A stretch of 64,000 nucleotides of DNA from Sutcliffiella horikoshii. GTDB lineage: Bacteria; Bacillota; Bacilli; Bacillales; Bacillaceae_I. The translations under genes and the position numbers were made by a program. The DNA is taken from assembly GCF_019931755.1 (NCBI RefSeq), contig NZ_CP082918.1, positions 3,390,001-3,454,000 of the forward strand, written 5' to 3'. Position 1 is the first letter of the stretch, and the number at the start of each line of letters is the position of its first letter. The notes below the pieces were generated by a model. It had not been told where the DNA came from and made no database searches. It saw only the letters and a list, made by a program, of their open reading frames with translations. Below, piece after piece: positions 1 to 64,000 of this stretch.

Positions 1-2
1 GC

Positions 3-1232
3 TATTTCCTTGATGAAGTAGCAACAAAGATAATTGATTTAGAGGACGGGGAGATTTACACTTACCACACCAATTACAGTGGTTTCCTTAAGGAAAAAGA
101 AGAACGTCTGCTGTTGGAATTCTCGGCCTATCAAGAACAGCAGAAAAAAATGAAAAAGATGAAAGAAGCAATCAAACGTTTGAAAGAATGGGCGAATCAG
201 AGCAATCCGCCCAATGCTGCCATGCACCGCCGCGCGAAAAGCATGGAAAAAGCATTAAATAGAATGGAAAAGTTAAAACGTCCTATTCTTGAAAGAAAGG
301 CAATGGGCCTTCAATTTGATGCCACAGATCGCAGTGGAAAAAATGTTGTCATAATGGAAAAGGTAAGTAAAGCTTTTGGTACGAAAACTCTTTTCCAAGA
401 CATTGATCTTGCGGTTTATTTTAGAGAACGGGCTGCCATTGTTGGTCAGAATGGTACGGGGAAATCTACTCTGTTAAAGATTTTACTTGGAGAACTAGAC
501 GTGGATAGTGGTTTAGTGAAACTTGGCAGTAATGCAAAAGTCGGCTATCTTTCTCAGCACATCAAGGCCAGTAACCCAAAACAAACATTAATAGAAGCTT
601 TCCGTGAGGACATTTCCATCACCTTGGAACAAGCAAGACATGTATTAGCAAAATTCTTATTCTATGGACCTGCTGTATTCAAGAAGGTGGAAAATTTAAG
701 CGGCGGCGAAAAAATGCGCTTGCGTCTGGCACAGCTCATGCACCAAGACATCAATCTGCTAATATTAGATGAGCCGACAAACCACCTGGACATAGATTCC
801 CGCGAAGTGCTAGAAGAAGCATTGGAGGAGTTCGACGGCACCATCCTCGCTGTCTCCCATGACCGGTACTTCTTAAATAAGTATTTTGAGAAAACATGCT
901 GGTTAGAAGATGGGGAGATCGTTACCTTTGAAGGGAACTATCAGTATGCGCGGGAGAAGCGGGAGGAATTGGAGAGGAAAAAGGTTGTGGAACTACCTGA
1001 AATCACCAAAATTGAGCAAAAGAAAAAGCACTTGGTTTATGAAGCGAGCGAAAAAAGATGCTACGAAGAATTTGAAAAGCAATTAGAAGATTTGGAAACA
1101 GAGATAGTTAAGTTGGAAACTCTGATGAACAATGAAGAGGATTTACTTACACTTCAAAGGCTGCAAGATGAACTAACCGTCTTAGAAACAGAAAGAGACT
1201 CTTTATATATAAAATTAGAAGAAATCCTTTAG
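3..1232 (+). CDS. ABC-F family ATPase, 5' end outside window
   Basis: The C-terminal part of an ABC-F protein, a soluble ABC ATPase without membrane domains that acts on ribosomes (translation factor or antibiotic resistance type). The reading frame is open from base 3 and begins with YFLDEV, the typical end of the first ABC domain (SHDRYFLDEV), so the true start lies upstream of the window; the TTG at 114 is internal. A charged linker follows (about 114-290), then a second ABC domain with Walker A GQNGTGKST near 444, signature LSGGE near 697 and Walker B LLILDEPTNHLD near 760. A coiled-coil C-terminal extension rich in Glu and Lys ends the protein. I cannot assign it to one B. subtilis ABC-F paralogue (YdiF, YfmM, YfmR, YkpA or VmlR). 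Confidence 0.93.
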   Translation, partial: YFLDEVATKIIDLEDGEIYTYHTNYSGFLKEKEERLLLEFSAYQEQQKKMKKMKEAIKRLKEWANQSNPPNAAMHRRAKSMEKALNRMEKLKRPILERKAMGLQFDATDRSGKNVVIMEKVSKAFGTKTLFQDIDLAVYFRERAAIVGQNGTGKSTLLKILLGELDVDSGLVKLGSNAKVGYLSQHIKASNPKQTLIEAFREDISITLEQARHVLAKFLFYGPAVFKKVENLSGGEKMRLRLAQLMHQDINLLILDEPTNHLDIDSREVLEEALEEFDGTILAVSHDRYFLNKYFEKTCWLEDGEIVTFEGNYQYAREKREELERKKVVELPEITKIEQKKKHLVYEASEKRCYEEFEKQLEDLETEIVKLETLMNNEEDLLTLQRLQDELTVLETERDSLYIKLEEIL

Positions 1233-1236
1233 AATT

Positions 1237-1292
1237 AAAAACCGCCTAAGAATAGAGCTCTCAAAGAGCCTCATTCTCGGGCGGTTTTCTTT
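1237..1292. terminator. Bidirectional terminator between ABC-F gene and metK
   Basis: A hairpin whose outer arms are AAAACCGCC and GGCGGTTTT, with an inner AGAGCTCT-type stem, lies between two convergent stop codons. A-rich and T-rich flanks allow termination on both strands. Confidence 0.85.
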
Positions 1293-1302
1293 ATTAACTA
1301 TA

Positions 1303-2502
1303 TTAAGCGTTCGCTTGTTCTTTCAAAGCATCTGCTTTGTCTGTTTGCTCCCAAGGAAGATCCAGATCATTACGTCCGAAGTGGCCGTAAGCTGCAGTTT
1401 GCTTGTAGATAGGACGACGAAGGTCTAGCATTTTGATGATTCCTGCTGGACGAAGGTCGAAGTTATTGCGAACCAATTCAACTAATTTTTCTTCAGAAAC
1501 TTTACCAGTTCCGAAAGTATCAACTGCGATGGATACCGGTTGTGCAACACCGATCGCGTAAGCCAATTGAACTTCACACTTGTCAGCAAGTCCGCTTGCT
1601 ACGATGTTTTTAGCCACATAACGTGCAGCATATGCACCAGAGCGGTCTACTTTCGTTGCATCTTTACCGGAGAATGCTCCACCACCGTGGCGAGCGTATC
1701 CACCGTAAGTATCAACGATGATCTTACGTCCTGTAAGACCCGCATCCCCTTGTGGTCCACCGATTACGAAACGGCCAGTCGGGTTGATGAAGTATTTTGT
1801 GTTCTCGTCGATCAATTCAGCAGGAACTACCGGCTTGATTACGTATTCCTTGATGTTGCGTTGGATACGCTCCAAGGAAACCTCTGGGTGATGTTGAGTT
1901 GAAATTACGATTGTATCAATACGAACTGGTTGGTCGTTCTCATCATATTCCACTGTCACTTGCGTTTTACCGTCTGGACGTAAGTAAGGAAGAACCTCAT
2001 CTTTTCTCACTTCTGTTAAACGGCGAGAAAGCTTGTGCGCCAGTGAAATAGGTAATGGCATTAATTCTTTTGTTTCATTACAAGCATATCCGAACATTAG
2101 ACCTTGGTCTCCAGCTCCGATTGCTTCGATTTCTGCATCTGACATTTGACCTTCGCGAGCTTCTAACGCTTGGTCAACACCCATTGCGATGTCAGCAGAC
2201 TGCTCATCGATGGAAGTAAGTACCGCACAAGTTTCCGCATCAAAACCGTACTTTGCACGAGTATAACCGATGCCTTGGATTGTTTCACGAACAATTTTAG
2301 GAATATCTACATAAGTGGAAGTTGTAATTTCTCCAGCTACCAATACCAATCCAGTAGTAACGGATGTTTCACACGCTACACGTGCATTCGGATCATTTGT
2401 TAGGATTGCATCCAGGATAGAATCGGAAATTTGGTCACAAATTTTATCCGGATGGCCTTCCGTTACGGACTCAGAAGTAAATAAACGACGTTGTTTAGTC
2501 AT
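1303..2502 (-). CDS. metK: S-adenosylmethionine synthetase
   Basis: Makes S-adenosylmethionine from methionine and ATP in the cytosol. The 399-residue protein has the usual MetK length. Family motifs are visible: GHPDKICDQ near the N-terminus, [12 protein letters not shown] in the middle and the glycine-rich GGGAFSGKD with downstream KVDRSGAY. I place the start at the ATG at 2502, giving [13 protein letters not shown], because AAGGAGGAAC lies just upstream; an in-frame start at 2553 would add 17 residues not found in the family. It is divergent from pckA, as in B. subtilis, and is preceded by an S-box riboswitch, so it should be switched off when SAM is plentiful. Confidence 0.98.
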
Positions 2503-2621
2503 TAAAAAAAGTTCCTCCTTTTTGTTTATGAAAAGCGTTTGACTTCTCTTCACGTACAGCAGTTATATTTGATACGGATCTCAGTTCCTATTGTGATGTT
2601 CTATGTTATCTTGTGTAAAAA

Positions 2622-2656
2622 TAGAAAAAACCTTCCCACAAAATTGAGGAAAGGTT
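2622..2656 (-). terminator. Intrinsic terminator of the metK SAM riboswitch
   Basis: On the minus strand AAACCTTTCC and GGAAGGTTT form a stem followed by a run of T. It lies between the S-box aptamer and metK, which is the place of the expression platform that ends transcription when SAM is bound. Confidence 0.88.
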
Positions 2657-2679
2657 TGATGTCGAGAATTAGCCTTTCA

Positions 2680-2849
2680 CTCTTATCGGTCAAGGTCATA
2701 GCCTTGCTCAGGTTTAGCACCTTTTCTCAAGCGACCAATAACATTGGCCTAATACAAAACAGCGGCGTGCTTTTTCGCGCTCGCTCATCCTTTGAGCAGG
2801 TTGCTGGGTTTCATAGGGCCTGTCCCTCCACCAGCTCGGAATAAGAGTA
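2680..2849 (-). promoter_or_regulatory. SAM-I (S-box) riboswitch aptamer
   Basis: The minus strand carries the conserved S-box core: ACTCTTAT ... GGTGGAGGGACAGGCCC ... ATGAAACCCAGCAACC ... GGTGCTAAACCTG ... GATAAGAGT. The outer ACTCTTAT/GATAAGAGT pair closes stem P1. It sits directly upstream of metK with a terminator in between. In Bacillus this RNA binds SAM and stops transcription of methionine and SAM genes. The P3 hairpin is somewhat long. Confidence 0.96.
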
Positions 2850-2864
2850 TCCGTTCAAGGTTCT

Positions 2865-2894
2865 ATATTAGCGTACTAAAACCTTTCATGTCAA
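2865..2894 (-). promoter_or_regulatory. SigA-type promoter of metK
   Basis: On the minus strand TTGACA (2894-2889) and TAATAT (2870-2865) are separated by 18 bases. Transcription would begin about ten bases before the S-box aptamer, which is the expected geometry. Confidence 0.75.
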
Positions 2895-3169
2895 CAAAAA
2901 AGAGAAATAATTCGACATCAATTTACAGGAAATAATTACTTCCTTTTATGTAGATCTTTTATCTTGAAAAATCTCATTATCATTTTCTTTTACTTCTGGT
3001 TGGCAAGGTTTATAATGGGAGAGGACATTTGGTGAAAATTTTAGTGGACAAGCTTAGAAATGACAACGCTTTCAATCAGTTAATCTAATGCTATTCCACT
3101 TGGATAAGCCTCTTTTTCACAAAATGTTAACGAATTCCTATAAATTTTCATAAAATAAGCTAATTAGTA

Positions 3170-3197
3170 TGGACTATTAAGTTAAATGTGTTATACT
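3170..3197 (+). promoter_or_regulatory. Candidate promoter of pckA
   Basis: TGGACT at 3170 and TATACT at 3192, 16 bases apart, lie about 55 bases upstream of the pckA start. The rest of 2895-3169 is AT-rich; I see no gene there. Confidence 0.5.
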
Positions 3198-3252
3198 TTT
3201 TAACAGATGAGAAAATAAATAAGCAAATTATATAATCAAAGGAGAGTTATCC

Positions 3253-4842
3253 ATGATGAAAACGGTTGGGATTGATAATGGGTTAACAAAATTAATTTAC
3301 GGAAGCAACACGCATGTTCAACTGTCTGTTCCTCAATTGGTAGAAAAGATATTAAACCGTAACGAAGGCTGCCTGACCTCAACTGGTGCAGTACTCGCAA
3401 CGACTGGCAAATACACGGGTCGCTCCCCTAAAGATAAATTTATTGTAGAAGAAGAAATCAGCAAAGATAAAATTGACTGGGGTACCGTCAACGCGCCTAT
3501 CTCTGAAGAAGTATTTGATCGCCTATATAACAAAGTTCTCACATACTTAGAAAACAAAGAAGAAGTATTTGTATTCAAAGGCTTCGCTGGCGCCGATGAA
3601 AAATATCAATTGCCAATCCAAGTAATCAACGAATTCGCATGGCACAACCTTTTTGCACAACAGTTATTTATTAAGCCAAATGAAGAGCAATTGGCAAAAC
3701 ATGAAACCGCATTCAGCATTGTTTCTGCTCCGAATTTCAAAGCAGATCCTGTCATAGACGGAACAAATTCAGAAGCATTCATCATTATTTCCTTCAGCAA
3801 ACGCATTGTTCTGATCGGTGGTACAGAATATGCCGGAGAAATGAAAAAGTCCATTTTCTCTGTAATGAATTATCTTCTTCCGGAAAACGGAATTATGCCA
3901 ATGCACTGCTCGGCAAACGTAGGACGCGAAGGCGATGTAGCATTATTCTTCGGTCTTTCCGGTACAGGTAAAACAACGCTATCTGCTGACCCGAACCGTA
4001 AACTTATCGGAGACGACGAGCACGGCTGGTCTAACACAGGCGTATTTAACATTGAAGGCGGATGCTATGCTAAATGCATCGGTCTGACTCGTGAAAAAGA
4101 ACCGCAAATCTTTGACGCAATCCGTTTTGGCTCAGTCCTTGAAAATGTGGTCATTGATGGTCAATCAAGAATTGCTGACTATGAAAACTCCACGTTAACA
4201 GAAAATACACGTGCAGCTTACTCATTGGATGCAATGGACAATATCGTTCAACCAAGCATTGCCGGTCACCCAAATACCATCGTCTTTTTAACAGCCGATG
4301 CAACTGGCGTATTGCCTCCAATCTCTAAGCTATCAAAAGAACAGGCAATGTTCCACTTCCTAAGTGGTTACACAAGTAAACTTGCAGGCACAGAGCGTGG
4401 AATCACATCACCACAAGCAACTTTCTCTACTTGCTTTGGTTCACCATTCCTGCCGCTTCCTGCTACTACTTATGCGGAGATGCTTGGCAAGAAAATTGAT
4501 GAGCACAACGTACAGGTTTACCTTGTTAACACAGGCTGGACTGGCGGGGAGTATGGCGTTGGAAGCCGCATGAAGCTTTCTTACACAAGAGCTATGGTAC
4601 AGGCGGCACTTGAAGGCGACCTGACAAATGTGGAAGTAGAAACCGATCCATACTTCGGCGTTTCCATTCCAGTACATGTTCCAGGTGTACCTGACGAAGT
4701 GTTACAACCGAAGAAAACATGGCATAACGAAGAAAAATACGACCAGTTTGCTCGCGAGCTCGCAGGAAAGTTCAAAGCGAACTTCAAGAAGTTTGAAAAT
4801 GTACCTGCGGAAGTCCTTGAGTTGGGCGGACCTACGGTATAA
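3253..4842 (+). CDS. pckA: Phosphoenolpyruvate carboxykinase (ATP)
   Basis: Converts oxaloacetate and ATP to phosphoenolpyruvate and CO2, the first committed step of gluconeogenesis. The 529-residue protein has the usual bacterial length. The kinase P-loop [13 protein letters not shown] is near residue 236, HCSANVG precedes it, GRSPKDKF lies near residue 55 and the active-site GDDEHGW follows the P-loop. Translation starts at ATGATG with GGAGAG eleven bases upstream; the second ATG is possible. It is monocistronic between its own promoter region and a strong terminator, and divergent from metK as in B. subtilis. Confidence 0.98.
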
Positions 4843-4858
4843 TAATTATAAATGTTTT

Positions 4859-4897
4859 AGGCCAACCAAGGCTTTGAGAGACTTGGTTGGCCTTCTA
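4859..4897 (+). terminator. pckA terminator
   Basis: AGGCCAACCAAG pairs with CTTGGTTGGCCT, followed by TTCTAGTTT, 16 bases after the pckA stop. Confidence 0.85.
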
Positions 4898-4904
4898 GTT
4901 TATG

Positions 4905-5350
4905 GGGGGACGTTTAGAAGAACCCCCTATATGACTGTTTTCATGTTTTTAGTGGGGGTTCGGGCGTATAGAGCTGTCCTATTTAACCGTTTCCCTCTTT
5001 CTCTTGGGTGTTCGGGCATATAGAGCCGTTCTATTTGACTGTTTCCCTCTTTCTCATCGGCGTTCGGGCGTATAGAGCCGTTCTATTTGACCGTTTCCTT
5101 CTTTCTCATCGGCGTTCGGGCGTATAGAGCCGTTCTATTTGACCGTTTCCTTCTTTCTCATCGGCGTTCGGGCGTATAGGATGTTCCCTCTACAACCGTT
5201 TTCCCTTTCCACACCGCGTTTCGGGCGTTGAGAAGCTCCCTCTACTACCGTTTTCCCTTTCCACACCGCGTTTCGGGCGTTGAGAAGCTCCCTCTACTAC
5301 CGTTTTCCCTTTCCACACCGCGTTTCGGGCGTTGAGAAGCTCCCTCTCCC
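4905..5350. repeat. 52-bp tandem repeat array, two subtypes
   Basis: The core TTCGGGCG recurs at 4959, 5011, 5063, 5115, 5167, 5220, 5272 and 5324, a period of 52 with one 53 step. The first copies share GTATAGAGCCGTTCTATT and CCGTTTCC; from 5185 on the unit changes to a second type with GTTGAGAAGCTCCCTCTAC and CCCTTTCCACACC. A degenerate copy precedes 4959. There are no unique spacers and 52 is not a multiple of three, so it is neither a CRISPR nor a coding repeat. It fills the space between the pckA terminator and the 3' end of the esterase gene. Confidence 0.93.
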
Positions 5351-5358
5351 CCTATCAG

Positions 5359-6129
5359 TCACTGTTCCTTCATCCATCTTGTCAACCGCGCCACTATCCT
5401 CCGATTCTCCTGCGGAGGAAAATAATGCGTGTACTCCGAATAATACCACGCTTCCACCTTCTTCCCCATCTCCTTTGCACACTTTTCCAACCTATAAGAA
5501 TGCTCAATAGAAACGTTCTTATCCTGCTCCCCATGAATAATCAATATTGGTGCATCCAGCCGCTCAAGCTCCAACAGAGGTGTCCGCCATTCATATCGCT
5601 CAGGATATTTATTCGGAGTCCCACCTATTACCCGTTTCATCATACGTCGCAAGTCCACTCTCTCCTCGTAAGTCAAAAACATATCAGACACTCCGCCCCA
5701 GGATACAACCGAACACACTTCAGGAAATTCAATTCCTGTCATCAAAGCCATCACACCGCCACGAGAGAAACCGAACACATGAATACGATCAGCTTTCACT
5801 TTTTCATGGCCCGCTAACAACTTAAAAGCAGAAAACGCATCCTCCCTGTCATCCCCAGCAAAGTCCTCATTTCCCTCTCCGCCTTGATTGCCACGGTAAA
5901 ATGGCGCCATCACCACAAAGCCTTCTGAAGCAAATTGAACGATGCGGCCAACACGAACCTGTCCGACATTTTTAATGCCGCCTCTTAAATATAGAAATCC
6001 ATCATACTCCCCTTCCGCTTTCGGTTCTGCCATCAAACCCTTTACCTTTAGGCCGCTGCTATAATAGGTGACCGTAAAGACATTGATATGCGGACTAGGT
6101 GATGGATATGGAGTTTTTTCAACAATCAT
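5359..6129 (-). CDS. ytmA: Alpha/beta hydrolase (YtmA-like, prolyl oligopeptidase fold)
   Basis: A cytosolic alpha/beta hydrolase of unknown substrate, the likely counterpart of B. subtilis YtmA by sequence and by its place beside pckA and ytlA. With a start at 6129 it has 256 residues: nucleophile Ser122 in GFSRGG, acid Asp203 in HGEQDKN and base His235 in YTHYFPP form a complete triad; YLRGG near residue 47 would form the oxyanion region. The start is uncertain: ATG 6129 gives MIVEKTPYPSPS like the family, but the best ribosome binding site (AAGGGGG near 6150) fits a TTG at 6141, and an upstream ATG at 6171 has no such site. The stop codon lies only a few bases from the 52-bp repeat array. 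Confidence 0.88.
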   Translation of the reverse strand: MIVEKTPYPSPSPHINVFTVTYYSSGLKVKGLMAEPKAEGEYDGFLYLRGGIKNVGQVRVGRIVQFASEGFVVMAPFYRGNQGGEGNEDFAGDDREDAFSAFKLLAGHEKVKADRIHVFGFSRGGVMALMTGIEFPEVCSVVSWGGVSDMFLTYEERVDLRRMMKRVIGGTPNKYPERYEWRTPLLELERLDAPILIIHGEQDKNVSIEHSYRLEKCAKEMGKKVEAWYYSEYTHYFPPQENRRIVARLTRWMKEQ

Positions 6130-6252
6130 CCCGTCTTGCAAAATATTGCCCCCTTTTGACGCACTAGGCATTCACACATATTTAGCCCAAATCATACGCT
6201 AATCTATAAAAACATACAAAGCATATGCCCACAATTTCTGAGGAGGTAGAAC

Positions 6253-7248
6253 ATGAAAGGTTTACGTTTAACGTTAAGTATTTTATTATCTTTTGCTTTA
6301 ATTGCTGCCCTTGCAGCTTGCGGTGGAGGCAAAACAGAGAAGGTCCGGATTGCAGAAGTTACCCGCTCTATTTTTTATGCTCCCCAATATGTTGCGATTG
6401 AAAAAGGATTTTTTGAAGAAGAAGGCTTGGAGGTTGAATTAACGACCACTTGGGGCGGAGACAAAACGATGACCACCTTATTGGCTGATGGTGCAGATGT
6501 GGCATTGGTGGGATCTGAGACGTCCATCTATGTGTATGCGCAAGGCTCCAATGACCCGATCATCAACTTTGCCCAACTAACCCAAACAGATGGAACTTTT
6601 TTAGTGTCCAGAGAAAAGCTTGATAATTTTGCGTGGGATGATTTAAAAGGCAGTACATTCCTGGGCCAGCGTAAAGGCGGCATGCCTCAAATGGCAGGGG
6701 AATTCGTCCTCAAAAAACACGGCATTGACCCACAAAATGATTTGAACCTCATCCAAAACGTTGACTTTGCCAACATCCCTAGTGCTTTCGCTTCCGGCAC
6801 AGGTGAATTCGTTCAGCTATTTGAACCACAAGCAAGTATTTTTGAAGCGGAAGGCATCGGATATATCGTCGCTTCCTTTGGGGAAGAGTCGGGTCATCTG
6901 CCATATACGACCTTTATGGCGAAAGAAAGCTATCTAAAAGAGAACCCTGAGACAGCAGAGAAATTCACCCGTGCGCTTTATAAAGCTCAACAATGGGTCG
7001 AAAATAACCCGGCATCTGAGACTGCCAAAGTCATTCTCCCGTATTTCGAGGATACATCGGTAGAGTTGATCGCAACCGTTATTGACCGCTATAAGAGTCA
7101 AGGTTCTTTCGCCACTGACCCTATCCTGGATCAAGAAGAGTGGGATAACCTACAAAACATCATGGATACAGCCGGGGAACTTCCACAATACGTGGAATAC
7201 GATACGTTAGTAAATACAACCATTGCAGAAGAGGTAATGGAAGAATAG
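6253..7248 (+). CDS. ytlA: ABC importer substrate-binding lipoprotein (NMT1/SsuA type)
   Basis: Extracellular solute-binding protein of an ABC importer. The N-terminus is a lipoprotein signal peptide with the lipobox LAAC and the acylated Cys23, then a glycine stretch. The mature part has the NMT1/THI5-like fold signatures: FYAPQYVAIEKGFFEEEGLEVEL near residue 38 and a GADVALVGSE segment. Family members bind thiamine precursors, sulfonates, nitrate or related compounds, and the sequence does not decide which. It starts at ATG 6253 after GAGGAGGTAGAAC and heads an operon with the ATPase 11 bases downstream and the permease overlapping that. No riboswitch is visible upstream. Confidence 0.93.
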   Translation: MKGLRLTLSILLSFALIAALAACGGGKTEKVRIAEVTRSIFYAPQYVAIEKGFFEEEGLEVELTTTWGGDKTMTTLLADGADVALVGSETSIYVYAQGSNDPIINFAQLTQTDGTFLVSREKLDNFAWDDLKGSTFLGQRKGGMPQMAGEFVLKKHGIDPQNDLNLIQNVDFANIPSAFASGTGEFVQLFEPQASIFEAEGIGYIVASFGEESGHLPYTTFMAKESYLKENPETAEKFTRALYKAQQWVENNPASETAKVILPYFEDTSVELIATVIDRYKSQGSFATDPILDQEEWDNLQNIMDTAGELPQYVEYDTLVNTTIAEEVMEE

Positions 7249-7259
7249 GATGATGAACG

Positions 7260-8039
7260 ATGAGTTTATTATCAATCAATAATATAGAACACATCTATTT
7301 TACACCGGAACGGGCTACAAAGGTGCTTGAAGACATCTCCATCACTATCGAGGAAGGGGAATTCATCTCCTTTCTCGGCCCTAGCGGCTGTGGGAAGACG
7401 ACACTTCTGTCGATCATTGCAGGCCTCCTTAAACCAACAGAGGGGTCTGTACTTTTAGGCGGCAGGCCTTCCAAGGACTGCGTAGCGGACATCGGCTATA
7501 TGCTGCAGCAGGATTATCTTTTCCCATGGAAGACCATTGAGGAGAATGTACTGCTGGGGTTGAATATCGCCAACAAACGGTCAAAACCAAATATAGACAA
7601 AACCTTGCAACTCTTAAAAGACATGGGACTGCCGGATGTTGAAAAGTTGTATCCACCTCAGTTATCAGGTGGAATGAGGCAACGTGCAGCACTTGTCCGA
7701 ACGCTTGCCACCGACCCTCAGCTCCTTCTTCTCGACGAACCATTTTCAGCACTGGACTATCAGACAAAGCTAAAGCTTGAGGATTTAGTCTTTACCACAC
7801 TCAAATCATTTAAAAAAACCGCGCTGCTCGTCACCCATGATATCGGTGAAGCGATAGCAATGAGTGACCGAATCTTTCTGTTAAAAGCGAATCCTGGTCG
7901 ATTGGCGAAAACGTTTATAGTCCCGGAAGAATTAAAAAACATGATCCCATTTGAAGCAAGGCAGCATCCGGATTTCTCCTCCTTGTTCCAAAAGATTTGG
8001 AAGGAGTTGGAGCAACTTGAACAAGAAAGCGAACATTGA
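7260..8039 (+). CDS. ytlC: ABC importer ATPase
   Basis: Cytosolic ATPase that powers the importer formed with the neighbouring lipoprotein and permease. The 259-residue protein has Walker [10 protein letters not shown] (about residue 41), a Q-loop with [11 protein letters not shown], signature [11 protein letters not shown] (about 139), Walker [13 protein letters not shown] and the switch histidine in VTHDIGEA. It resembles the SsuB/TauB/ThiZ group. The gene starts 11 bases after the preceding stop; its 3' end contains the ribosome binding site and start of the permease gene. Confidence 0.93.
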
Positions 8040-8823
8040 TCTCCTTCATCAAGGATATTTAAAACAGCGTAAAAAGGTGACCTATCAGGTAAGACTGTAT
8101 CAGTTGATTATCTTCATCGTCTTTTTTTCCTCTTGGGAAATTGCCGGAAAAAACAGCTGGATCAATCCATTGCTGTTCAGTTATCCAAGTCGAATCTGGA
8201 ATCTGTTCATGGAGAAAATAAAAGATGGTACGCTGCTTTCCAATATCAGCATCACCGTTACCGAAACCATCTTCGGGTTTATTCTGGGGACACTCATCGG
8301 TACCATCATGGCTGCCATCCTTTGGTGGTCGCCGATGATTTCCAGAGTGCTTGAGCCATATCTAGTCATTCTGAATGCCATGCCTAAAGTCGCACTTGGC
8401 CCTATTTTAATTGTTGCCATTGGCCCTAATATGGGATCGATTATCACAATGGGAGCCATCATTTCTGTTATCATCACAACCATCGTCGTTTATACCGCCT
8501 TTAAAGAAGTGGATGATAACTATCTAAAAGTACTGAGGACCTTCGGAGCAACCCGCAGGCAGCTTTTTCAGCAAGCAGTCCTCCCAGCGTCCTACCCTAC
8601 TATTATTTCCACACTTAAGGTGAACGTTGGTTTGGCTTGGGTCGGAGTCATTGTCGGAGAATTTCTGGTCAGCTCCAAAGGACTAGGCTATATGATTATT
8701 TATGGGTTTCAAGTATTCAATTTCACCCTCGTCCTATTGAGCTTATTGATTATCGCAGTGTTTGCGACAATCATGTATCAACTAGTAGAGTACCTTGAAA
8801 AAAAACTTGTTAAACATTCGTAA
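8017..8823 (+). CDS. ytlD: ABC importer permease (BPD_transp_1)
   Basis: Membrane permease of the same importer, 268 residues with about six hydrophobic segments and the EAA-loop region [29 protein letters not shown] before the last segments. I place the start at TTG 8017, preceded by AAGGAG at 8001-8006 with good spacing, giving a 23-base overlap with the ATPase gene and suggesting coupled translation. A longer reading from ATG 7951 would add 22 residues that simply read through the ATPase gene in another frame. The stop is followed directly by a terminator. Confidence 0.9.
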
Positions 8824-8868
8824 AAATAAAGAGCAACCCCTTAAATGGAGTTGCTCCTCTTTATTTTA
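8823..8868. terminator. Bidirectional terminator between ytlD and ytkD
   Basis: AATAAAGAGCAAC pairs with GTTGCTCCTCTTTATT around a short loop. On the minus strand the ytkD stop codon lies within the loop, so one arm is also the last codons of ytkD. Confidence 0.82.
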
Positions 8869-9314
8869 TCGAGACAATGTGTCAGTACATCATCTTTCAT
8901 AATGAAACTATATCGATTATCTTTTCTTATGTTTGCTGGTATCTCCTTCATGAGGACAGGCCCATTGGTTTCAAAATATGTAGACTGCTTTTCCAACTTA
9001 TCGATTACGGCAAAATAAACATTCTTAATAATGACTTTTTCTCTTCCATCCACTTTATACTGACCTATGTATTTCAACTGGGACACATGTCCACCTGTTT
9101 CTTCCTTTACTTCCCTGATTGCACCTTGATCGGCAGTTTCCCCGTCTTCCACTTTTCCCCCTGGAAACTCCATTCCCCTGTTCTTATGACTTGTCAACAG
9201 CCACTGATCTTGGTAACGGCAAATTACCCAGACGTGTTTGGGGTCTCGAGAAAAAGGATGGTCTTCAAAGGATAACATCACTCGGTTGTTATAAATATCT
9301 TCAAACTCATACAT
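8841..9314 (-). CDS. ytkD: Nudix hydrolase, YtkD-like nucleotide sanitising enzyme
   Basis: Nudix family pyrophosphohydrolase of 157 residues. B. subtilis YtkD hydrolyses oxidised guanine nucleotides and RNA 5' triphosphates; this gene is its positional and sequence counterpart. The Nudix box is intact at about residues 50-72: GGKVEDGETADQGAIREVKEETGG, with the REVKEE metal-binding core. GMEFPGGK precedes it. The start ATG has GGAG ten bases upstream. The 3' end is embedded in the shared terminator hairpin. Confidence 0.93.
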   Translation of the reverse strand: MYEFEDIYNNRVMLSFEDHPFSRDPKHVWVICRYQDQWLLTSHKNRGMEFPGGKVEDGETADQGAIREVKEETGGHVSQLKYIGQYKVDGREKVIIKNVYFAVIDKLEKQSTYFETNGPVLMKEIPANIRKDNRYSFIMKDDVLTHCLDKIKRSNSI

Positions 9315-9418
9315 ACTATCGAAACTCCAATATCTCTTTTTTCTTATTTATCTTATCATAGTAGCATCGAAAATGTGAGAGTCAAGTACCCCATTTAGAC
9401 CATCATTTCTAAAAAAAA

Positions 9419-9739
9419 TTATTCAATAATATCATCCATAAGCCCCTGATCTTTAATATGGGCCTTTGTTGCTTCATCACCAAGCTCATAGATCATCTTG
9501 AACGCCTGCTGCAATCCGTTATCATAGGCATCATTCTCGCGGTCATAATGATATTGAACAAACGGGATATGAGCCCGCCAAAAACCCTGCCAATCTGAAG
9601 AATAATTCTGATCAAATATTTCCCTTAATTGCGTTATTTCATCATCTGTTGCCTGTATTTGATAATCCCAAGAAGATGCTGTACTAACTTGTGAGATTGA
9701 ACCCTCTGCCAGTGAAATGTAGTATGTTTTACGCTCCAT
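9419..9739 (-). CDS. Conserved Bacillus protein of unknown function
   Basis: A 106-residue soluble acidic protein with no signal peptide or membrane segment. It contains SSDWQGFWRAHIPFVQYHYDREND in the middle and an alpha-helical C-terminus. I recognise similar small proteins in Bacillus, sometimes labelled hydrolase, but I see no catalytic motif to support that name. AAAGGGTGA lies upstream of the ATG. It stands between ytkD and the holin-like gene, all on the minus strand. Confidence 0.75.
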   Translation of the reverse strand: MERKTYYISLAEGSISQVSTASSWDYQIQATDDEITQLREIFDQNYSSDWQGFWRAHIPFVQYHYDRENDAYDNGLQQAFKMIYELGDEATKAHIKDQGLMDDIIE

Positions 9740-9811
9740 GTATCTTCACCCTTTCCAGTATCTTCTCTTATTTTCACACAAAATCGCTGCTTTATTCTTT
9801 AGTTTCTGTTG

Positions 9812-10210
9812 TTACGGATCCGCCTTTTTCTTAATGGCATCTATTACTTTCTTCAAAATGTTAGGTATCGGCACACCAATGCGTGATGCATTTTCCATAA
9901 TGGAAATGAATTCATTGACCAAATAAAATAAAATCGTAACGTCTTTTATCAAATTAGTACCTAAAATAATGTCCAACACATGCGCGATGCTGACCAATGC
10001 GAAAATAAATACCTTTTGTGCGATCCCCTTAAAACCCACTCGACTTGACAATCGCTTTTCCACATACGCAGCCATGATTCCTGTTACATAATCTACGACG
10101 ACAAACATAATTAAAAACATCAATAGTGAGCTGAAGCCTCCATACAAAAACGAAGCCATGGAGCCCACAAATGATACAGACCCAAGATAGATTAAGTTGT
10201 ACTTGTCCAT
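9812..10210 (-). CDS. ytkC: Holin-like membrane protein (phage holin family 4 / YtkC)
   Basis: A 132-residue protein with about three hydrophobic segments, including LLMFLIMFVVVDYVTGIMAAYVE and VFIFALVSIAHVLDIILG, then NEFISIMENASRIGVPIPNIL, which is characteristic of the toxin-secretion/phage lysis holin family. I start it at ATG 10210, preceded by AGGGGGA; an upstream in-frame ATG at 10330 has no ribosome binding site. No lysin or other phage gene is nearby, so it looks like the chromosomal YtkC rather than part of a prophage. Its role is unknown. Confidence 0.87.
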   Translation of the reverse strand: MDKYNLIYLGSVSFVGSMASFLYGGFSSLLMFLIMFVVVDYVTGIMAAYVEKRLSSRVGFKGIAQKVFIFALVSIAHVLDIILGTNLIKDVTILFYLVNEFISIMENASRIGVPIPNILKKVIDAIKKKADP

Positions 10211-10357
10211 GACAAATCCCCCTACACACTCATTTTTTTCTATATTGCATTGTATGCAAATTGCTAACTTCCCGTTACGAATTAGTAGAGTTTTGTGTAT
10301 GAACTTATTAAATTTGAGGAAACTAATCATTATTTTACTAGAGGAGATAGAAGTGAT

Positions 10358-10594
10358 ATGAAATCATTTGAGACGTTCGTAAACAAATATCATAAAAAAT
10401 GGATCAGAGATGATGAGGATATTGATGCAGTGGCGTATTCGATCGTTAACAGTTTCACACGGGAGCAATGTATCGATCTTATAGCGGAATTATCAGATGA
10501 AGATCTTCATCAAGTGGTTGCGGAATTGGTGATGGAACAGGTGAAGGAATTATTGATAAGCGGAGATAACGGGGACCAGGGACTGCTTCATTGA
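10358..10594 (+). CDS. Small hypothetical protein, DUF6154-like
   Basis: A 78-residue soluble acidic protein that starts MKSFETFVNKYHKKW and contains DDEDIDAVAYSIVNSFTREQ and DEDLHQVVAELVMEQ. The pattern resembles small Bacillus proteins of the DUF6154 group, from memory only. GAGGAG lies about eleven bases upstream of the ATG; the longer frame from 10295 lacks a site. It is convergent with dps and shares its terminator. Confidence 0.72.
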   Translation: MKSFETFVNKYHKKWIRDDEDIDAVAYSIVNSFTREQCIDLIAELSDEDLHQVVAELVMEQVKELLISGDNGDQGLLH

Positions 10595-10605
10595 CTTTCC
10601 TCATT

Positions 10606-10662
10606 AATAAAGCCTGATGCAAGGACTCCGTACAAGTCCTAGCACCAGGCTATTTGTTTTAT
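10606..10662. terminator. Bidirectional terminator between small gene and dps
   Basis: AATAAAGCCTGATGCAAGGACT pairs imperfectly with AGTCCTAGCACCAGGCTATTTG, flanked by T-rich and A-rich tracts; it covers the last bases of dps. Confidence 0.85.
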
Positions 10663-11108
10663 TTACCTAAGAATGCATGCAACATCCAGTTGTGTTTCTC
10701 CACGCTCTGGTGGATCGCAAGAAGCATGTCCCCAGTGGTTTCATCTCCCACTTGGTCCGCAATCTCCATGCCTTCTTTTAACTCTTCTATCAGCGTTGAA
10801 AAGTCACTTGCAATGGATTGTACCATCTGTTCTGCCGTTTCTTTCCCTTCAGCTTCATGGATGGTGGCTATCTCCAAGATCTCTTTCATCGTTCCAACTG
10901 GAGTTCCCTCAATTGCTAATAGTCGCTCTGCCAATTCATCAATATGTGTGGCAGCCTCCCCGTACAACTCTTCAAACTTTTCATGAAGTGTGAAGAATTC
11001 CGGCCCTTTAACAAACCAATGATAATTATGTAACTTAATAAAAAGAACACTCCAGTTTGCTACTTGCTTATTTACTACATCTGTTAATTGATTAGACATT
11101 TTGTTCAT
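10659..11108 (-). CDS. dps: Dps-family ferritin-like DNA-protection protein
   Basis: Forms a twelve-subunit cage that oxidises and stores iron and protects DNA from peroxide. The 149-residue sequence keeps the inter-subunit ferroxidase residues: His30 in HNYHWF, His42 in LHEKF, and Asp57 and Glu61 in [21 protein letters not shown] follows as usual. Two starts are possible, ATG 11108 and ATG 11099; AAGGAGG lies 3 and 12 bases away respectively, so neither is ideal. The position beside ytkC matches B. subtilis dps (ytkB). In relatives the general stress and peroxide regulons control such genes; no operator was identified here. Confidence 0.93.
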
Positions 11109-11265
11109 TTACCTCCTTCAAATATAACAACATCTATATAGGTTTTTTACCCCTTATAGCGTCCCCCTAAACAATGGACTTATGCCTAAACAAAAGCTTT
11201 TTATAAGATAGAATATTAGTGATAAACTGTATATAATGATTTTCTTTAAGGAGGTATACAACAAC

Positions 11266-11421
11266 ATGATGACCATCTTAATCATCTGCATCATCATCGT
11301 ATTAGTCGTGCTTTTCCTAACCCTACTCTCCACCAACAAAGCCTACAAATACGAACACACCATAGACCCAATCGACCCAACCAAAAACGAAACGGACCCT
11401 GCTGAAGAGGAGAAGAAATAA
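11266..11421 (+). CDS. ytzI: Small single-pass membrane protein, YtzI-like
   Basis: A 51-residue protein: one N-terminal hydrophobic helix (TILIICIIIVLVVLFLTLL) followed by a short polar tail with TNKAYKYEHTIDPIDP and a Glu-rich end. The AAGGAGG site at 11248-11254 fits ATG 11266, or ATG 11269. A TATAAT at 11232 could be the -10 box. The tail resembles B. subtilis YtzI, which occupies the same neighbourhood; function unknown. Confidence 0.78.
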   Translation: MMTILIICIIIVLVVLFLTLLSTNKAYKYEHTIDPIDPTKNETDPAEEEKK

Positions 11422-11444
11422 AAAAGTTAAAAAAATTTAAAAAA

Positions 11445-11484
11445 GGGGTCAGACCCCTAAAGGTATTTTGCATTAAATGTCGAA
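11445..11484 (+). repeat. GGGGTCAGACCCC element, copy 1
   Basis: A 13-base near-palindrome GGGGTCAGACCCC after an A-rich run, followed at fixed spacing by AGG-N-ATTT-N-GC and GTCGAA. The same arrangement, with no gaps, occurs at 29985-30024 in the same orientation. It is not inside a gene; it lies between the small membrane protein gene and a terminator. Confidence 0.85.
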
Positions 11485-11512
11485 ACCCCCTGAGCGCTTA
11501 GCTCAGGGGGTT
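11484..11512. terminator. Terminator 3' of the permease pair
   Basis: AACCCCCTGAGC pairs perfectly with GCTCAGGGGGTT around a five-base loop. It lies between two convergent genes. Confidence 0.8.
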
Positions 11513-11545
11513 AATTTAAATTCACTATCATTGTTTGTATGTCGG

Positions 11546-12544
11546 TTAGTAGTATTCGTAGATGTAAGGTGAATCTGGTTGTTCTACTTTTTCAAGTGTA
11601 TCTACTTCAACATATGGAAGCGTCCAGTTGTTGTATTGGGTGGTGGTCAGTGTTCCACTCACTTTCACCCAGTCATCATTCTGAAGGTCTCCTCCCCCGC
11701 TCATAGTGGACAATGTCCCATAAACACTGGCATCCGCTACACAGCAAGACAATCCAAAACGTGCGACAACAAACTGATTCTCTGTAAAGTCTGCTTCTCG
11801 GTATACAAATCCAACCATTTCTATTTTCTTGCCGACAAATTCATCAATGCTCATATCAATGATGTTCATCATCGGAATATACCTTTCATCATCCACGACA
11901 ATAGTATCCATCTCAAGCATTTCGGCCTTCAGTTCTTCATAATATCCTTCTGGAGGTTCCTGTAGTTCAAACCCTTCCGGATGTTCTAATGGTGCATCCG
12001 CTAACTGTTCATCAATGGTAGGTTCCCCATTCTCCTGATCTTCCATATACCCTTCAGGATCATCCAAGTAAGCTTCCGCCCTGGATGTTTCAGATTCCCC
12101 ACTTGCGCCGTCAGCACCACCAGATGGCCCATCAAATGCACCCGCCTGCTCACGTTGTTCCACAATCACCTTAGAATTCGTAAATCCGCGCTTATCGATA
12201 ATTGAGCTGTCCAAAATATTATCTGGGAACATGAAACCTGTCACAACAGGCAACACAAACATCGAATAAATCAATATAGATTGAATGGGAGTAGAAGACT
12301 CCCCGTGGTCAAATCCACAATTACACACTAATTCGTCCTTATTTTTGGATCCGCTGCGCCAAATCTGCACAATTCCAAGAATAAACAAAGTTCCTGCTGC
12401 AAAATACATGAACGGCATCATCCGCGGAGCAATGAAATTTGTGATATCCCCTGTGGCCAGAAGTTTAAAAAACAAGAGAGTAAATCCTAGCAATATGATT
12501 CCACGCAAGTAAATGTGGAACCCATAATCACGATTGCTTTCCAT
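11546..12544 (-). CDS. TIGR03943 family putative permease subunit (DUF1980)
   Basis: A 332-residue protein with two hydrophobic segments at the N-terminus (about residues 12-30 and 38-58), a third near 90-106, then a long soluble domain. Between about residues 125 and 200 is a Gly/Ser/Glu/Asp-rich low-complexity stretch. The C-terminal domain carries SCCVADASVYG and is typical of DUF1980. The family occurs next to a COG0701 permease, as here (18 bases apart), and B. subtilis YcgQ/YcgR is such a pair. Such pairs are often found with zinc genes. Start ATG 12544 is preceded by GGAGAGAGG. Confidence 0.87.
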   Translation of the reverse strand: MESNRDYGFHIYLRGIILLGFTLLFFKLLATGDITNFIAPRMMPFMYFAAGTLFILGIVQIWRSGSKNKDELVCNCGFDHGESSTPIQSILIYSMFVLPVVTGFMFPDNILDSSIIDKRGFTNSKVIVEQREQAGAFDGPSGGADGASGESETSRAEAYLDDPEGYMEDQENGEPTIDEQLADAPLEHPEGFELQEPPEGYYEELKAEMLEMDTIVVDDERYIPMMNIIDMSIDEFVGKKIEMVGFVYREADFTENQFVVARFGLSCCVADASVYGTLSTMSGGGDLQNDDWVKVSGTLTTTQYNNWTLPYVEVDTLEKVEQPDSPYIYEYY

Positions 12545-12562
12545 CAATTATCATCCTCTCTC

Positions 12563-13573
12563 CTACAGCACAAGCTGCTGGAAAATAAGTATGGCGGCGA
12601 ACACAACAATCGTCACAACTGCCATAAATACAAGTACAAATTTTGTACGGAAATAAGCAAAAAGCATAAAAGTATTTTTTAAATCTAGCATAGGTCCATA
12701 TACCATGAATGCTAACAACGATCCGACTGTAAAGGTTGAGCCAAATGATGCGGCAACAAAGGCATCTGCTTCAGAACATAGAGAAAGCACAAATGCAAAA
12801 GCCATCATGACTGCTGGAGATAATACCTCATTTTGACCAAGCGCCATCAATACACTGCGGTCAAGGAATGTCTGGAATAAACTCGCAATAAACGCACCGG
12901 CGATCAAGTATTTCCCCATGTCAAAAAACTCATCGCTAGCATGGTAAAATGTTGCTTTCCATTTGTTCTGCTGAAGTACCGGCTGCTCAAGCTCTAAGTC
13001 TTGTCTTCCTTGCAACTCACTTTTCGTCCAGCGAAGCTGATTTTTATTATCAAAAAGCAATAACATCAAAAATCCAATAACAATACACAAAATAAAGGCA
13101 AGTCCGAATCTACCGTATAAAATGGTAGGGTCCCCGTTGAATGCAAAGTATGTAGAAGCTACAACCACCGGGTTAAGAATAGGTGCACCTACAAGCAAGA
13201 CTACTCCTACGTGAAGCGGCATCCCTTTTTTAATTAATCTACGAACAACCGGAATAATCGCACATTCACAGATTGGTAGAATGACCCCAAGTAACGCTGC
13301 CGGAATAATGGCACCAATGGGACTCTTAGGTAAGTATTTTTTTATTTTTTCCTCTGAAACAAATGTTTGAATCAACGCAGAGGCGAATACACCAAGTAAA
13401 ATAAACGGTATGGCTTCAATGACGATACTAAGGAAAATTGTATTTACATTCAGCCATGAGCTTGGAATATCAAGAGAGATCTCCTTGAAATCTATAAAAA
13501 AGAATAGGTATAGGAAAACCCCAATCAAAGCAAGCCCGATTAAATCTTTCAAAAGACTACTGCTTTTCCTCAT
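12563..13573 (-). CDS. COG0701-type permease (YcgR-like)
   Basis: A 336-residue integral membrane protein with eight or more hydrophobic segments and the family motifs PICECAIIPVVRRLIKKGMPLHVG and GAPILNPVVVASTYFAF, plus SLCSEADAFVAASF in the second half. It is transcribed ahead of the DUF1980 gene and the two products are expected to work together at the membrane. The substrate is unknown; the zinc-related neighbours suggest metal handling. AGGAG precedes the ATG. A TATAAT on the minus strand at 13605-13610 is a possible -10 box. The Zur-like box at 13759 lies in the same divergent spacer, 185 bases upstream. Confidence 0.88.
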   Translation of the reverse strand: MRKSSSLLKDLIGLALIGVFLYLFFFIDFKEISLDIPSSWLNVNTIFLSIVIEAIPFILLGVFASALIQTFVSEEKIKKYLPKSPIGAIIPAALLGVILPICECAIIPVVRRLIKKGMPLHVGVVLLVGAPILNPVVVASTYFAFNGDPTILYGRFGLAFILCIVIGFLMLLLFDNKNQLRWTKSELQGRQDLELEQPVLQQNKWKATFYHASDEFFDMGKYLIAGAFIASLFQTFLDRSVLMALGQNEVLSPAVMMAFAFVLSLCSEADAFVAASFGSTFTVGSLLAFMVYGPMLDLKNTFMLFAYFRTKFVLVFMAVVTIVVFAAILIFQQLVL

Positions 13574-13758
13574 TCTTCTACTCCTATCATATTTTCTATT
13601 TTGTATTATAACATATCAAACTTTTAAAACTTTATCTTTGTTACTAGCAATATATGTCTAATCTATTAACAGTATGATAGAAATGTTTGGAAAGCTTTTT
13701 CGTGTTTCTGCTTCTTGATTCCTCCTGCACATTCCTATACTATATGTAATATCTATAA

Positions 13759-13773
13759 TCGTAATGATTACTA
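13759..13773 (+). promoter_or_regulatory. Candidate Zur box 1
   Basis: TCGTAATGATTACTA differs at one position from the B. subtilis Zur consensus TCGTAATNATTACGA. It begins at the end of a TATAAT (13754-13759) and is 26 bases before the FAD-protein start, so bound Zur would block transcription. Confidence 0.72.
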
Positions 13774-13798
13774 TTTGCAAGAAAGAGGAGTGTTCACT

Positions 13799-14974
13799 AT
13801 GCATCAATGGGTTATCATCGGTGGTGGCATCCAAGGTTTAACCGTTGCCACGTTTTTGCTTAAAAAGAATAAAACTACCATCAACCAATTAAGAATAGTT
13901 GATCCAAATCACAAGCCATTGGAAAATTGGAAAAGGTGTACCTCCACTATTTCCATGCCATACTTGAGATCGCCCTCTGTACATCATTTAGATACAGATC
14001 CATTTAGTTTGCAGTCTTTTTCCAAGAAAGAACCAAACTATCAATCAAACAATGATTTTTACGGAAGATATAAAAGACCTTCCTTACATATGTTTAATGA
14101 TCATTGTGATCACCTGGTTGATGAATTGGAAATCCTGCAAGCTTATGTCACATCAAAGGTTAGTCATATAGAAAAGCATGATGGGTATTGGATAGTGGAC
14201 CTTGAAAATGGAGAAAAATTAAAATCGGAAAAAGTCGTGATAGCCATCGGAATCAGTGAGCAGTTGCACCTCCCAGAATGGGCAAAAAATTTAAAACAGA
14301 CCAATCCTAACTCATTATTCCATGTGTTTGACAAGGATCTTCCGAGCTTTGAAAAAATGAATGCCCCGTTTGTAGTGGTGGGTGGTGGAATTACCGCCAC
14401 TCATCTAGCAATCAAACTGGCTTCTTTGTTCCCTGGTGAAGTAACCATGCTAAAACGCCATCCATTCAGGGTTCATGATTTTGACAGTAATCCTGAATGG
14501 CTTGGTCCTAAAAAACGGCAGCCTTTTGTCAAAATGAAAGACTATGAAAAAAGACGCGATGCCATAAGGTCAGCAAGGCATAAAGGCTCCATCCCATCGG
14601 AATTACGGAACAGACTCAGCCATCTAGTTCGAACAGAGAAATTAATTATTAAAGATGGAATGGTAACAGAATATCAAGTCCGTCCTAAGGAAGTACAACT
14701 TTCACTTGATACAGGAGAATTTGTAAAAGCTGGCTCCATCCTTATGGCAACTGGTTTTGAACAGAACCTTCCTGGCAAGGACTGGCTAGAACCTGTCATC
14801 AAACAAGAAAAGCTTCCATGTGCCAAGTGCGGTTATCCCATTGTTAACCACATGTTAGAATGGGCACCAAACCTCTATGTGAGTGGAGCACTAGCAGAAC
14901 TTGAAGTTGGCCCAATTGCCCGAAATATATCAGGAGCAAGAGTAGCAGCGTCCATCATTTCATCAGCAAATTAA
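13799..14974 (+). CDS. FAD/NAD(P)-binding oxidoreductase, putatively Zur-controlled
   Basis: A 391-residue flavoprotein with two Rossmann fingerprints: VIIGGGIQGLT at residues 5-15 for FAD and VVVGGGITATHLA near residue 200 for NAD(P)H. An ATGFE motif (family ATG) lies near residue 320. The arrangement resembles flavin monooxygenases and the SidA/IucD-like N-hydroxylase superfamily, but I cannot name a substrate. A CAKCGYP pair of cysteines near residue 342 might bind metal. Start ATG 13799 has AGAGGAG upstream; an upstream ATG at 13715 has none. A Zur-like box overlaps the presumed promoter, linking the gene to zinc limitation. I know of no such gene in the B. subtilis Zur regulon. Confidence 0.85.
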   Translation: MHQWVIIGGGIQGLTVATFLLKKNKTTINQLRIVDPNHKPLENWKRCTSTISMPYLRSPSVHHLDTDPFSLQSFSKKEPNYQSNNDFYGRYKRPSLHMFNDHCDHLVDELEILQAYVTSKVSHIEKHDGYWIVDLENGEKLKSEKVVIAIGISEQLHLPEWAKNLKQTNPNSLFHVFDKDLPSFEKMNAPFVVVGGGITATHLAIKLASLFPGEVTMLKRHPFRVHDFDSNPEWLGPKKRQPFVKMKDYEKRRDAIRSARHKGSIPSELRNRLSHLVRTEKLIIKDGMVTEYQVRPKEVQLSLDTGEFVKAGSILMATGFEQNLPGKDWLEPVIKQEKLPCAKCGYPIVNHMLEWAPNLYVSGALAELEVGPIARNISGARVAASIISSAN

Positions 14975-14977
14975 AAC

Positions 14978-15020
14978 AGAACAAGGAGTATAAACTAACT
15001 TGTCTATACTCCCTTTTGTT
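14978..15020. terminator. Bidirectional terminator between FAD gene and MATE gene
   Basis: GAACAAGGAGTATA pairs with TATACTCCCTTTTGTTC between two convergent genes. Confidence 0.75.
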
Positions 15021-15027
15021 CGAGCTA

Positions 15028-16416
15028 TCAGTTTACAGCCTTTTGGGTGAATTCTTCTACTTCCTTGGACTGTAATTTCATCCAACTATTATTCTTGTAT
15101 TTTAAACCCAATAAAACAGCTCTAAATAGATTATCCAGACCAATGGCAATCCAAACACCCGCTATTCCTAAACCAATATAAATACCGAGAAGATAGACCC
15201 CTACTGTTCGAATCAACCATATTCCAATGGCAGTTACATACATTGGGAATCTAGTATTTTCACCCCCATGGAAAACTCCCGTCAATATTAAGACAACAGC
15301 AAGAATAGGTTGGATAAAGGCATCTATTTGAAGAGCAATGGTAATCTGTTGTATAACTTGTATATCTTTAGTGAAAAAGCCAGCTGCCCATTCAGCTAAG
15401 AAAAATAACATCAAACCTAGAATCGTCATCGCACCGACACCAATCAGAACGCAAAAATCCGCATACTTTTTTGCCCCTGCCAAATCATTGGCACCAAGCC
15501 TTTGTCCTACCAAGGTAGTAGCGGCAGTTGCAAAACCATAGCCGATCATATATGAAAATATTTCAATGTTCCCTGCTATCTGGTGTGCTGCAAATGTATT
15601 GGTCCCTAAAGCTACTATCATTCCAAAGTAACGGACCTGACCGATTCTCATTACAAGCCTTTCGCCTGCTGCAGGAGTGCCTAACGCCAGCAACTGATAC
15701 TGGACTTCTTTATCAGGGCGCCAATAAGACAGACTGAACTTCATATCGTTTGATCTTCCTAAATACCACAACAGACCGGCAACTCCCACCAACCTTGCAA
15801 TCAAAGTGGCATATGCTGCCCCTTCCAAACCAAGTGCTGGAACAAAGAACCAACCAAAAATTAGAATGTAGTCCAAAGCAATGTTTAGTAGATTAATAAA
15901 AATACTTATTTTCATTGGTGATTTAGTATCACCAGCTCCTCTTAAAATACTGCTGAGGACAAACATTAACGAAATAAATACAGATGGCACTGCCACAATC
16001 CTAAAATAACTGGCTGCAGGAGTGAGGACTTCCTCTGAGACTCCCATTAACTTTAATAGTGACTCAGCAAATAAAAGTGAAATCAAGCCAAATAATATAC
16101 CTATTATAACCGCAAGCAGGATGGATTGTTGCGCTACCTTTCCTGCTTTTTTGTCATTACCTGCCCCTGTATTTTTTGCGATAAAGACGTTTGCTGCCAC
16201 CCCGATAGACATGAATACCGCAAAATAAACTGCAAGGATTGCATTTGTAACTCCTACAGCAGATACCTCAATCAAACCTAATTGGGAAACAAATAATGTA
16301 TCCACAAATCCTAAGATCGTCTGAAAAAAATTATCGATAACTGCAGGAATGGAAAGTAGAAGAATCGTTTTTACTATCTGCCTGTTCGTTTCTGATGAAT
16401 GCAATGGCTTTGTCAT
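15028..16416 (-). CDS. MATE family efflux transporter
   Basis: A 462-residue multidrug and toxin extrusion transporter with about twelve hydrophobic segments. FVDTLFVSQLGLIEVSAVGVTNA near the N-terminus and VGQRLGANDLAGAKKYA in the second half are family hallmarks. It would export cationic compounds using an Na+ or H+ gradient. I choose ATG 16416 with AGGGGGA upstream; the longer frame from 16458 starts with 14 residues lacking a site. It follows the csoR-like gene by 13 bases, so the two form an operon and the exporter is probably induced by the CsoR-family ligand. Confidence 0.92.
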   Translation of the reverse strand: MTKPLHSSETNRQIVKTILLLSIPAVIDNFFQTILGFVDTLFVSQLGLIEVSAVGVTNAILAVYFAVFMSIGVAANVFIAKNTGAGNDKKAGKVAQQSILLAVIIGILFGLISLLFAESLLKLMGVSEEVLTPAASYFRIVAVPSVFISLMFVLSSILRGAGDTKSPMKISIFINLLNIALDYILIFGWFFVPALGLEGAAYATLIARLVGVAGLLWYLGRSNDMKFSLSYWRPDKEVQYQLLALGTPAAGERLVMRIGQVRYFGMIVALGTNTFAAHQIAGNIEIFSYMIGYGFATAATTLVGQRLGANDLAGAKKYADFCVLIGVGAMTILGLMLFFLAEWAAGFFTKDIQVIQQITIALQIDAFIQPILAVVLILTGVFHGGENTRFPMYVTAIGIWLIRTVGVYLLGIYIGLGIAGVWIAIGLDNLFRAVLLGLKYKNNSWMKLQSKEVEEFTQKAVN

Positions 16417-16429
16417 GTTTCCCCCTATT

Positions 16430-16735
16430 TTATCTAATGAATTTGTCAATCGCCTCATTCAATTTTTCTACTACTTTTTCATCCCCTTCCTTAATTGCTT
16501 CTACCACACAGCCTTCAAGGTGGTCTTTAAGGATCAGCTTCCCGCAATTGTCTAATGCCGATCTAATTGCAGCTATTTGGATCAAAAGATCACCACAATC
16601 TCTTTCATTACTCGCCATCTCTTTTACCGAACGGACATGACCTTCAATTCTTGCCAGCCTGTTCACTATACTTTTGCGATGCTTATGGTGGTCTCCCACT
16701 TTACCGCCACCTTCCATAAATAATACTTCTATCAT
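16430..16735 (-). CDS. CsoR/FrmR-family metal-sensing repressor
   Basis: An all-helical DNA-binding repressor of about 101 residues with RKSIVNRLARIEGHVRSVKEM, the family signature. The ligand positions of copper CsoR are filled: Cys in RDCGDLL and His plus Cys in KDHLEGC, with an extra Cys in DNCGKL. An N-terminal GDHHKHR adds histidines. Copper or another soft metal is the likely inducer, but nickel, sulfide or aldehyde types exist in this family. The start is either ATG 16735 or ATG 16717. A CCCCTAGGGG palindrome overlaps the upstream region and suggests autoregulation. It is the first gene of an operon with a MATE exporter. Confidence 0.88.
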   Translation of the reverse strand: MIEVLFMEGGGKVGDHHKHRKSIVNRLARIEGHVRSVKEMASNERDCGDLLIQIAAIRSALDNCGKLILKDHLEGCVVEAIKEGDEKVVEKLNEAIDKFIR

Positions 16736-16737
16736 AA

Positions 16738-16750
16738 CCCCCCCTAGGGG
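16738..16750 (-). promoter_or_regulatory. Candidate CsoR-type operator
   Basis: CCCCCCCTAGGGG, with the perfect palindrome CCCCTAGGGG at 16741-16750, lies just before the repressor start. CsoR-family operators are inverted repeats of G/C tracts with AT flanks. It also contains the ribosome binding site for ATG 16735. Confidence 0.6.
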
Positions 16751-16778
16751 ATATTTTAAAGAAAAAAATTCCAAAAAA

Positions 16779-16804
16779 AACCCAGAGTATAGGAACTCTG
16801 GGTT
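16779..16804 (-). terminator. luxS terminator
   Basis: On the minus strand AACCCAGAGTTCC and ACTCTGGGTT form a stem followed by eight T, 12 bases after the luxS stop. Confidence 0.88.
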
Positions 16805-16815
16805 TTACCATTATT

Positions 16816-17289
16816 TTATCCAAAAACTTTTTTCAAATCTTCTTTATCCTGCTCTAACCAGAACTTCATCAATCGTTTTGCACCTTCGAGATCATGAAGC
16901 TTTGCTTGACCGCACTGTTTTTCATTGGAAGCCGGAATCTCTTCCACTTGGATACCATCTTTTAATGTGTCTTCCATTAAGTCTACAATTTCATCTACTG
17001 TCGGCTCGCCGCTTACCACTAGGTAGTAGCCAGTTTGGCAGCCCATTGGAGATATATCGATGATATCAAAATGGCTGTATTTTTCCGCATGTGTACGGAT
17101 GTTGAATGCCAATAAGTGCTCTAGAGTATGAATAGCGTCCGGCTTCATCGCCTGTTTGTTTGGTTGGCAAAAACGAATATCATATTTATTAACAACACCG
17201 TCTGTTCCTACCTTGTGAACTCCACAATGACGAACATAAGGAGCTTTAACCGCATTATGATCTAGTTCAAAACTTTCTACTGAAGGCAT
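16816..17289 (-). CDS. luxS: S-ribosylhomocysteine lyase
   Basis: Cleaves S-ribosylhomocysteine to homocysteine and the AI-2 precursor DPD, recycling the product of SAM-dependent methylation. The 157-residue protein has the exact family length. Metal ligands His54 and His58 (HTLEHLL) and Cys126 ([10 protein letters not shown]) are present, as is the catalytic Cys84 in PMGCQTG. GGGAGAGTGC precedes the ATG. It is monocistronic with its own terminator. The position next to ytiB and yidD matches B. subtilis. Confidence 0.98.
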
Positions 17290-17429
17290 AATTGCACTCT
17301 CCCTTTATTTAAAAGTTAAATACAGTATAACACAGATTCAATTCCAATTAAATTCATCTGATTTATACGAATTTAATAAATTTTTGGTTTCCCAAACTTT
17401 CGATTATAATTTACTTGAGGTGACAGTAA

Positions 17430-17657
17430 ATGAAACATGTCTTATTATCCATTATACGTTTTTATCGAAAATTCATATCCCCATTAACCCCGCCAACCTG
17501 CCGATTTTATCCGACATGCTCCCATTATGGCATGGAGGCAATCGGACGTTTTGGAGCTATCAAGGGCGGTTGGCTTACAATAAAGAGAATTCTTAAATGC
17601 CATCCTTTCCATCCAGGCGGCATCGATCATGTCCCGGAAAAGAAAGAAAAGAATTAA
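17430..17657 (+). CDS. yidD: Membrane protein insertion efficiency factor YidD
   Basis: A 75-residue member of the YidD family, thought to help the insertase place proteins in the membrane. Signatures are [20 protein letters not shown] and [17 protein letters not shown], which run in the family order. GAGGTGACAGTAA precedes the ATG. It is the counterpart of B. subtilis YtjA. The stop overlaps the stop of the carbonic anhydrase gene on the other strand by four bases. Confidence 0.96.
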
Positions 17658-18220
17658 TTTTGCTCATATCCATTTACAACAAGATCTAATTTACCTGTGT
17701 GCGGATCAATGACCAATCCATGCACAGGTACCCCGTCTGGCATAAGTGGATGGTTTGCAATCATATCTACACTCTCACGAACGCTTTCCTCCACGCTATC
17801 GAACCCTTTTAAGAAGCCTTTTACATCAATGCCTGCATATTTCAAGTCATCAATTGTTTCTTTCGTTACTCCCCTTGCTTCCATCTTTTCACGCATGCCT
17901 ACCGGATTGATTTTGCCCATTCCGCAATCGTGATGGCCAACAACCAATACTTCATCTGCATTAAGTTCAAATACTGCAACCAAGATACTTCTCATGATAC
18001 TTCCAAATGGATGAGATACAATCGCTCCGGCATTTTTTACAATTTTCATATCGCCATGTTTCAGGTTCATCGCCTTTGGTAACAAGTCCATCAGCCTTGT
18101 ATCCATGCATGATAACACCACTAATTTCTTGTCAGGAAATTTGGTGGTCTGGTATTGAATATACTCCTCTTTTTCAACAAAACCCGTATTATGTTCTAAA
18201 ATTTCATCCAGTAATTTCAT
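17654..18220 (-). CDS. ytiB: Beta-class carbonic anhydrase (YtiB-like)
   Basis: Interconverts CO2 and bicarbonate in the cytosol. The 188-residue protein has zinc ligands Cys38 (SCMDTR), His96 and Cys99 (GHHDCGM) and the Asp40-Arg42 dyad. VKNAGAIV follows as usual. AGAGGG precedes the ATG. The gene is convergent with yidD (four-base overlap of stops) and divergent from the Zur-box-preceded GTPase gene. Confidence 0.95.
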
Positions 18221-18345
18221 CTGTTTTACCCTCTTTCTGAATAATAATTTAGATTCCCTTCTTTCAATATGACAAACTCAAACCAAAATGACAATAAAAA
18301 TAGCTTGTTTTCTTGCTAAGTTTTTAGTACTATTCAATATGTAAA

Positions 18346-18360
18346 TCGTAAAGATTACGC
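18346..18360 (+). promoter_or_regulatory. Candidate Zur box 2
   Basis: TCGTAAAGATTACGC matches the Zur consensus at 12 of 14 specified positions and is flanked by AAA, 29 bases before the GTPase start. It sits between divergent genes, but the closeness favours the plus-strand gene. Confidence 0.7.
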
Positions 18361-18389
18361 TTTAAACGAGAAAGGAAGTTAATATTTTT

Positions 18390-19574
18390 ATGAAAAAGAA
18401 AATACCTGTAACAGTACTAAGCGGTTACCTTGGTGCCGGAAAAACAACATTGTTGAACCATATTTTATCAAATAGAGAAGGTTTGAAGATTGCTGTAATT
18501 GTAAACGATATGAGTGAAGTGAATGTCGATGCCGCACTTATCCAGCAAGGCGGATTTTCCAGAACCGAAGAAAAGTTGGTAGAAATGCAGAATGGCTGCA
18601 TTTGTTGCACCTTGCGTGATGATTTAATGAAGGAAGTAGAGCGTCTAGTAGACGAAGGCAACATCGACTACATCGTTATCGAATCCTCCGGAATAAGTGA
18701 GCCAATACCTGTTGCCCAAACTTTTACTTACTTAGATGAAGAATTTGATATTGATCTCACTGAAAAGTGCCGCTTAGATGCGATGATTACTGTGGTTGAT
18801 GGGTTCCGCTTCTATGACGACTATCAATCCGGCGAAAGTCTCTTAGATCGTAAACAGGGAACAGACGAATCGGATATCCGTGAGATTTCTGATCTACTAA
18901 TCGACCAAATTGAATTCGCTGACATTCTTTTATTAAATAAAACTGATTTACTAGAACCAGAAAATGTAGTGGAATTAGAGGCACTATTGAAGAAATTGAA
19001 TCCTGATGCAAAAATAATCCAAACGGTAAACAGCCAAGTAGAGTTGGAAGCCATTTTGAACACAGGATTGTTCGATTTTGAAAAAGCGAGCCAAGCAGCG
19101 GGTTGGATCAAGGAATTGAACGAAGAGCACATCCCTGAAACAGAGGAATATGGAATATCTTCCTTCGTTTATCGTCGCAGAAAGCCATTTCATCCTGAGA
19201 GATTTAAAGCTTGGCTAGATAATTGGCCTAACGAGATTGTCCGTGCCAAAGGATTCTTCTGGCTTGCTTCAAGAAATGATATGGCTGGTTTGATTTCCCA
19301 AGCTGGTGCATCTATTATGATTCAAGGTGCAGGTGAATGGGTTGCAAGCTACAGCGAAGAGGAGAAAAGACAAACATTAGAAGAAGAACCAGAATTATTG
19401 GAAAGATGGGACGAAACTTATGGAGACAGAATGACAGAACTTGTTTTTATCGGCATTGAAATGGAACAAAAACAGATTGAACGCTCACTAGACACCTGTC
19501 TTCTTACTGAAAAAGAAATGAATGAGGACTGGTCCAAGCTTGCTGATCCTGTTCCCGCTTTTATCATAGAGTAA
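18390..19574 (+). CDS. COG0523 GTPase, ZagA/YciC-like zinc metallochaperone
   Basis: A 394-residue GTPase of the CobW family. GYLGAGKTT is the P-loop, [11 protein letters not shown] carries the CxCC metal motif (Cys70, 72, 73), and LLLNKTDLL gives the guanine specificity. The C-terminal CobW domain begins near residue 240. Length and motifs match the ZagA/YciC group, which in B. subtilis is made under zinc limitation and is proposed to deliver zinc to the folate enzyme FolE. AAAGGAAG precedes the ATG, and a Zur-like box lies 29 bases upstream. The next gene is a zinc-binding lipoprotein with its own Zur box. Confidence 0.9.
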
Positions 19575-19614
19575 TTGTAAAAATTTTATAACATTAATCT
19601 TTTTGGTTCTCAAA

Positions 19615-19629
19615 TCGTAACAGTTACGA
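19615..19629 (+). promoter_or_regulatory. Candidate Zur box 3 in the znuA-like promoter
   Basis: TCGTAACAGTTACGA is a perfect 7-1-7 palindrome differing from the Zur consensus at two symmetric positions. It abuts TATAAT at 19630-19635, so a bound repressor would cover the promoter. Confidence 0.75.
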
Positions 19630-19667
19630 TATAATGTGTGAGGATATATAAACGAGAGGAGAAAACA

Positions 19668-20903
19668 ATGAAAACTAAATCTATTTTTATCGCAATGATG
19701 TTAGTAGTTTTTACATTCCTTGTTGGATGTAATTCAGATAATCAGGCTTCTGACGGCAGTGAAAAGTTGACTGTCTATACGACCATCTTCCCTTTGGAGG
19801 ACTTCACAAAGAAAATTGGAGGGGATCATGTTGATGTGAAATCTGTCTTTCCTGCTGGTGCAGATGCACATACTTTTGAGCCATCTACCAAAACAATGAG
19901 TGAAATGGCTTCTGCCGATGCTTTCATTTATACAGGTGTTGGCGTTGAAGGCTTTGCGGATAAAGCCAAAGAAGTCCTAGGAAACGAGGACGTAAAGATT
20001 GTTGGAGCTGCAGAAGGAATTGAGCTACGACCAGAGGGTGGAGAATCTGAACACGAAGAACACGGGGATGAGCACTCCGACGAAGCTCATGACGAAGAGC
20101 ACGGTGATGAGCATTCCGACGAAGCTCATGATGAAGAGCACGGTGATGAGCACTCCGACGAAGCTCATGACGAAGAACACGGTGATGAACACTCCGACGA
20201 AGCTCATGACGAAGAGCACGGTGATGAACACTCCGACGAAGCTCATGACGAAGAACACGGTGATGAACACTCCGACGAAGCTCATGACGAAGAACACGGT
20301 GATGAGCACTCCGACGAAGCTCATGATGAAGAGCACGGCGATGAGCATGCAGAAGATGGACATGAAGGACATGACCATTCTAATGGAGATCCACACGTGT
20401 GGTTAGACCCTACTCTTTCTATCACACTTGCTGAAAATGTGAAAAATGCACTTGTTGAATTAAAACCAGAAGCAAAAGAAGATTTTGAAGCAAACTTTGA
20501 AACAGTGAAAGCTGACTTAGAAAAATTAGATACAGAATTCAAAGAAACAGTAGATAGCGCGAAAACAAATAAGATATTAGTTTCCCATGCAGCATACGGT
20601 TACTGGGAGAACCGTTATGGATTGGAGCAAATCAGCGTAACTGGTTTATCTCCAACTCAAGAGCCTTCACAGAAACAACTGACTGAAATTATTAACACCG
20701 CAAAAGAAAATGAAATCCAATATGTTATTTTTGATCAGAACATCAGCGGAAAGATTGCTGAAGTGGTGAAAAATGAAATCAAAGCAGAGGCTCTAGTCCT
20801 GCATAACCTAGAGGCAGCAACAGAAGAAGACGTAGAAAATGAAGAAGATTACTTCAGCTTGATGCGTCAAAACTTAGAAACGTTGAAGAAGGCGTTGAAT
20901 TAA
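19668..20903 (+). CDS. znuA: ZnuA/AdcA-like zinc-binding lipoprotein with His-rich repeat
   Basis: Extracellular metal-binding protein of the cluster A-I (TroA) family. A lipoprotein signal ends with LVGC, Cys21. Residues about 130-220 are seven exact or near-exact copies of a 13-residue His/Asp/Glu unit, then a partial eighth, leading into GHEGHDHSNGDPHVWLDPT. Expected zinc ligands are present: His in DAHTFEPS, His in DPHVWLDP, His in SHAAYGYW and Asp in FDQNISG. It has 411 residues against about 310 for the family because of the loop. No permease or ATPase gene is adjacent, so it must use a transporter encoded elsewhere. Start ATG 19668 has GAGAGGAG; ATG 19638 does not. A Zur box overlaps the promoter. 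Confidence 0.92.
   Translation: MKTKSIFIAMMLVVFTFLVGCNSDNQASDGSEKLTVYTTIFPLEDFTKKIGGDHVDVKSVFPAGADAHTFEPSTKTMSEMASADAFIYTGVGVEGFADKAKEVLGNEDVKIVGAAEGIELRPEGGESEHEEHGDEHSDEAHDEEHGDEHSDEAHDEEHGDEHSDEAHDEEHGDEHSDEAHDEEHGDEHSDEAHDEEHGDEHSDEAHDEEHGDEHSDEAHDEEHGDEHAEDGHEGHDHSNGDPHVWLDPTLSITLAENVKNALVELKPEAKEDFEANFETVKADLEKLDTEFKETVDSAKTNKILVSHAAYGYWENRYGLEQISVTGLSPTQEPSQKQLTEIINTAKENEIQYVIFDQNISGKIAEVVKNEIKAEALVLHNLEAATEEDVENEEDYFSLMRQNLETLKKALN
20055..20327 (+). repeat. Seven 39-bp tandem repeats inside znuA-like gene
   Basis: A 39-base unit encoding EEHGDEHSDEAHD is repeated seven times, differing only at a few third positions (for example GAG/GAA, CAC/CAT). A shortened eighth unit follows. The copies are so similar that slippage or unequal crossing-over should change their number. 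The repeat is in frame and encodes a flexible metal-binding loop. Confidence 0.96.
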
Positions 20904-20913
20904 ATAGAAATGG

Positions 20914-20948
20914 AAAGAGGCAGCCGTTGTTGGGCTGCCTCTTTTTTT
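20914..20948 (+). terminator. znuA-like gene terminator
   Basis: AAAGAGGCAGCC pairs with GGCTGCCTCTTT, followed by a run of T. Confidence 0.9.
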
Positions 20949-20982
20949 GAATTTCCGTATTCGCTTAAGAAACAGCCCTTCC

Positions 20983-21948
20983 CTACTCTCCTCTTCCTCT
21001 CAACGCCTCACAAAACCCTTCCACTTTCTTATCATCAATATCTTTTCCTATCAGAATAATGGAAGGCTCTACGTCGATTTTCTCGACTCTGTTCAACACC
21101 AAAGTGGAAGCAGCATACTGAAACTCGTACAAGCCTGGAGTTTCATCAAGCCGCACAATCCCCTTGGACCTTACCACCTGTTTAGAAAGTTTCTTCAATT
21201 GTTTCTCTAATACCACTCGATTTACAGGCTCGAAAAACGCGACTTTCACTGCTTCAATGTGGTGGTGATGGTGGTGATGGTGGTGATGACTATCATGGCC
21301 ATGTCCATCCCCTTCCACTCTCACTTCTCTCATTTGCATTCTCTTTTCCAAAAGAATCTCCAGTGGAACCTCCCCATAACTCGTCCGGTAGACAGGAATG
21401 TGATCCTCTAACTCATCAGCAAGCTTGGACTCCACTTTAATCAACTCTTTTTCGGAGACAAGATCCATTTTATTCAACACCAACAAATGGGCAGATGTGA
21501 CTTGCTCCTTCAACAGGCCTCGTATTTCTTTGGAACTGTTGAAAAAGCTTTGATACTCCAGATAATGACTTGCATCTACAAGACTGATCATGGACTGCAA
21601 TTCAAAATGTTCCATGTACGTGGGGGTCAACAAGACATCTTTAATTTCAAGTGGATTGGCGACACCAGTTCCTTCAATAATTAGGACGTCCACCTTTTCA
21701 CCCACATATTGATCTAGCGTGGATTTCAAATCAACTTGAATGGTACAGCAGATGCATCCATTCAGAAGCTCCACCACCCTCTCTCCCTGAAAAAGGTGAT
21801 TTTCCACATTTTCATCACCAAGTTCATTTAGAATGATTCCGGGCTTTAATCCTTCATTTTTAAAATGTTCTAGCATATGTAAAAGCACGGTTGTTTTGCC
21901 GCTCCCTAAAAATCCGCTTATAACGTAAACTGGTACCTTTTTTGACAT
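20983..21948 (-). CDS. COG0523 GTPase with polyhistidine segment
   Basis: A second CobW-family GTPase, 321 residues, distinct from the one at 18390. P-loop GFLGSGKTT, CxCC motif NGCICCTIQ (Cys65, 67, 68), EGTGVANP and guanine motif VLNKMDL are present. Residues 215-230 read GHGHDS followed by ten consecutive His, a metal-binding stretch before the C-terminal domain. This resembles YjiA/YeiR or HypB-like chaperones that hold zinc or nickel. I start at ATG 21948 (MSKKVPVYVISGF) with AGGAG ten bases upstream; the frame runs back to 21996 without a site. A Zur-like box lies 87 bases upstream. Confidence 0.9.
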   Translation of the reverse strand: MSKKVPVYVISGFLGSGKTTVLLHMLEHFKNEGLKPGIILNELGDENVENHLFQGERVVELLNGCICCTIQVDLKSTLDQYVGEKVDVLIIEGTGVANPLEIKDVLLTPTYMEHFELQSMISLVDASHYLEYQSFFNSSKEIRGLLKEQVTSAHLLVLNKMDLVSEKELIKVESKLADELEDHIPVYRTSYGEVPLEILLEKRMQMREVRVEGDGHGHDSHHHHHHHHHHIEAVKVAFFEPVNRVVLEKQLKKLSKQVVRSKGIVRLDETPGLYEFQYAASTLVLNRVEKIDVEPSIILIGKDIDDKKVEGFCEALRGRGE

Positions 21949-22034
21949 TTTATTAGCACTCCTAACGTTTCTTCTTCTTATAATCCTAATACCCATTATA
22001 CATTTGCTCTAAAAGCAAATAAAACCATTATCAA

Positions 22035-22049
22035 ATCGTAATCATTACG
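22035..22049. promoter_or_regulatory. Candidate Zur box 4
   Basis: TCGTAATCATTACGC matches the Zur consensus except for the last base. It lies between the divergent His-rich GTPase gene (87 bases away) and the oxidase gene (169 bases away). A TATAAT on the minus strand at 21995-22000 suggests the GTPase gene as target, although the box would then lie upstream of the -35 region. Confidence 0.68.
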
Positions 22050-22217
22050 CTTTTAATTTTATAGTTTATACAGCATCCTTTCAAGTAATTTAAATTACCA
22101 TTTTACTTATCATTCTGACAGCTTTATGGTCTTACTTTTTCTTTAGCAAATTATGCATATTTTGTGGAAAAATGTGGACTCTAACGGTATATAACAGCTT
22201 GAAGGGACGTAGCCAAA

Positions 22218-23570
22218 ATGGAAGATGTAGTAATTGCACGGTCATTGTTTGGAACCACGATGGGATTTCATATCATTTTTGCGACACTTGGCGTTGGGAT
22301 TCCTTTAATGATTTTAATTGCCGAATTAATGTATCAGAAAACGAAAAACCGTGAATACGCTATTATGGCAAAAAGATGGACGAAAGCTAAAGCGGTGTTA
22401 CTTGGTGTCGCAATTCCTACAGGGACGATCGCCGGAGTTCAGCTTTCCCTTTTGTGGCCTGGTTTTATGGAGGTCATCGGTAAGGTTATGGCCCTCCCTT
22501 TTCAGATTGAAATATATGCTTTTTTCATTGAAGCATTGTTTATTTCCATTTACGTGTATGCAGCGGACCGCATTTCACCGTGGATGCGAATATTGAGTGT
22601 GACGCTTGTGACCATCGGTGCGGCGGCGTCAGCGGTCTTGATAACAAACGTCCATGCTTTTGAAGGAACACCGGCAGGATTCCGAATTGAAAATGGCCAG
22701 ATAGTCGATGTCGACCCTTGGGCTGCTTTTTTTAACCCAAGTTTCGTCGTTACTGCTGCCCATGTGGCAGTATCTGCATTTATGACTGGTGCGTTTGTCA
22801 TTGCCTCTGTTGCAGCTTATAAAATGTTACGAAACAAGCATGATGAGCGAGTATATAAATTTCACCGAAAGGCTCTGATCATGGGGCTTGTTGTGGGAGG
22901 AATATTTTCGTTTATGACGGCCATTAACGGTCATGAATCTGCGCAACTTTTGCATCAATACCAGCCAGAAAAATTGGCGGCAGCAGAAGGACTCTTTGAA
23001 ACACAGTCACATGCTCCACTTGCAGTCGGAGGATTCACCGACCGTGAAACAAAGGAAGTGAAATGGGGCATTGAAATACCGTGGGCTTTGAGCTTTTTAG
23101 CGGATGACCGTTTTGACACGGTCGTGGTCGGACTCGATGATTTCCCTGAGGAGTATTGGCCTCCATTATTTGTCCATACCCTTTTCAACGCAATGGTTGG
23201 AATAGGTTCACTTTTAATCATGCTCTCTTTGGTTGGCTTCTTTTGGAGCAAGGTTCTCAAAAAAACAACCTATCCAAAATGGCTTATGTGGCTCTTTGTA
23301 GCAGCGGGTCCTCTTTCGGTGATGGCTATCGAGTTTGGATGGATTTTCGCATGTACGGGTAGACAGCCTTGGGTTATTTATCGAGTGATGTTAACGGAGG
23401 ATGCTGTAACAGGCAACCAAAATCTTGCCGCATTATTCATCGCGTTTGCAGGGATCTATGTACTTCTCGGGGTTGCAGTGGTATTAGTCCTTCGCTATTA
23501 CTTTAAGCGCCATCCAATTGAGGACGAGTTGAACGATATTCCCCCATCATCTAACGGGGTTCAAGCATAA
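22218..23570 (+). CDS. ythA: Cytochrome bd-like quinol oxidase subunit I (YthA)
   Basis: Membrane subunit I of a bd-type terminal oxidase that would oxidise menaquinol and reduce oxygen. The 450-residue protein has about nine hydrophobic segments, the N-terminal heme ligand His18 in MGFHIIFA, QIEIYAFFIEALF with conserved Glu, and a short Q-loop as in the cyanide-insensitive and YthA groups. The normally conserved GWxxxExGRQPW motif reads GWIFACTGRQPW here (residues 374-385), so Cys379 replaces Glu. GAAGGGACG precedes the ATG. Subunit II follows by 14 bases. Confidence 0.93.
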   Translation: MEDVVIARSLFGTTMGFHIIFATLGVGIPLMILIAELMYQKTKNREYAIMAKRWTKAKAVLLGVAIPTGTIAGVQLSLLWPGFMEVIGKVMALPFQIEIYAFFIEALFISIYVYAADRISPWMRILSVTLVTIGAAASAVLITNVHAFEGTPAGFRIENGQIVDVDPWAAFFNPSFVVTAAHVAVSAFMTGAFVIASVAAYKMLRNKHDERVYKFHRKALIMGLVVGGIFSFMTAINGHESAQLLHQYQPEKLAAAEGLFETQSHAPLAVGGFTDRETKEVKWGIEIPWALSFLADDRFDTVVVGLDDFPEEYWPPLFVHTLFNAMVGIGSLLIMLSLVGFFWSKVLKKTTYPKWLMWLFVAAGPLSVMAIEFGWIFACTGRQPWVIYRVMLTEDAVTGNQNLAALFIAFAGIYVLLGVAVVLVLRYYFKRHPIEDELNDIPPSSNGVQA

Positions 23571-23584
23571 GGAGGATTACCTTC

Positions 23585-24613
23585 ATGACAGATGTAATAT
23601 TGGCAATTACCGTCCTATGGGGCTTCATTTTCATATACGCCGTCATGGCGACGATGGATTTTGGAGCCGGTTTCTGGTCCATGCTCTATATCAAGAATGA
23701 AAAAACAAATGCCACCAATATCGCTAACCGGTATTTATCGCCAACATGGGAAGTTACCAATGTCTTTGTTGTTGCTGTAGTGGTGGCTATATACAGTTTC
23801 TTTCCAAGCGCTGCCTATACGCTAGGGACTGTTCTTTTAATCCCGGGAAGCATCATTCTTCTGTTGCTTGCAGTGCGAAGCGGGTTCCTTGTGTTCTCTC
23901 ATATCGTGGATGATTACCATAAACCTTTAACATACGTTTCGGGTATCAGCGGTATTATCATCCCAGCTTTTTTAATACTCGTATTGCCGATTACTCATGG
24001 CGGGTTTGTGGACAATATTGACGGCGTGGATACATTAATGCTTGGCCGTTTATTGACAAGTCCCAACGCACTCTCTTTCATCCTTTTTGCAATTAGCAGT
24101 ACGTTGTTTTTGTCTTCTTTGTTGCTTGCTGACTTTTCTAAAGTTGCAAATGACAGACATGCGTATGCTATTTATAGAAGAGATGCACTAATACTAGGTC
24201 CAGTTTCATTATTGGGAGCCCTGTTAATCATGGTCACCATGCGATATGAAGCAACATGGCTCTTTAATGGAATGATGGACTATATTGTATGGTTATTCAT
24301 TTCTGCGGGTATGTTTGTCGTAACAGGCGTTGCACTTGTTATTCCAGGAAAGAATGGCTGGACCGGCCTGCCGAGATTAGGGGTTGTTTCTGCTTTTATC
24401 CAGTACGCGTTGGCAAGTTACGCATACGGCCGGGCACATCTTCCCTATATCATCTATCCTAATGTCACAATCCAAAACGCATTTACAGACCCTGCTTCCT
24501 TTCGGGCACTTTTCATCACGTATATTGTCGGTTTTATCATTTTATTTCCAGGCTTTATCTACTTCTGGCGATTGTTTATGAAGGATGAAAAATACATCAG
24601 AAGTGAAAATTAA
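23585..24613 (+). CDS. ythB: Cytochrome bd-like quinol oxidase subunit II (YthB)
   Basis: The second membrane subunit of the same oxidase, 342 residues with about nine hydrophobic segments. ATMDFGAGFWSML near the N-terminus is the family signature, with SPTWEVTNVF in the place of the usual WxxNxVW element. It stabilises the heme-bearing subunit. AAGGAGGA precedes the ATG at 23585. A terminator follows immediately. Confidence 0.92.
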   Translation: MTDVILAITVLWGFIFIYAVMATMDFGAGFWSMLYIKNEKTNATNIANRYLSPTWEVTNVFVVAVVVAIYSFFPSAAYTLGTVLLIPGSIILLLLAVRSGFLVFSHIVDDYHKPLTYVSGISGIIIPAFLILVLPITHGGFVDNIDGVDTLMLGRLLTSPNALSFILFAISSTLFLSSLLLADFSKVANDRHAYAIYRRDALILGPVSLLGALLIMVTMRYEATWLFNGMMDYIVWLFISAGMFVVTGVALVIPGKNGWTGLPRLGVVSAFIQYALASYAYGRAHLPYIIYPNVTIQNAFTDPASFRALFITYIVGFIILFPGFIYFWRLFMKDEKYIRSEN

Positions 24614-24641
24614 GGTCAGGAGTAATGTGCTCCTGGCTTTT
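24614..24641. terminator. Terminator after the oxidase operon
   Basis: GTCAGGAG and CTCCTGGC form a short stem followed by TTTTCTTATTTT, between convergent genes. Confidence 0.7.
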
Positions 24642-24642
24642 C

Positions 24643-24927
24643 TTATTTTGAAAAATTACACAGTACTTTCTGGATCGAACTCCATGAACGCTTACAGTAG
24701 AAAACAGGTTTGTTGCTCTCTTTTGCTTTTTGCTTGATCACTTTAGCAAGATTGTGGTTGATATAATCGGTTAGAACCAAAATAATATCAATATGCTCAG
24801 GAATGCTTCTCTTCACTACTTGTACCTTTCTTCCGTCAATATGTAAGACATTTTCAAATCCCTGTGTAACAAGTTTTTCTTGAATATTGCCTAAATGATC
24901 TGCGCCAACTACCATTAATGAAGCCAT
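24643..24927 (-). CDS. DUF2325 domain protein
   Basis: A 94-residue soluble protein beginning MASLMVVGADHLGNI, the signature of DUF2325. It has a Rossmann-like half (VVGADHLG ... DIILVLTDYINHNL) and ends with PVFYCKRSWSSI. The function of the family is unknown. Two Fur-like boxes lie upstream, one inside a good promoter, so iron should repress it. Confidence 0.9.
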   Translation of the reverse strand: MASLMVVGADHLGNIQEKLVTQGFENVLHIDGRKVQVVKRSIPEHIDIILVLTDYINHNLAKVIKQKAKESNKPVFYCKRSWSSIQKVLCNFSK

Positions 24928-24956
24928 AATATTCTACTTCCCTTCTATCGCTTAAT

Positions 24957-24971
24957 TGAGAATCGTTCTCT
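24957..24971 (-). promoter_or_regulatory. Candidate Fur box, proximal
   Basis: TGAGAATCGTTCTCT contains the inverted halves GAGAA and TTCTC, as in Fur boxes. It lies in the leader of the DUF2325 gene, about 30 bases before its ATG. Confidence 0.7.
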
Positions 24972-24982
24972 TTTATAACTAC

Positions 24983-25012
24983 ATAATAATTGAGAATGAT
25001 TCTCTTTGTCAA
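24983..25012 (-). promoter_or_regulatory. DUF2325 promoter containing a Fur box
   Basis: On the minus strand TTGACA (25012-25007) and TATTAT (24988-24983) are 18 apart. Between them, at 24991-25005, lies TGAGAATGATTCTCT with the perfect palindrome GAGAATGATTCTC, a classical Fur site. The operator thus fills the promoter spacer. Confidence 0.78.
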
Positions 25013-25113
25013 TAAAATTATAAATTATACCTATTTTTTATAATCAAGTATGAAAATTTTTTTATGGCTAACAATAAAAACGTATCTTCTGTACAAAAAA
25101 GGAGGACGTAACA

Positions 25114-25269
25114 TTGGCAAAAGAAGTATTATGTGAAGTGGAAAACTGTAACTATTGGGGACAAGGCAACCTTTGCCAAGCCGATGCTATCTATGTGGTG
25201 AGCCACAAAGGGAACACTGCACACAATTCAAAGGATACCGACTGTAAAACATTCAAGCCTGCTCATTAA
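25114..25269 (+). CDS. DUF1540 small cysteine-rich protein
   Basis: A 51-residue protein starting at TTG 25114 after AAAAGGAGGACG; it begins MAKEVLCEVENCNYWGQGN and ends FKPAH. Cysteines at 7, 12, 21 and 44 (C-x4-C-x8-C-x22-C), with NYW and the final DCKTF, fit DUF1540, presumably a metal-binding knuckle. It is divergent from the DUF2325 gene and shares the Fur-box region. A TATAAT at 25039 may be its -10 box. A strong terminator follows. The TTG start makes it easy to miss. Confidence 0.88.
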   Translation: MAKEVLCEVENCNYWGQGNLCQADAIYVVSHKGNTAHNSKDTDCKTFKPAH

Positions 25270-25274
25270 AAAAC

Positions 25275-25317
25275 AAAGAGCCCAAGAGCTACCTGGCAGG
25301 TAACTCTTGGGCTTTTC
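25275..25317 (+). terminator. DUF1540 gene terminator
   Basis: AAAGAGCCCAAGAG pairs with CTCTTGGGCTTTT around a loop that itself contains TACCTGGCAGGTA. Confidence 0.9.
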
Positions 25318-25340
25318 TATGCAATAAAGCCGGTTCTTTA

Positions 25341-25695
25341 GTTGATTGGTTAATCGCCGCTGTTCCTTTCCGCAAATGGCTTCGCTTTCCTAGGGGCTGA
25401 CGAGAGCCTCCTCGGCTTCGCCTGCGGGGTCTCCACCTAGCGCTATCTCCCTCAGGAGTCTTCGCCTTTTGCTCCAATCCACAGCTAGAAACTACAAGAA
25501 CGAAAAGTTTATTTTTTTCAGTGGTTAACTCAAATACCTCTTCATAAACCCTATATTGAATGAAGTAACCTTGTTGATTGGAGTGGAAGGCGCGTAGACG
25601 CCCGCGGGAGGAAGGGACAGGTGAGACCCCGCAACGGAGTGAGGAGGCTCACGGACCGCCCGCAGGCAAGCGAAGCGCCTGGAACGGAAATCAAC
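25341..25695. repeat. GC-rich inverted-arm repeat, copy 1
   Basis: Two related GC-rich arms of about 125-145 bp in opposite orientation (25341-25487 and 25571-25695) are separated by an AT-rich middle. Each arm has GATTG at its outer or inner edge and GAGCCTCCTC/GAGGAGGCTC and GCGGGGTCTC/GAGACCCCGC. A second copy of the whole unit is at 41117-41475. No transposase or protein gene lies inside. It lies between the 3' ends of two convergent genes. Confidence 0.9.
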
Positions 25696-25739
25696 CGTAT
25701 TTTGTAATTTCCTTTTTTTATAAAAATAAAAGCCCCCAA

Positions 25740-26633
25740 TTACTGGAGGCCGTTGCTTCCCTTTGATAGACTTCTTCTAAAGAACCACTTCATAACTAAT
25801 CCGTGCTTTGGCGACAAGAAAAAGGTTAAAACAAACAATAACCCAGCCATCGAAGCCATCATACCTGATATCGAAACGTTAAACATGGATGCCGCATAAT
25901 ATCCAAGAACTGCCGAGGCAACCCCGATACCGGCACTTAATAAAAGCATGATACTCAATTTATCAGTCAGGAGATAAGCACTTGCCCCCGGAGCAATAAG
26001 CATCGCTACAACTAATATCGCCCCTACACTATCAAAAGAGGCAACTGTAGTGATGGAGAGCATCCCCATCAATAAATAGTGCATGAACATGACCGGTATC
26101 CCAATGGCAAGGGCCATTTCAGGATCAAACGAGCAAATTTTCAATTCTTTATAAAAGAGCAGAATGACTGCCAGATTAATGATCAGAACAGCTCCAAGCA
26201 TCCATACTGCCCTTGGTCCGAGATCCATTCCTGCAATAATCAATGTGTCCCAAGGAACAAAGGCTATTTCCCCCATCAGCGCATGATCCACATCTAAATG
26301 AATTCTTCCTGCGTATAACGATACTAAAATAACGCCTAGCGCAAAAAGAGAAGTAAATACAACACCGATTGCCGCATCTGACTGCACGCCTGAGGAATGG
26401 AGCAGCTGAATGAAAAATGCGGTCAATAACCCCACAACTAATGCGCCTGCAAACATATATATACCGTCTAAGCTGCTTGAGACAAGGTATGCTCCAACGA
26501 TACCAAGTAATACAGTATGACTAATCGCATCCGCAAGCATCGCCATTCTTCTTAGGATAAGAAAACATCCAGTAAGACCGCAAGTAATGCCGACTAATGA
26601 TCCAGTTAAAATAATCCATCCTTCATAACTCAT
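25740..26633 (-). CDS. mntD: Manganese ABC transporter permease
   Basis: Membrane permease of the ABC-3 family, 297 residues with about eight hydrophobic segments. GCFLILRRMAMLADAISHTVLLG near the N-terminus and DALGVAFTS-like SDAAIGVVFTSLFALG are family features. With mntC it should form the channel of the Mn importer; zinc permeases look alike, so specificity is inferred from synteny with B. subtilis mntABCD. The start ATG overlaps the mntC stop as TGATG, a sign of coupled translation. Confidence 0.9.
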   Translation of the reverse strand: MSYEGWIILTGSLVGITCGLTGCFLILRRMAMLADAISHTVLLGIVGAYLVSSSLDGIYMFAGALVVGLLTAFFIQLLHSSGVQSDAAIGVVFTSLFALGVILVSLYAGRIHLDVDHALMGEIAFVPWDTLIIAGMDLGPRAVWMLGAVLIINLAVILLFYKELKICSFDPEMALAIGIPVMFMHYLLMGMLSITTVASFDSVGAILVVAMLIAPGASAYLLTDKLSIMLLLSAGIGVASAVLGYYAASMFNVSISGMMASMAGLLFVLTFFLSPKHGLVMKWFFRRSLSKGSNGLQ

Positions 26634-27988
26634 CAGCCTTCACTCCCTTCTACTGCAGAATGGAAGCCTTTGTTTCCTATTTTTCTTTTCTTTTTATATA
26701 AAAATAAACCATTGGGTTCCCTGCCGAAATCTTTGAGCAAAGCCCGTAGCTCATCAATTATTTCTTTCGGTCCATTTAAAAGGTCCATACTGCCTTCTCG
26801 CCAATTTGAGACAGGGAATTTGCTTTCAAACATAAGATACATATCCAATAACCTGTTTTTCAGAACAATTTCATGGGCCAACTCAAGCCCTTTTTCCGTT
26901 AGCATCAATTGTTTATTAGCTTGCTCTTCTGCTAATAATCCTTCTTTTTTCAAGTCCTTAACCACACCGAGAAGTGTAAAAGTGGAAACCGGCCGTAATT
27001 CCACCACTTGTTGGAAGGAATAGCTTCCGATTTCTTTCCCTTCTGACTCTTTCAACGTGGTTTCACTCAACTCATACAGACTTGATAATACATTCTCCCT
27101 TGTGACTAAGCGTTTGACCTTCCATTGCTTCACCATTTTAGGCAATAACCCTTTTTTGGTACCAAATATAAGCGAGATTAAAAATAATATCGTTGCTGCT
27201 AAAATTATTAAAGGTCCTGTTGGCATTCCTCGTGAAAGTGTACTGAGCAATGTCCCAACAATCCCAGATATTCCTCCGACCAGCCCAGCCAGCACTACCA
27301 TGTGATCAAGTCGTTCAGTCCAATATCTTGCAGCGATGGCAGGCGTGATTAACATCGCTGCCATTAAAATAACCCCAACCGCTTGAAGGCCAATGACAAC
27401 TGCTCCGACAATCATCGTCATCAACAGCCCATTCAGCCACTTTATTGGTAACCCTATCCCTTGCGCAAATTGAGGGTCAAAGGTAATCAATTTCAATTCC
27501 TTGAAAAGGATGAACGTGATGAAAATCAACACAAAGGCGATCACACTGATAATTTGAACATCCAATCCGACAATCGCTGCCGCTTGCCCGAAAATAAAGG
27601 AATCAAGCCCCGCCTGATTGCCACTCCCATTTTGCTGAATGTACGTTAACAGGACAATACCGAAGCCAAAGAATACCGAAAGAACGAGACCGATTGCTGT
27701 ATCTTCTTTTATTCGAGAATGTTTAATAATGGCTTGAATACAATAAGTCCCGATTAGCCCAGAAATAGATGCCCCAATTAGTAACCATGACATCGATTTC
27801 GCACCATATAGTAGGAAAGCAATACAAATACCCGGCAGGGCAGCATGTGCCATGGCATCACCAAGAAGGCTTTGCTTCCTTAATAAAGCGAAACTTCCGA
27901 TGACACCACTTGCTATTCCAAGCAGAATCGTTCCTAGCAGCACCCACTGCACGTTCGGATCTTGTAGCATATTGAGAACTGTTTCCAT
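26633..27988 (-). CDS. mntC: Manganese ABC transporter permease with C-terminal regulator-like domain
   Basis: A 451-residue protein. Residues 1 to about 290 are an ABC-3 permease with FALLRKQSLLGDAMAHAALPGICIAF and KEDTAIGLVLSVFFGFGIVLL. The remaining 160 residues are soluble: TLLGVVKDLKKEGLL, LMLTEKGLELAHEIVLKNRLLDMYLM resemble the winged helix and helical segment of DtxR/MntR regulators. From memory, B. subtilis MntC is also longer than a plain permease. I use ATG 27988 with AGGAG upstream; the frame runs back to 28018, overlapping mntB. Confidence 0.9.
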   Translation of the reverse strand: METVLNMLQDPNVQWVLLGTILLGIASGVIGSFALLRKQSLLGDAMAHAALPGICIAFLLYGAKSMSWLLIGASISGLIGTYCIQAIIKHSRIKEDTAIGLVLSVFFGFGIVLLTYIQQNGSGNQAGLDSFIFGQAAAIVGLDVQIISVIAFVLIFITFILFKELKLITFDPQFAQGIGLPIKWLNGLLMTMIVGAVVIGLQAVGVILMAAMLITPAIAARYWTERLDHMVVLAGLVGGISGIVGTLLSTLSRGMPTGPLIILAATILFLISLIFGTKKGLLPKMVKQWKVKRLVTRENVLSSLYELSETTLKESEGKEIGSYSFQQVVELRPVSTFTLLGVVKDLKKEGLLAEEQANKQLMLTEKGLELAHEIVLKNRLLDMYLMFESKFPVSNWREGSMDLLNGPKEIIDELRALLKDFGREPNGLFLYKKKRKIGNKGFHSAVEGSEG

Positions 27989-27998
27989 ACTCTCACTC

Positions 27999-28745
27999 CT
28001 ATTGTTCGACAATGGCATGTGTTTGGTCTAAAAATGCCAACCGTCCACCATACGTTTTTTGCAAATTATCTATCGTGAATACTTCTTCTGTTGGACCTAT
28101 CGCAATTTTTCTAAGATTAAGTAACAGAACCCAGTCAAAATACTCCTTCACTGTCTGGAGATCATGATGTACTACGAGCACCGTTTTCCCTTGTGCTTTC
28201 AGTTCATTGAGTATAGTAATAATCGCTTTCTCCGTTGCTGCATCCACCCCGACAAATGGTTCATCCATGAAATAAACACTTGCGTCCTGAGCAAGTGCTC
28301 TTGCTAAGAATACTCGCTGTTGTTGTCCACCTGAAAGTTGGCTGATCTGGCGGGTGGCATATTCCTTCATCCCCACTTTATCAAGGCACTCAAAAGCAAA
28401 CTCCACATCTTTTTTATTAGGCCTTTTCAGCCAACCAATATGACCGTATCTTCCCATTAGGACAACATCGAGTGCATTTGTTGGAAAGTCCCAATCAACA
28501 GATCCACGTTGTGGCACATAGCCGATTAATTTACGTTGTGATCTGTATGATTTTCCATAGATTGATATAGTGCCAGACGCCTTTGGTATTAATTCCAAAG
28601 CCGCCTTTATTAACGTGGATTTACCGGCACCATTCGGCCCAATAATCCCGATAAGTTTTCCTTCCGGTACGCTGAAACTAATTTCTTTTAATACAGGTTT
28701 ACGATGATAAGCTACTGTTAAATTTTCTATTTTGACCGGCTCCAT
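27999..28745 (-). CDS. mntB: Manganese ABC transporter ATPase
   Basis: A 248-residue ATPase of the metal-importer class. Walker A is GPNGAGKST, the Q-loop region reads [13 protein letters not shown] (a hallmark of Mn/Zn importers), signature LSGGQQQRV, Walker [13 protein letters not shown] and switch VVHHDL. AAGGTGA precedes the ATG. The mntC start follows 10 bases after its stop. Confidence 0.94.
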
Positions 28746-28792
28746 ATTCGTTCACCTTACTTTCTAATTTGCTTTTTCATATATAAAATATT

Positions 28793-29725
28793 TTATTTTA
28801 ACGAATTAACGATTGTTTCGATATTATGTCGGAACATTCCTAAATATGTTCCCGTTTCTGTTCCTGCAGCCCCCATTGCATCAGAGTACAACTCCCCGCC
28901 AATTTCAACCGTGTGCCCTCTGCTTTCTGCACCTTGAACTACTGCATTAATGGAGTCTTCAGAAATACTGCTTTCCACGAAAACTGCTTTTATGTTTCTT
29001 TCCACCAGTAGATCTACAATGGACCGCACATCATTCAAACCAAACTCCGCATCCGTACTTAAACCTTGAAGTCCTGTCACTTCCATATCGTATGCTTCTC
29101 CAAAATATTTAAATGCATCATGAGCTGTCACAAGCACTCTGCTCTCTTGTGGGATTGTTGCTATTTGTTCCTTCGCATATGCATCCAGTTCTTCCAATTC
29201 CTCAATATAAGCAGCTGCGTTCTCTTCATAATAGTCTGCATTTTCTTCATCTTGTTCAATAAGTGTATCTTTCACCTCTTCTACAGCATACAACCAAAGG
29301 GAGATATCAAACCAAACATGCGGATCCGTCTTATCTGCTTCCCCTTCTGCAACTAAAAGCATTTCAGTTGGTACAGATTCCGCGACCGCAATTGTCGGCT
29401 TTTCTTCTGTCATCTTATTCAGGATTTCGCCCATTCTCCCCTCTAGTCTAAGCCCATTATAAAAAATGATATCTGCATCATTCAGTTTGCTTAAATCACC
29501 TTGGGATGCTTGGTACAAGTGAGGGTCGATTCCAGGTCCCATCAAACTTTGTACTTCCACTTTATCTCCACCTATGTTTTCCACAATATCAGCTATCTGA
29601 GCAATTGTGGTGGTAACTTGAATGGTTTCCTTTTCATCACTGTTCGCTCCGGAAGAACAAGCTGTCAACCCAAACCCAAGTGCTCCTACTAGTAACAATT
29701 TCCCCAAAAGGTTTTTCATTTTCAT
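28793..29725 (-). CDS. mntA: Manganese-binding lipoprotein of ABC importer
   Basis: Extracellular cluster A-I solute-binding protein that captures Mn (or Zn). Lipoprotein signal with lipobox LTAC near residue 22. Metal ligands are visible: His in GIDPHLYQAS, His in TDPHVWFD, Glu or His in the AHDAFKYFGE segment and Asp/Glu in VFVESSISED. There is no His-rich loop, unlike the ZnuA-like protein in this window, which fits Mn rather than Zn. Two ATGs, 29725 and 29719, follow AAGGAGAG. First gene of mntABCD. An MntR-like box lies 40 bases upstream. Confidence 0.93.
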   Translation of the reverse strand: MKMKNLLGKLLLVGALGFGLTACSSGANSDEKETIQVTTTIAQIADIVENIGGDKVEVQSLMGPGIDPHLYQASQGDLSKLNDADIIFYNGLRLEGRMGEILNKMTEEKPTIAVAESVPTEMLLVAEGEADKTDPHVWFDISLWLYAVEEVKDTLIEQDEENADYYEENAAAYIEELEELDAYAKEQIATIPQESRVLVTAHDAFKYFGEAYDMEVTGLQGLSTDAEFGLNDVRSIVDLLVERNIKAVFVESSISEDSINAVVQGAESRGHTVEIGGELYSDAMGAAGTETGTYLGMFRHNIETIVNSLK

Positions 29726-29764
29726 CTCTCTCCTTTTACAATAAGTATTTGTACTAAGTAACAA

Positions 29765-29785
29765 AAGTTTCTCTTATGCAAATTT
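29765..29785 (-). promoter_or_regulatory. Candidate MntR operator upstream of mntA
   Basis: The minus strand reads AAATTTGCATAAGAGAAACTT. I recall the B. subtilis mntA site as close to TTTGCATGAGGGAAAC, so this differs at two positions. TTGCAT inside it could be the -35 box. MntR would repress mntABCD when manganese is sufficient. Confidence 0.62.
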
Positions 29786-29984
29786 TATGGTAAAAAAATA
29801 CACATTCTCACCTATCTCCTAGACCACTTTATGCAGAAGAAAATAAAAATGTGATTCAAAACTTGACCAATGACAGTAATTTAAGCCTTAACCTAAAAAG
29901 TTGCCCTCATACAAAACTTAAACCCTAAGCAAACTTTTGTCAAGAACAAAAAAGCGCGAAAAAAGTGAAAAAAAAGAAAGAAAG
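29786..29984. other. AT-rich spacer with no gene seen
   Basis: Between the MntR-like box and the GGGGTCAGACCCC element I see no open reading frame with a ribosome binding site and no structured RNA that I recognise. Confidence 0.6.
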
Positions 29985-30024
29985 GGGGTCAGACCCCTCT
30001 AGGAATTTCGCTATCCGCGTCGAA
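29985..30024 (+). repeat. GGGGTCAGACCCC element, copy 2
   Basis: Same layout as 11445-11484: A-rich run, GGGGTCAGACCCC, then AGG-N-ATTT-N-GC and GTCGAA at identical spacing. The palindrome and these anchors are conserved while the bases between them differ. It lies between mntA and the menC terminator. Confidence 0.85.
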
Positions 30025-30041
30025 TATAAATAAGTTAACGT

Positions 30042-30077
30042 AAAAAGGCCCTGCAGGGATGGTGCTGCAGGGCCTTT
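30042..30077. terminator. menC operon terminator
   Basis: AAAAGGCCCTGCAG pairs perfectly with CTGCAGGGCCTTTT around an eight-base loop, 43 bases after the menC stop on the minus strand. Confidence 0.88.
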
Positions 30078-30119
30078 TGTCATCTTTTTTTATTCGTTTA
30101 TTATTTGGTCGCATTTTTT

Positions 30120-31244
30120 TTAGTGGTCTTTTTTCTTTGCAGGGAAGGTTGCTTTTCGTTTACTGATTTGTTCTACATACGGCTCATCCACTTCAAAGCC
30201 GATGCCCGGTCCTTTTGGTACTTTCACTTTTCCATCCTCCACTACCACTTCCGGTATAATGACATCCTTTTCCCAATAACGGCTTGAGGCAGAAAGGTCG
30301 CCCGGGATAGTAAAGTTGGGCAAAGAAGCCAGTGCGATATGAAAGGCTCTCGAAATCCCCGTCTCCAACATACCTCCACACCAGACAGGAATGTCATGCT
30401 CCTTACATAAGTCATGGATGTCGATGGCGTTAGCCAGTCCACCCACCCTGCCGATCTTAATACTCATCACTTTGCAGCTTCCAAGCTTTACAGAGTTTCT
30501 TACATCTTGAAGGCTCACGATACTTTCATCCAAGCAAACAGGAGTGGTTAAATGCTTTTGCAGTTCCGCATGCTCCACAATATCATCCGCCGCAAGTGGC
30601 TGTTCAATCATCAGCAAATTCAACGAATCTAATCTTTTTAGCCGCTCCACATCCATAAGCGTGTAGGCAGAGTTTGCATCTACTAATAAAGCTATATCCG
30701 GATAAGCATCCCTTATCACTTTAAGCATCTGGTAGTCGTTTGCCGGATCTATTTTCACCTTAATGCGTTCATAACCTTCTTTTATTCTATTCTCAATAGT
30801 GGAAAGCATCGCCTCTGGAGAATCCATGCTCACTACCACTCCAGCTTTCACGTCTTTACGGACACCACCAATATACTCTGCCAAAGAGATACCAGCCCGC
30901 TTTGCGAATAGATCCCACATGGCCATCTCTATACCTGCCTTAGCCATCTGATTTCGCATCCAATGTGAAAGAGCATCATTCACTTCCCACGGCGACTTCC
31001 AATCCCCTTGAATAATCGTTGGGATAAAAAACTCAGTCAACATATGCCAGGCAGTTTCAATCGTTTCCTCTGTATACCATGGAGAAGAAAATGCAACCAC
31101 TTCCCCCCATCCAGAATGCCCTTCGTCATCAGTGACTTTAACTAAAATGCTCTCCCTGTCTGTGACTGTTTCCTGATGAGTTCGAAATGGTTGAACTAAT
31201 TTCATAGAAGTCAGGAATAAATCAACCTTCTCAATTTTCATCAT
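30120..31244 (-). CDS. menC: o-Succinylbenzoate synthase
   Basis: Dehydrates SHCHC to o-succinylbenzoate in menaquinone synthesis. It is a 374-residue member of the enolase superfamily: KVKI with the catalytic Lys, metal ligands in LLVDANSAY, MIEQPL and CLDES, and the second Lys in MSIKIGRVGG. Enzymes of this Bacillus group may also act as N-succinylamino acid racemases. GGGAGGACA precedes ATGATG; the gene overlaps the end of menE by 14 bases. Last gene of the men operon. Confidence 0.95.
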   Translation of the reverse strand: MMKIEKVDLFLTSMKLVQPFRTHQETVTDRESILVKVTDDEGHSGWGEVVAFSSPWYTEETIETAWHMLTEFFIPTIIQGDWKSPWEVNDALSHWMRNQMAKAGIEMAMWDLFAKRAGISLAEYIGGVRKDVKAGVVVSMDSPEAMLSTIENRIKEGYERIKVKIDPANDYQMLKVIRDAYPDIALLVDANSAYTLMDVERLKRLDSLNLLMIEQPLAADDIVEHAELQKHLTTPVCLDESIVSLQDVRNSVKLGSCKVMSIKIGRVGGLANAIDIHDLCKEHDIPVWCGGMLETGISRAFHIALASLPNFTIPGDLSASSRYWEKDVIIPEVVVEDGKVKVPKGPGIGFEVDEPYVEQISKRKATFPAKKKDH

Positions 31245-32727
31245 TGTCCTCCCAACCAGGCAACATTTTTAATAGCTCTCTGCGCATTAACTTATTCGAC
31301 GCATTTCTCGGCAACCGTTCCACAACATATATTTGTTTAGGTACTTTATATCCTGCCAACCGCTCGCGCACAAACGAAAGTAAAGCTTCTTCCAACAGCT
31401 CTTCTTCCCTATCGGTAACAACAAATGCCACTGGAACTTGTCCCCACCGATCATCCGGCATGCCAGTAACCCCTGCGTCTTTTATAGAAGGGTGGGAAAT
31501 AAGAACCGCTTCAATTTCTGCAGGGTAGACGTTCTCCCCACCTGAAATGACTAAGTCGCTTCTTCTGTCCACGACAAACAAAAAACCGTCCTCATCTACA
31601 TAACCTAAATCCCCTGTGTACAACCATCCATCTTTTATTGCCTCAGACGTGCTCTCTTCCCGGTTGTAATACCCAGTTGTTACGTTCGGACCTTTCACAA
31701 CGATTTCCCCTGTTTTCATTGGAGCAGCTTCCACTCCATCAAGCATTATCTTTAACTGGCATGGAAATAGCGGTTTCCCAGCTGAACCTACCTTCGACAT
31801 GGCAAAGTCAGGCGAGAGGGTGACAATTTGCGAGCATGTTTCTGTCATCCCATAAGTCTGGTAGACCGGAATAGATTTTCTCTTGCACTCCTCCAATACG
31901 GATTTAGGTACAGGCCCGCCCCCAACAAGCATGCACCGAAACGATGGTGGATAGGATGTTGAACCAAGTTGCTCCAACAAACCGCTTAACATAGTCGTGA
32001 CAACCGATACTATGCTAACTTGTCGTTCCATCAAATCCTGATGTACTGCCTCCGCTTCAAAACGTCGATGAATAATCACTCTCATTCCATAAATCACGCT
32101 TCTCATTAAGATCGACAATCCACTTATATGAAAAATAGGCACTGCTAACAGCCAGCAGTCCTCTTCATGCAATCCCATATTCAAAGCAGAGCCTGTAGCA
32201 CTCCAAAAGTGATTGCCATAGGTCTGTTTCACTCCCTTAGGAAAACCCGTAGTACCACTTGTGTACATAATGGTATCAATCTCTTCCAGAGAAAATTCCT
32301 CTACTAGCGGCAATTCACTGCCTTTTAGCTGAACAACCTTTGAAAAGGGCACGATTTTCTGCGTTCCCATAAACTCTTTACTTTCCTTGAGCCCTAGTTC
32401 TCTTTCGTCATCCACCAAAATGAAACGGGATGCTGCGTCTTCTACTTGATAAGACAGCTCTTTTGAAGTTAACCTCAAATTATGTAATACAGTTATTGCA
32501 CCAATATTTTTCAGTGCGAACAACAATTCTACCAGTTCCATGCTGTTGGCCATAAAAATGGAAACCCGGTCCCCACGCTTTACGCCCAGCTCTACTAATT
32601 TGCCGCCAAAGTTCAATGAATTACTGTATAACTCTGAGAAAGTAACCCTCTTACCTTCCATCTCTAGTGCTATTCGATCCGGCGTCAAGGCAGCACGTTT
32701 CATCAAAAAGTTCGGCAATACTGTCAT
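31231..32727 (-). CDS. menE: o-Succinylbenzoate-CoA ligase
   Basis: Activates o-succinylbenzoate with CoA and ATP. The 498-residue adenylate-forming enzyme has the P-loop-like YTSGTTGFPKGV, YGMTETCS, the YTGDLGYVDEDG core, RRSDLVISGGENVYP and near the C-terminus the catalytic Lys in RNASNKLMRREL. I start it at ATG 32727 after GAGGAGGTAAAAGC; the frame extends to 32784 without a site. It lies between menB (97-base gap) and menC (overlap). Confidence 0.95.
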   Translation of the reverse strand: MTVLPNFLMKRAALTPDRIALEMEGKRVTFSELYSNSLNFGGKLVELGVKRGDRVSIFMANSMELVELLFALKNIGAITVLHNLRLTSKELSYQVEDAASRFILVDDERELGLKESKEFMGTQKIVPFSKVVQLKGSELPLVEEFSLEEIDTIMYTSGTTGFPKGVKQTYGNHFWSATGSALNMGLHEEDCWLLAVPIFHISGLSILMRSVIYGMRVIIHRRFEAEAVHQDLMERQVSIVSVVTTMLSGLLEQLGSTSYPPSFRCMLVGGGPVPKSVLEECKRKSIPVYQTYGMTETCSQIVTLSPDFAMSKVGSAGKPLFPCQLKIMLDGVEAAPMKTGEIVVKGPNVTTGYYNREESTSEAIKDGWLYTGDLGYVDEDGFLFVVDRRSDLVISGGENVYPAEIEAVLISHPSIKDAGVTGMPDDRWGQVPVAFVVTDREEELLEEALLSFVRERLAGYKVPKQIYVVERLPRNASNKLMRRELLKMLPGWEDNDEN

Positions 32728-32824
32728 AGCTTTTACCTCCTCACACCAATTTCCCCATAAAAAGAAGAGCAATCCAAAAGCCAAAAGCTCTTAGATTGCC
32801 CTCCAATCACCAAAAGTGTAATTA

Positions 32825-33646
32825 TTAAGGGAAACGAGGGAATTGTCCAAAGTCCGGCTTTCTTTTTTCTTTAAAAGCATCTCGACCTTCTTTTGCCTCT
32901 TCCGTAGTGTAATACAATAATGTAGCATCTCCAGCGAATTGTTGGATACCAGCCAAGCCATCAGTATCCGCGTTCATGGCAGCTTTCAAGAAACGTAGAG
33001 CAGTAGGACTGTTTTCTAACATCTCTTCACACCATTGTACTGTTTCATCTTCTAAACGCTCTAAAGGAACAACCGTGTTCACTAGACCCATATCCAATGC
33101 TTCCTTCGCATCATATTGACGGCATAGGTACCAGATTTCACGAGCTTTCTTATGCCCAACGATACGCGCAAGGTATCCGGAACCGTAACCAGCATCAAAG
33201 CTTCCCACTTTAGGGCCCGTTTGTCCAAAGCGTGCATTGTCAGCAGCAATGGTTAAATCACATACTACATGCAATACATGTCCGCCACCAATTGCCCAGC
33301 CTGCAACCATTGCCACTACAGGTTTTGGAGTTACACGGATTAAACGTTGAAGGTCAAGTACGTTCAAACGAGGAATCTCATCTTCTCCAACATAACCGCC
33401 ATGTCCGCGAACCTTTTGGTCTCCTCCGGAACAGAACGCTTTGTCTCCAGCACCAGTTAAAATAATGACGCCAACACTAGAATCATCACGTGCATACGCG
33501 AACGCTTCAATTAATTCCATTACTGTCTTCGGACGGAAAGCATTATGTACTTCCGGACGGTTGATCGTAATTTTTGCGATCCCGTTATATGTTTCATATA
33601 AAATGTCTTCAAATTGTTTTGGTCCTGCTATCCATTCTCGTGCCAT
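32825..33646 (-). CDS. menB: 1,4-Dihydroxy-2-naphthoyl-CoA synthase
   Basis: Closes the naphthoquinone ring by a Claisen condensation of o-succinylbenzoyl-CoA. The 273-residue crotonase has [15 protein letters not shown] (CoA and active-site loop), [11 protein letters not shown] forming the oxyanion hole, and [13 protein letters not shown]. The C-terminal [15 protein letters not shown] is typical of MenB. GGGAGGAAATAAAAC precedes the ATG. It follows menH by 24 bases. Confidence 0.97.
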
Positions 33647-33670
33647 GTTTTATTTCCTCCCTAACATAAA

Positions 33671-34483
33671 TTAGTTCGACAAAAACTCACTTACTATTTT
33701 ACCAAACTTTCGCGGTTGTTCCACATGAATTGCATGTCCAGCACCACTTATTTTGAAAAAAACCGATTTTTCTATCCTTTTTTTCATTTCCTGAGCAATA
33801 AGGACAAACTTTTCATCCCATTCCCCTGCGGCCAAAAGTACAGGACAATCGATTTTATCAAGATAATTCCAATTAGATGGTTGCATTCCGGTACCAAGAC
33901 CACGCAAGCTATTTGCCAGTCCTACAGGTGAATTACTCACCCGTTGCTGATAAATAGCCCCTTGCTTTATTACAGGCAATGACTTTTGTGATTGGAAAAG
34001 AGGGATGTTGGTCCAAAAATCAACGAAGGATTTTACCCCGTCTTTTTCTATTCGCTCTGCAAGCCTCTCATCCGCTTTTATCCTCGCGCTCCTGTCCTCC
34101 ATCTTTTCCAAGCCGGGAGACGCACTTTCTAGCACTAATTTCGATACCAGCTTGGGATAAGCCACCGCAAAAGAAAGTGCCACCCTTCCCCCCATAGAAT
34201 ATCCATAAATAGATACCGATGAAATACTTAATCTATCCAAAATAGATTTCAAGTCAACAAGCACCTTTTCCATCCTATAGCGCTCATGGTGAGCCGGTGC
34301 ATCAGTTTTTCCATGCCCAAGCTGATCTACCAATATAAAAGTATAGTCTTCCCTATTTTCAAAACCTGCTATTATGTCTTGAAAACTTCTTCCGCTCCCA
34401 GTAAAACCGTGCAGCATAAGAAGATGGTGGGCACCATCACCAATTGTTTCTACATGATAGTATACCCCGTTAATCTCCATCAT
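33671..34483 (-). CDS. menH: SHCHC synthase, alpha/beta hydrolase
   Basis: Removes pyruvate from SEPHCHC to give SHCHC. The 270-residue protein has HGFTGSGRSF for the oxyanion hole, nucleophile GYSMGG, an Asp in GEWDEKF and His in GAGHAIH. The start lies at ATG 34483 or ATG 34480 in ATGATG, so the gene overlaps the menD stop. GGAG lies ten bases upstream. Its position between menD and menB is the standard Bacillus order. Confidence 0.93.
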   Translation of the reverse strand: MMEINGVYYHVETIGDGAHHLLMLHGFTGSGRSFQDIIAGFENREDYTFILVDQLGHGKTDAPAHHERYRMEKVLVDLKSILDRLSISSVSIYGYSMGGRVALSFAVAYPKLVSKLVLESASPGLEKMEDRSARIKADERLAERIEKDGVKSFVDFWTNIPLFQSQKSLPVIKQGAIYQQRVSNSPVGLANSLRGLGTGMQPSNWNYLDKIDCPVLLAAGEWDEKFVLIAQEMKKRIEKSVFFKISGAGHAIHVEQPRKFGKIVSEFLSN

Positions 34484-36243
34484 TCTTCTTTCTCCAAGAT
34501 CGAAATCATTTCCTGGGAAACATTTTTCCACAATTTCCGATGAATCTCTTCATTCTCTGCACGATTTGTCGGAACTTCAATCACTTTTAAACCTTTATTG
34601 TTAATGGAGTATGTCACTGCTTTTTGGAAGTCCGGCCAATTTTCCGCTCTCATGTAATCGCCTTCGTATAATTTTACCGCGTGTTCAAAATCCATCCCTG
34701 TCGGAGTGCCAAACAACGCTTCAAAATGCTTTTCCACTTTTGACTGCGGAAGGAAAGAGAAGATTCCCCCTCCATTATTATTTACAAGCACAATGGTAAC
34801 GTTAAGCTTTAGTAACTTGGCGGCAAGCAGCCCATTCATATCATGATAGAAAGATAAATCTCCAATTACTAGCACTAGATTTTCATAAGCTTTACTTGCT
34901 GCAAGTGCCGTGGAAACAACTCCATCAATCCCATTGGCTCCCCTGTTTGCAAGCACCGTCAGTTTTTTATCATCTGTATACAAAAAGGTATCCACATCAC
35001 GAATAGGCATACTGTTTCCTACAAAAATAGCCGAACTGTCAGGTAACATTACTTGAAGTTCGGAAATGATTCTTCCCTCGAACATACCGCTCAGGTTGTC
35101 TTCCTCTGAAAGTATCTTCTTTGTCACGTCATTTAAAGATTTGATACCATCTAACCATTCAAAGGAATCACGCGCTGTGAGACTTTCCAATACCTTGTGG
35201 CAGAAAAGCGTTTCTTCGGCATGAACCATATAGCTTGCTTGAAGCGTCGGATCTCTCCACCCGCCGTCTCCATCTACGACAATCTGTATCGCATTACTGG
35301 ACTTGCTTATGTATTGCATCAAAAATTTCGATACTGGCATTGCTCCAAAACGGATGATGATCTCAGGTTCTAAGTTCTTCTTCACGTCATCTGAACGCAA
35401 AAAGGCATCATAACCTTCTAATATGGAGTCTTTTTCATGTGTTCCCGTTCTAAGCCCTGATAAAGGATCTGCAAAAATTGGATATTGCAAGGTTTGTGAG
35501 AGTTCCGTAACCGCCTTAGAAAATGCATCGACCTTTGACTGCGCCATTTCTCCACAAACAATGATTCCTTTTTTTCGTTCACTCATTAGCATTGCAAAGA
35601 AGCGAGCCTGATCATCGGAAATGGAGTATTCGCCTACATTTACCTCTATAATTGATTCATTGCTCTCTATGTACTTGGACCAAAGCTCATTTGCTTCAAG
35701 GTCTGGGATCAAAGGTTCACGTAGAGGAAAGTTAAGATGAACTGGTCCTTTAGGAGCGCTAAGGGAAGTACCCGCAGCTCGAGCAGCCATCGTCCGCGCA
35801 TATCGGATCATGCTCCTAGTATCTTCAGGCAATGACATCTCAACGAACCATTTCACATAGTCTCCGTACATTTTCAATTGATCAATCGCTTGAGGTGCGC
35901 CAACATCACGTAGCTCATGTGGGCGATCTGCTGTTAAGACAATGAGTGGAATTCTGGATTGATAGGCCTCCACAATGGCAGGATAATAATTGGTTGCTGC
36001 AGTACCTGACGTACAGAGAATAACAACCGGCTTACCTTTTGTCTTTGCTAGTCCCAGGGCATAAAAAGCCGCAGATCGCTCATCAATTAGGACCGTACTA
36101 TTTACCGCTGGATGTTCTGCCAACAGAAGAGCTATTGGAGTGGAACGGGAGCCGGGGCTTATTACCGCGTCCTCCAGTCCACTTTTTACTAATTCATCTA
36201 CAAATGCTGCAAGATAATAGGTCATGTCATTCGTTGAATTCAT
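34480..36243 (-). CDS. menD: SEPHCHC synthase (thiamine diphosphate enzyme)
   Basis: Adds a succinyl-semialdehyde unit from 2-oxoglutarate to isochorismate, the first committed step of menaquinone synthesis. The 587-residue protein has SPGSRSTPIALL, IDERSAAFYALG with the catalytic Glu, CTSGTAATNYYPA, TADRPHELRDVGAPQ and the cofactor region GDLSFYHDMNGLL ... NNNGGGIFSFLPQ. The start ATG overlaps the menF stop as ATGA. Confidence 0.97.
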   Translation of the reverse strand: MNSTNDMTYYLAAFVDELVKSGLEDAVISPGSRSTPIALLLAEHPAVNSTVLIDERSAAFYALGLAKTKGKPVVILCTSGTAATNYYPAIVEAYQSRIPLIVLTADRPHELRDVGAPQAIDQLKMYGDYVKWFVEMSLPEDTRSMIRYARTMAARAAGTSLSAPKGPVHLNFPLREPLIPDLEANELWSKYIESNESIIEVNVGEYSISDDQARFFAMLMSERKKGIIVCGEMAQSKVDAFSKAVTELSQTLQYPIFADPLSGLRTGTHEKDSILEGYDAFLRSDDVKKNLEPEIIIRFGAMPVSKFLMQYISKSSNAIQIVVDGDGGWRDPTLQASYMVHAEETLFCHKVLESLTARDSFEWLDGIKSLNDVTKKILSEEDNLSGMFEGRIISELQVMLPDSSAIFVGNSMPIRDVDTFLYTDDKKLTVLANRGANGIDGVVSTALAASKAYENLVLVIGDLSFYHDMNGLLAAKLLKLNVTIVLVNNNGGGIFSFLPQSKVEKHFEALFGTPTGMDFEHAVKLYEGDYMRAENWPDFQKAVTYSINNKGLKVIEVPTNRAENEEIHRKLWKNVSQEMISILEKEE

Positions 36244-37634
36244 TGTGATGAGTTGCCCCCTAGTGCTGATAACATTGGACGGAATTTAATCTGTGTTTCC
36301 TGATATTCGCTTTCCGGATCGGAATCTCCGACAATTCCACATCCAGCAAACAAGGACGCCTCTCTTTCCTGAAGCAAACCTGAACGAATAGCCACCACAA
36401 ACTCTCCATCTTCTTTCCAGTCCATCCAGCCAAGTGGACCAGCATACCAACCTCTGTCCAGTCTTTCCACTTCCCTTATGGTTTGAAGGGAAATTTCTTG
36501 CGGAAACCCGCCTAGTGCCGGTGTTGGGTGTAGTAATTTTATTAGATCTGAAAGGCTGCAATCATCGGTAGATTCCGCCGTTACAGGTGTGTGTAGATGC
36601 TGGATATGTTTCATTTTGTAAAGGTTAGGTTCTGATGGTGTACGCACATTTTCACAAACCTTCTCTAACGAAGCACGTATCATTTGCACAACAAGGTCAT
36701 GTTCATGCATGTTTTTCTCATCCGTAAGTAAAGCACTGCCTAGCTGTGCGTCTTCTTCCACCGATTCCCCTCTGGCGATCGACCCTGCTAAACACATGGA
36801 CTGAACCTTCGTGCCTTGTTTCTTCACTAACTGTTCCGGTGTTGCACCAAGGAAGCAATCGGTCCCTCTTTCTACCGTAAATAAATAACTGTTCGCCTGC
36901 TCTTCCATCAGGTTTTCCAATACAGGAGCTACATTCACCTTATCTTGGAATAGGACTCGTAACTCCCTTGCCAAAACCACTTTATCCATCTGTCCGTCTG
37001 TTATTTTCTCCGTAACTTTAGAGATGGACTCCTTCCATTCCATTGGATCCATTTCTAGACACTTTACAATAGAAGTAGTGTTAACATGCTTAATAGAAGA
37101 GCCACTTAGAAGCTGCTCTTCAAGACTAACCAATTCTTTCAATACACTTTCATCACAATCACTCAGAAAATTGATTGTGATATACGTGTTTCCTTCTACC
37201 TTTGTAAGCATAAAGGTTGGTAAAATAAATAACGCGTCTGCAAATTGGTCCCATAGCTTTGTTTTCTTCTTTTTTGGATCAAAGGAAAAGCCTCCATACA
37301 TAACAGGACCAACCGAATGTGTATCTTGGTTGCAAACCGCCTGCCGGGTAAAACGCTTCCATTGCGTTTCAATAGCATGATACCTGTCATCTTCTCCATC
37401 TGCAGTGAATTCCGCTGTCACACCTGCACCGACCATCATATGGGAATGATCAGGGTTTGACCAAAAGAACCTTTGTCCTTCAAAGAATTGCTCACTTTTT
37501 CGAAAAAAATGCAGGGGATCTAGCTGCTCTATTTTTTTAGTATAACTAATTAAGACCGACTGGTTTATCGAGGCTGCTTTTACTTTCGCTTCCTCCCATA
37601 AACTCACTATATGATGAAATGGTATTGTAATCAT
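36240..37634 (-). CDS. menF: Isochorismate synthase, menaquinone-specific
   Basis: Converts chorismate to isochorismate. The 464-residue chorismate-binding protein has KVVLARELRV, LFTVERGTDCFLGATPEQLV, CLAGSIARG, HPTPALGGFPQE and WYAGPLGWMD with CGIVGDSDPESEYQET near the end, all expected for the family. Start ATG 37634 has GGGGGGAG six bases upstream; the frame extends to 37706 without a site. First gene of menFDHBEC. Confidence 0.95.
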   Translation of the reverse strand: MITIPFHHIVSLWEEAKVKAASINQSVLISYTKKIEQLDPLHFFRKSEQFFEGQRFFWSNPDHSHMMVGAGVTAEFTADGEDDRYHAIETQWKRFTRQAVCNQDTHSVGPVMYGGFSFDPKKKKTKLWDQFADALFILPTFMLTKVEGNTYITINFLSDCDESVLKELVSLEEQLLSGSSIKHVNTTSIVKCLEMDPMEWKESISKVTEKITDGQMDKVVLARELRVLFQDKVNVAPVLENLMEEQANSYLFTVERGTDCFLGATPEQLVKKQGTKVQSMCLAGSIARGESVEEDAQLGSALLTDEKNMHEHDLVVQMIRASLEKVCENVRTPSEPNLYKMKHIQHLHTPVTAESTDDCSLSDLIKLLHPTPALGGFPQEISLQTIREVERLDRGWYAGPLGWMDWKEDGEFVVAIRSGLLQEREASLFAGCGIVGDSDPESEYQETQIKFRPMLSALGGNSSQ

Positions 37635-37692
37635 GTAAGACTCCCCCCGAGGCCTTGTTACCGCAAGACTTTGTCTCGAAATTGCTTCCTTA

Positions 37693-37722
37693 AAGATACA
37701 CCTCAAAACCTTTTTATGTCAA
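37693..37722 (-). promoter_or_regulatory. Promoter of the menFDHBEC operon
   Basis: On the minus strand TTGACA (37722-37717) and TATCTT (37698-37693) are 18 bases apart, about 60 bases before the menF start. Confidence 0.7.
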
Positions 37723-37820
37723 CAAAATGAGCCGTTTTCTTTCGCGTTTCTTCCTTATATATAGATACATGTAAAATCTTCCTGTGTTTCTTCTGAAAAA
37801 CCGTTGACACCTTTTGTCCC

Positions 37821-37849
37821 TTTACATACACTTATATTGTATTTATAAT
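37821..37849 (+). promoter_or_regulatory. Promoter of menA
   Basis: TTTACA at 37821 and TATAAT at 37844 with a 17-base spacer, 50 bases before the menA start. Confidence 0.78.
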
Positions 37850-37898
37850 ATATTGTTTTCGTTTTTTATTTCGCCATAATAGATGGAGGGGTCACATA

Positions 37899-38837
37899 AT
37901 GCAACCTCAGACAATTCAAACAGAGACAAGCTTTCAAGCACCTACAAAAAAAAGATGGAAGGTGTGGTGGAATCTACTGCGTCCACATACTTTAACTGCT
38001 GCGTTTGTTCCTGTATTTATCGGGACAGCACTTGCTCTTTATGACACCAGCATTGACTGGCCTTTATTTTTCGCCATGTTATTGGCCAGCCTGTTAATTC
38101 AGGCAGCGACTAATATGATCAATGAGTATTACGATTATAAAAAGGGACTCGATAATGAAAATTCAGTGGGCATCGGCGGTGCCATCGTAAGGCACGGCGT
38201 AAAACCGTCCACTGTACTTCAACTGGCATTCGCGTTCTTCGGCATCGCTACATTACTTGGTGTGTATATTTGTATGAATAGCACATGGTGGTTGGCCGCC
38301 ATCGGAACAGCCTGTATGGCAGCAGGGTATTTCTACACAGGAGGTCCCTACCCTATTGCATATACCCCATTTGGAGAAATTGTAGCAGGATTCTTTATGG
38401 GTTTTGTTATTATTCTAATTTCTTTCTACATCCAAACAGGTACCATTTCAGATACTGCGATGTTAATTTCCATCCCGATCTCCATTCTTGTCGGAGCTAT
38501 TTTATTAGCAAATAACATTCGCGATATTGTGGGCGACAAAGAGAACGGCCGGAAAACAGTGGCGATTTTACTTGGCAGAAAGAATGCCATCCTGCTTTTA
38601 GCTGCCATGTTCATTGTGTCTTATGCACTTATTGTACTCTTTATTGCACTCGGTTACGCGTCATTTTGGTTATTATTAGTTTTCTTATCTGTTGCTAAAC
38701 CACTTTCTGCGATCAAAGGCTTCACAAACAATAACAGCAATGTGACGATGATGCCGGCAATGGTGGCAACCGCAAAAACGAATACTATTTTCGGCTTTTT
38801 ACTCGGAATCGGTCTTGTAATTGGTTACTTTGCATAA
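37899..38837 (+). CDS. menA: 1,4-Dihydroxy-2-naphthoate polyprenyltransferase
   Basis: Membrane prenyltransferase that attaches the isoprenoid tail and gives demethylmenaquinone. The 312-residue UbiA-family protein has about eight hydrophobic segments and two Asp-rich motifs, NEYYDYKKGLD and NNIRDIVGDKENG, that bind the diphosphate through Mg2+. ATGGAGGGGTC precedes the ATG. It is divergent from the men operon and has its own promoter and terminator. Confidence 0.96.
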   Translation: MQPQTIQTETSFQAPTKKRWKVWWNLLRPHTLTAAFVPVFIGTALALYDTSIDWPLFFAMLLASLLIQAATNMINEYYDYKKGLDNENSVGIGGAIVRHGVKPSTVLQLAFAFFGIATLLGVYICMNSTWWLAAIGTACMAAGYFYTGGPYPIAYTPFGEIVAGFFMGFVIILISFYIQTGTISDTAMLISIPISILVGAILLANNIRDIVGDKENGRKTVAILLGRKNAILLLAAMFIVSYALIVLFIALGYASFWLLLVFLSVAKPLSAIKGFTNNNSNVTMMPAMVATAKTNTIFGFLLGIGLVIGYFA

Positions 38838-38842
38838 TTTTT

Positions 38843-38876
38843 AAAAACTGACTCTCATGATGGAGTCAGTTTTTTT
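38843..38876 (+). terminator. menA terminator
   Basis: AAAAACTGACTC pairs with GAGTCAGTTTTTTT. Confidence 0.88.
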
Positions 38877-38948
38877 AATTGGCAATCATGATTTTTAGAA
38901 TGAACGCTCATAATACAAATAGACAGGATTTGAAAGGAGTCTATCTGT

Positions 38949-39692
38949 ATGCTATCCCCTGATAAAATAAATGTGTTACGACAACAACTAGAAGCTACAA
39001 AACAAACGCTTCAAGCACACTTGGACCAGAATGATCATTACCAGATGGAGCAGGAGCATCCATATGAAACAGTAAGTGAGCTCTCCGCTTACGATAACCA
39101 TCCCGGTGACCTTGGAACCGAATTATACGAAAGAGAAAAAGACTTAGCATTAAATGAACATGCCGAAAAAGAAATGAAAGACATCAATCATGCACTTCAA
39201 GCCATGGCATCTGGCACGTATGGAGTTTGTGAGGTTTGTGGAAAAGAAATAGCCGAAGAGCGTCTGGATGCTATCCCGACCACCACTTATTGTAAAGAGC
39301 ACAGTCCAGATCAGGTTGTTTCCCATGATCGACCTGTAGAAGAAAAAGTATTGATGCCTCCGTATGGGAGGTTTGAATACGATGAATCAGAAGGCGTGGC
39401 CTTTGACGCGGAAGACACATGGCAAATTGTTCAAAGATACGGTACATCAGAGAGTCCTTCCGACTTTTCAGATGATGTGGAGAATTATGACCGCACATAT
39501 GTGGAAAGCGAAGAGAATGAAGGTTATGTAGAGGATTACGAAAATTTTGTAGGAACAGATATGTATGGTCAAAATGTTACTGTATATCCATCCATTAAAC
39601 ATGAGGCCTATGAAGATGCCCTTGATGAGGAAGGTATTATGACTTCCTTTGGTGACTTACATGGATATGAGAAAGATCCTTATACTGAATAA
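38949..39692 (+). CDS. yteA: DksA/TraR-type zinc finger protein YteA
   Basis: A 247-residue acidic protein of the YteA/DksA-TraR group. A coiled-coil N-terminus (residues 1-90) is followed by a zinc-finger region CEVCGKEIAEERL ... TYCKEHS at about 97-122; the fourth ligand is His rather than Cys. The long C-terminal part is rich in Asp, Glu and Tyr and looks disordered. DksA relatives act on RNA polymerase; for YteA this is only suggested. AAAGGAG precedes the ATG. Confidence 0.9.
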   Translation: MLSPDKINVLRQQLEATKQTLQAHLDQNDHYQMEQEHPYETVSELSAYDNHPGDLGTELYEREKDLALNEHAEKEMKDINHALQAMASGTYGVCEVCGKEIAEERLDAIPTTTYCKEHSPDQVVSHDRPVEEKVLMPPYGRFEYDESEGVAFDAEDTWQIVQRYGTSESPSDFSDDVENYDRTYVESEENEGYVEDYENFVGTDMYGQNVTVYPSIKHEAYEDALDEEGIMTSFGDLHGYEKDPYTE

Positions 39693-39694
39693 CT

Positions 39695-39737
39695 AAAAAG
39701 GAAGCCTTAAAGCAATTTTGCAACTAGGCTTCCTTTT
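39695..39737. terminator. yteA terminator
   Basis: AAAAAGGAAGCCTT pairs with AGGCTTCCTTTT; lies between convergent genes. Confidence 0.85.
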
Positions 39738-39739
39738 GT

Positions 39740-40165
39740 TTATTTAGACGGATACATGTCTTGCAAAAATGTCACAGACTGCTGGATTAACTCCTTTAAT
39801 ACCTCTACGTCAATATCTGCTACTTTATTTATGTATACACATGCCTTCCCTGTCGTATGCTTGCCGAAACGCTCCAACAATTCTTCCCTTTTTGAATCAC
39901 CTGTTGCAAAATATAAGCTTATTTTCGCCTTTCTAGGGGAAAACCCGACAAGCATGAAATCTCCTTCATGGCCTGTAGGATATTTATAATGATAAGAACC
40001 AAATCCGATAATACTTGGTCCCCACATTTTCGCCTCATAACCCGTCGTTTCTGTGAAAATCTCTAACAATCGATAAGCATCCTCCCGCTTTTTTGGACTT
40101 TCCACCGTTTCAATAAATTCAATGACACTATTGTCCGTTTCCTTTGTTTTCAATTCATATCCCAT
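39740..40165 (-). CDS. DUF1801 family protein
   Basis: A 141-residue soluble protein with the DUF1801 (YdhG-like) features: KKREDAYRLLEIFTETTGYEAKMWGPSIIGFG near the N-terminus and GDFMLVGFSPRKAKISLYF in the middle, and a Cys in GKACVYINK. Some members are described as frataxin-like iron chaperones, but I cannot claim that here. AAAGGAGGAG lies upstream of the start. Confidence 0.88.
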   Translation of the reverse strand: MGYELKTKETDNSVIEFIETVESPKKREDAYRLLEIFTETTGYEAKMWGPSIIGFGSYHYKYPTGHEGDFMLVGFSPRKAKISLYFATGDSKREELLERFGKHTTGKACVYINKVADIDVEVLKELIQQSVTFLQDMYPSK

Positions 40166-40328
40166 ATGGTATTTACTCCTCCTTTCTTAAAATATCATCC
40201 CTTATTAGTTCCACATTTCTACTTGTTTCCCCTTTCCCTTTTATCAAATAAGCACCACTTTATTGCCGAGTCCATACATTATCATAGGCCTTTATCACGA
40301 TTTATCATAAAAGTGAGGGATATGATAC

Positions 40329-41066
40329 ATGTACACTAGAGATATTTTCTCCAAGGATTGGGCAGTATTCCTAGCAGAATGCTGTCAGTTCGCATATGAT
40401 CAGTATCATCAAAATGGCATTTTTTCTATACCTAACGGCTTTAATTTGGTAAAAGAATTCAAAGGTGTATCTTTTCATAGCCTGGAATGGTTCGGATTTA
40501 TTTTAGAATCAGAGGACGCGATTGTCGTCAGCTTCCGCGGAACCCAAACAGATCCTGACTGGATTTCTGATGCGGAAATCTTCCAGCAGCCTTTTCCTTA
40601 TTGTGACACGGGTAACCAGCTCCTTGTACATGGTGGTTTCCTTTCGGTATATGAGTCAATGAGAGAAGAGTTATTGCAGTGCCTCCAGCAAGAGCTATCC
40701 GCTTCCAAGACATTATTCATCACCGGTCACAGCCTCGGAGGAGCACTGGCTGCCCTATTTTCACTAGATTGTGCTATCAATACAAAATTCACCTCGCTAT
40801 ATATGTATAGTTATGGTGCCCCGCGTGTAGGGAATGAAGCTTTTGCAAACCTGTACAACGAGTATGTCCCGGGTTCCATCCGCTTCGTCAACCTTGCCGA
40901 TCTCGTCCCTTTTGTACCACCAACAAAAGTCGTAGCACCCATAAGCAAAAGAACATGGCACTACAAACACACCATGACCCCCTCACGCTTCCTACTAACA
41001 GAAGGCTCCATCATCAAAAACCACAGCATCGAAACATACATCAAAGCTATGAGGGAAAAGTTTTGA
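40329..41066 (+). CDS. Class 3 lipase family protein
   Basis: A 245-residue alpha/beta hydrolase of the lipase class 3 family. SFRGTQTDPDWISD gives the oxyanion region, Ser135 sits in TGHSLGGALA, YSYGAPRVGN follows as usual, Asp in NLADLVPFVPP and a His in NHSIETY complete the triad. No signal peptide is visible, so it probably acts inside the cell. GTGAGGGATA precedes the ATG. Confidence 0.92.
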   Translation: MYTRDIFSKDWAVFLAECCQFAYDQYHQNGIFSIPNGFNLVKEFKGVSFHSLEWFGFILESEDAIVVSFRGTQTDPDWISDAEIFQQPFPYCDTGNQLLVHGGFLSVYESMREELLQCLQQELSASKTLFITGHSLGGALAALFSLDCAINTKFTSLYMYSYGAPRVGNEAFANLYNEYVPGSIRFVNLADLVPFVPPTKVVAPISKRTWHYKHTMTPSRFLLTEGSIIKNHSIETYIKAMREKF

Positions 41067-41077
41067 AGCGACAAAAA

Positions 41078-41107
41078 AACCGGGCAATAAATGCTCGGTC
41101 ATTTTTC
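41078..41107 (+). terminator. Lipase gene terminator (weak stem)
   Basis: AACCGGGC and GCTCGGT form a short stem followed by TTTTTC. Confidence 0.6.
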
Positions 41108-41116
41108 ATTAGTATA

Positions 41117-41475
41117 GTTTATTGGTGAATGGCCGCTGTTCCTTTCCGCAAATGGCTCGCTTTCCGCGGGGCGACCTTGAGCCTTCTCGGGCTGCGCCCT
41201 GCGGGGTCTCAACATTGTCGCTACTCCCCCGCAGGAGTCTTCGCCATTTGCTCCAATCCACAGCTGAAAATTACGAGAACGATATGTTAGTGCTTTTTCA
41301 GTAAGTCAATTAAATTCTTTTTTACAAACCCTTAGGTGAACACAGTCACCTTGTTGATTGTAGTGGAAGGCGCGCAGACGCCCGCGGGAGGAAGGGACAG
41401 GTGAGACCCCGCAACGGAGTGAGGAGGCTCACGGACCGCCCGCAGGCAAGCGAAGCGCCTGGAACGGAAATCAAC
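41117..41475. repeat. GC-rich inverted-arm repeat, copy 2
   Basis: Same structure as 25341-25695, in the same orientation. Reading the two copies side by side, the right arms (41351-41475 and 25571-25695, 125 bases each) differ at only two positions, while the left arms and the AT-rich middle have diverged much more. Again it lies between the 3' ends of convergent genes (lipase and glgP). Confidence 0.92.
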
Positions 41476-41510
41476 AGTTTTTATACTTTCTTACCTTGCC
41501 CCTCTTTCGG

Positions 41511-43916
41511 TCATCGTTTGCTGTAGCTTGGTTCTAGGCCCCAGATTTCGTTGGCGTATTGTCTGATGGTGCGGTCGCTTGAGAAGAAGCCTGAGTGAGC
41601 GATGTTTTTGGCGCTCATGGTTAGCCAGTGGTTTCGGTCACGATAGGCTGCATCCACACGCTCTTGTGCATCAATATAGGACGCAAAATCCTTCAAGACG
41701 AAATACTCATCGTTTTGCATAAGCAAGGAATCGTGAATTGGTTCAAAGTGGTCATCCACGTCCGGGAAGAATCCGTTGATAAGCTGTTCCAAAACCTGCT
41801 GGATCCGCTTATCATGATGGTAATACTCACTCGATCTATATCCACCATTTTGATAATAATTCAGGACCTGCTCTGCAGTAAGACCGAAAATGAACATGTT
41901 CTCTTCTCCGACCTCTTCTTTAATCTCGATGTTGGCACCGTCAAGCGTGCCAATCGTCAAGGCCCCATTCATCATGAACTTCATATTACCAGTACCTGAA
42001 GCTTCCTTACTGGCAGTGGAAATTTGTTCACTTACATCCGCTGCCGGGAAAATATCCTCAGCCAATGAAACTCGATAGTTTTCTAGAAAGATAACCTTTA
42101 AGCGTCCATTAATGGAAGGATCAGTATTCACCTTATCCGCGAGAGAGTTTATTAATTTGATTACTCTTTTAGCATAATAATAACCAGGGGAAGCTTTGGC
42201 TCCAAAAATAAAAGTCCTAGGATGTATATCAAAACTACTGTCCTCTTTTAATCGGTTATATAAGTACATAATATGAAAAACATTTAACAGTTGACGTTTG
42301 TAAGCATGCAGTCTTTTCACCTGTACATCAAAAATACTGTCAGAATCGATGACGATCCCTGTTTGTTTTCTAATACGTTCTCCAAGAATCTGCTTCCGTT
42401 CCCGTTTCACCTGGTCTAACTTCTCCAAAAAAGCGGAATCGTTTGCATATACATCAAGCTGTCGAAGTTGTGTCGTATCCTTCATCCACCCATAACCAAT
42501 CGTATCCTGGATAAGTGATGTTAATTGTGGATTTGCTTTCAATAACCATCTGCGGTGGGTAATACCATTTGTTTTATTATTAAATTTATCAGGAAAAGCC
42601 TCATAAAATAAACGCATCTCTCGATTTTTTAATATCTCCGTGTGTATCTTTGCCACCCCGTTGACACTGAAGCTACCAACCACTGCAAGATGAGCCATCT
42701 TAACTAATCCATGCGCAAGGATTGCCATCTCTTCAATTCGACCCCATTGTCCAGGATACTTTTTCCATAAGTCTGCACAGAAGCGTTCATTGATCTCTTC
42801 TACAATCATATATATACGAGGCAGCAACGGCTGAAAAATATTGACCGGCCACTTTTCCAATGCTTCAGAAAGAGTTGTATGGTTGGTGTAAGAAATCGTA
42901 TGAGAGGTGATTTCCCAAGCCTGTTCCCAGCTCATATCTTCTTCATCCAAAAGAACCCGCATCAGTTCCGGAATTGCCAGCACTGGATGGGTATCATTAA
43001 TGTGAATGGTCACTTTTTTATGGAAATCTATCAGACTACCATTCTTCTTCCGATAAGACCGGATAATGCTTCCGATACTTGCCGCAACAAGGAAGTATTG
43101 TTGCTTTAAACGCAGTATCTTTCCTTCATCATGGGTATCATCCGGATAAAGAAATTCAGAAACTGCCTCTGTATCCCTTTTGTATTGCATGATATCCTTG
43201 TTTGTCGGAAAAGGAGCAGGCTCTGCACTCCAAAGCCTTAACATGTTGACCGTATCCGTTTGATATCCGACAACCGGCATATCATATGGAACCGCTGTGA
43301 TTGCCTCTCCTTTTGCATGCCTGAACTTCTCTTTTCCATCTTCCTTATAAGACTCCACCTTGCCCCAGAAATTGATTTCTACAGCCTGGTCCGGCTTTCT
43401 CACTTCCCAAACGTTTCCGTGTCTAAGCCATTGCTCTGGCAGTTCCACTTGGTAGCCGTCCACAAATTTCTGGTCGAATAAACCATGTTTATAGCGAATA
43501 CCACATCCATGACCAGGAAGGTCTAGAGAAGCAAGTGAATCTAAGAAACAGGCTGCAAGACGGCCAAGTCCACCATTCCCAAGACCTGCATCCGCTTCGA
43601 TTTCCTCAATGGCTGAGAAATCAAGCCCCAGTTCTTTCAGGCCCTCTTCCACCACCTCTTGAATTCCAAGATTCAGAAGATTACTTCCCAATAATCTCCC
43701 CAATAAGAATTCGATAGAAAGATAGTACACTTGTTTTTCATCAGCAGCTCGATTTCGCTCGTTGGTGGCAATCCAGTTGGCGCTGATATATTCTCTTACC
43801 ATGTTTCCGAGTGTATGATAATGATCTCTTGAGGTTGATTCCTGGAAGCTCTTTCCGTACATACTCTCCAATTTCCTTAAAAAAGCAGCCTTGAATTTTT
43901 CTTTATTAGAGAACAT
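41511..43916 (-). CDS. glgP: Glycogen phosphorylase
   Basis: Releases glucose-1-phosphate from glycogen with inorganic phosphate. The 801-residue protein has the pyridoxal-phosphate motif [44 protein letters not shown] before it, and [18 protein letters not shown] near the N-terminus. I use ATG 43916 with AGGAG eight bases upstream; an in-frame GTG at 43925 is possible. It overlaps the end of glgA by 11 bases and is the last gene of glgBCDAP. Confidence 0.97.
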
Positions 43917-45357
43917 GCACTCCACTCCTAGCCATTAGTGTTGAATATAATTGATTGTATTTAAACGCGGATTTAGCCCAGCTATAATCCCGCTCCATTG
44001 CTTCTTTCATAATACCGTTCCAAACTTCTGGCTGCTCATACATGCTTATAGCACGCCTGATGGTATGAAGCATATCATGGGCGTTAAAATTGGTGAAGGA
44101 AAATCCGTTTCCTTCCAACGTCGTTTCGTCATAAGAATGAACCGTATCATTCAGTCCACCGGTTTCGCGTACAATCGGAATGGTGCCGTAGCGCAAGGCT
44201 ATCAGCTGACCAAGTCCGCACGGTTCAAACTTTGACGGCATTAAAAACATATCTGCCCCTGCATAAATCTGATGAGCAAGCGGTTCATCAAAACCAATGA
44301 ACGTCTTCACCTTTTCAGGATATCGATAAGCTAACTCCCGGAAATAATGTTCAAACTGAGGTTCACCTGTTCCAAGCACGACGATCTGTACATCCTCATT
44401 CAATACTTCATGCAGCACACATGTAACAAGGTCCAACCCTTTTTGCTTTGTCAACCTGCTTACCATAGCAATGATCGGTGTTTCCTCTTTTACAGGTAAT
44501 CCGCATAGTTTTTGCAGGGCTGCTTTATTCAACTTTTTATTTCCCATTTTACTTACGGAATAATTTGCTTCAATGTACTCGTTCGTTTCAGGACTATACA
44601 AATCATCATCAATCCCGTTAATGATTCCTACTAACGCATCATTTCTATGACGGAGAACTCCATCCAGCTTTTCGCCGAAATAAGCGGTCTGAATCTCATC
44701 TTTATAAGTGGGACTTACCGTCGTAATATAACCGGATGATACCAATGCTGCCTTCATGAAATTCACATTCCCGTAAAACTCCAGCTCATCAGCATGGAAA
44801 TGTTTACTGTCAATCCGCAACAAATCATGCAGGATACTTGGCGGAAACACACCTTGAAATTGAAGGTTATGGATCGTAAATACACTTTGAATATGCTCAA
44901 ACCTTGGGTTCTGCTTGTATTCCCGCTCCAAGATAAAATTGACCATCCCTGTGTGCCAGTCATGACAGTGAATGACATCTGGAATAAAATCAATGGCTGT
45001 CATGCTTTCCAATACGGCACGACAGAAAAAGGAAAAGCGTTCCCCGTCATCAAAGTGACCGTACAGGGAATCGCGGTTAAAGTAGTATTCGTTATCGATA
45101 AAATAATAGGTTACATTATCATGTACCAATTTTTCGACACCACAGTATTGATGACGCCAGCCCACATCTACAAAAGTGGTCTGCACTCTTTTCATTTTGT
45201 TTTTAAACATTTCGGGGATTTGCCCATATTTCGGCAAAATAACCCGTACATCCGTTCCAAGTTTCTTTAACTCCTTAGGCAATGCACCCGCAACATCGCC
45301 TAAGCCTCCAGACTTCACAAACGGGACACATTCTGATACGACAAACAATACTTTCAC
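43906..45357 (-). CDS. glgA: Glycogen synthase (ADP-glucose)
   Basis: Transfers glucose from ADP-glucose to glycogen chains. The 483-residue GT5 enzyme has [13 protein letters not shown] at residues 15-27, [18 protein letters not shown] for nucleotide-sugar binding and [18 protein letters not shown] near the C-terminus. It starts with GTG 45357, which overlaps the glgD stop as GTGA. Confidence 0.97.
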
Positions 45358-46370
45358 GAATTCATCAGAGCTCCTTGTACCGATCCTTTTTTCACTAAAT
45401 ACGGGGAATCTGTTTTACCTGTTAAACTTGTACCGTCTTCTACCTTTACATCTTTGTCTAAGATGACGGAATCTAAAACACAATTCTCTCCAATAACACC
45501 TTTTTGCATGACAATACTGTTTTTGACTACCGTACCTTTCCCGATCTTGACACCGCGGAAAATAATACTGTTCTCCACATGCCCTTCAATGATGGCACCG
45601 TTTGCAATCATTGAATTCTTGACAAAGGCATCTTTGGAATAACTTGTTGGAGGCTCGTCTTTAACCTTCGTGAAGACAGGATGATCCTTCACAAACACCT
45701 GCTTCCAAACAACAGGATCCAACAGCTCCAAGCTATGCTCATAATAACTTTCCAGCGAATCAATCACTGCGGCATAATTGGTATATTCATAGTTACAAAT
45801 TTTATATCCGCTTGTAATATCCTCTACCACATCCATGATACTTCTATACCCCGTTTGTTCATGATTCATGAATAATTTCACAAGCAGGTCCTTCTCCAGG
45901 ACATACATATCCAACGTTTCATCTTCTTTTACCACATGGGTTATATCGCATCTGTTTTGGATATGGCGATCTAGAATCAATTTGTAATTCATATTGGATA
46001 CGGTAAAACTATTTGCAATCACGACATATTTTTGATTGCTGCGCCCGAAAAAGTCCACATTTTCTTTGAAATGTTGGAACGAACCTGTGTTTTCATTCTC
46101 GGAACTTGGGAAAAAGAACAAGCCATCGCGTTTACGATCCAGATCCCACTGCTTCCCGGATCCCAGGTGATCCATCAGAGAGCGATACTGATAACGGGGG
46201 AAGATCGCGACATTTTGGATACCCGAATTGACCATGTTGGAAAGGACAAAATCAATCAGTCTATAGCGTCCCCCAAAAGGAACTGCTGCTATGGAACGCT
46301 TTAAAGTTAACTCCTGCATTTCTTCATTATGGATTGTTGCATCGATGATTCCTAACATTGATTTATTCAT
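45354..46370 (-). CDS. glgD: GlgD subunit of ADP-glucose pyrophosphorylase
   Basis: A 338-residue non-catalytic or regulatory partner of GlgC. The nucleotidyltransferase half has [21 protein letters not shown] but the N-terminal GGxGxRL catalytic loop of GlgC is missing ([13 protein letters not shown] instead). The C-terminal left-handed helix is present ([19 protein letters not shown]). It follows glgC by 36 bases. Confidence 0.95.
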
Positions 46371-46406
46371 AAATGGACACCCTTCCTGTGTTTGATTTTC
46401 CGTCTT

Positions 46407-47564
46407 TTATCGGGTTGTAGAGAAAATCCCTTTATCCATCATTTCCTCTGTTACTAAAATAATCTCGTCTTCATTTTTCTCTGGACAGATGACAGCACCA
46501 TCCGGAATTTTTATCCCTGAAGGAATGATTGCCTTGTTTACATAGACATTTTCACCAATGATGGCATCCGGCATGATTACTGAGTTTTGGATGACTGAAT
46601 TTCTCCCCACATTCACACCTTGGAATAATACGGAGTGATCAATTTTCCCTTCAATGAAACATCCTTCATTAACAAGAGAGTCTTTCACGTCTGCATATGG
46701 TGCAATAAACTGAGGAGGCTGATTTGGATTTACAGAATAGATGCGCCAGTCATATTCAAAAAGATTCAATTCACAATCCTCTTTTAGCAAATCCATATTT
46801 GCTTCCCACAAGCTCTTTACAGTTCCAACATCCTTCCAATATCCCTTAAATGGATATGCTACCAATCTCTTATTCTCTTCCAATAACAAAGGAATGACAT
46901 CCTTCCCAAAGTCATGGCTGGACTCAGGGTTTCTATCATCCATTTCCAGATATTCCTTTAAGACAGACCACTTGAAAATATAGATTCCCATGGAAGCCAG
47001 ATTACTCTTTGGAAGCGCCGGCTTTTCATCAAACTCTACCACTTCAAGCTTCTCGTTCGTATTCATGATTCCGAATCTGCTTGCTTCTTCCCAAGGAACT
47101 TCCACAACTGAAATGGATACATCCGCATCCTTCTTAATATGGTAATCTAGCATTTCCTCGTAATTCATTTTGTAAATATGGTCTCCAGACAGGATAAGGA
47201 CATATTCAGGATCATATTGAGTGAGATAGTTGATATTCTGGTAGATGGCACTTGCTGTCCCTGTATACCACTTCACACCAGAGGATTCCGTGTAAGGAGG
47301 CAATACCGTCACCCCTCCATTTTTCCGATCCAGATCCCACGTGCTGCCAATGCCGATATAAGAGTTTAATACTAATGGTTGATATTGGGTCAGGACTCCC
47401 ACTGTAGTAATTCCTGAGTTTGTGCAGTTACTTAATGCAAAATCAATGATTCTATACTTTCCTCCAAAAGGAACAGCCGGCTTTGCCAACGTTTTTGTTA
47501 ACGAACTGAGCCTGCTCCCTTTTCCCCCTGCCAATAACATTGCTACACATTTATTTTTCGCCAT
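46407..47564 (-). CDS. glgC: Glucose-1-phosphate adenylyltransferase
   Basis: Makes ADP-glucose from glucose-1-phosphate and ATP. The 385-residue protein has [16 protein letters not shown] at the nucleotide site, [31 protein letters not shown] and VEFDEKP, and a beta-helix C-terminus. AGGGGAGAG precedes the ATG; the gap to glgB is four bases. Confidence 0.97.
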
Positions 47565-47568
47565 CGCG

Positions 47569-49461
47569 TTATCTCTCCCCTCTAATTTTCTTCGGACGCC
47601 ATATACTTACACCAAATGATGCAACATTGACCATCATATGATAGTCCTTTCCGTGATATGCTCCCTCTTCGGCACTAACTTCCTGCTCATTTATCCGGCC
47701 GCTTCCACCGAATTCTTTTGCATCAGAACTAAAAACCTCTTCATATTCTGTAAAATAAGGCACACCTATTTTAAATCCTTCATAGGAAGCTCCTGTAAAA
47801 TTACAAATCACTATTAGTGTATCTGCAGGTTTTTTTCCTTTTCGGATAAAAGAAAAGACACTTTGCTCTCGGTTATCTGCATCAATCCATTCAAAACCAC
47901 TCGGATCATGGTCTAGTTCATACAAAGCTTTAAACTGCTGATAAAAAGCCAACAGTTCCTTGAAGTAATGATGCATCTGTTGATGGGATTCATACTGGTT
48001 CACTAAAAACCAATCCAACTGTTCAAGGTCCTTCCATTCATCAAACTGCCCAAACTCCCCGCCCATGTAGAGGAGCTTCTTTCCTGGGTGTGTCAAGAAG
48101 AAGCCGTACAGTAAACGTAATTGAGCAAACTTATCTTCATATTCACCAGGCATTTTGTTTAACAGCGACTTCTTGCCATGAACCACTTCATCATGGGAGA
48201 AAGGCAAAATGAAATTCTCGGAAAATGCATATACGATGGAGAAAGTCACTTTATCGTGTAGATGTTTTCTTTGCTCTGGAGTAGCCTCCATATATCGCAA
48301 AATGTCATTCATCCAACCCATATTCCACTTGTAATTGAATCCCAGTCCTCCACTTGAGGTTGGAGAGGTAACTAATGGCCAATCTGTTGAATCTTCCGCA
48401 ATCATAAGTGCACTGTAATCTTGTTCAAATACCGCTTCATTCAGTTTTTGCAAAAATTGTTGTGCAAAGGGGTTCGCATGCTCTTCCTTCGAATTTGGCC
48501 AATAAAGCATGTTGGCCACCGCATCCACTCTAAAGCCATCAACATGGAAATATTCCATCCAGAACAATGCATTTGATATTAAAAAGCTCCTTACTTCAGG
48601 CTTTCCTAAATCAAAGTTCGCCGTTCCCCATACTTCATTCTCCCGGTCATGATAGTTCTTATATTCAAAGACGGGAGCCCCATCAAACATATATAACCCG
48701 TGGGCATCTTTACAGAAATGTCCCGGTACCCAGTCTAATATCACACCTATGTCCTCTTGATGACATGCATCAATAAACGCCATTAACTCTTTAGGATTTC
48801 CATATCTGCTTGTCGCAGCATAATACCCCGTACCTTGATAGCCCCATGAACGGTCATATGGATGCTCCACCAATGGCAGCAATTCTATATGCGTAAAACC
48901 ATGCTCCTTAATATAAGGGATTAATTCCGTGATCAACTCTATATAGGAGTAAAGTTCTCCATCATTCTTTTTCTTCCATGAACCAAGGTGCAGTTCATAA
49001 ATAAACATCGGTTTTTCATAAACCAATTTTCGTTTCTTTTTCCTGCGCCAGTTTTGATCCTTCCATTTGAACCCTTCTAAGTCATATACAATGGATGCTG
49101 TATTAGGTCTTACTTCTGCATGAAAAGCAAATGGATCCGCTTTATGTAATATTTCACCGGATTGTGTAACAATCTCGTATTTATATAAGTGTCCGGATAA
49201 GTCCTCATCTATTTGGATACTCCAAACACCTTCGTTATTTAATTTCTCTAGTGGATGCACCTCTCCATTCCACTCATTAAAAGAACCCATTACGCGCACC
49301 TTCTTGGCATTAGGGGCCCACACAGTGAACCTGGTTCCTAACACTTTCTTACGATGCCGTACTAAATGAGAGCCAAAAAGCTCATAACTTTTATACAATG
49401 TTCCCTCATGAAAAAGGTGCAGCTGAAAATCCGTCGCACTCGTAGCAATCAATTTTTTCAC
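47569..49461 (-). CDS. glgB: 1,4-alpha-glucan branching enzyme
   Basis: Introduces alpha-1,6 branches in glycogen. The 630-residue protein has an N-terminal CBM48 domain (residues about 20-110) and a GH13 domain with nucleophile Asp in [11 protein letters not shown], acid Glu in MIAEDST and Asp in [32 protein letters not shown] is also typical. The start is GTG 49461 or TTG 49452; no ATG is available and GGAAGG lies very close to the GTG. First gene of glgBCDAP, which in B. subtilis is transcribed during sporulation. Confidence 0.96.
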
Positions 49462-49548
49462 CCTTCCATCATTCCTTATAAAAAAGAATATTGTTATACA
49501 CTACTATTCTCTTTTTTATAATATTCTCCTTTATCCGACAAGTCGAAA

Positions 49549-49573
49549 TCGTATGACATAAATCAACAATATT
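49549..49573 (-). promoter_or_regulatory. Possible SigE-type promoter of glgBCDAP
   Basis: The minus strand has ATATT and, 12 bases later, CATACGAT. This resembles SigE elements (ATATT and CATACANT), but the spacer is shorter than the usual 14. B. subtilis glgBCDAP depends on SigE, which makes the match worth noting. Confidence 0.35.
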
Positions 49574-49613
49574 TAATTTTACAGATTATTATGTAATAAA
49601 TAAGCAATTTAAG

Positions 49614-49627
49614 GAAACCGTTTTCAT
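49614..49627 (-). promoter_or_regulatory. Candidate cre site (CcpA) upstream of glgB
   Basis: The minus strand reads TGAAAACGGTTTCC, matching the cre consensus TGWAANCGNTNWCA except for the last base. It is about 150 bases before glgB. Confidence 0.55.
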
Positions 49628-49950
49628 TGTTGCTCTGCTTGAAATTGCGGTATAACAGCATTTTTGGAAGGGTTTACATTATGAGAAGTTTCGACTAAAA
49701 ATTAGGAGGAGGAATGTTGTTTTTTGTCGAAAAGTTTTTCCGTTCAACATAGTCTACAAGCATAAATGTACACGCTTACAAGAATAGATTATTTTAATAT
49801 AATAATTTTACTTTTCGAAATGGGGTTTTGTTTGTCTTGCAGAAGGGTATTGTATGAGTTGAGAATATCTTAATTTATTGTTAAGATGCAAACTTACTTT
49901 TTACTTGGAATAGAAATTTCGAGGCACTTTTCGAGAGAATTTTGGACAAA
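49628..49950. other. AT-rich spacer with no gene seen
   Basis: Only very short reading frames occur, one of 12 codons at 49714 with an AGGAGGAGG directly upstream on the plus strand. I see no structured RNA that I recognise. Confidence 0.55.
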
Positions 49951-49983
49951 TAAAAAAAGCCATAGTATTTATAAAATACCACA
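49951..49983 (-). terminator. Terminator of the tRNA cluster
   Basis: On the minus strand GTGGTATTT and AATACTATGGC pair, followed by seven T, ten bases after tRNA-Glu. Confidence 0.82.
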
Positions 49984-49991
49984 ACTTTTGA

Positions 49992-50063
49992 TGACCCGTA
50001 CGGGATTCGAACCCGTGTTACCGCCGTGAAAGGGCGGTGTCTTAACCGCTTGACCAACGGGCC
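49992..50063 (-). tRNA. tRNA-Glu (TTC)
   Basis: Anticodon loop CTTTCAC; acceptor GGCCCGT pairs with ACGGGTC; CCA is not encoded. Last gene of the cluster in transcription order. Confidence 0.97.
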
Positions 50064-50071
50064 AGATAATC

Positions 50072-50162
50072 TGGCGGAGAAGGAGGGATTTGAACCCTCG
50101 CGCCGCTTACACGACCTACACCCTTAGCAGGGGCGCCTCTTCAGCCACTTGAGTACTTCCCC
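50072..50162 (-). tRNA. tRNA-Ser (GCT)
   Basis: Class II tRNA with a long variable arm; anticodon loop CTGCTAA; acceptor GGGGAAG with CTTCTCC, then G and encoded CCA. Confidence 0.97.
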
Positions 50163-50167
50163 AGATA

Positions 50168-50242
50168 TGGCTCCACCAGTAGGATTCGAACCTACGACCC
50201 TTCGGTTAACAGCCGAATGCTCTACCGCTGAGCTATGGTGGA
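50168..50242 (-). tRNA. tRNA-Asn (GTT)
   Basis: Anticodon loop CTGTTAA; acceptor TCCACCA with TGGTGGA; CCA encoded. Confidence 0.97.
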
Positions 50243-50258
50243 ACGGTACATAAAAAAA

Positions 50259-50335
<77 letters not shown>

Positions 50336-50342
50336 ACAAAAA

Positions 50343-50416
50343 TGGAGCGGGTGATGGGAATCGAACCCACGACATCAGCTTGGAAGGCTGAGGTTTTACC
50401 ATTAAACTACACCCGC
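50343..50416 (-). tRNA. tRNA-Gly (TCC)
   Basis: Anticodon loop CTTCCAA; acceptor GCGGGTG with CACCCGC; CCA encoded. Confidence 0.97.
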
Positions 50417-50423
50417 TAAAAAG

Positions 50424-50497
50424 GGCGACTGATGGGAATCGAACCCACGAATGCCTGAACCACAATCAGGTGCGTTAACCACTTCGCCACAACCGCC
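50424..50497 (-). tRNA. tRNA-His (GTG)
   Basis: Anticodon loop TTGTGGT; acceptor GCGGTTG with CAGTCGC plus the extra 5' G opposite C73 that is specific to tRNA-His; CCA not encoded. Confidence 0.97.
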
Positions 50498-50521
50498 ATA
50501 ATAATATTTACTTAGTAAAGA

Positions 50522-50597
<76 letters not shown>

Positions 50598-50624
50598 ATT
50601 AAAAGATCATTAGAAAAATCAAAG

Positions 50625-50697
50625 TGGCTCGGGACGGAATCGAACCGCCGACACATGGATTTTCAGTCCATTGCTCTACCAACTGAGCTACCGAGCC
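50625..50697 (-). tRNA. tRNA-Phe (GAA)
   Basis: Anticodon loop CTGAAAA; acceptor GGCTCGG with CCGAGCC; CCA not encoded. Confidence 0.97.
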
Positions 50698-50714
50698 AAA
50701 CTATTAGTTAAAAA

Positions 50715-50790
50715 TGGCGGTCCCGACCGGGATCGAACCGGCGATCTCCTGCGTGACAGGCAGGCATGTTAACCGCTACACCACGGGACC
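50715..50790 (-). tRNA. tRNA-Asp (GTC)
   Basis: Anticodon loop CTGTCAC; acceptor GGTCCCG with CGGGACC; CCA encoded. Confidence 0.97.
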
Positions 50791-50793
50791 ATT

Positions 50794-50870
<77 letters not shown>

Positions 50871-50917
50871 ACAATAAGATATAAGTCTCTATACTCACCA
50901 TATCATTTAAAATAATA

Positions 50918-51010
50918 TGGCGGAGGAAGAGGGATTCGAACCCCCGCGGGCTTTGACACCCCTGTCGGTTTTCAAGACCGATCCCTTCAGCCGGACTTGG
51001 GTATTCCTCC
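50918..51010 (-). tRNA. tRNA-Ser (TGA)
   Basis: Class II tRNA with a long variable arm; anticodon loop CTTGAAA; acceptor GGAGGAA with TTCCTCC; CCA encoded. Confidence 0.97.
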
Positions 51011-51025
51011 GCGTATAGAAAGAAC

Positions 51026-51102
51026 TGGTGGACCTTGTAGGACTCGAACCTACGACCGGACGGTTATGAGCCGTCTGCTCTAACCAGCTGAGCTAAAGGT
51101 CC
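51026..51102 (-). tRNA. tRNA-Ile2 (CAT, lysidine type)
   Basis: Anticodon CAT in loop CTCATAA. The body GGACCTTTAGCTCAG matches the B. subtilis minor tRNA-Ile whose C34 is changed to lysidine so that it reads ATA; its place between Met and Ser also fits trnB. An elongator Met call is the alternative. Confidence 0.85.
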
Positions 51103-51106
51103 TTTT

Positions 51107-51183
51107 TGGTAGCGGCGGAGGGGATCGAACCCCCGACCTCACGGGTATGAACCGTACGCTCTAGCCAGCTGAGCTACACCGCC
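51107..51183 (-). tRNA. Elongator tRNA-Met (CAT)
   Basis: Anticodon loop TTCATAC; body GGCGGTGTAGCTCAGCTGG as in Bacillus elongator Met; CCA encoded. Confidence 0.92.
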
Positions 51184-51206
51184 AAAAAGAAAATAAAGTA
51201 TTAAAG

Positions 51207-51279
51207 TGGAGCCTAGCGGGATCGAACCGCTGACCTCCTGCGTGCAAAGCAGGCGCTCTCCCAGCTGAGCTAAGGCCCC
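51207..51279 (-). tRNA. tRNA-Ala (TGC)
   Basis: Anticodon loop TTTGCAC; acceptor GGGGCCT with AGGCTCC including the G3-T70 wobble that marks tRNA-Ala; CCA not encoded. Confidence 0.97.
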
Positions 51280-51299
51280 AAATTCTAAAAGGGATTTAA

Positions 51300-51376
51300 T
51301 GGTCGGGAAGACAGGATTTGAACCTGCGACCCCTTGGTCCCAAACCAAGTGCTCTACCAAGCTGAGCTACTCCCCG
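51300..51376 (-). tRNA. tRNA-Pro (TGG)
   Basis: Anticodon loop TTTGGGA; acceptor CGGGGAG with CTTCCCG; CCA encoded. Confidence 0.97.
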
Positions 51377-51380
51377 ATAA

Positions 51381-51457
51381 TGGCGCGCCCGAGAGGACTC
51401 GAACCCCTAACCTTTTGATCCGTAGTCAAACGCTCTATCCAATTGAGCTACGGGCGC
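51381..51457 (-). tRNA. tRNA-Arg (ACG)
   Basis: Anticodon loop CTACGGA (A34 is expected to become inosine); acceptor GCGCCCG with CGGGCGC; CCA encoded. Confidence 0.97.
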
Positions 51458-51494
51458 ATATAGATAATAGTTGTTTTACTGCTGTAAAAAACTC

Positions 51495-51583
51495 TGGTGC
51501 CGAGGACCGGAATCGAACCGGTACGGTAGTCACCTACCGCAGGATTTTAAGTCCTGTGCGTCTGCCAGTTCCGCCACCCCGGC
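51495..51583 (-). tRNA. tRNA-Leu (TAA)
   Basis: Class II tRNA; anticodon loop CTTAAAA; acceptor GCCGGGG; CCA encoded. Confidence 0.97.
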
Positions 51584-51591
51584 AAGTCTGT

Positions 51592-51666
51592 TGGAGCGGA
51601 AGACGGGATTCGAACCCGCGACCCCCACCTTGGCAAGGTGGTGTTCTACCACTGAACTACTTCCGC
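51592..51666 (-). tRNA. tRNA-Gly (GCC)
   Basis: Anticodon loop TTGCCAA; acceptor GCGGAAG with CTTCCGC; CCA encoded. Confidence 0.97.
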
Positions 51667-51682
51667 TAATATAAAATTACAA

Positions 51683-51763
51683 TGCGGGTGAAGGGACTCG
51701 AACCCCCACGTCAAAGACACTAGATCCTAAGTCTAGCGCGTCTGCCAATTCCGCCACACCCGC
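51683..51763 (-). tRNA. tRNA-Leu (TAG)
   Basis: Class II tRNA; anticodon loop CTTAGGA; acceptor GCGGGTG with CACCCGC; CCA not encoded. Confidence 0.96.
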
Positions 51764-51771
51764 AAGATAAA

Positions 51772-51847
51772 TGGTGTGCCATGAAGGACTCGAACCTTCG
51801 ACCCTCTGATTAAAAGTCAGATGCTCTACCGACTGAGCTAATGGCAC
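51772..51847 (-). tRNA. tRNA-Lys (TTT)
   Basis: Anticodon loop CTTTTAA; acceptor GTGCCAT with ATGGCAC; CCA encoded. Confidence 0.97.
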
Positions 51848-51852
51848 AAAAA

Positions 51853-51928
<76 letters not shown>

Positions 51929-51966
51929 ATAATATTGATGGTTAATTCCACTAGGTGAAAAAATAT

Positions 51967-52042
51967 TGGTGGAGGATGACGGGATCGAACCGCCGACCCT
52001 CTGCTTGTAAGGCAGATGCTCTCCCAGCTGAGCTAATCCTCC
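51967..52042 (-). tRNA. tRNA-Val (TAC)
   Basis: Anticodon loop CTTACAA; acceptor GGAGGAT with ATCCTCC; CCA encoded. First tRNA after the 5S gene, eight bases away. Confidence 0.97.
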
Positions 52043-52050
52043 ATATAAAT

Positions 52051-52167
52051 GCCTGGCAACGTCCTACTCTCACAGGGGGAGATCCCCCAACTACCATCGG
52101 CGCTGAAGAGCTTAACTTCCGTGTTCGGTATGGGAACGGGTGTGACCTCTTCGCCATCATTACCAGA
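52051..52167 (-). rRNA. rrf: 5S ribosomal RNA
   Basis: About 117 bases; the minus strand has GCGAAGAGGTCACACCCG, CATACCGAACACGGAAG and GAGAGTAGGACG, all standard 5S segments. It lies between the 23S gene and tRNA-Val. Confidence 0.97.
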
Positions 52168-52294
52168 CAAATTATATTATACAAAATTGAGAAAGAAAAT
52201 CAAGATGTTTTTACATCTTTCGTGTTCCTTCAAAACTAGATAATGTGTTCATATCAAGAATTCATATCGTTCACTTATTTCGATACTTATTTGG

Positions 52295-57000
<4,706 letters not shown>

Positions 57001-57145
57001 GAGTCTGAGCTTTTGCTCAAAATTTGCTAGCTTGTGTTACTTAAATCATTTTGCCAGTTCCGTAGAACCGACGTTATGACGCTGTTGTTTTGTTTAGTTT
57101 TCAAAGATCATTTTCTTACAAGATTCGCTCAAAAGCGACTTCCTA

Positions 57146-57174
57146 ATCATAACAACTTGTCGTTTTAAAGTCAA
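57146..57174 (-). promoter_or_regulatory. rrn promoter P2
   Basis: On the minus strand TTGACT (57174-57169), a 17-base spacer and TATGAT (57151-57146), about 150 bases before 16S. Confidence 0.82.
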
Positions 57175-57240
57175 GCTGTTTTTTGTTTTTTTGAAGTAGC
57201 ATTTTCACATCTCATCACTGCCCTCGCAGCGACGAAATTA

Positions 57241-57269
57241 AATATACCACCTCTACAACTATATTGCAA
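57241..57269 (-). promoter_or_regulatory. rrn promoter P1
   Basis: On the minus strand TTGCAA (57269-57264), a 17-base spacer and TATATT (57246-57241), with an A-rich upstream tract that could act as an UP element. A tandem P1-P2 pair is usual for Bacillus rrn operons. Confidence 0.75.
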
Positions 57270-57356
57270 TACTTTTTTTCAATATTTTTGATAGAGGTTC
57301 TGTTAATGGAATATACACAACTTACTTCTTCTATTATAGTTTGCTTTTGAAAAAAC

Positions 57357-57385
57357 TTGTCGTTTTCTTGTGGGTTATGTATGAT
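57357..57385 (+). promoter_or_regulatory. Promoter of the thiT leader
   Basis: TTGTCG at 57357, a 17-base spacer and TATGAT at 57380, some 25 bases before the TPP aptamer. Confidence 0.65.
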
Positions 57386-57407
57386 GAAGGAAGACAATTG
57401 AATTCTT

Positions 57408-57495
57408 TTCCACGAGGGGGGCCTTAACGGCTGAGAGTGAACTTGATGTTCTGACCCTTTGAACCTGTTAGTTAGTACTATCGTAGGGATGTGGC
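57408..57495 (+). promoter_or_regulatory. TPP riboswitch (THI element)
   Basis: The conserved core is clear: GGGGGGCC ... GGCTGAGAGTGAA ... GACCCTTTGAACCTG ... CGTAGGGATGTGG, with outer CCAC/GTGG closing stem P1. It precedes a terminator and thiT, so thiamine pyrophosphate should switch off the thiamine transporter gene. Confidence 0.96.
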
Positions 57496-57517
57496 GGATT
57501 TATTACTTATTTCATTT

Positions 57518-57550
57518 AAGCAATAAAGGGCCTCCTTTATTGCTTTTTTT
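57518..57550 (+). terminator. Terminator of the TPP riboswitch
   Basis: AAGCAATAAAGG pairs with CCTTTATTGCTTTTTTT, between the aptamer and thiT. Confidence 0.92.
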
Positions 57551-57568
57551 ATGTTAAGGGGGATATTC

Positions 57569-58156
57569 ATGAAGAAGAATAACACATTATTTCTAGTTGA
57601 AGTTGCTATTTTTGGAGCTCTTGCTTACTTACTTGACTTATTGGCCGGGGTTTTATCTTTACAGATATGGCCACAAGGTGGCGCAATAACTATCTCAATG
57701 GTACCGGTATTTATCATGGCCTTTCGCTGGGGAATAAAAGGCGGAATATTATCTGGTTTTATTCTTGGTCTACTTCAGATAGTAACAGGTACCTTCTGGG
57801 GAATCGATCCAGTTCAAATTTTTCTGGATTATATAGTGGCATTTACTTCTCTAGGTTTTGCAGGAGTTGTAGCGAGTCAAGTTGCGACATCCGCTAAGAG
57901 AGATGAGATAAAAAAGCTTGTGATGTATGTAAGTATTGCCTCTTTTATAGGTTGCCTTCTAAGATTCTTGGCTCATTATACTGCTGGAATAATCTACTTT
58001 GACTATCTGGCACCAGAAGGGCAACCAGTATGGCTATATTCGTTGCTTTATAACGGCTCATTTATGTTACCGAGTTTTGTAATAGCCACAATCGTGACGG
58101 TACTCTTGATTAAAACAGTCCCTCGAATATTTACCTTTAATAATTCCGTTGCTTAA
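57569..58156 (+). CDS. thiT: Thiamine ECF transporter S component
   Basis: Membrane thiamine-binding subunit that works with the shared ECF energising module. The 195-residue protein has six hydrophobic segments; LQIWPQGGAITISMVPVFIMAFRWG and FLAHYTAGIIYF are ThiT signatures with tryptophan, tyrosine and histidine residues of the thiamine site. ATG 57569 has AAGGGGG upstream; an ATG at 57551 overlaps the riboswitch terminator and has no site. Corresponds to B. subtilis YuaJ. Confidence 0.96.
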   Translation: MKKNNTLFLVEVAIFGALAYLLDLLAGVLSLQIWPQGGAITISMVPVFIMAFRWGIKGGILSGFILGLLQIVTGTFWGIDPVQIFLDYIVAFTSLGFAGVVASQVATSAKRDEIKKLVMYVSIASFIGCLLRFLAHYTAGIIYFDYLAPEGQPVWLYSLLYNGSFMLPSFVIATIVTVLLIKTVPRIFTFNNSVA

Positions 58157-58184
58157 GCTGGCCTCTACGGCCAGCTTTTTTTTA
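58155..58184 (+). terminator. thiT terminator
   Basis: AAGCTGGCC pairs with GGCCAGCTT, followed by TTTTTTT; it includes the thiT stop codon. Confidence 0.9.
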
Positions 58185-58257
58185 CGAGAAATTTACTAGA
58201 ATGTTCTATTAAAGTCCCTCATACAATCTAGTAATAAGTGAAACAGGAGGATAAGAT

Positions 58258-58440
58258 ATGGATCTTGTAAAATACGCAGCATTTATTGTAGCATTACTGA
58301 CTTCAATTGGCTTATTACTGTTTGCATATTTTGAGGGGTTGCGTATAAGTGATGAAGAAGGAAATGTACGCGGAGAAGGGTTCATTGTGAGCCTTTCACT
58401 AGGCATCTTTTTTGCAATGATGGCCACCAGACTCCAATGA
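58258..58440 (+). CDS. Small membrane protein, unknown
   Basis: A 60-residue protein with two hydrophobic segments (AAFIVALLTSIGLLLFAYF and FIVSLSLGIFFAMMA) separated by a polar loop, EGLRISDEEGNVRGEG. AACAGGAGGA precedes the ATG. I do not recognise the family. Confidence 0.75.
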   Translation: MDLVKYAAFIVALLTSIGLLLFAYFEGLRISDEEGNVRGEGFIVSLSLGIFFAMMATRLQ

Positions 58441-58459
58441 TTTATACATATAATAGATA

Positions 58460-58483
58460 AAGCCGACAATGTGTCGGCTTTTA
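58460..58483. terminator. Bidirectional terminator between small gene and DMT transporter gene
   Basis: AAAGCCGACA pairs with TGTCGGCTTT between convergent genes; one arm adjoins the stop of the transporter gene. Confidence 0.85.
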
Positions 58484-59362
58484 GTTTTCATTTTTTTTAC
58501 GATTATCTCTTAAGAAATAACCAACACTGAGCATCACAAGCAATCCTCCTGTGAATTGGGTCCATGTTACCATTTCGTTTAATACAAAATAAGCGAGTAC
58601 TGCTGCACCAATCGGTTCAAATAAAATGCTCATGGAAATGACATTGGTGCTGATATATTTAACAGCCCAATTGAAAAAAGAGTGGCCCAGTAATGTTGGA
58701 ATGATTGCAAGCATTAAGAACCAAAACCAATCTGTGGAAGAATATCCTGTTAGAGACTCCCCAGTTACTAGTACATAGAAAAGCAAAGTAATGCAACAAA
58801 TCCCATAAACAATAAATGTATAAGTTATTAAAGACAGCCTTTTTCTGACATCTTGTCCGAACAACAGATATGCTGTCACAAGCGCACAGGCCACCAATGC
58901 CAATACATCTCCAAATAAAGCCATTCCGCTAATCTGAAAATCACCCCAACTGATGATTACACTACCGGCTATTGCCATCAATCCGCTTACAATAGCTTTT
59001 GTGCTGAGCCTTTCTTGGAAAAACAAATAAGTTCCAATAAACGCAAATAAAGGCTGGAGGGTTACGAGCACTGTTGAACTTGCTACACTGGTATAGTTTA
59101 AGGATTCAAACCATAGAATAAAATGAAACGCCAAGAATACACCTGCCAACGCAGAGAAGAGCCAATCCCTCTTCGAAATATCCTTTAATTCCCCAACATA
59201 TTTATATAGAAATATGGGTAGTAGTAGTATTACGGAGAAAAACAACCGGTAGAAGGCTACCACTCCAGCAGGGGCATCCGCTAATTTCACGAAAATGGCG
59301 GATGTGGATACAGTAACTACTCCCACCGCGAGAGCCACGTATGGATTAAACCACTTATTCAT
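58481..59362 (-). CDS. EamA/DMT family transporter
   Basis: A 293-residue membrane protein with ten hydrophobic segments in two repeated EamA halves (residues about 5-140 and 150-285). The first has SVASSTVLVTLQPLFAF and the second STNVISMSILFEPIGAAVLAYF, equivalent positions in the repeat. It exports small metabolites of unknown kind. GGGTGAAGG precedes the ATG. Confidence 0.9.
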   Translation of the reverse strand: MNKWFNPYVALAVGVVTVSTSAIFVKLADAPAGVVAFYRLFFSVILLLPIFLYKYVGELKDISKRDWLFSALAGVFLAFHFILWFESLNYTSVASSTVLVTLQPLFAFIGTYLFFQERLSTKAIVSGLMAIAGSVIISWGDFQISGMALFGDVLALVACALVTAYLLFGQDVRKRLSLITYTFIVYGICCITLLFYVLVTGESLTGYSSTDWFWFLMLAIIPTLLGHSFFNWAVKYISTNVISMSILFEPIGAAVLAYFVLNEMVTWTQFTGGLLVMLSVGYFLRDNRKKNEN

Positions 59363-59486
59363 TTGCCTTCACCCAAACTGTTAGTATTTTTTAATAACTT
59401 TCTAATTTTACAGAATATTGTTATAATTTACTAATAACTATTTTTATATAGAATATCATATCTTTTCTAGTTACAGGAGGGGCCTT

Positions 59487-60188
59487 ATGGAATTGTTCAT
59501 GGAATATTTTGATGAATACGATTTTATTGTAAAACTTGTTTTTGCTTCAATAGCTGGAATAATAATAGGGTTAGAACGCGAATTAAAAGGAAAACCACTC
59601 GGACTGAAAACCTGCGTAATCGTCTCCGTGATGGCATGTCTTCTAACCATCGTTTCTTATGAATCTGCTTTTCTCTATTCTAAGGAATACTCAAGACCGA
59701 TGGATCCTGGACGAATTCCTTCATATGTTATTAGCGGTATTGGATTTTTAGGAGCAGGAGTAATTTTAAGAAGAAGTAACGAGGCTATTTCAGGACTGAC
59801 AACAGCTGCCCTAGTATTGGCATCCGCTGCACTTGGAATTACTATTGGTGCAGGATTTTTTATTGAAGGAGCTTTTGGTGTCATTTTCATCATTCTTGGT
59901 GTGAAAATAATCCCTTCCCTATTTGATAAGATAGGGCCAAAGAAATTGAAGGAAAAAGAAATAAAAGTAAAAATCTTTATCGAAAAAGATATTGACCTGA
60001 CTATGGTCATGAAAGAGATTCATCACAAAAATCTTTCTATAAAACGAGTGAAGGTTAAAGAGGAAAAAGATGATATCGTGCTTAATTGCATCATCACCAC
60101 GAAGAAAAGCGTATATACGACAGATGTATATTATGAGCTAAAATCACTTACAGGTGTGATTCAAGCAGAAGTAGAAAACTTGGATTAA
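59487..60188 (+). CDS. MgtC/SapB family membrane protein
   Basis: A 233-residue protein. Four to five N-terminal membrane helices carry the MgtC signatures IIIGLERELKGKPLGLKTC and RIPSYVISGIGFLGAGVILRR, with GLTTAALVLASAALGI. A soluble C-terminal domain (about residue 155 on, Lys-rich with KVKIFIEKD) resembles an ACT-like fold. Relatives affect magnesium or phosphate physiology. ACAGGAGGGG precedes the ATG. Confidence 0.93.
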   Translation: MELFMEYFDEYDFIVKLVFASIAGIIIGLERELKGKPLGLKTCVIVSVMACLLTIVSYESAFLYSKEYSRPMDPGRIPSYVISGIGFLGAGVILRRSNEAISGLTTAALVLASAALGITIGAGFFIEGAFGVIFIILGVKIIPSLFDKIGPKKLKEKEIKVKIFIEKDIDLTMVMKEIHHKNLSIKRVKVKEEKDDIVLNCIITTKKSVYTTDVYYELKSLTGVIQAEVENLD

Positions 60189-60250
60189 GACTTTATAAAA
60201 AAAACGTTTGCAAAAGAAAGAATTTTTGATAAAATAAATTCATTCTCACC

Positions 60251-60322
60251 GGGGCGGTAGTTCAGTGGGAGAATACTTCGCTGGCAGCGAAGGGGTCGTG
60301 GGTTCGAATCCCATCCGCTCCA
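60251..60322 (+). tRNA. tRNA-Ala (GGC)
   Basis: Anticodon loop CTGGCAG; acceptor GGGGCGG with CCGCTCC, including the G3-T70 wobble of tRNA-Ala; CCA not encoded. It stands alone, on the strand opposite to the large cluster. Confidence 0.95.
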
Positions 60323-60328
60323 TATTAA

Positions 60329-60376
60329 AAGTGGCTGTTAAAAAGATCGGAATTGATCTTTTTAACAGCCTTTTTC
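60329..60376 (+). terminator. tRNA-Ala terminator
   Basis: GGCTGTTAAAAAGATC pairs with GATCTTTTTAACAGCC, followed by TTTTTC. Confidence 0.92.
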
Positions 60377-60448
60377 TTATTGATTTCAAATCTGATTTAA
60401 GTTAACTAAATGCCTATTAATAAAAATTGACAAGGATTATCTCGAAAT

Positions 60449-60646
60449 CTATTTCTTCTCCCAGTTATCATTATCATTTTTCTTGTACTTTTCCTTGACT
60501 GCACTCCATGCCACTTTATGTGCCGTTTCTTCTTTATCATACTGATCTGAGGCTGAATTGAATGCTTCCTTGTAGATTTCCTGGGCATGTTTAGGAAGAT
60601 TATCCCTCACTCCATCCGGTAGTTCCTTTAGAGAATCATAAGGCAT
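60449..60646 (-). CDS. ChaB family protein
   Basis: A 65-residue soluble protein with the ChaB signature: LPDGVRDNLPKHAQEIYKEAFNSA and HKVAWSAVKEKYKK. The molecular role in Bacillus is unknown; E. coli ChaB is linked to the ChaA cation exchanger. AAAGGAGGAG precedes the ATG. It is divergent from the amidase gene. Confidence 0.94.
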   Translation of the reverse strand: MPYDSLKELPDGVRDNLPKHAQEIYKEAFNSASDQYDKEETAHKVAWSAVKEKYKKNDNDNWEKK

Positions 60647-60773
60647 CTTAAACTCCTCCTTTATCAGTTTGTTTTTTAGAATACCCTTTCTTTAACCAAT
60701 TAAACGAAAAAGGAGGATTTCGAGGCTCCAAAAAGAATTATTGTAAGAGAAGCTTGCATAAAGAGGAGAAAAG

Positions 60774-61469
60774 ATGTTCAAACCTATCTATCTATTAATT
60801 TCTATATGTTTATTAATCGGGTGTTCAAAACCGACTGTTCAAACAGAAAGACACCTAGATCAGATCCCCCCTATAACAGAACCTATGGTCGTGGTTCCAC
60901 CCGAACCATCAAGCTTAGATATGAGAGAATGGCTCCTCCCCAAGAAAAATTCAAGAGTACGAGGTGCCCCGATCACTCACGTCATGCTGCATTTTACAAA
61001 CAATGCGCTCCGTGATCCACAGAACCCTTATGATATCGAGGAAGTCTACGCACTTTTTGAAGAGTATGAGGTTTCTGCTCATTATTTGATAGACAGGGAA
61101 GGAGAAATCTACCTTTTGGTCCCGGAAGAACGTGCAGCCTTTCATGCCGGAAAAGGGCATCTCTTAAACTATCAAGAGTATAAGAGTGGTTTGAATGACT
61201 ATTCAATTGGGATAGAGTTGTTGGCTGTGGGGACTAGGGAAGAGATGCTTTCAATCATGCCAGCTGATGTATATGATTCCATTTCTCCTGCCGATATCGG
61301 GTACACGGATGCTCAGTATGCTTCATTGAAGGAGTTATTGGATGATATATTAAAACGTAATCCTTTAATCAAGAACGACCGGGAACATATCATTGGTCAT
61401 GACGAATATGCTCCTGTCCGTAAAAGCGACCCTGGTGATTTGTTTGATTGGTCTAGAATAGGATATTAA
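60774..61469 (+). CDS. N-acetylmuramoyl-L-alanine amidase lipoprotein (Amidase_2)
   Basis: Cleaves the amide bond between muramic acid and the peptide of peptidoglycan, outside the membrane. Lipoprotein signal with LIGC, Cys17. The Amidase_2/PGRP domain (about residues 60-225) has the zinc residues His in VMLHFTN, His in IIGHDEY and Asp in RKSDPG; SAHYLIDREGEIYLLV and YSIGIELL are typical. The Pro-rich stretch after the lipobox is a tether. AGAGGAG precedes the ATG. Confidence 0.92.
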   Translation: MFKPIYLLISICLLIGCSKPTVQTERHLDQIPPITEPMVVVPPEPSSLDMREWLLPKKNSRVRGAPITHVMLHFTNNALRDPQNPYDIEEVYALFEEYEVSAHYLIDREGEIYLLVPEERAAFHAGKGHLLNYQEYKSGLNDYSIGIELLAVGTREEMLSIMPADVYDSISPADIGYTDAQYASLKELLDDILKRNPLIKNDREHIIGHDEYAPVRKSDPGDLFDWSRIGY

Positions 61470-61476
61470 ATTCACA

Positions 61477-61506
61477 AAAAAGAGACCCGTTTAGTGGTCT
61501 CTTTTC
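61477..61506. terminator. Bidirectional terminator
   Basis: AAAAGAGACC pairs with GGTCTCTTTT between the amidase gene and the convergent methyltransferase gene. Confidence 0.88.
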
Positions 61507-61511
61507 AACTT

Positions 61512-62462
61512 TCATTCACATACTAATATCTCTCTTGTAAAATAGCCCTTTTGGGTTTCACAGCGATCAATTATGGTGAAACCAGCTTCCTGCACCATGT
61601 CATCCATCGTCTCGATGGTGATGACGACGACTTTCTTTGCGAAGCGGCGTGCATGCTTCAAAATGGATAATTGGTCTTCCGGAGTGGCATGGGTATAAAG
61701 ATTGTACGGCATATCGATAACTGCCACATCATAGTTATCCTTTACTTCCGAGATTGGTCCTAGCGTGACATTACCTTTTAGGCCGAAATGTTCAATATTT
61801 TCCTTTGAACCGTCTACCACAAGCGGGTTAATGTCTCTTCCATCCATATCAACCCCCATCGATAATGCTTCAACAAGTACCGTTCCTATCCCGCAGCAAG
61901 GATCGATGGACTTTATTCCTTCAGGATCTGGGACGGCTATATTGGAGACAGCCCTTGCCACACGGGTACTTAAAGCGGTTGAATATTCCCTGGGCTTTTT
62001 TGTATGCTGAAGCCATATCGCTTCACTTTTCAAATAATGACCGAAATACCAGCGTTCACCCACAACCGCCATGCCGAAAATATGATCTGGTTGATGTACA
62101 TCCGCCTCTCCTTCAATAACCCACCCGATAGCACGTTCGATATCACGACGTTCTTGATATTCAATCGTATTAGGAGCTTTCCTGTCATTTATTTTGGAGA
62201 ATATAACCTTGAATGTTTGGTCCCCCATCTTTATATCCTTGGCTTGATCCACAAGCTCCTGAAGTGCAGCCCCTTCATAGATCACTTCAATTCTTTCGCG
62301 GATAAAAGGACTTCTGTTCGGATTAATCTTTTTGGTACTTTTAATGATATTATCATTTGTTGCCTTGCCGAAAAAAGACCGCATCTCCAAATGACACAGA
62401 GAGCGCTCTTCCTTGCTATATGCATACGTATATATAAACGTCGGTTTCTTTTGCTCTGCCAA
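61512..62462 (-). CDS. TRM11-like RNA methyltransferase
   Basis: A 316-residue SAM-dependent methyltransferase. The N-terminal half (about 1-155) is a THUMP-like RNA-binding region. SAM motif I is DPCCGIGTVLVEA (near residue 198) and motif IV is DMPYNL, like N2-guanosine or adenine methyltransferases of the UPF0020/Trm11 group; tRNA guanine-10 is a plausible substrate. Translation begins at TTG 62462: AGGAG lies eight bases upstream, and the nearby ATG at 62466 is out of frame. Confidence 0.88.
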   Translation of the reverse strand: MAEQKKPTFIYTYAYSKEERSLCHLEMRSFFGKATNDNIIKSTKKINPNRSPFIRERIEVIYEGAALQELVDQAKDIKMGDQTFKVIFSKINDRKAPNTIEYQERRDIERAIGWVIEGEADVHQPDHIFGMAVVGERWYFGHYLKSEAIWLQHTKKPREYSTALSTRVARAVSNIAVPDPEGIKSIDPCCGIGTVLVEALSMGVDMDGRDINPLVVDGSKENIEHFGLKGNVTLGPISEVKDNYDVAVIDMPYNLYTHATPEDQLSILKHARRFAKKVVVITIETMDDMVQEAGFTIIDRCETQKGYFTREILVCE

Positions 62463-62491
62463 TCATTTTACTCCTCTGTTTGCCCCGACCT

Positions 62492-62731
62492 TCATTTTAC
62501 AAGATCTATCAGCCTATTTAATTCCTCTGGGTTAAATCCTTTTACCGCCTGGTCACCCACAGCCGTAACCGGTATGCCCATAAATCCGAATTTTTCTACT
62601 TCCTCTTGGTAATCCCGGTTTGCCAGAAGATCTCTGACTTCAAAAGATACTTGATGCTCTTTTAGAAATTCCTTTACCAATTCACAATCTCTGCAGCCCG
62701 GTGCTGAGTAGACGATAAGTTGTTTGTTCAT
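62492..62731 (-). CDS. Glutaredoxin-like protein
   Basis: A 79-residue thioredoxin-fold protein with the redox pair Cys13-x-x-Cys16 in APGCRDC, the cis-Pro motif GIPVTAVGDQAV and a final helix FNPEELNRLIDL. It probably reduces disulfides or carries bacillithiol-linked electrons. GGGAGG precedes the ATG. Confidence 0.92.
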   Translation of the reverse strand: MNKQLIVYSAPGCRDCELVKEFLKEHQVSFEVRDLLANRDYQEEVEKFGFMGIPVTAVGDQAVKGFNPEELNRLIDLVK

Positions 62732-62780
62732 GTAAGAAGCCTCCCAAGATGAATTTTGTCTCTGTTATAAATAGTATCAT

Positions 62781-62811
62781 AAAAAACACCCATTAGTTCA
62801 CTAATGAGTGC
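62781..62811 (-). terminator. liaR terminator overlapping the stop codon
   Basis: On the minus strand CACTCATTAGTG and AACTAATGGGTG form a stem followed by TTTTTT; the last liaR codons and its stop lie inside the stem-loop. Confidence 0.85.
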
Positions 62812-63425
62812 TTAAATGCATAGATGACCGCCTGTGTCCTATCCTGCACTTGAAGTTTTGCTAGTATATTGCTTACATGTACCTTCACTGTCTTAAGTGC
62901 GATGAACAGCTCATCCGCTATTTCTTGATTTGTTTTTCCTTGTGTCATAAGAAGGAGTATCTCCATTTCCCTGTTGGTCAATTCCTCATGAGGAAGGATT
63001 TCAGTCTTCCTGCGCATCTTTTTCATCATTTTCCCTGCTACTTCCGGCTCCAAGATGGATTGTCCTTTATAAGTGGAACGAACTGCATTGGCTATTTCAC
63101 TTGCTTTGGAAGTTTTCAGCATATAGCTGGTAGCTCCAGCCTCAAGTGCAGGATAGACTTTTTCATCATCAAGAAAGCTCGTAACAATAATGATTTTCGC
63201 TTCCGGCCATTGTTCCATGATTCTTCTGGTCGCTTCGATTCCGTCCATTTCCTTCATGACTAAGTCCATTAAAATAATATCAGGTTTATGTTCCAGTGCC
63301 AGCTCAATTGCAACAGACCCATCATCCGCTTCAGCAACAACTTCTATATCGGGTTGAGCTGACAGGTATGCCGTAACGCCGATCCTTACCATTTCATGAT
63401 CATCTACAAACAACACTCTAATCAT
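62793..63425 (-). CDS. liaR: LiaR/VraR-type response regulator
   Basis: Response regulator of the cell-envelope stress system LiaFSR. The 210-residue protein has a receiver domain with Asp8-Asp9, phospho-acceptor Asp54 in ILMDLVMKEMDG, Thr in VTSF and Lys in YMLKTS, then a LuxR-type helix-turn-helix (ELTNREMEILLLMTQGKTNQEIADEL). It responds to lipid II-binding antibiotics and similar stress. Six bases separate it from liaS. Confidence 0.95.
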   Translation of the reverse strand: MIRVLFVDDHEMVRIGVTAYLSAQPDIEVVAEADDGSVAIELALEHKPDIILMDLVMKEMDGIEATRRIMEQWPEAKIIIVTSFLDDEKVYPALEAGATSYMLKTSKASEIANAVRSTYKGQSILEPEVAGKMMKKMRRKTEILPHEELTNREMEILLLMTQGKTNQEIADELFIALKTVKVHVSNILAKLQVQDRTQAVIYAFKHSLVN

Positions 63426-63431
63426 TTTAAC

Positions 63432-63998
63432 TCAAGCCTCCTCTGCGTCTAGTTTGGGAACTTTCACTTCCAATCTTGTTCCCTCATTCTCTACACTTAC
63501 TATTTTCAACGTACCGCCTAGCTCAACGGCACGTTCATGCATGTTTTGCAAACCATAAGAACCTGCCCTTGCCTGCTCGACATCAAAGCCTATTCCGTCA
63601 TCCACTACGCGTAAAATAATGAAGTTCTCCCTTTGAATAAGTAATACCTCCACCGCATTGGCTTTGGAATGCCGTAATGTGTTGGATAATGTCTCCTGCA
63701 GGATTCTAAACAGATGATCCTCCACACCTTTATCTATAGAAAAACGTTCAATCTTCCAGGTGATGCTCATCGGAACTTTTTGGATTAGCTCTACTAATAA
63801 TTCCTCTGCACCTTCTTGAAGCGTTTTTCCTTTTAATGCGACTGGTCGTAAATGAAGGAGTAATGCCCGCATCTCCAATTGAGATTGGTGAATCATTTCC
63901 TCCACTAATCGTAGTTGATTTGTTTCATTGTTTTCAGTGCCGGCTTCTTCCCTCGTTTCCGTTAATGCGGACATTAGCATCGAGGCCGCGAAGAGCTG
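63432..63998 (-). CDS. liaS: LiaS/VraS-type sensor kinase, 5' end outside window
   Basis: C-terminal part of the histidine kinase partner of LiaR. The frame stays open to the window edge (QLFAASMLMSALTE), which continues the HisKA_3 region; the phospho-accepting His lies just outside. The ATPase domain is complete with N-box LQETLSNTLRHSKA, DDGIGFD and SYGLQNMHERA. The ATG at 63980 is internal. GAGGAG near its stop serves liaR. Confidence 0.94.
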   Translation of the reverse strand, partial: QLFAASMLMSALTETREEAGTENNETNQLRLVEEMIHQSQLEMRALLLHLRPVALKGKTLQEGAEELLVELIQKVPMSITWKIERFSIDKGVEDHLFRILQETLSNTLRHSKANAVEVLLIQRENFIILRVVDDGIGFDVEQARAGSYGLQNMHERAVELGGTLKIVSVENEGTRLEVKVPKLDAEEA

Positions 63999-64000
63999 CT

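Follow-up and report, generated by a model that had tools for sequence, protein, structure and literature searches.

What is a flavoprotein gene doing behind what looks like a zinc-repressor site? The gene lies at 13799–14974 (+) of the 64,000 bp Sutcliffiella horikoshii sequence analysed here (the window); it begins with an ATG at 13799, its stop codon ends at 14974, AGAAAGAGGAG lies 8 nt 5′ of the ATG, and the product is 391 aa long. The Zur-like box TCGTAATGATTACTA (13759–13773, +) is 40 nt 5′ of this ATG and differs at one position from TCGTAATNATTACGA, which we take to be the Zur consensus; a sequence-only reading that used the same consensus had pointed to this one-mismatch box, and the match is as it described. 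That reading also had the box overlap the presumed promoter. A TATAAT at 13754–13759, found by eye, makes this plausible, but a sigma-70 consensus scan gives no match at the box. The sequences themselves establish that the box is conserved and that the gene is linked to zinc genes, and from them Bacillaceae appear to switch this gene on when zinc runs out.

The box alone was rejected as proof of Zur control, since genome-wide counts at two or fewer mismatches show no excess (27 Zur-like sites vs 36 for the backwards pattern). Within the window there are ten sites with three or fewer mismatches against 2.7 expected, a number reached by 0 of 100 shuffles. Six sites in the genome have at most one mismatch, and three of the six precede zinc-type genes: the flavoprotein gene, a COG0523 gene (21996, −), and a second ZigA-like gene (C1:1651570, −), whose own box, 28 nt 5′ of it, is an identical TCGTAATGATTACTA. 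The remaining three lie within open frames; one (L003) may sit immediately 5′ of the actual start codon of a small membrane protein gene. The two-mismatch variant TCGTAACGATTACTA lies 27 nt 5′ of an S14-like gene (named by eye), and eight of nine inspected two-mismatch sites outside the window (L008–L016) are within open frames.

Support for Zur control comes from conservation of the box at orthologous loci, not from the genome-wide motif count. When reference genomes were scanned, relatives of the flavoprotein proved to be encoded in 458 stretches; the best 80 were kept and all were examined. At 62 of these best 80 of 458 loci a box with two or fewer mismatches lies within 250 nt upstream (the best box has 0, 1, and 2 mismatches at 6, 32, and 24 loci, respectively); shuffled upstream sequences give 0.26 for the 80 loci, and the backwards pattern is found at 0/80. 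Counted from the start of the longest frame the box is present at 58 of the best 80 loci, and without the seven Sutcliffiella-type loci at 55/73. The check proposed earlier, a search for the box before close orthologues, failed to refute the idea: all seven such loci (79–83% identity) carry it. Nine of the 18 loci among the best 80 that have no near box have one with two or fewer mismatches within 1500 nt upstream. A palindrome search of the 80 best upstream stretches that used no consensus has CGTAAT-N-ATTACG as the commonest perfect 6-1-6 palindrome (16 loci; the runner-up has 4). Among other genes in the same loci, 30 of 1033 control frames have a box after 18 clusters (flavoprotein, zinc-type, or genes with an intergenic region in common with either) were removed by hand; before removal the count is 129 of 1144, and among the matches listed (120 of 129) these are mostly zinc genes by eye. 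Fur and PerR boxes were also considered and rejected (0 and 1 of the best 80 loci, respectively).

Could the box be a chance match and the gene answer to another signal? The lack of a genome-wide excess and of a sigma-70 match beside the box would fit this, but conservation at 62 of the best 80 loci and the identical box before the second ZigA-like gene make it very improbable. The comparative evidence strongly supports these two parts of the earlier proposal: it is very likely that the gene is under Zur control (we infer Zur binding and zinc induction here), and a function in zinc limitation is equally probable. Three Fur-family genes are present in the genome; one (L138) directly follows ABC-3 permease and ABC ATPase genes, a znuC-znuB-zur order, and by this context it is the candidate Zur gene.

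The zinc genes that the sequence-only reading saw nearby are indeed there. Downstream of the flavoprotein gene lie a ZigA/YciC-like COG0523 GTPase gene (18390–19574, +; NF038288 8e-165, 548 bits, below the cut-off of 600) with a two-mismatch box before it (18346–18360, +), and a gene for an AdcA/ZnuA-like zinc ABC substrate-binding protein (19668–20903, +; NF033605 5e-64, below the curated cut-off), also preceded by a two-mismatch box (19615–19629, +). The latter protein has a His/Glu-rich repeat insert, and within its gene, at 19998–20400 of the window, EEHGDEHSDEAHD-like units are repeated in tandem. A second COG0523 GTPase gene, whose product has a His run (20983–21996, −; PF02492 7e-46), has a one-mismatch box 39 nt before it (22036–22050, +). 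A carbonic anhydrase gene and a cytochrome bd subunit I gene share the divergent regions (17654–18390 and 21996–22218) that contain the boxes at 18346 and 22036; both families were assigned from the Pfam matches of relatives (L030 and L037).

On the other side, and divergent from the flavoprotein gene, are genes for an ArsP_1 family permease (12563–13573, −; Pfam PF03773 2.8e-87) and a TIGR03943 family putative permease subunit (11546–12547, −; family match); together (11546–13573) they look like zinc-responsive partners. The box at 13759–13773 is the only site with three or fewer mismatches in this divergent intergenic region and therefore may serve the ArsP_1 permease too. Among the best 80 loci, 17 of 29 ArsP_1 genes have a box with two or fewer mismatches within 250 nt upstream, and some of these boxes are common to the divergent flavoprotein gene.

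Linkage to zinc genes was examined within 10 kb of the flavoprotein gene (less at contig ends) at the best 80 of 458 loci. A COG0523 gene is present at 62 of these 80, and clustering of neighbors without queries also ranks COG0523 first (61 of the best 80). S14 genes are found at 42, ArsP_1 permease or TIGR03943 relatives at 28, and znu-type genes at 41 of the best 80, the last including ABC ATPases at 24–30% identity that may belong to other transporters; 75 of the best 80 have at least one of these four kinds, weak ABC ATPase matches included. Other recurrent neighbors by Pfam are FolE2 (8 of the best 80), a dCTP-deaminase-like protein (7 of the best 80), a molybdopterin-binding protein, a NifU_N protein, and a BPD transporter; queries for HemB, FolE (Synechococcus type), and HisI match near none of the 80 best Bacillaceae members. 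At 31 of the best 80 loci the flavoprotein gene has a small protein gene nearby (∼120 aa product; for example, L060 9564–9938), which at several loci stands between the flavoprotein gene and an S14 gene; the one member tested has no Pfam match. Four loci (L032 4867–7637, L038, L039, and L054) have a second, different flavoprotein gene with a box of two or fewer mismatches upstream; that of L032 encodes a Pyr_redox_3 protein and has behind it the gene for a GTPase that combines Gate and MMR_HSR1 domains, and those of the other three look alike by eye.

The ZigA-like gene is the steadiest companion. The flavoprotein (E ≤ 1e-30) is present in 85 of 299 genomes of the order and the ZigA-like gene (E ≤ 1e-80) in 154 of 299; the latter is found in 82 of the 85 flavoprotein genomes vs 72 of the 214 others, counts that are not corrected for descent and that depend on a ZigA threshold of our own choice (matches in 0/299 genomes reach the NCBIfam cut-off). 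Gaps between flavoprotein and ZigA-like genes come from 26 pairs picked as neighbors, and so describe adjacent cases rather than all 82. Within the genus the flavoprotein is missing from 2 of 11 genomes. A functional partnership with ZigA has, we think, an even chance of being real.

What kind of enzyme is it? The two Rossmann sites reported earlier are present as the dinucleotide-binding motifs GGGIQG (residues 8–13) and GGGITA (195–200), and Pfam finds Pyr_redox_2 (8e-17), NAD_binding_9 (1e-12), and Pyr_redox_3 (1e-11); an NAD(P)H/FAD enzyme is highly likely. The predicted structural model has, over its whole length, the fold of flavin-dependent N-hydroxylating monooxygenases, and its nearest solved structures are such enzymes of siderophore pathways (PvdA, KtzI, SidA, DfoA, DesB, and IucD, 14–18% identical in structure alignments), the best of which align over 358–367 residues. 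Fewer residues (304–333) align with YpdA bacillithiol disulfide reductase and bacterial FMOs; YpdA and thioredoxin reductases are in this second structural tier. Profile matches to solved structures are FAD enzymes among the matches listed (best 60 of 200), and a single-sequence search of solved structures has no match at 0.001. PF13434 (Lys_Orn_oxgnase) is listed for many relatives; the window protein does not match it in Pfam at E 0.001. The ornithine/lysine N-hydroxylase motifs LQVPFxADLV and FSPDY, presumably substrate-binding, are absent, and ISMPYLRSPSV and WLGPK stand in their places (the alignment took in 5 of 19 N-hydroxylase loci). The family has a conserved putative substrate pocket of its own (LRSPxVHH, WLGPK, R260, W355, and R375-N376), and 23 of 24 Bacillaceae-type members have a CxxC pair (C341, C344). 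In contrast to the siderophore N-hydroxylases, it has different substrate motifs and no recognizable siderophore cluster nearby. A monooxygenase is somewhat favored over a reductase or oxidase.

Two other flavoprotein genes in this genome were considered and set aside. Its second PF13454 match (L135) is a flavoprotein of a different kind and not a copy of the window gene. A flavoprotein gene on contig C4 (L159, 20000–34000), which adjoins CzcD-like and ArsR-like genes and is itself CzcO-like (all three names are ones we assume), is a separate gene, so the CzcO identity does not apply to the window protein.

Relatives of 27–33% identity are found in cyanobacteria and haloarchaea. Their neighbors are zinc ABC genes, hemB, and CobW in Leptolyngbya; hemB and folE in Picosynechococcus PCC 73109 and PCC 7002 (the small adjoining genes there have no Pfam match); CobW, S14, and hisI in Haloferax; metal ABC genes and CobW in Halorubrum; CobW and S14 in Natrialba, Halovenus, and Natronosalvus; and metal or zinc ABC genes in Haloarcula and Halorientalis. 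The Haloferax zinc island also holds a Pyr_redox_3 protein. The PCC 73109 copy differs from Bacillaceae-type members in lacking the CxxC pair. Zinc-type neighbors are present in 12 of the 16 plasmid regions viewed, two of the 12 being Bacillaceae plasmids with CobW-type GTPases; the viewed regions from S. aureus, Deinococcus, Salinigranum, and Salimicrobium (4 of 16) have no zinc gene. The S. aureus "plasmid" CP052031 (L019) contains a segment that resembles chromosomal DNA, with a Na+/H+ antiporter operon, NifU, and YuzB.

For one cyanobacterial relative, regulation has already been published. The protein of Synechococcus 7002 gene SYNPCC7002_G0132 (pAQ7) is 31% identical over its length to the window flavoprotein (RS15860 is taken as G0132 because it is the only flavoprotein of that cluster in the plasmid record); unlike the window gene, it is cyanobacterial and adjoins hemB-II and folE-II. 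The hemB-II, folE-II, G0131, and G0132 cluster is up in a mutant of A2498 (Zur) and with TPEN, and G0132 is annotated as an FAD-dependent oxidoreductase, to which the passages available give no function (PMC4628125). In Corynebacterium glutamicum the putative oxidoreductase Cg0795 is directly Zur-repressed, its gene is divergent from a COG0523 gene across a common intergenic region, and the authors propose in the passages available that it may act with the COG0523 GTPase (PMC2823685); we liken it to the window flavoprotein by description and gene context. A table in PMC6103462 mentions such a gene, and the available part of PMC2770081 does not. The Bacillus subtilis Zur regulon as given in available passages (zinT, znuACB, yciC, rpsNB, folEB, and rpmEB; PMC5007448) has genes of the same kinds as the flavoprotein's partners; those passages include no flavoprotein, and the word oxidoreductase is absent from the main text. 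The main text of PMC10957091 (Anabaena) is without the words oxidoreductase, monooxygenase, FAD, or flavo, and that of PMC6336718 (B. anthracis) without oxidoreductase, monooxygenase, or flavo. In the available parts of a limited library, a name for the family, its Bacillaceae and haloarchaeal spread, its fold, and the ZigA link were not found.

The sequence-only reading suggested that a zinc-limited flavoenzyme could make or modify a metallophore. The fold of siderophore N-hydroxylases accords with a route in which the enzyme N-hydroxylates an amine or an amino acid, and the product then turns into a secreted zinc chelator or modifies one. So does one locus (L041, 11659–16439), where a staphylopine-type operon lies directly after the flavoprotein gene behind a perfect Zur box (in order, a gene without a Pfam match, then NAS-like, Staph_opine_DH, and SBP_bac_5 genes), and CntA-like SBP relatives occur at 12 of the best 80 loci, several of these SBP genes carrying Zur boxes. 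On the other hand, CntK/L/M-like genes are found at only 1 of the best 80, staphylopine dehydrogenase (PF10100; 24 of 299 genomes) occurs in 9 of the 85 flavoprotein genomes vs 15 of the 214 others (Fisher p 0.35) and has no match in this genome, and no biosynthetic partner (acyltransferase, NRPS, or NIS synthetase) is recognized among neighbor clusters present in at least six loci (named by eye, ten representatives by Pfam). A zincophore route is unlikely.

Two other roles are compatible with zinc repression. FolE2 is a zinc-free stand-in for FolE, and the flavoprotein could likewise replace a zinc-dependent oxidoreductase or other enzyme; it has loci in common with such paralogs (S14 at 42, FolE2 at 8, and the dCTP-deaminase-like gene at 7 of the best 80), and hemB and folE copies lie beside the Synechococcus 7002 relative. 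However, it is not recognizable as a zinc-enzyme paralog, no zinc-enzyme counterpart was found, and its solved-structure profile matches are FAD enzymes among those listed (best 60 of 200), so this is improbable. A role as a flavin reductase, maintaining metal-binding cysteines in ZigA or in its clients in the reduced state, would explain the adjacency and co-occurrence with ZigA-like genes, the YpdA and thioredoxin reductases of the second structural tier, and the CxxC pair of 23 of 24 Bacillaceae-type members; it is nonetheless an unlikely role. An internal reaction is favored over all three because ZigA is the steady companion and no metallophore partners are recognized among recurrent neighbors.

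The best explanation, which we hold tentatively and at slightly less than even probability, is a Zur-regulon flavoenzyme that performs an internal oxidation step with ZigA in zinc allocation or sparing. Zinc-loaded Zur would sit on the box 40 nt 5′ of the start codon and block transcription; zinc depletion would allow expression along with ZigA (COG0523), ZnuA, and related genes. The product, probably cytoplasmic and not devoted to a metallophore, would depend on NAD(P)H and FAD, have the fold of N-hydroxylating monooxygenases, and most likely oxidize a small nitrogen-containing molecule, whether by N-hydroxylating it or in a related flavin reaction. It would act in the pathway of the ZigA GTPase and serve zinc allocation or sparing, not synthesis of a secreted metallophore.

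COG0523/ZigA chaperones are widespread, and their way of allocating zinc is unsettled. For a missing piece of ZigA zinc allocation the flavoenzyme is a specific candidate, because it is rare without a ZigA-like gene in the order, lies beside COG0523 genes in archaea, and has its own zinc-repressor box. With this candidate, zinc starvation should involve a redox or oxygenation step, and we know of no current model that includes one. In its boldest form, which we think unlikely to be right in full, this is an uncharacterized family derived from or sister to the siderophore N-hydroxylases, a core zinc-starvation gene in Bacillaceae, cyanobacteria, and haloarchaea that N-hydroxylates an internal metabolite to give a cytoplasmic zinc ligand or a charged ZigA GTPase system. 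If true, zinc allocation would have an intracellular branch resembling a metallophore system.
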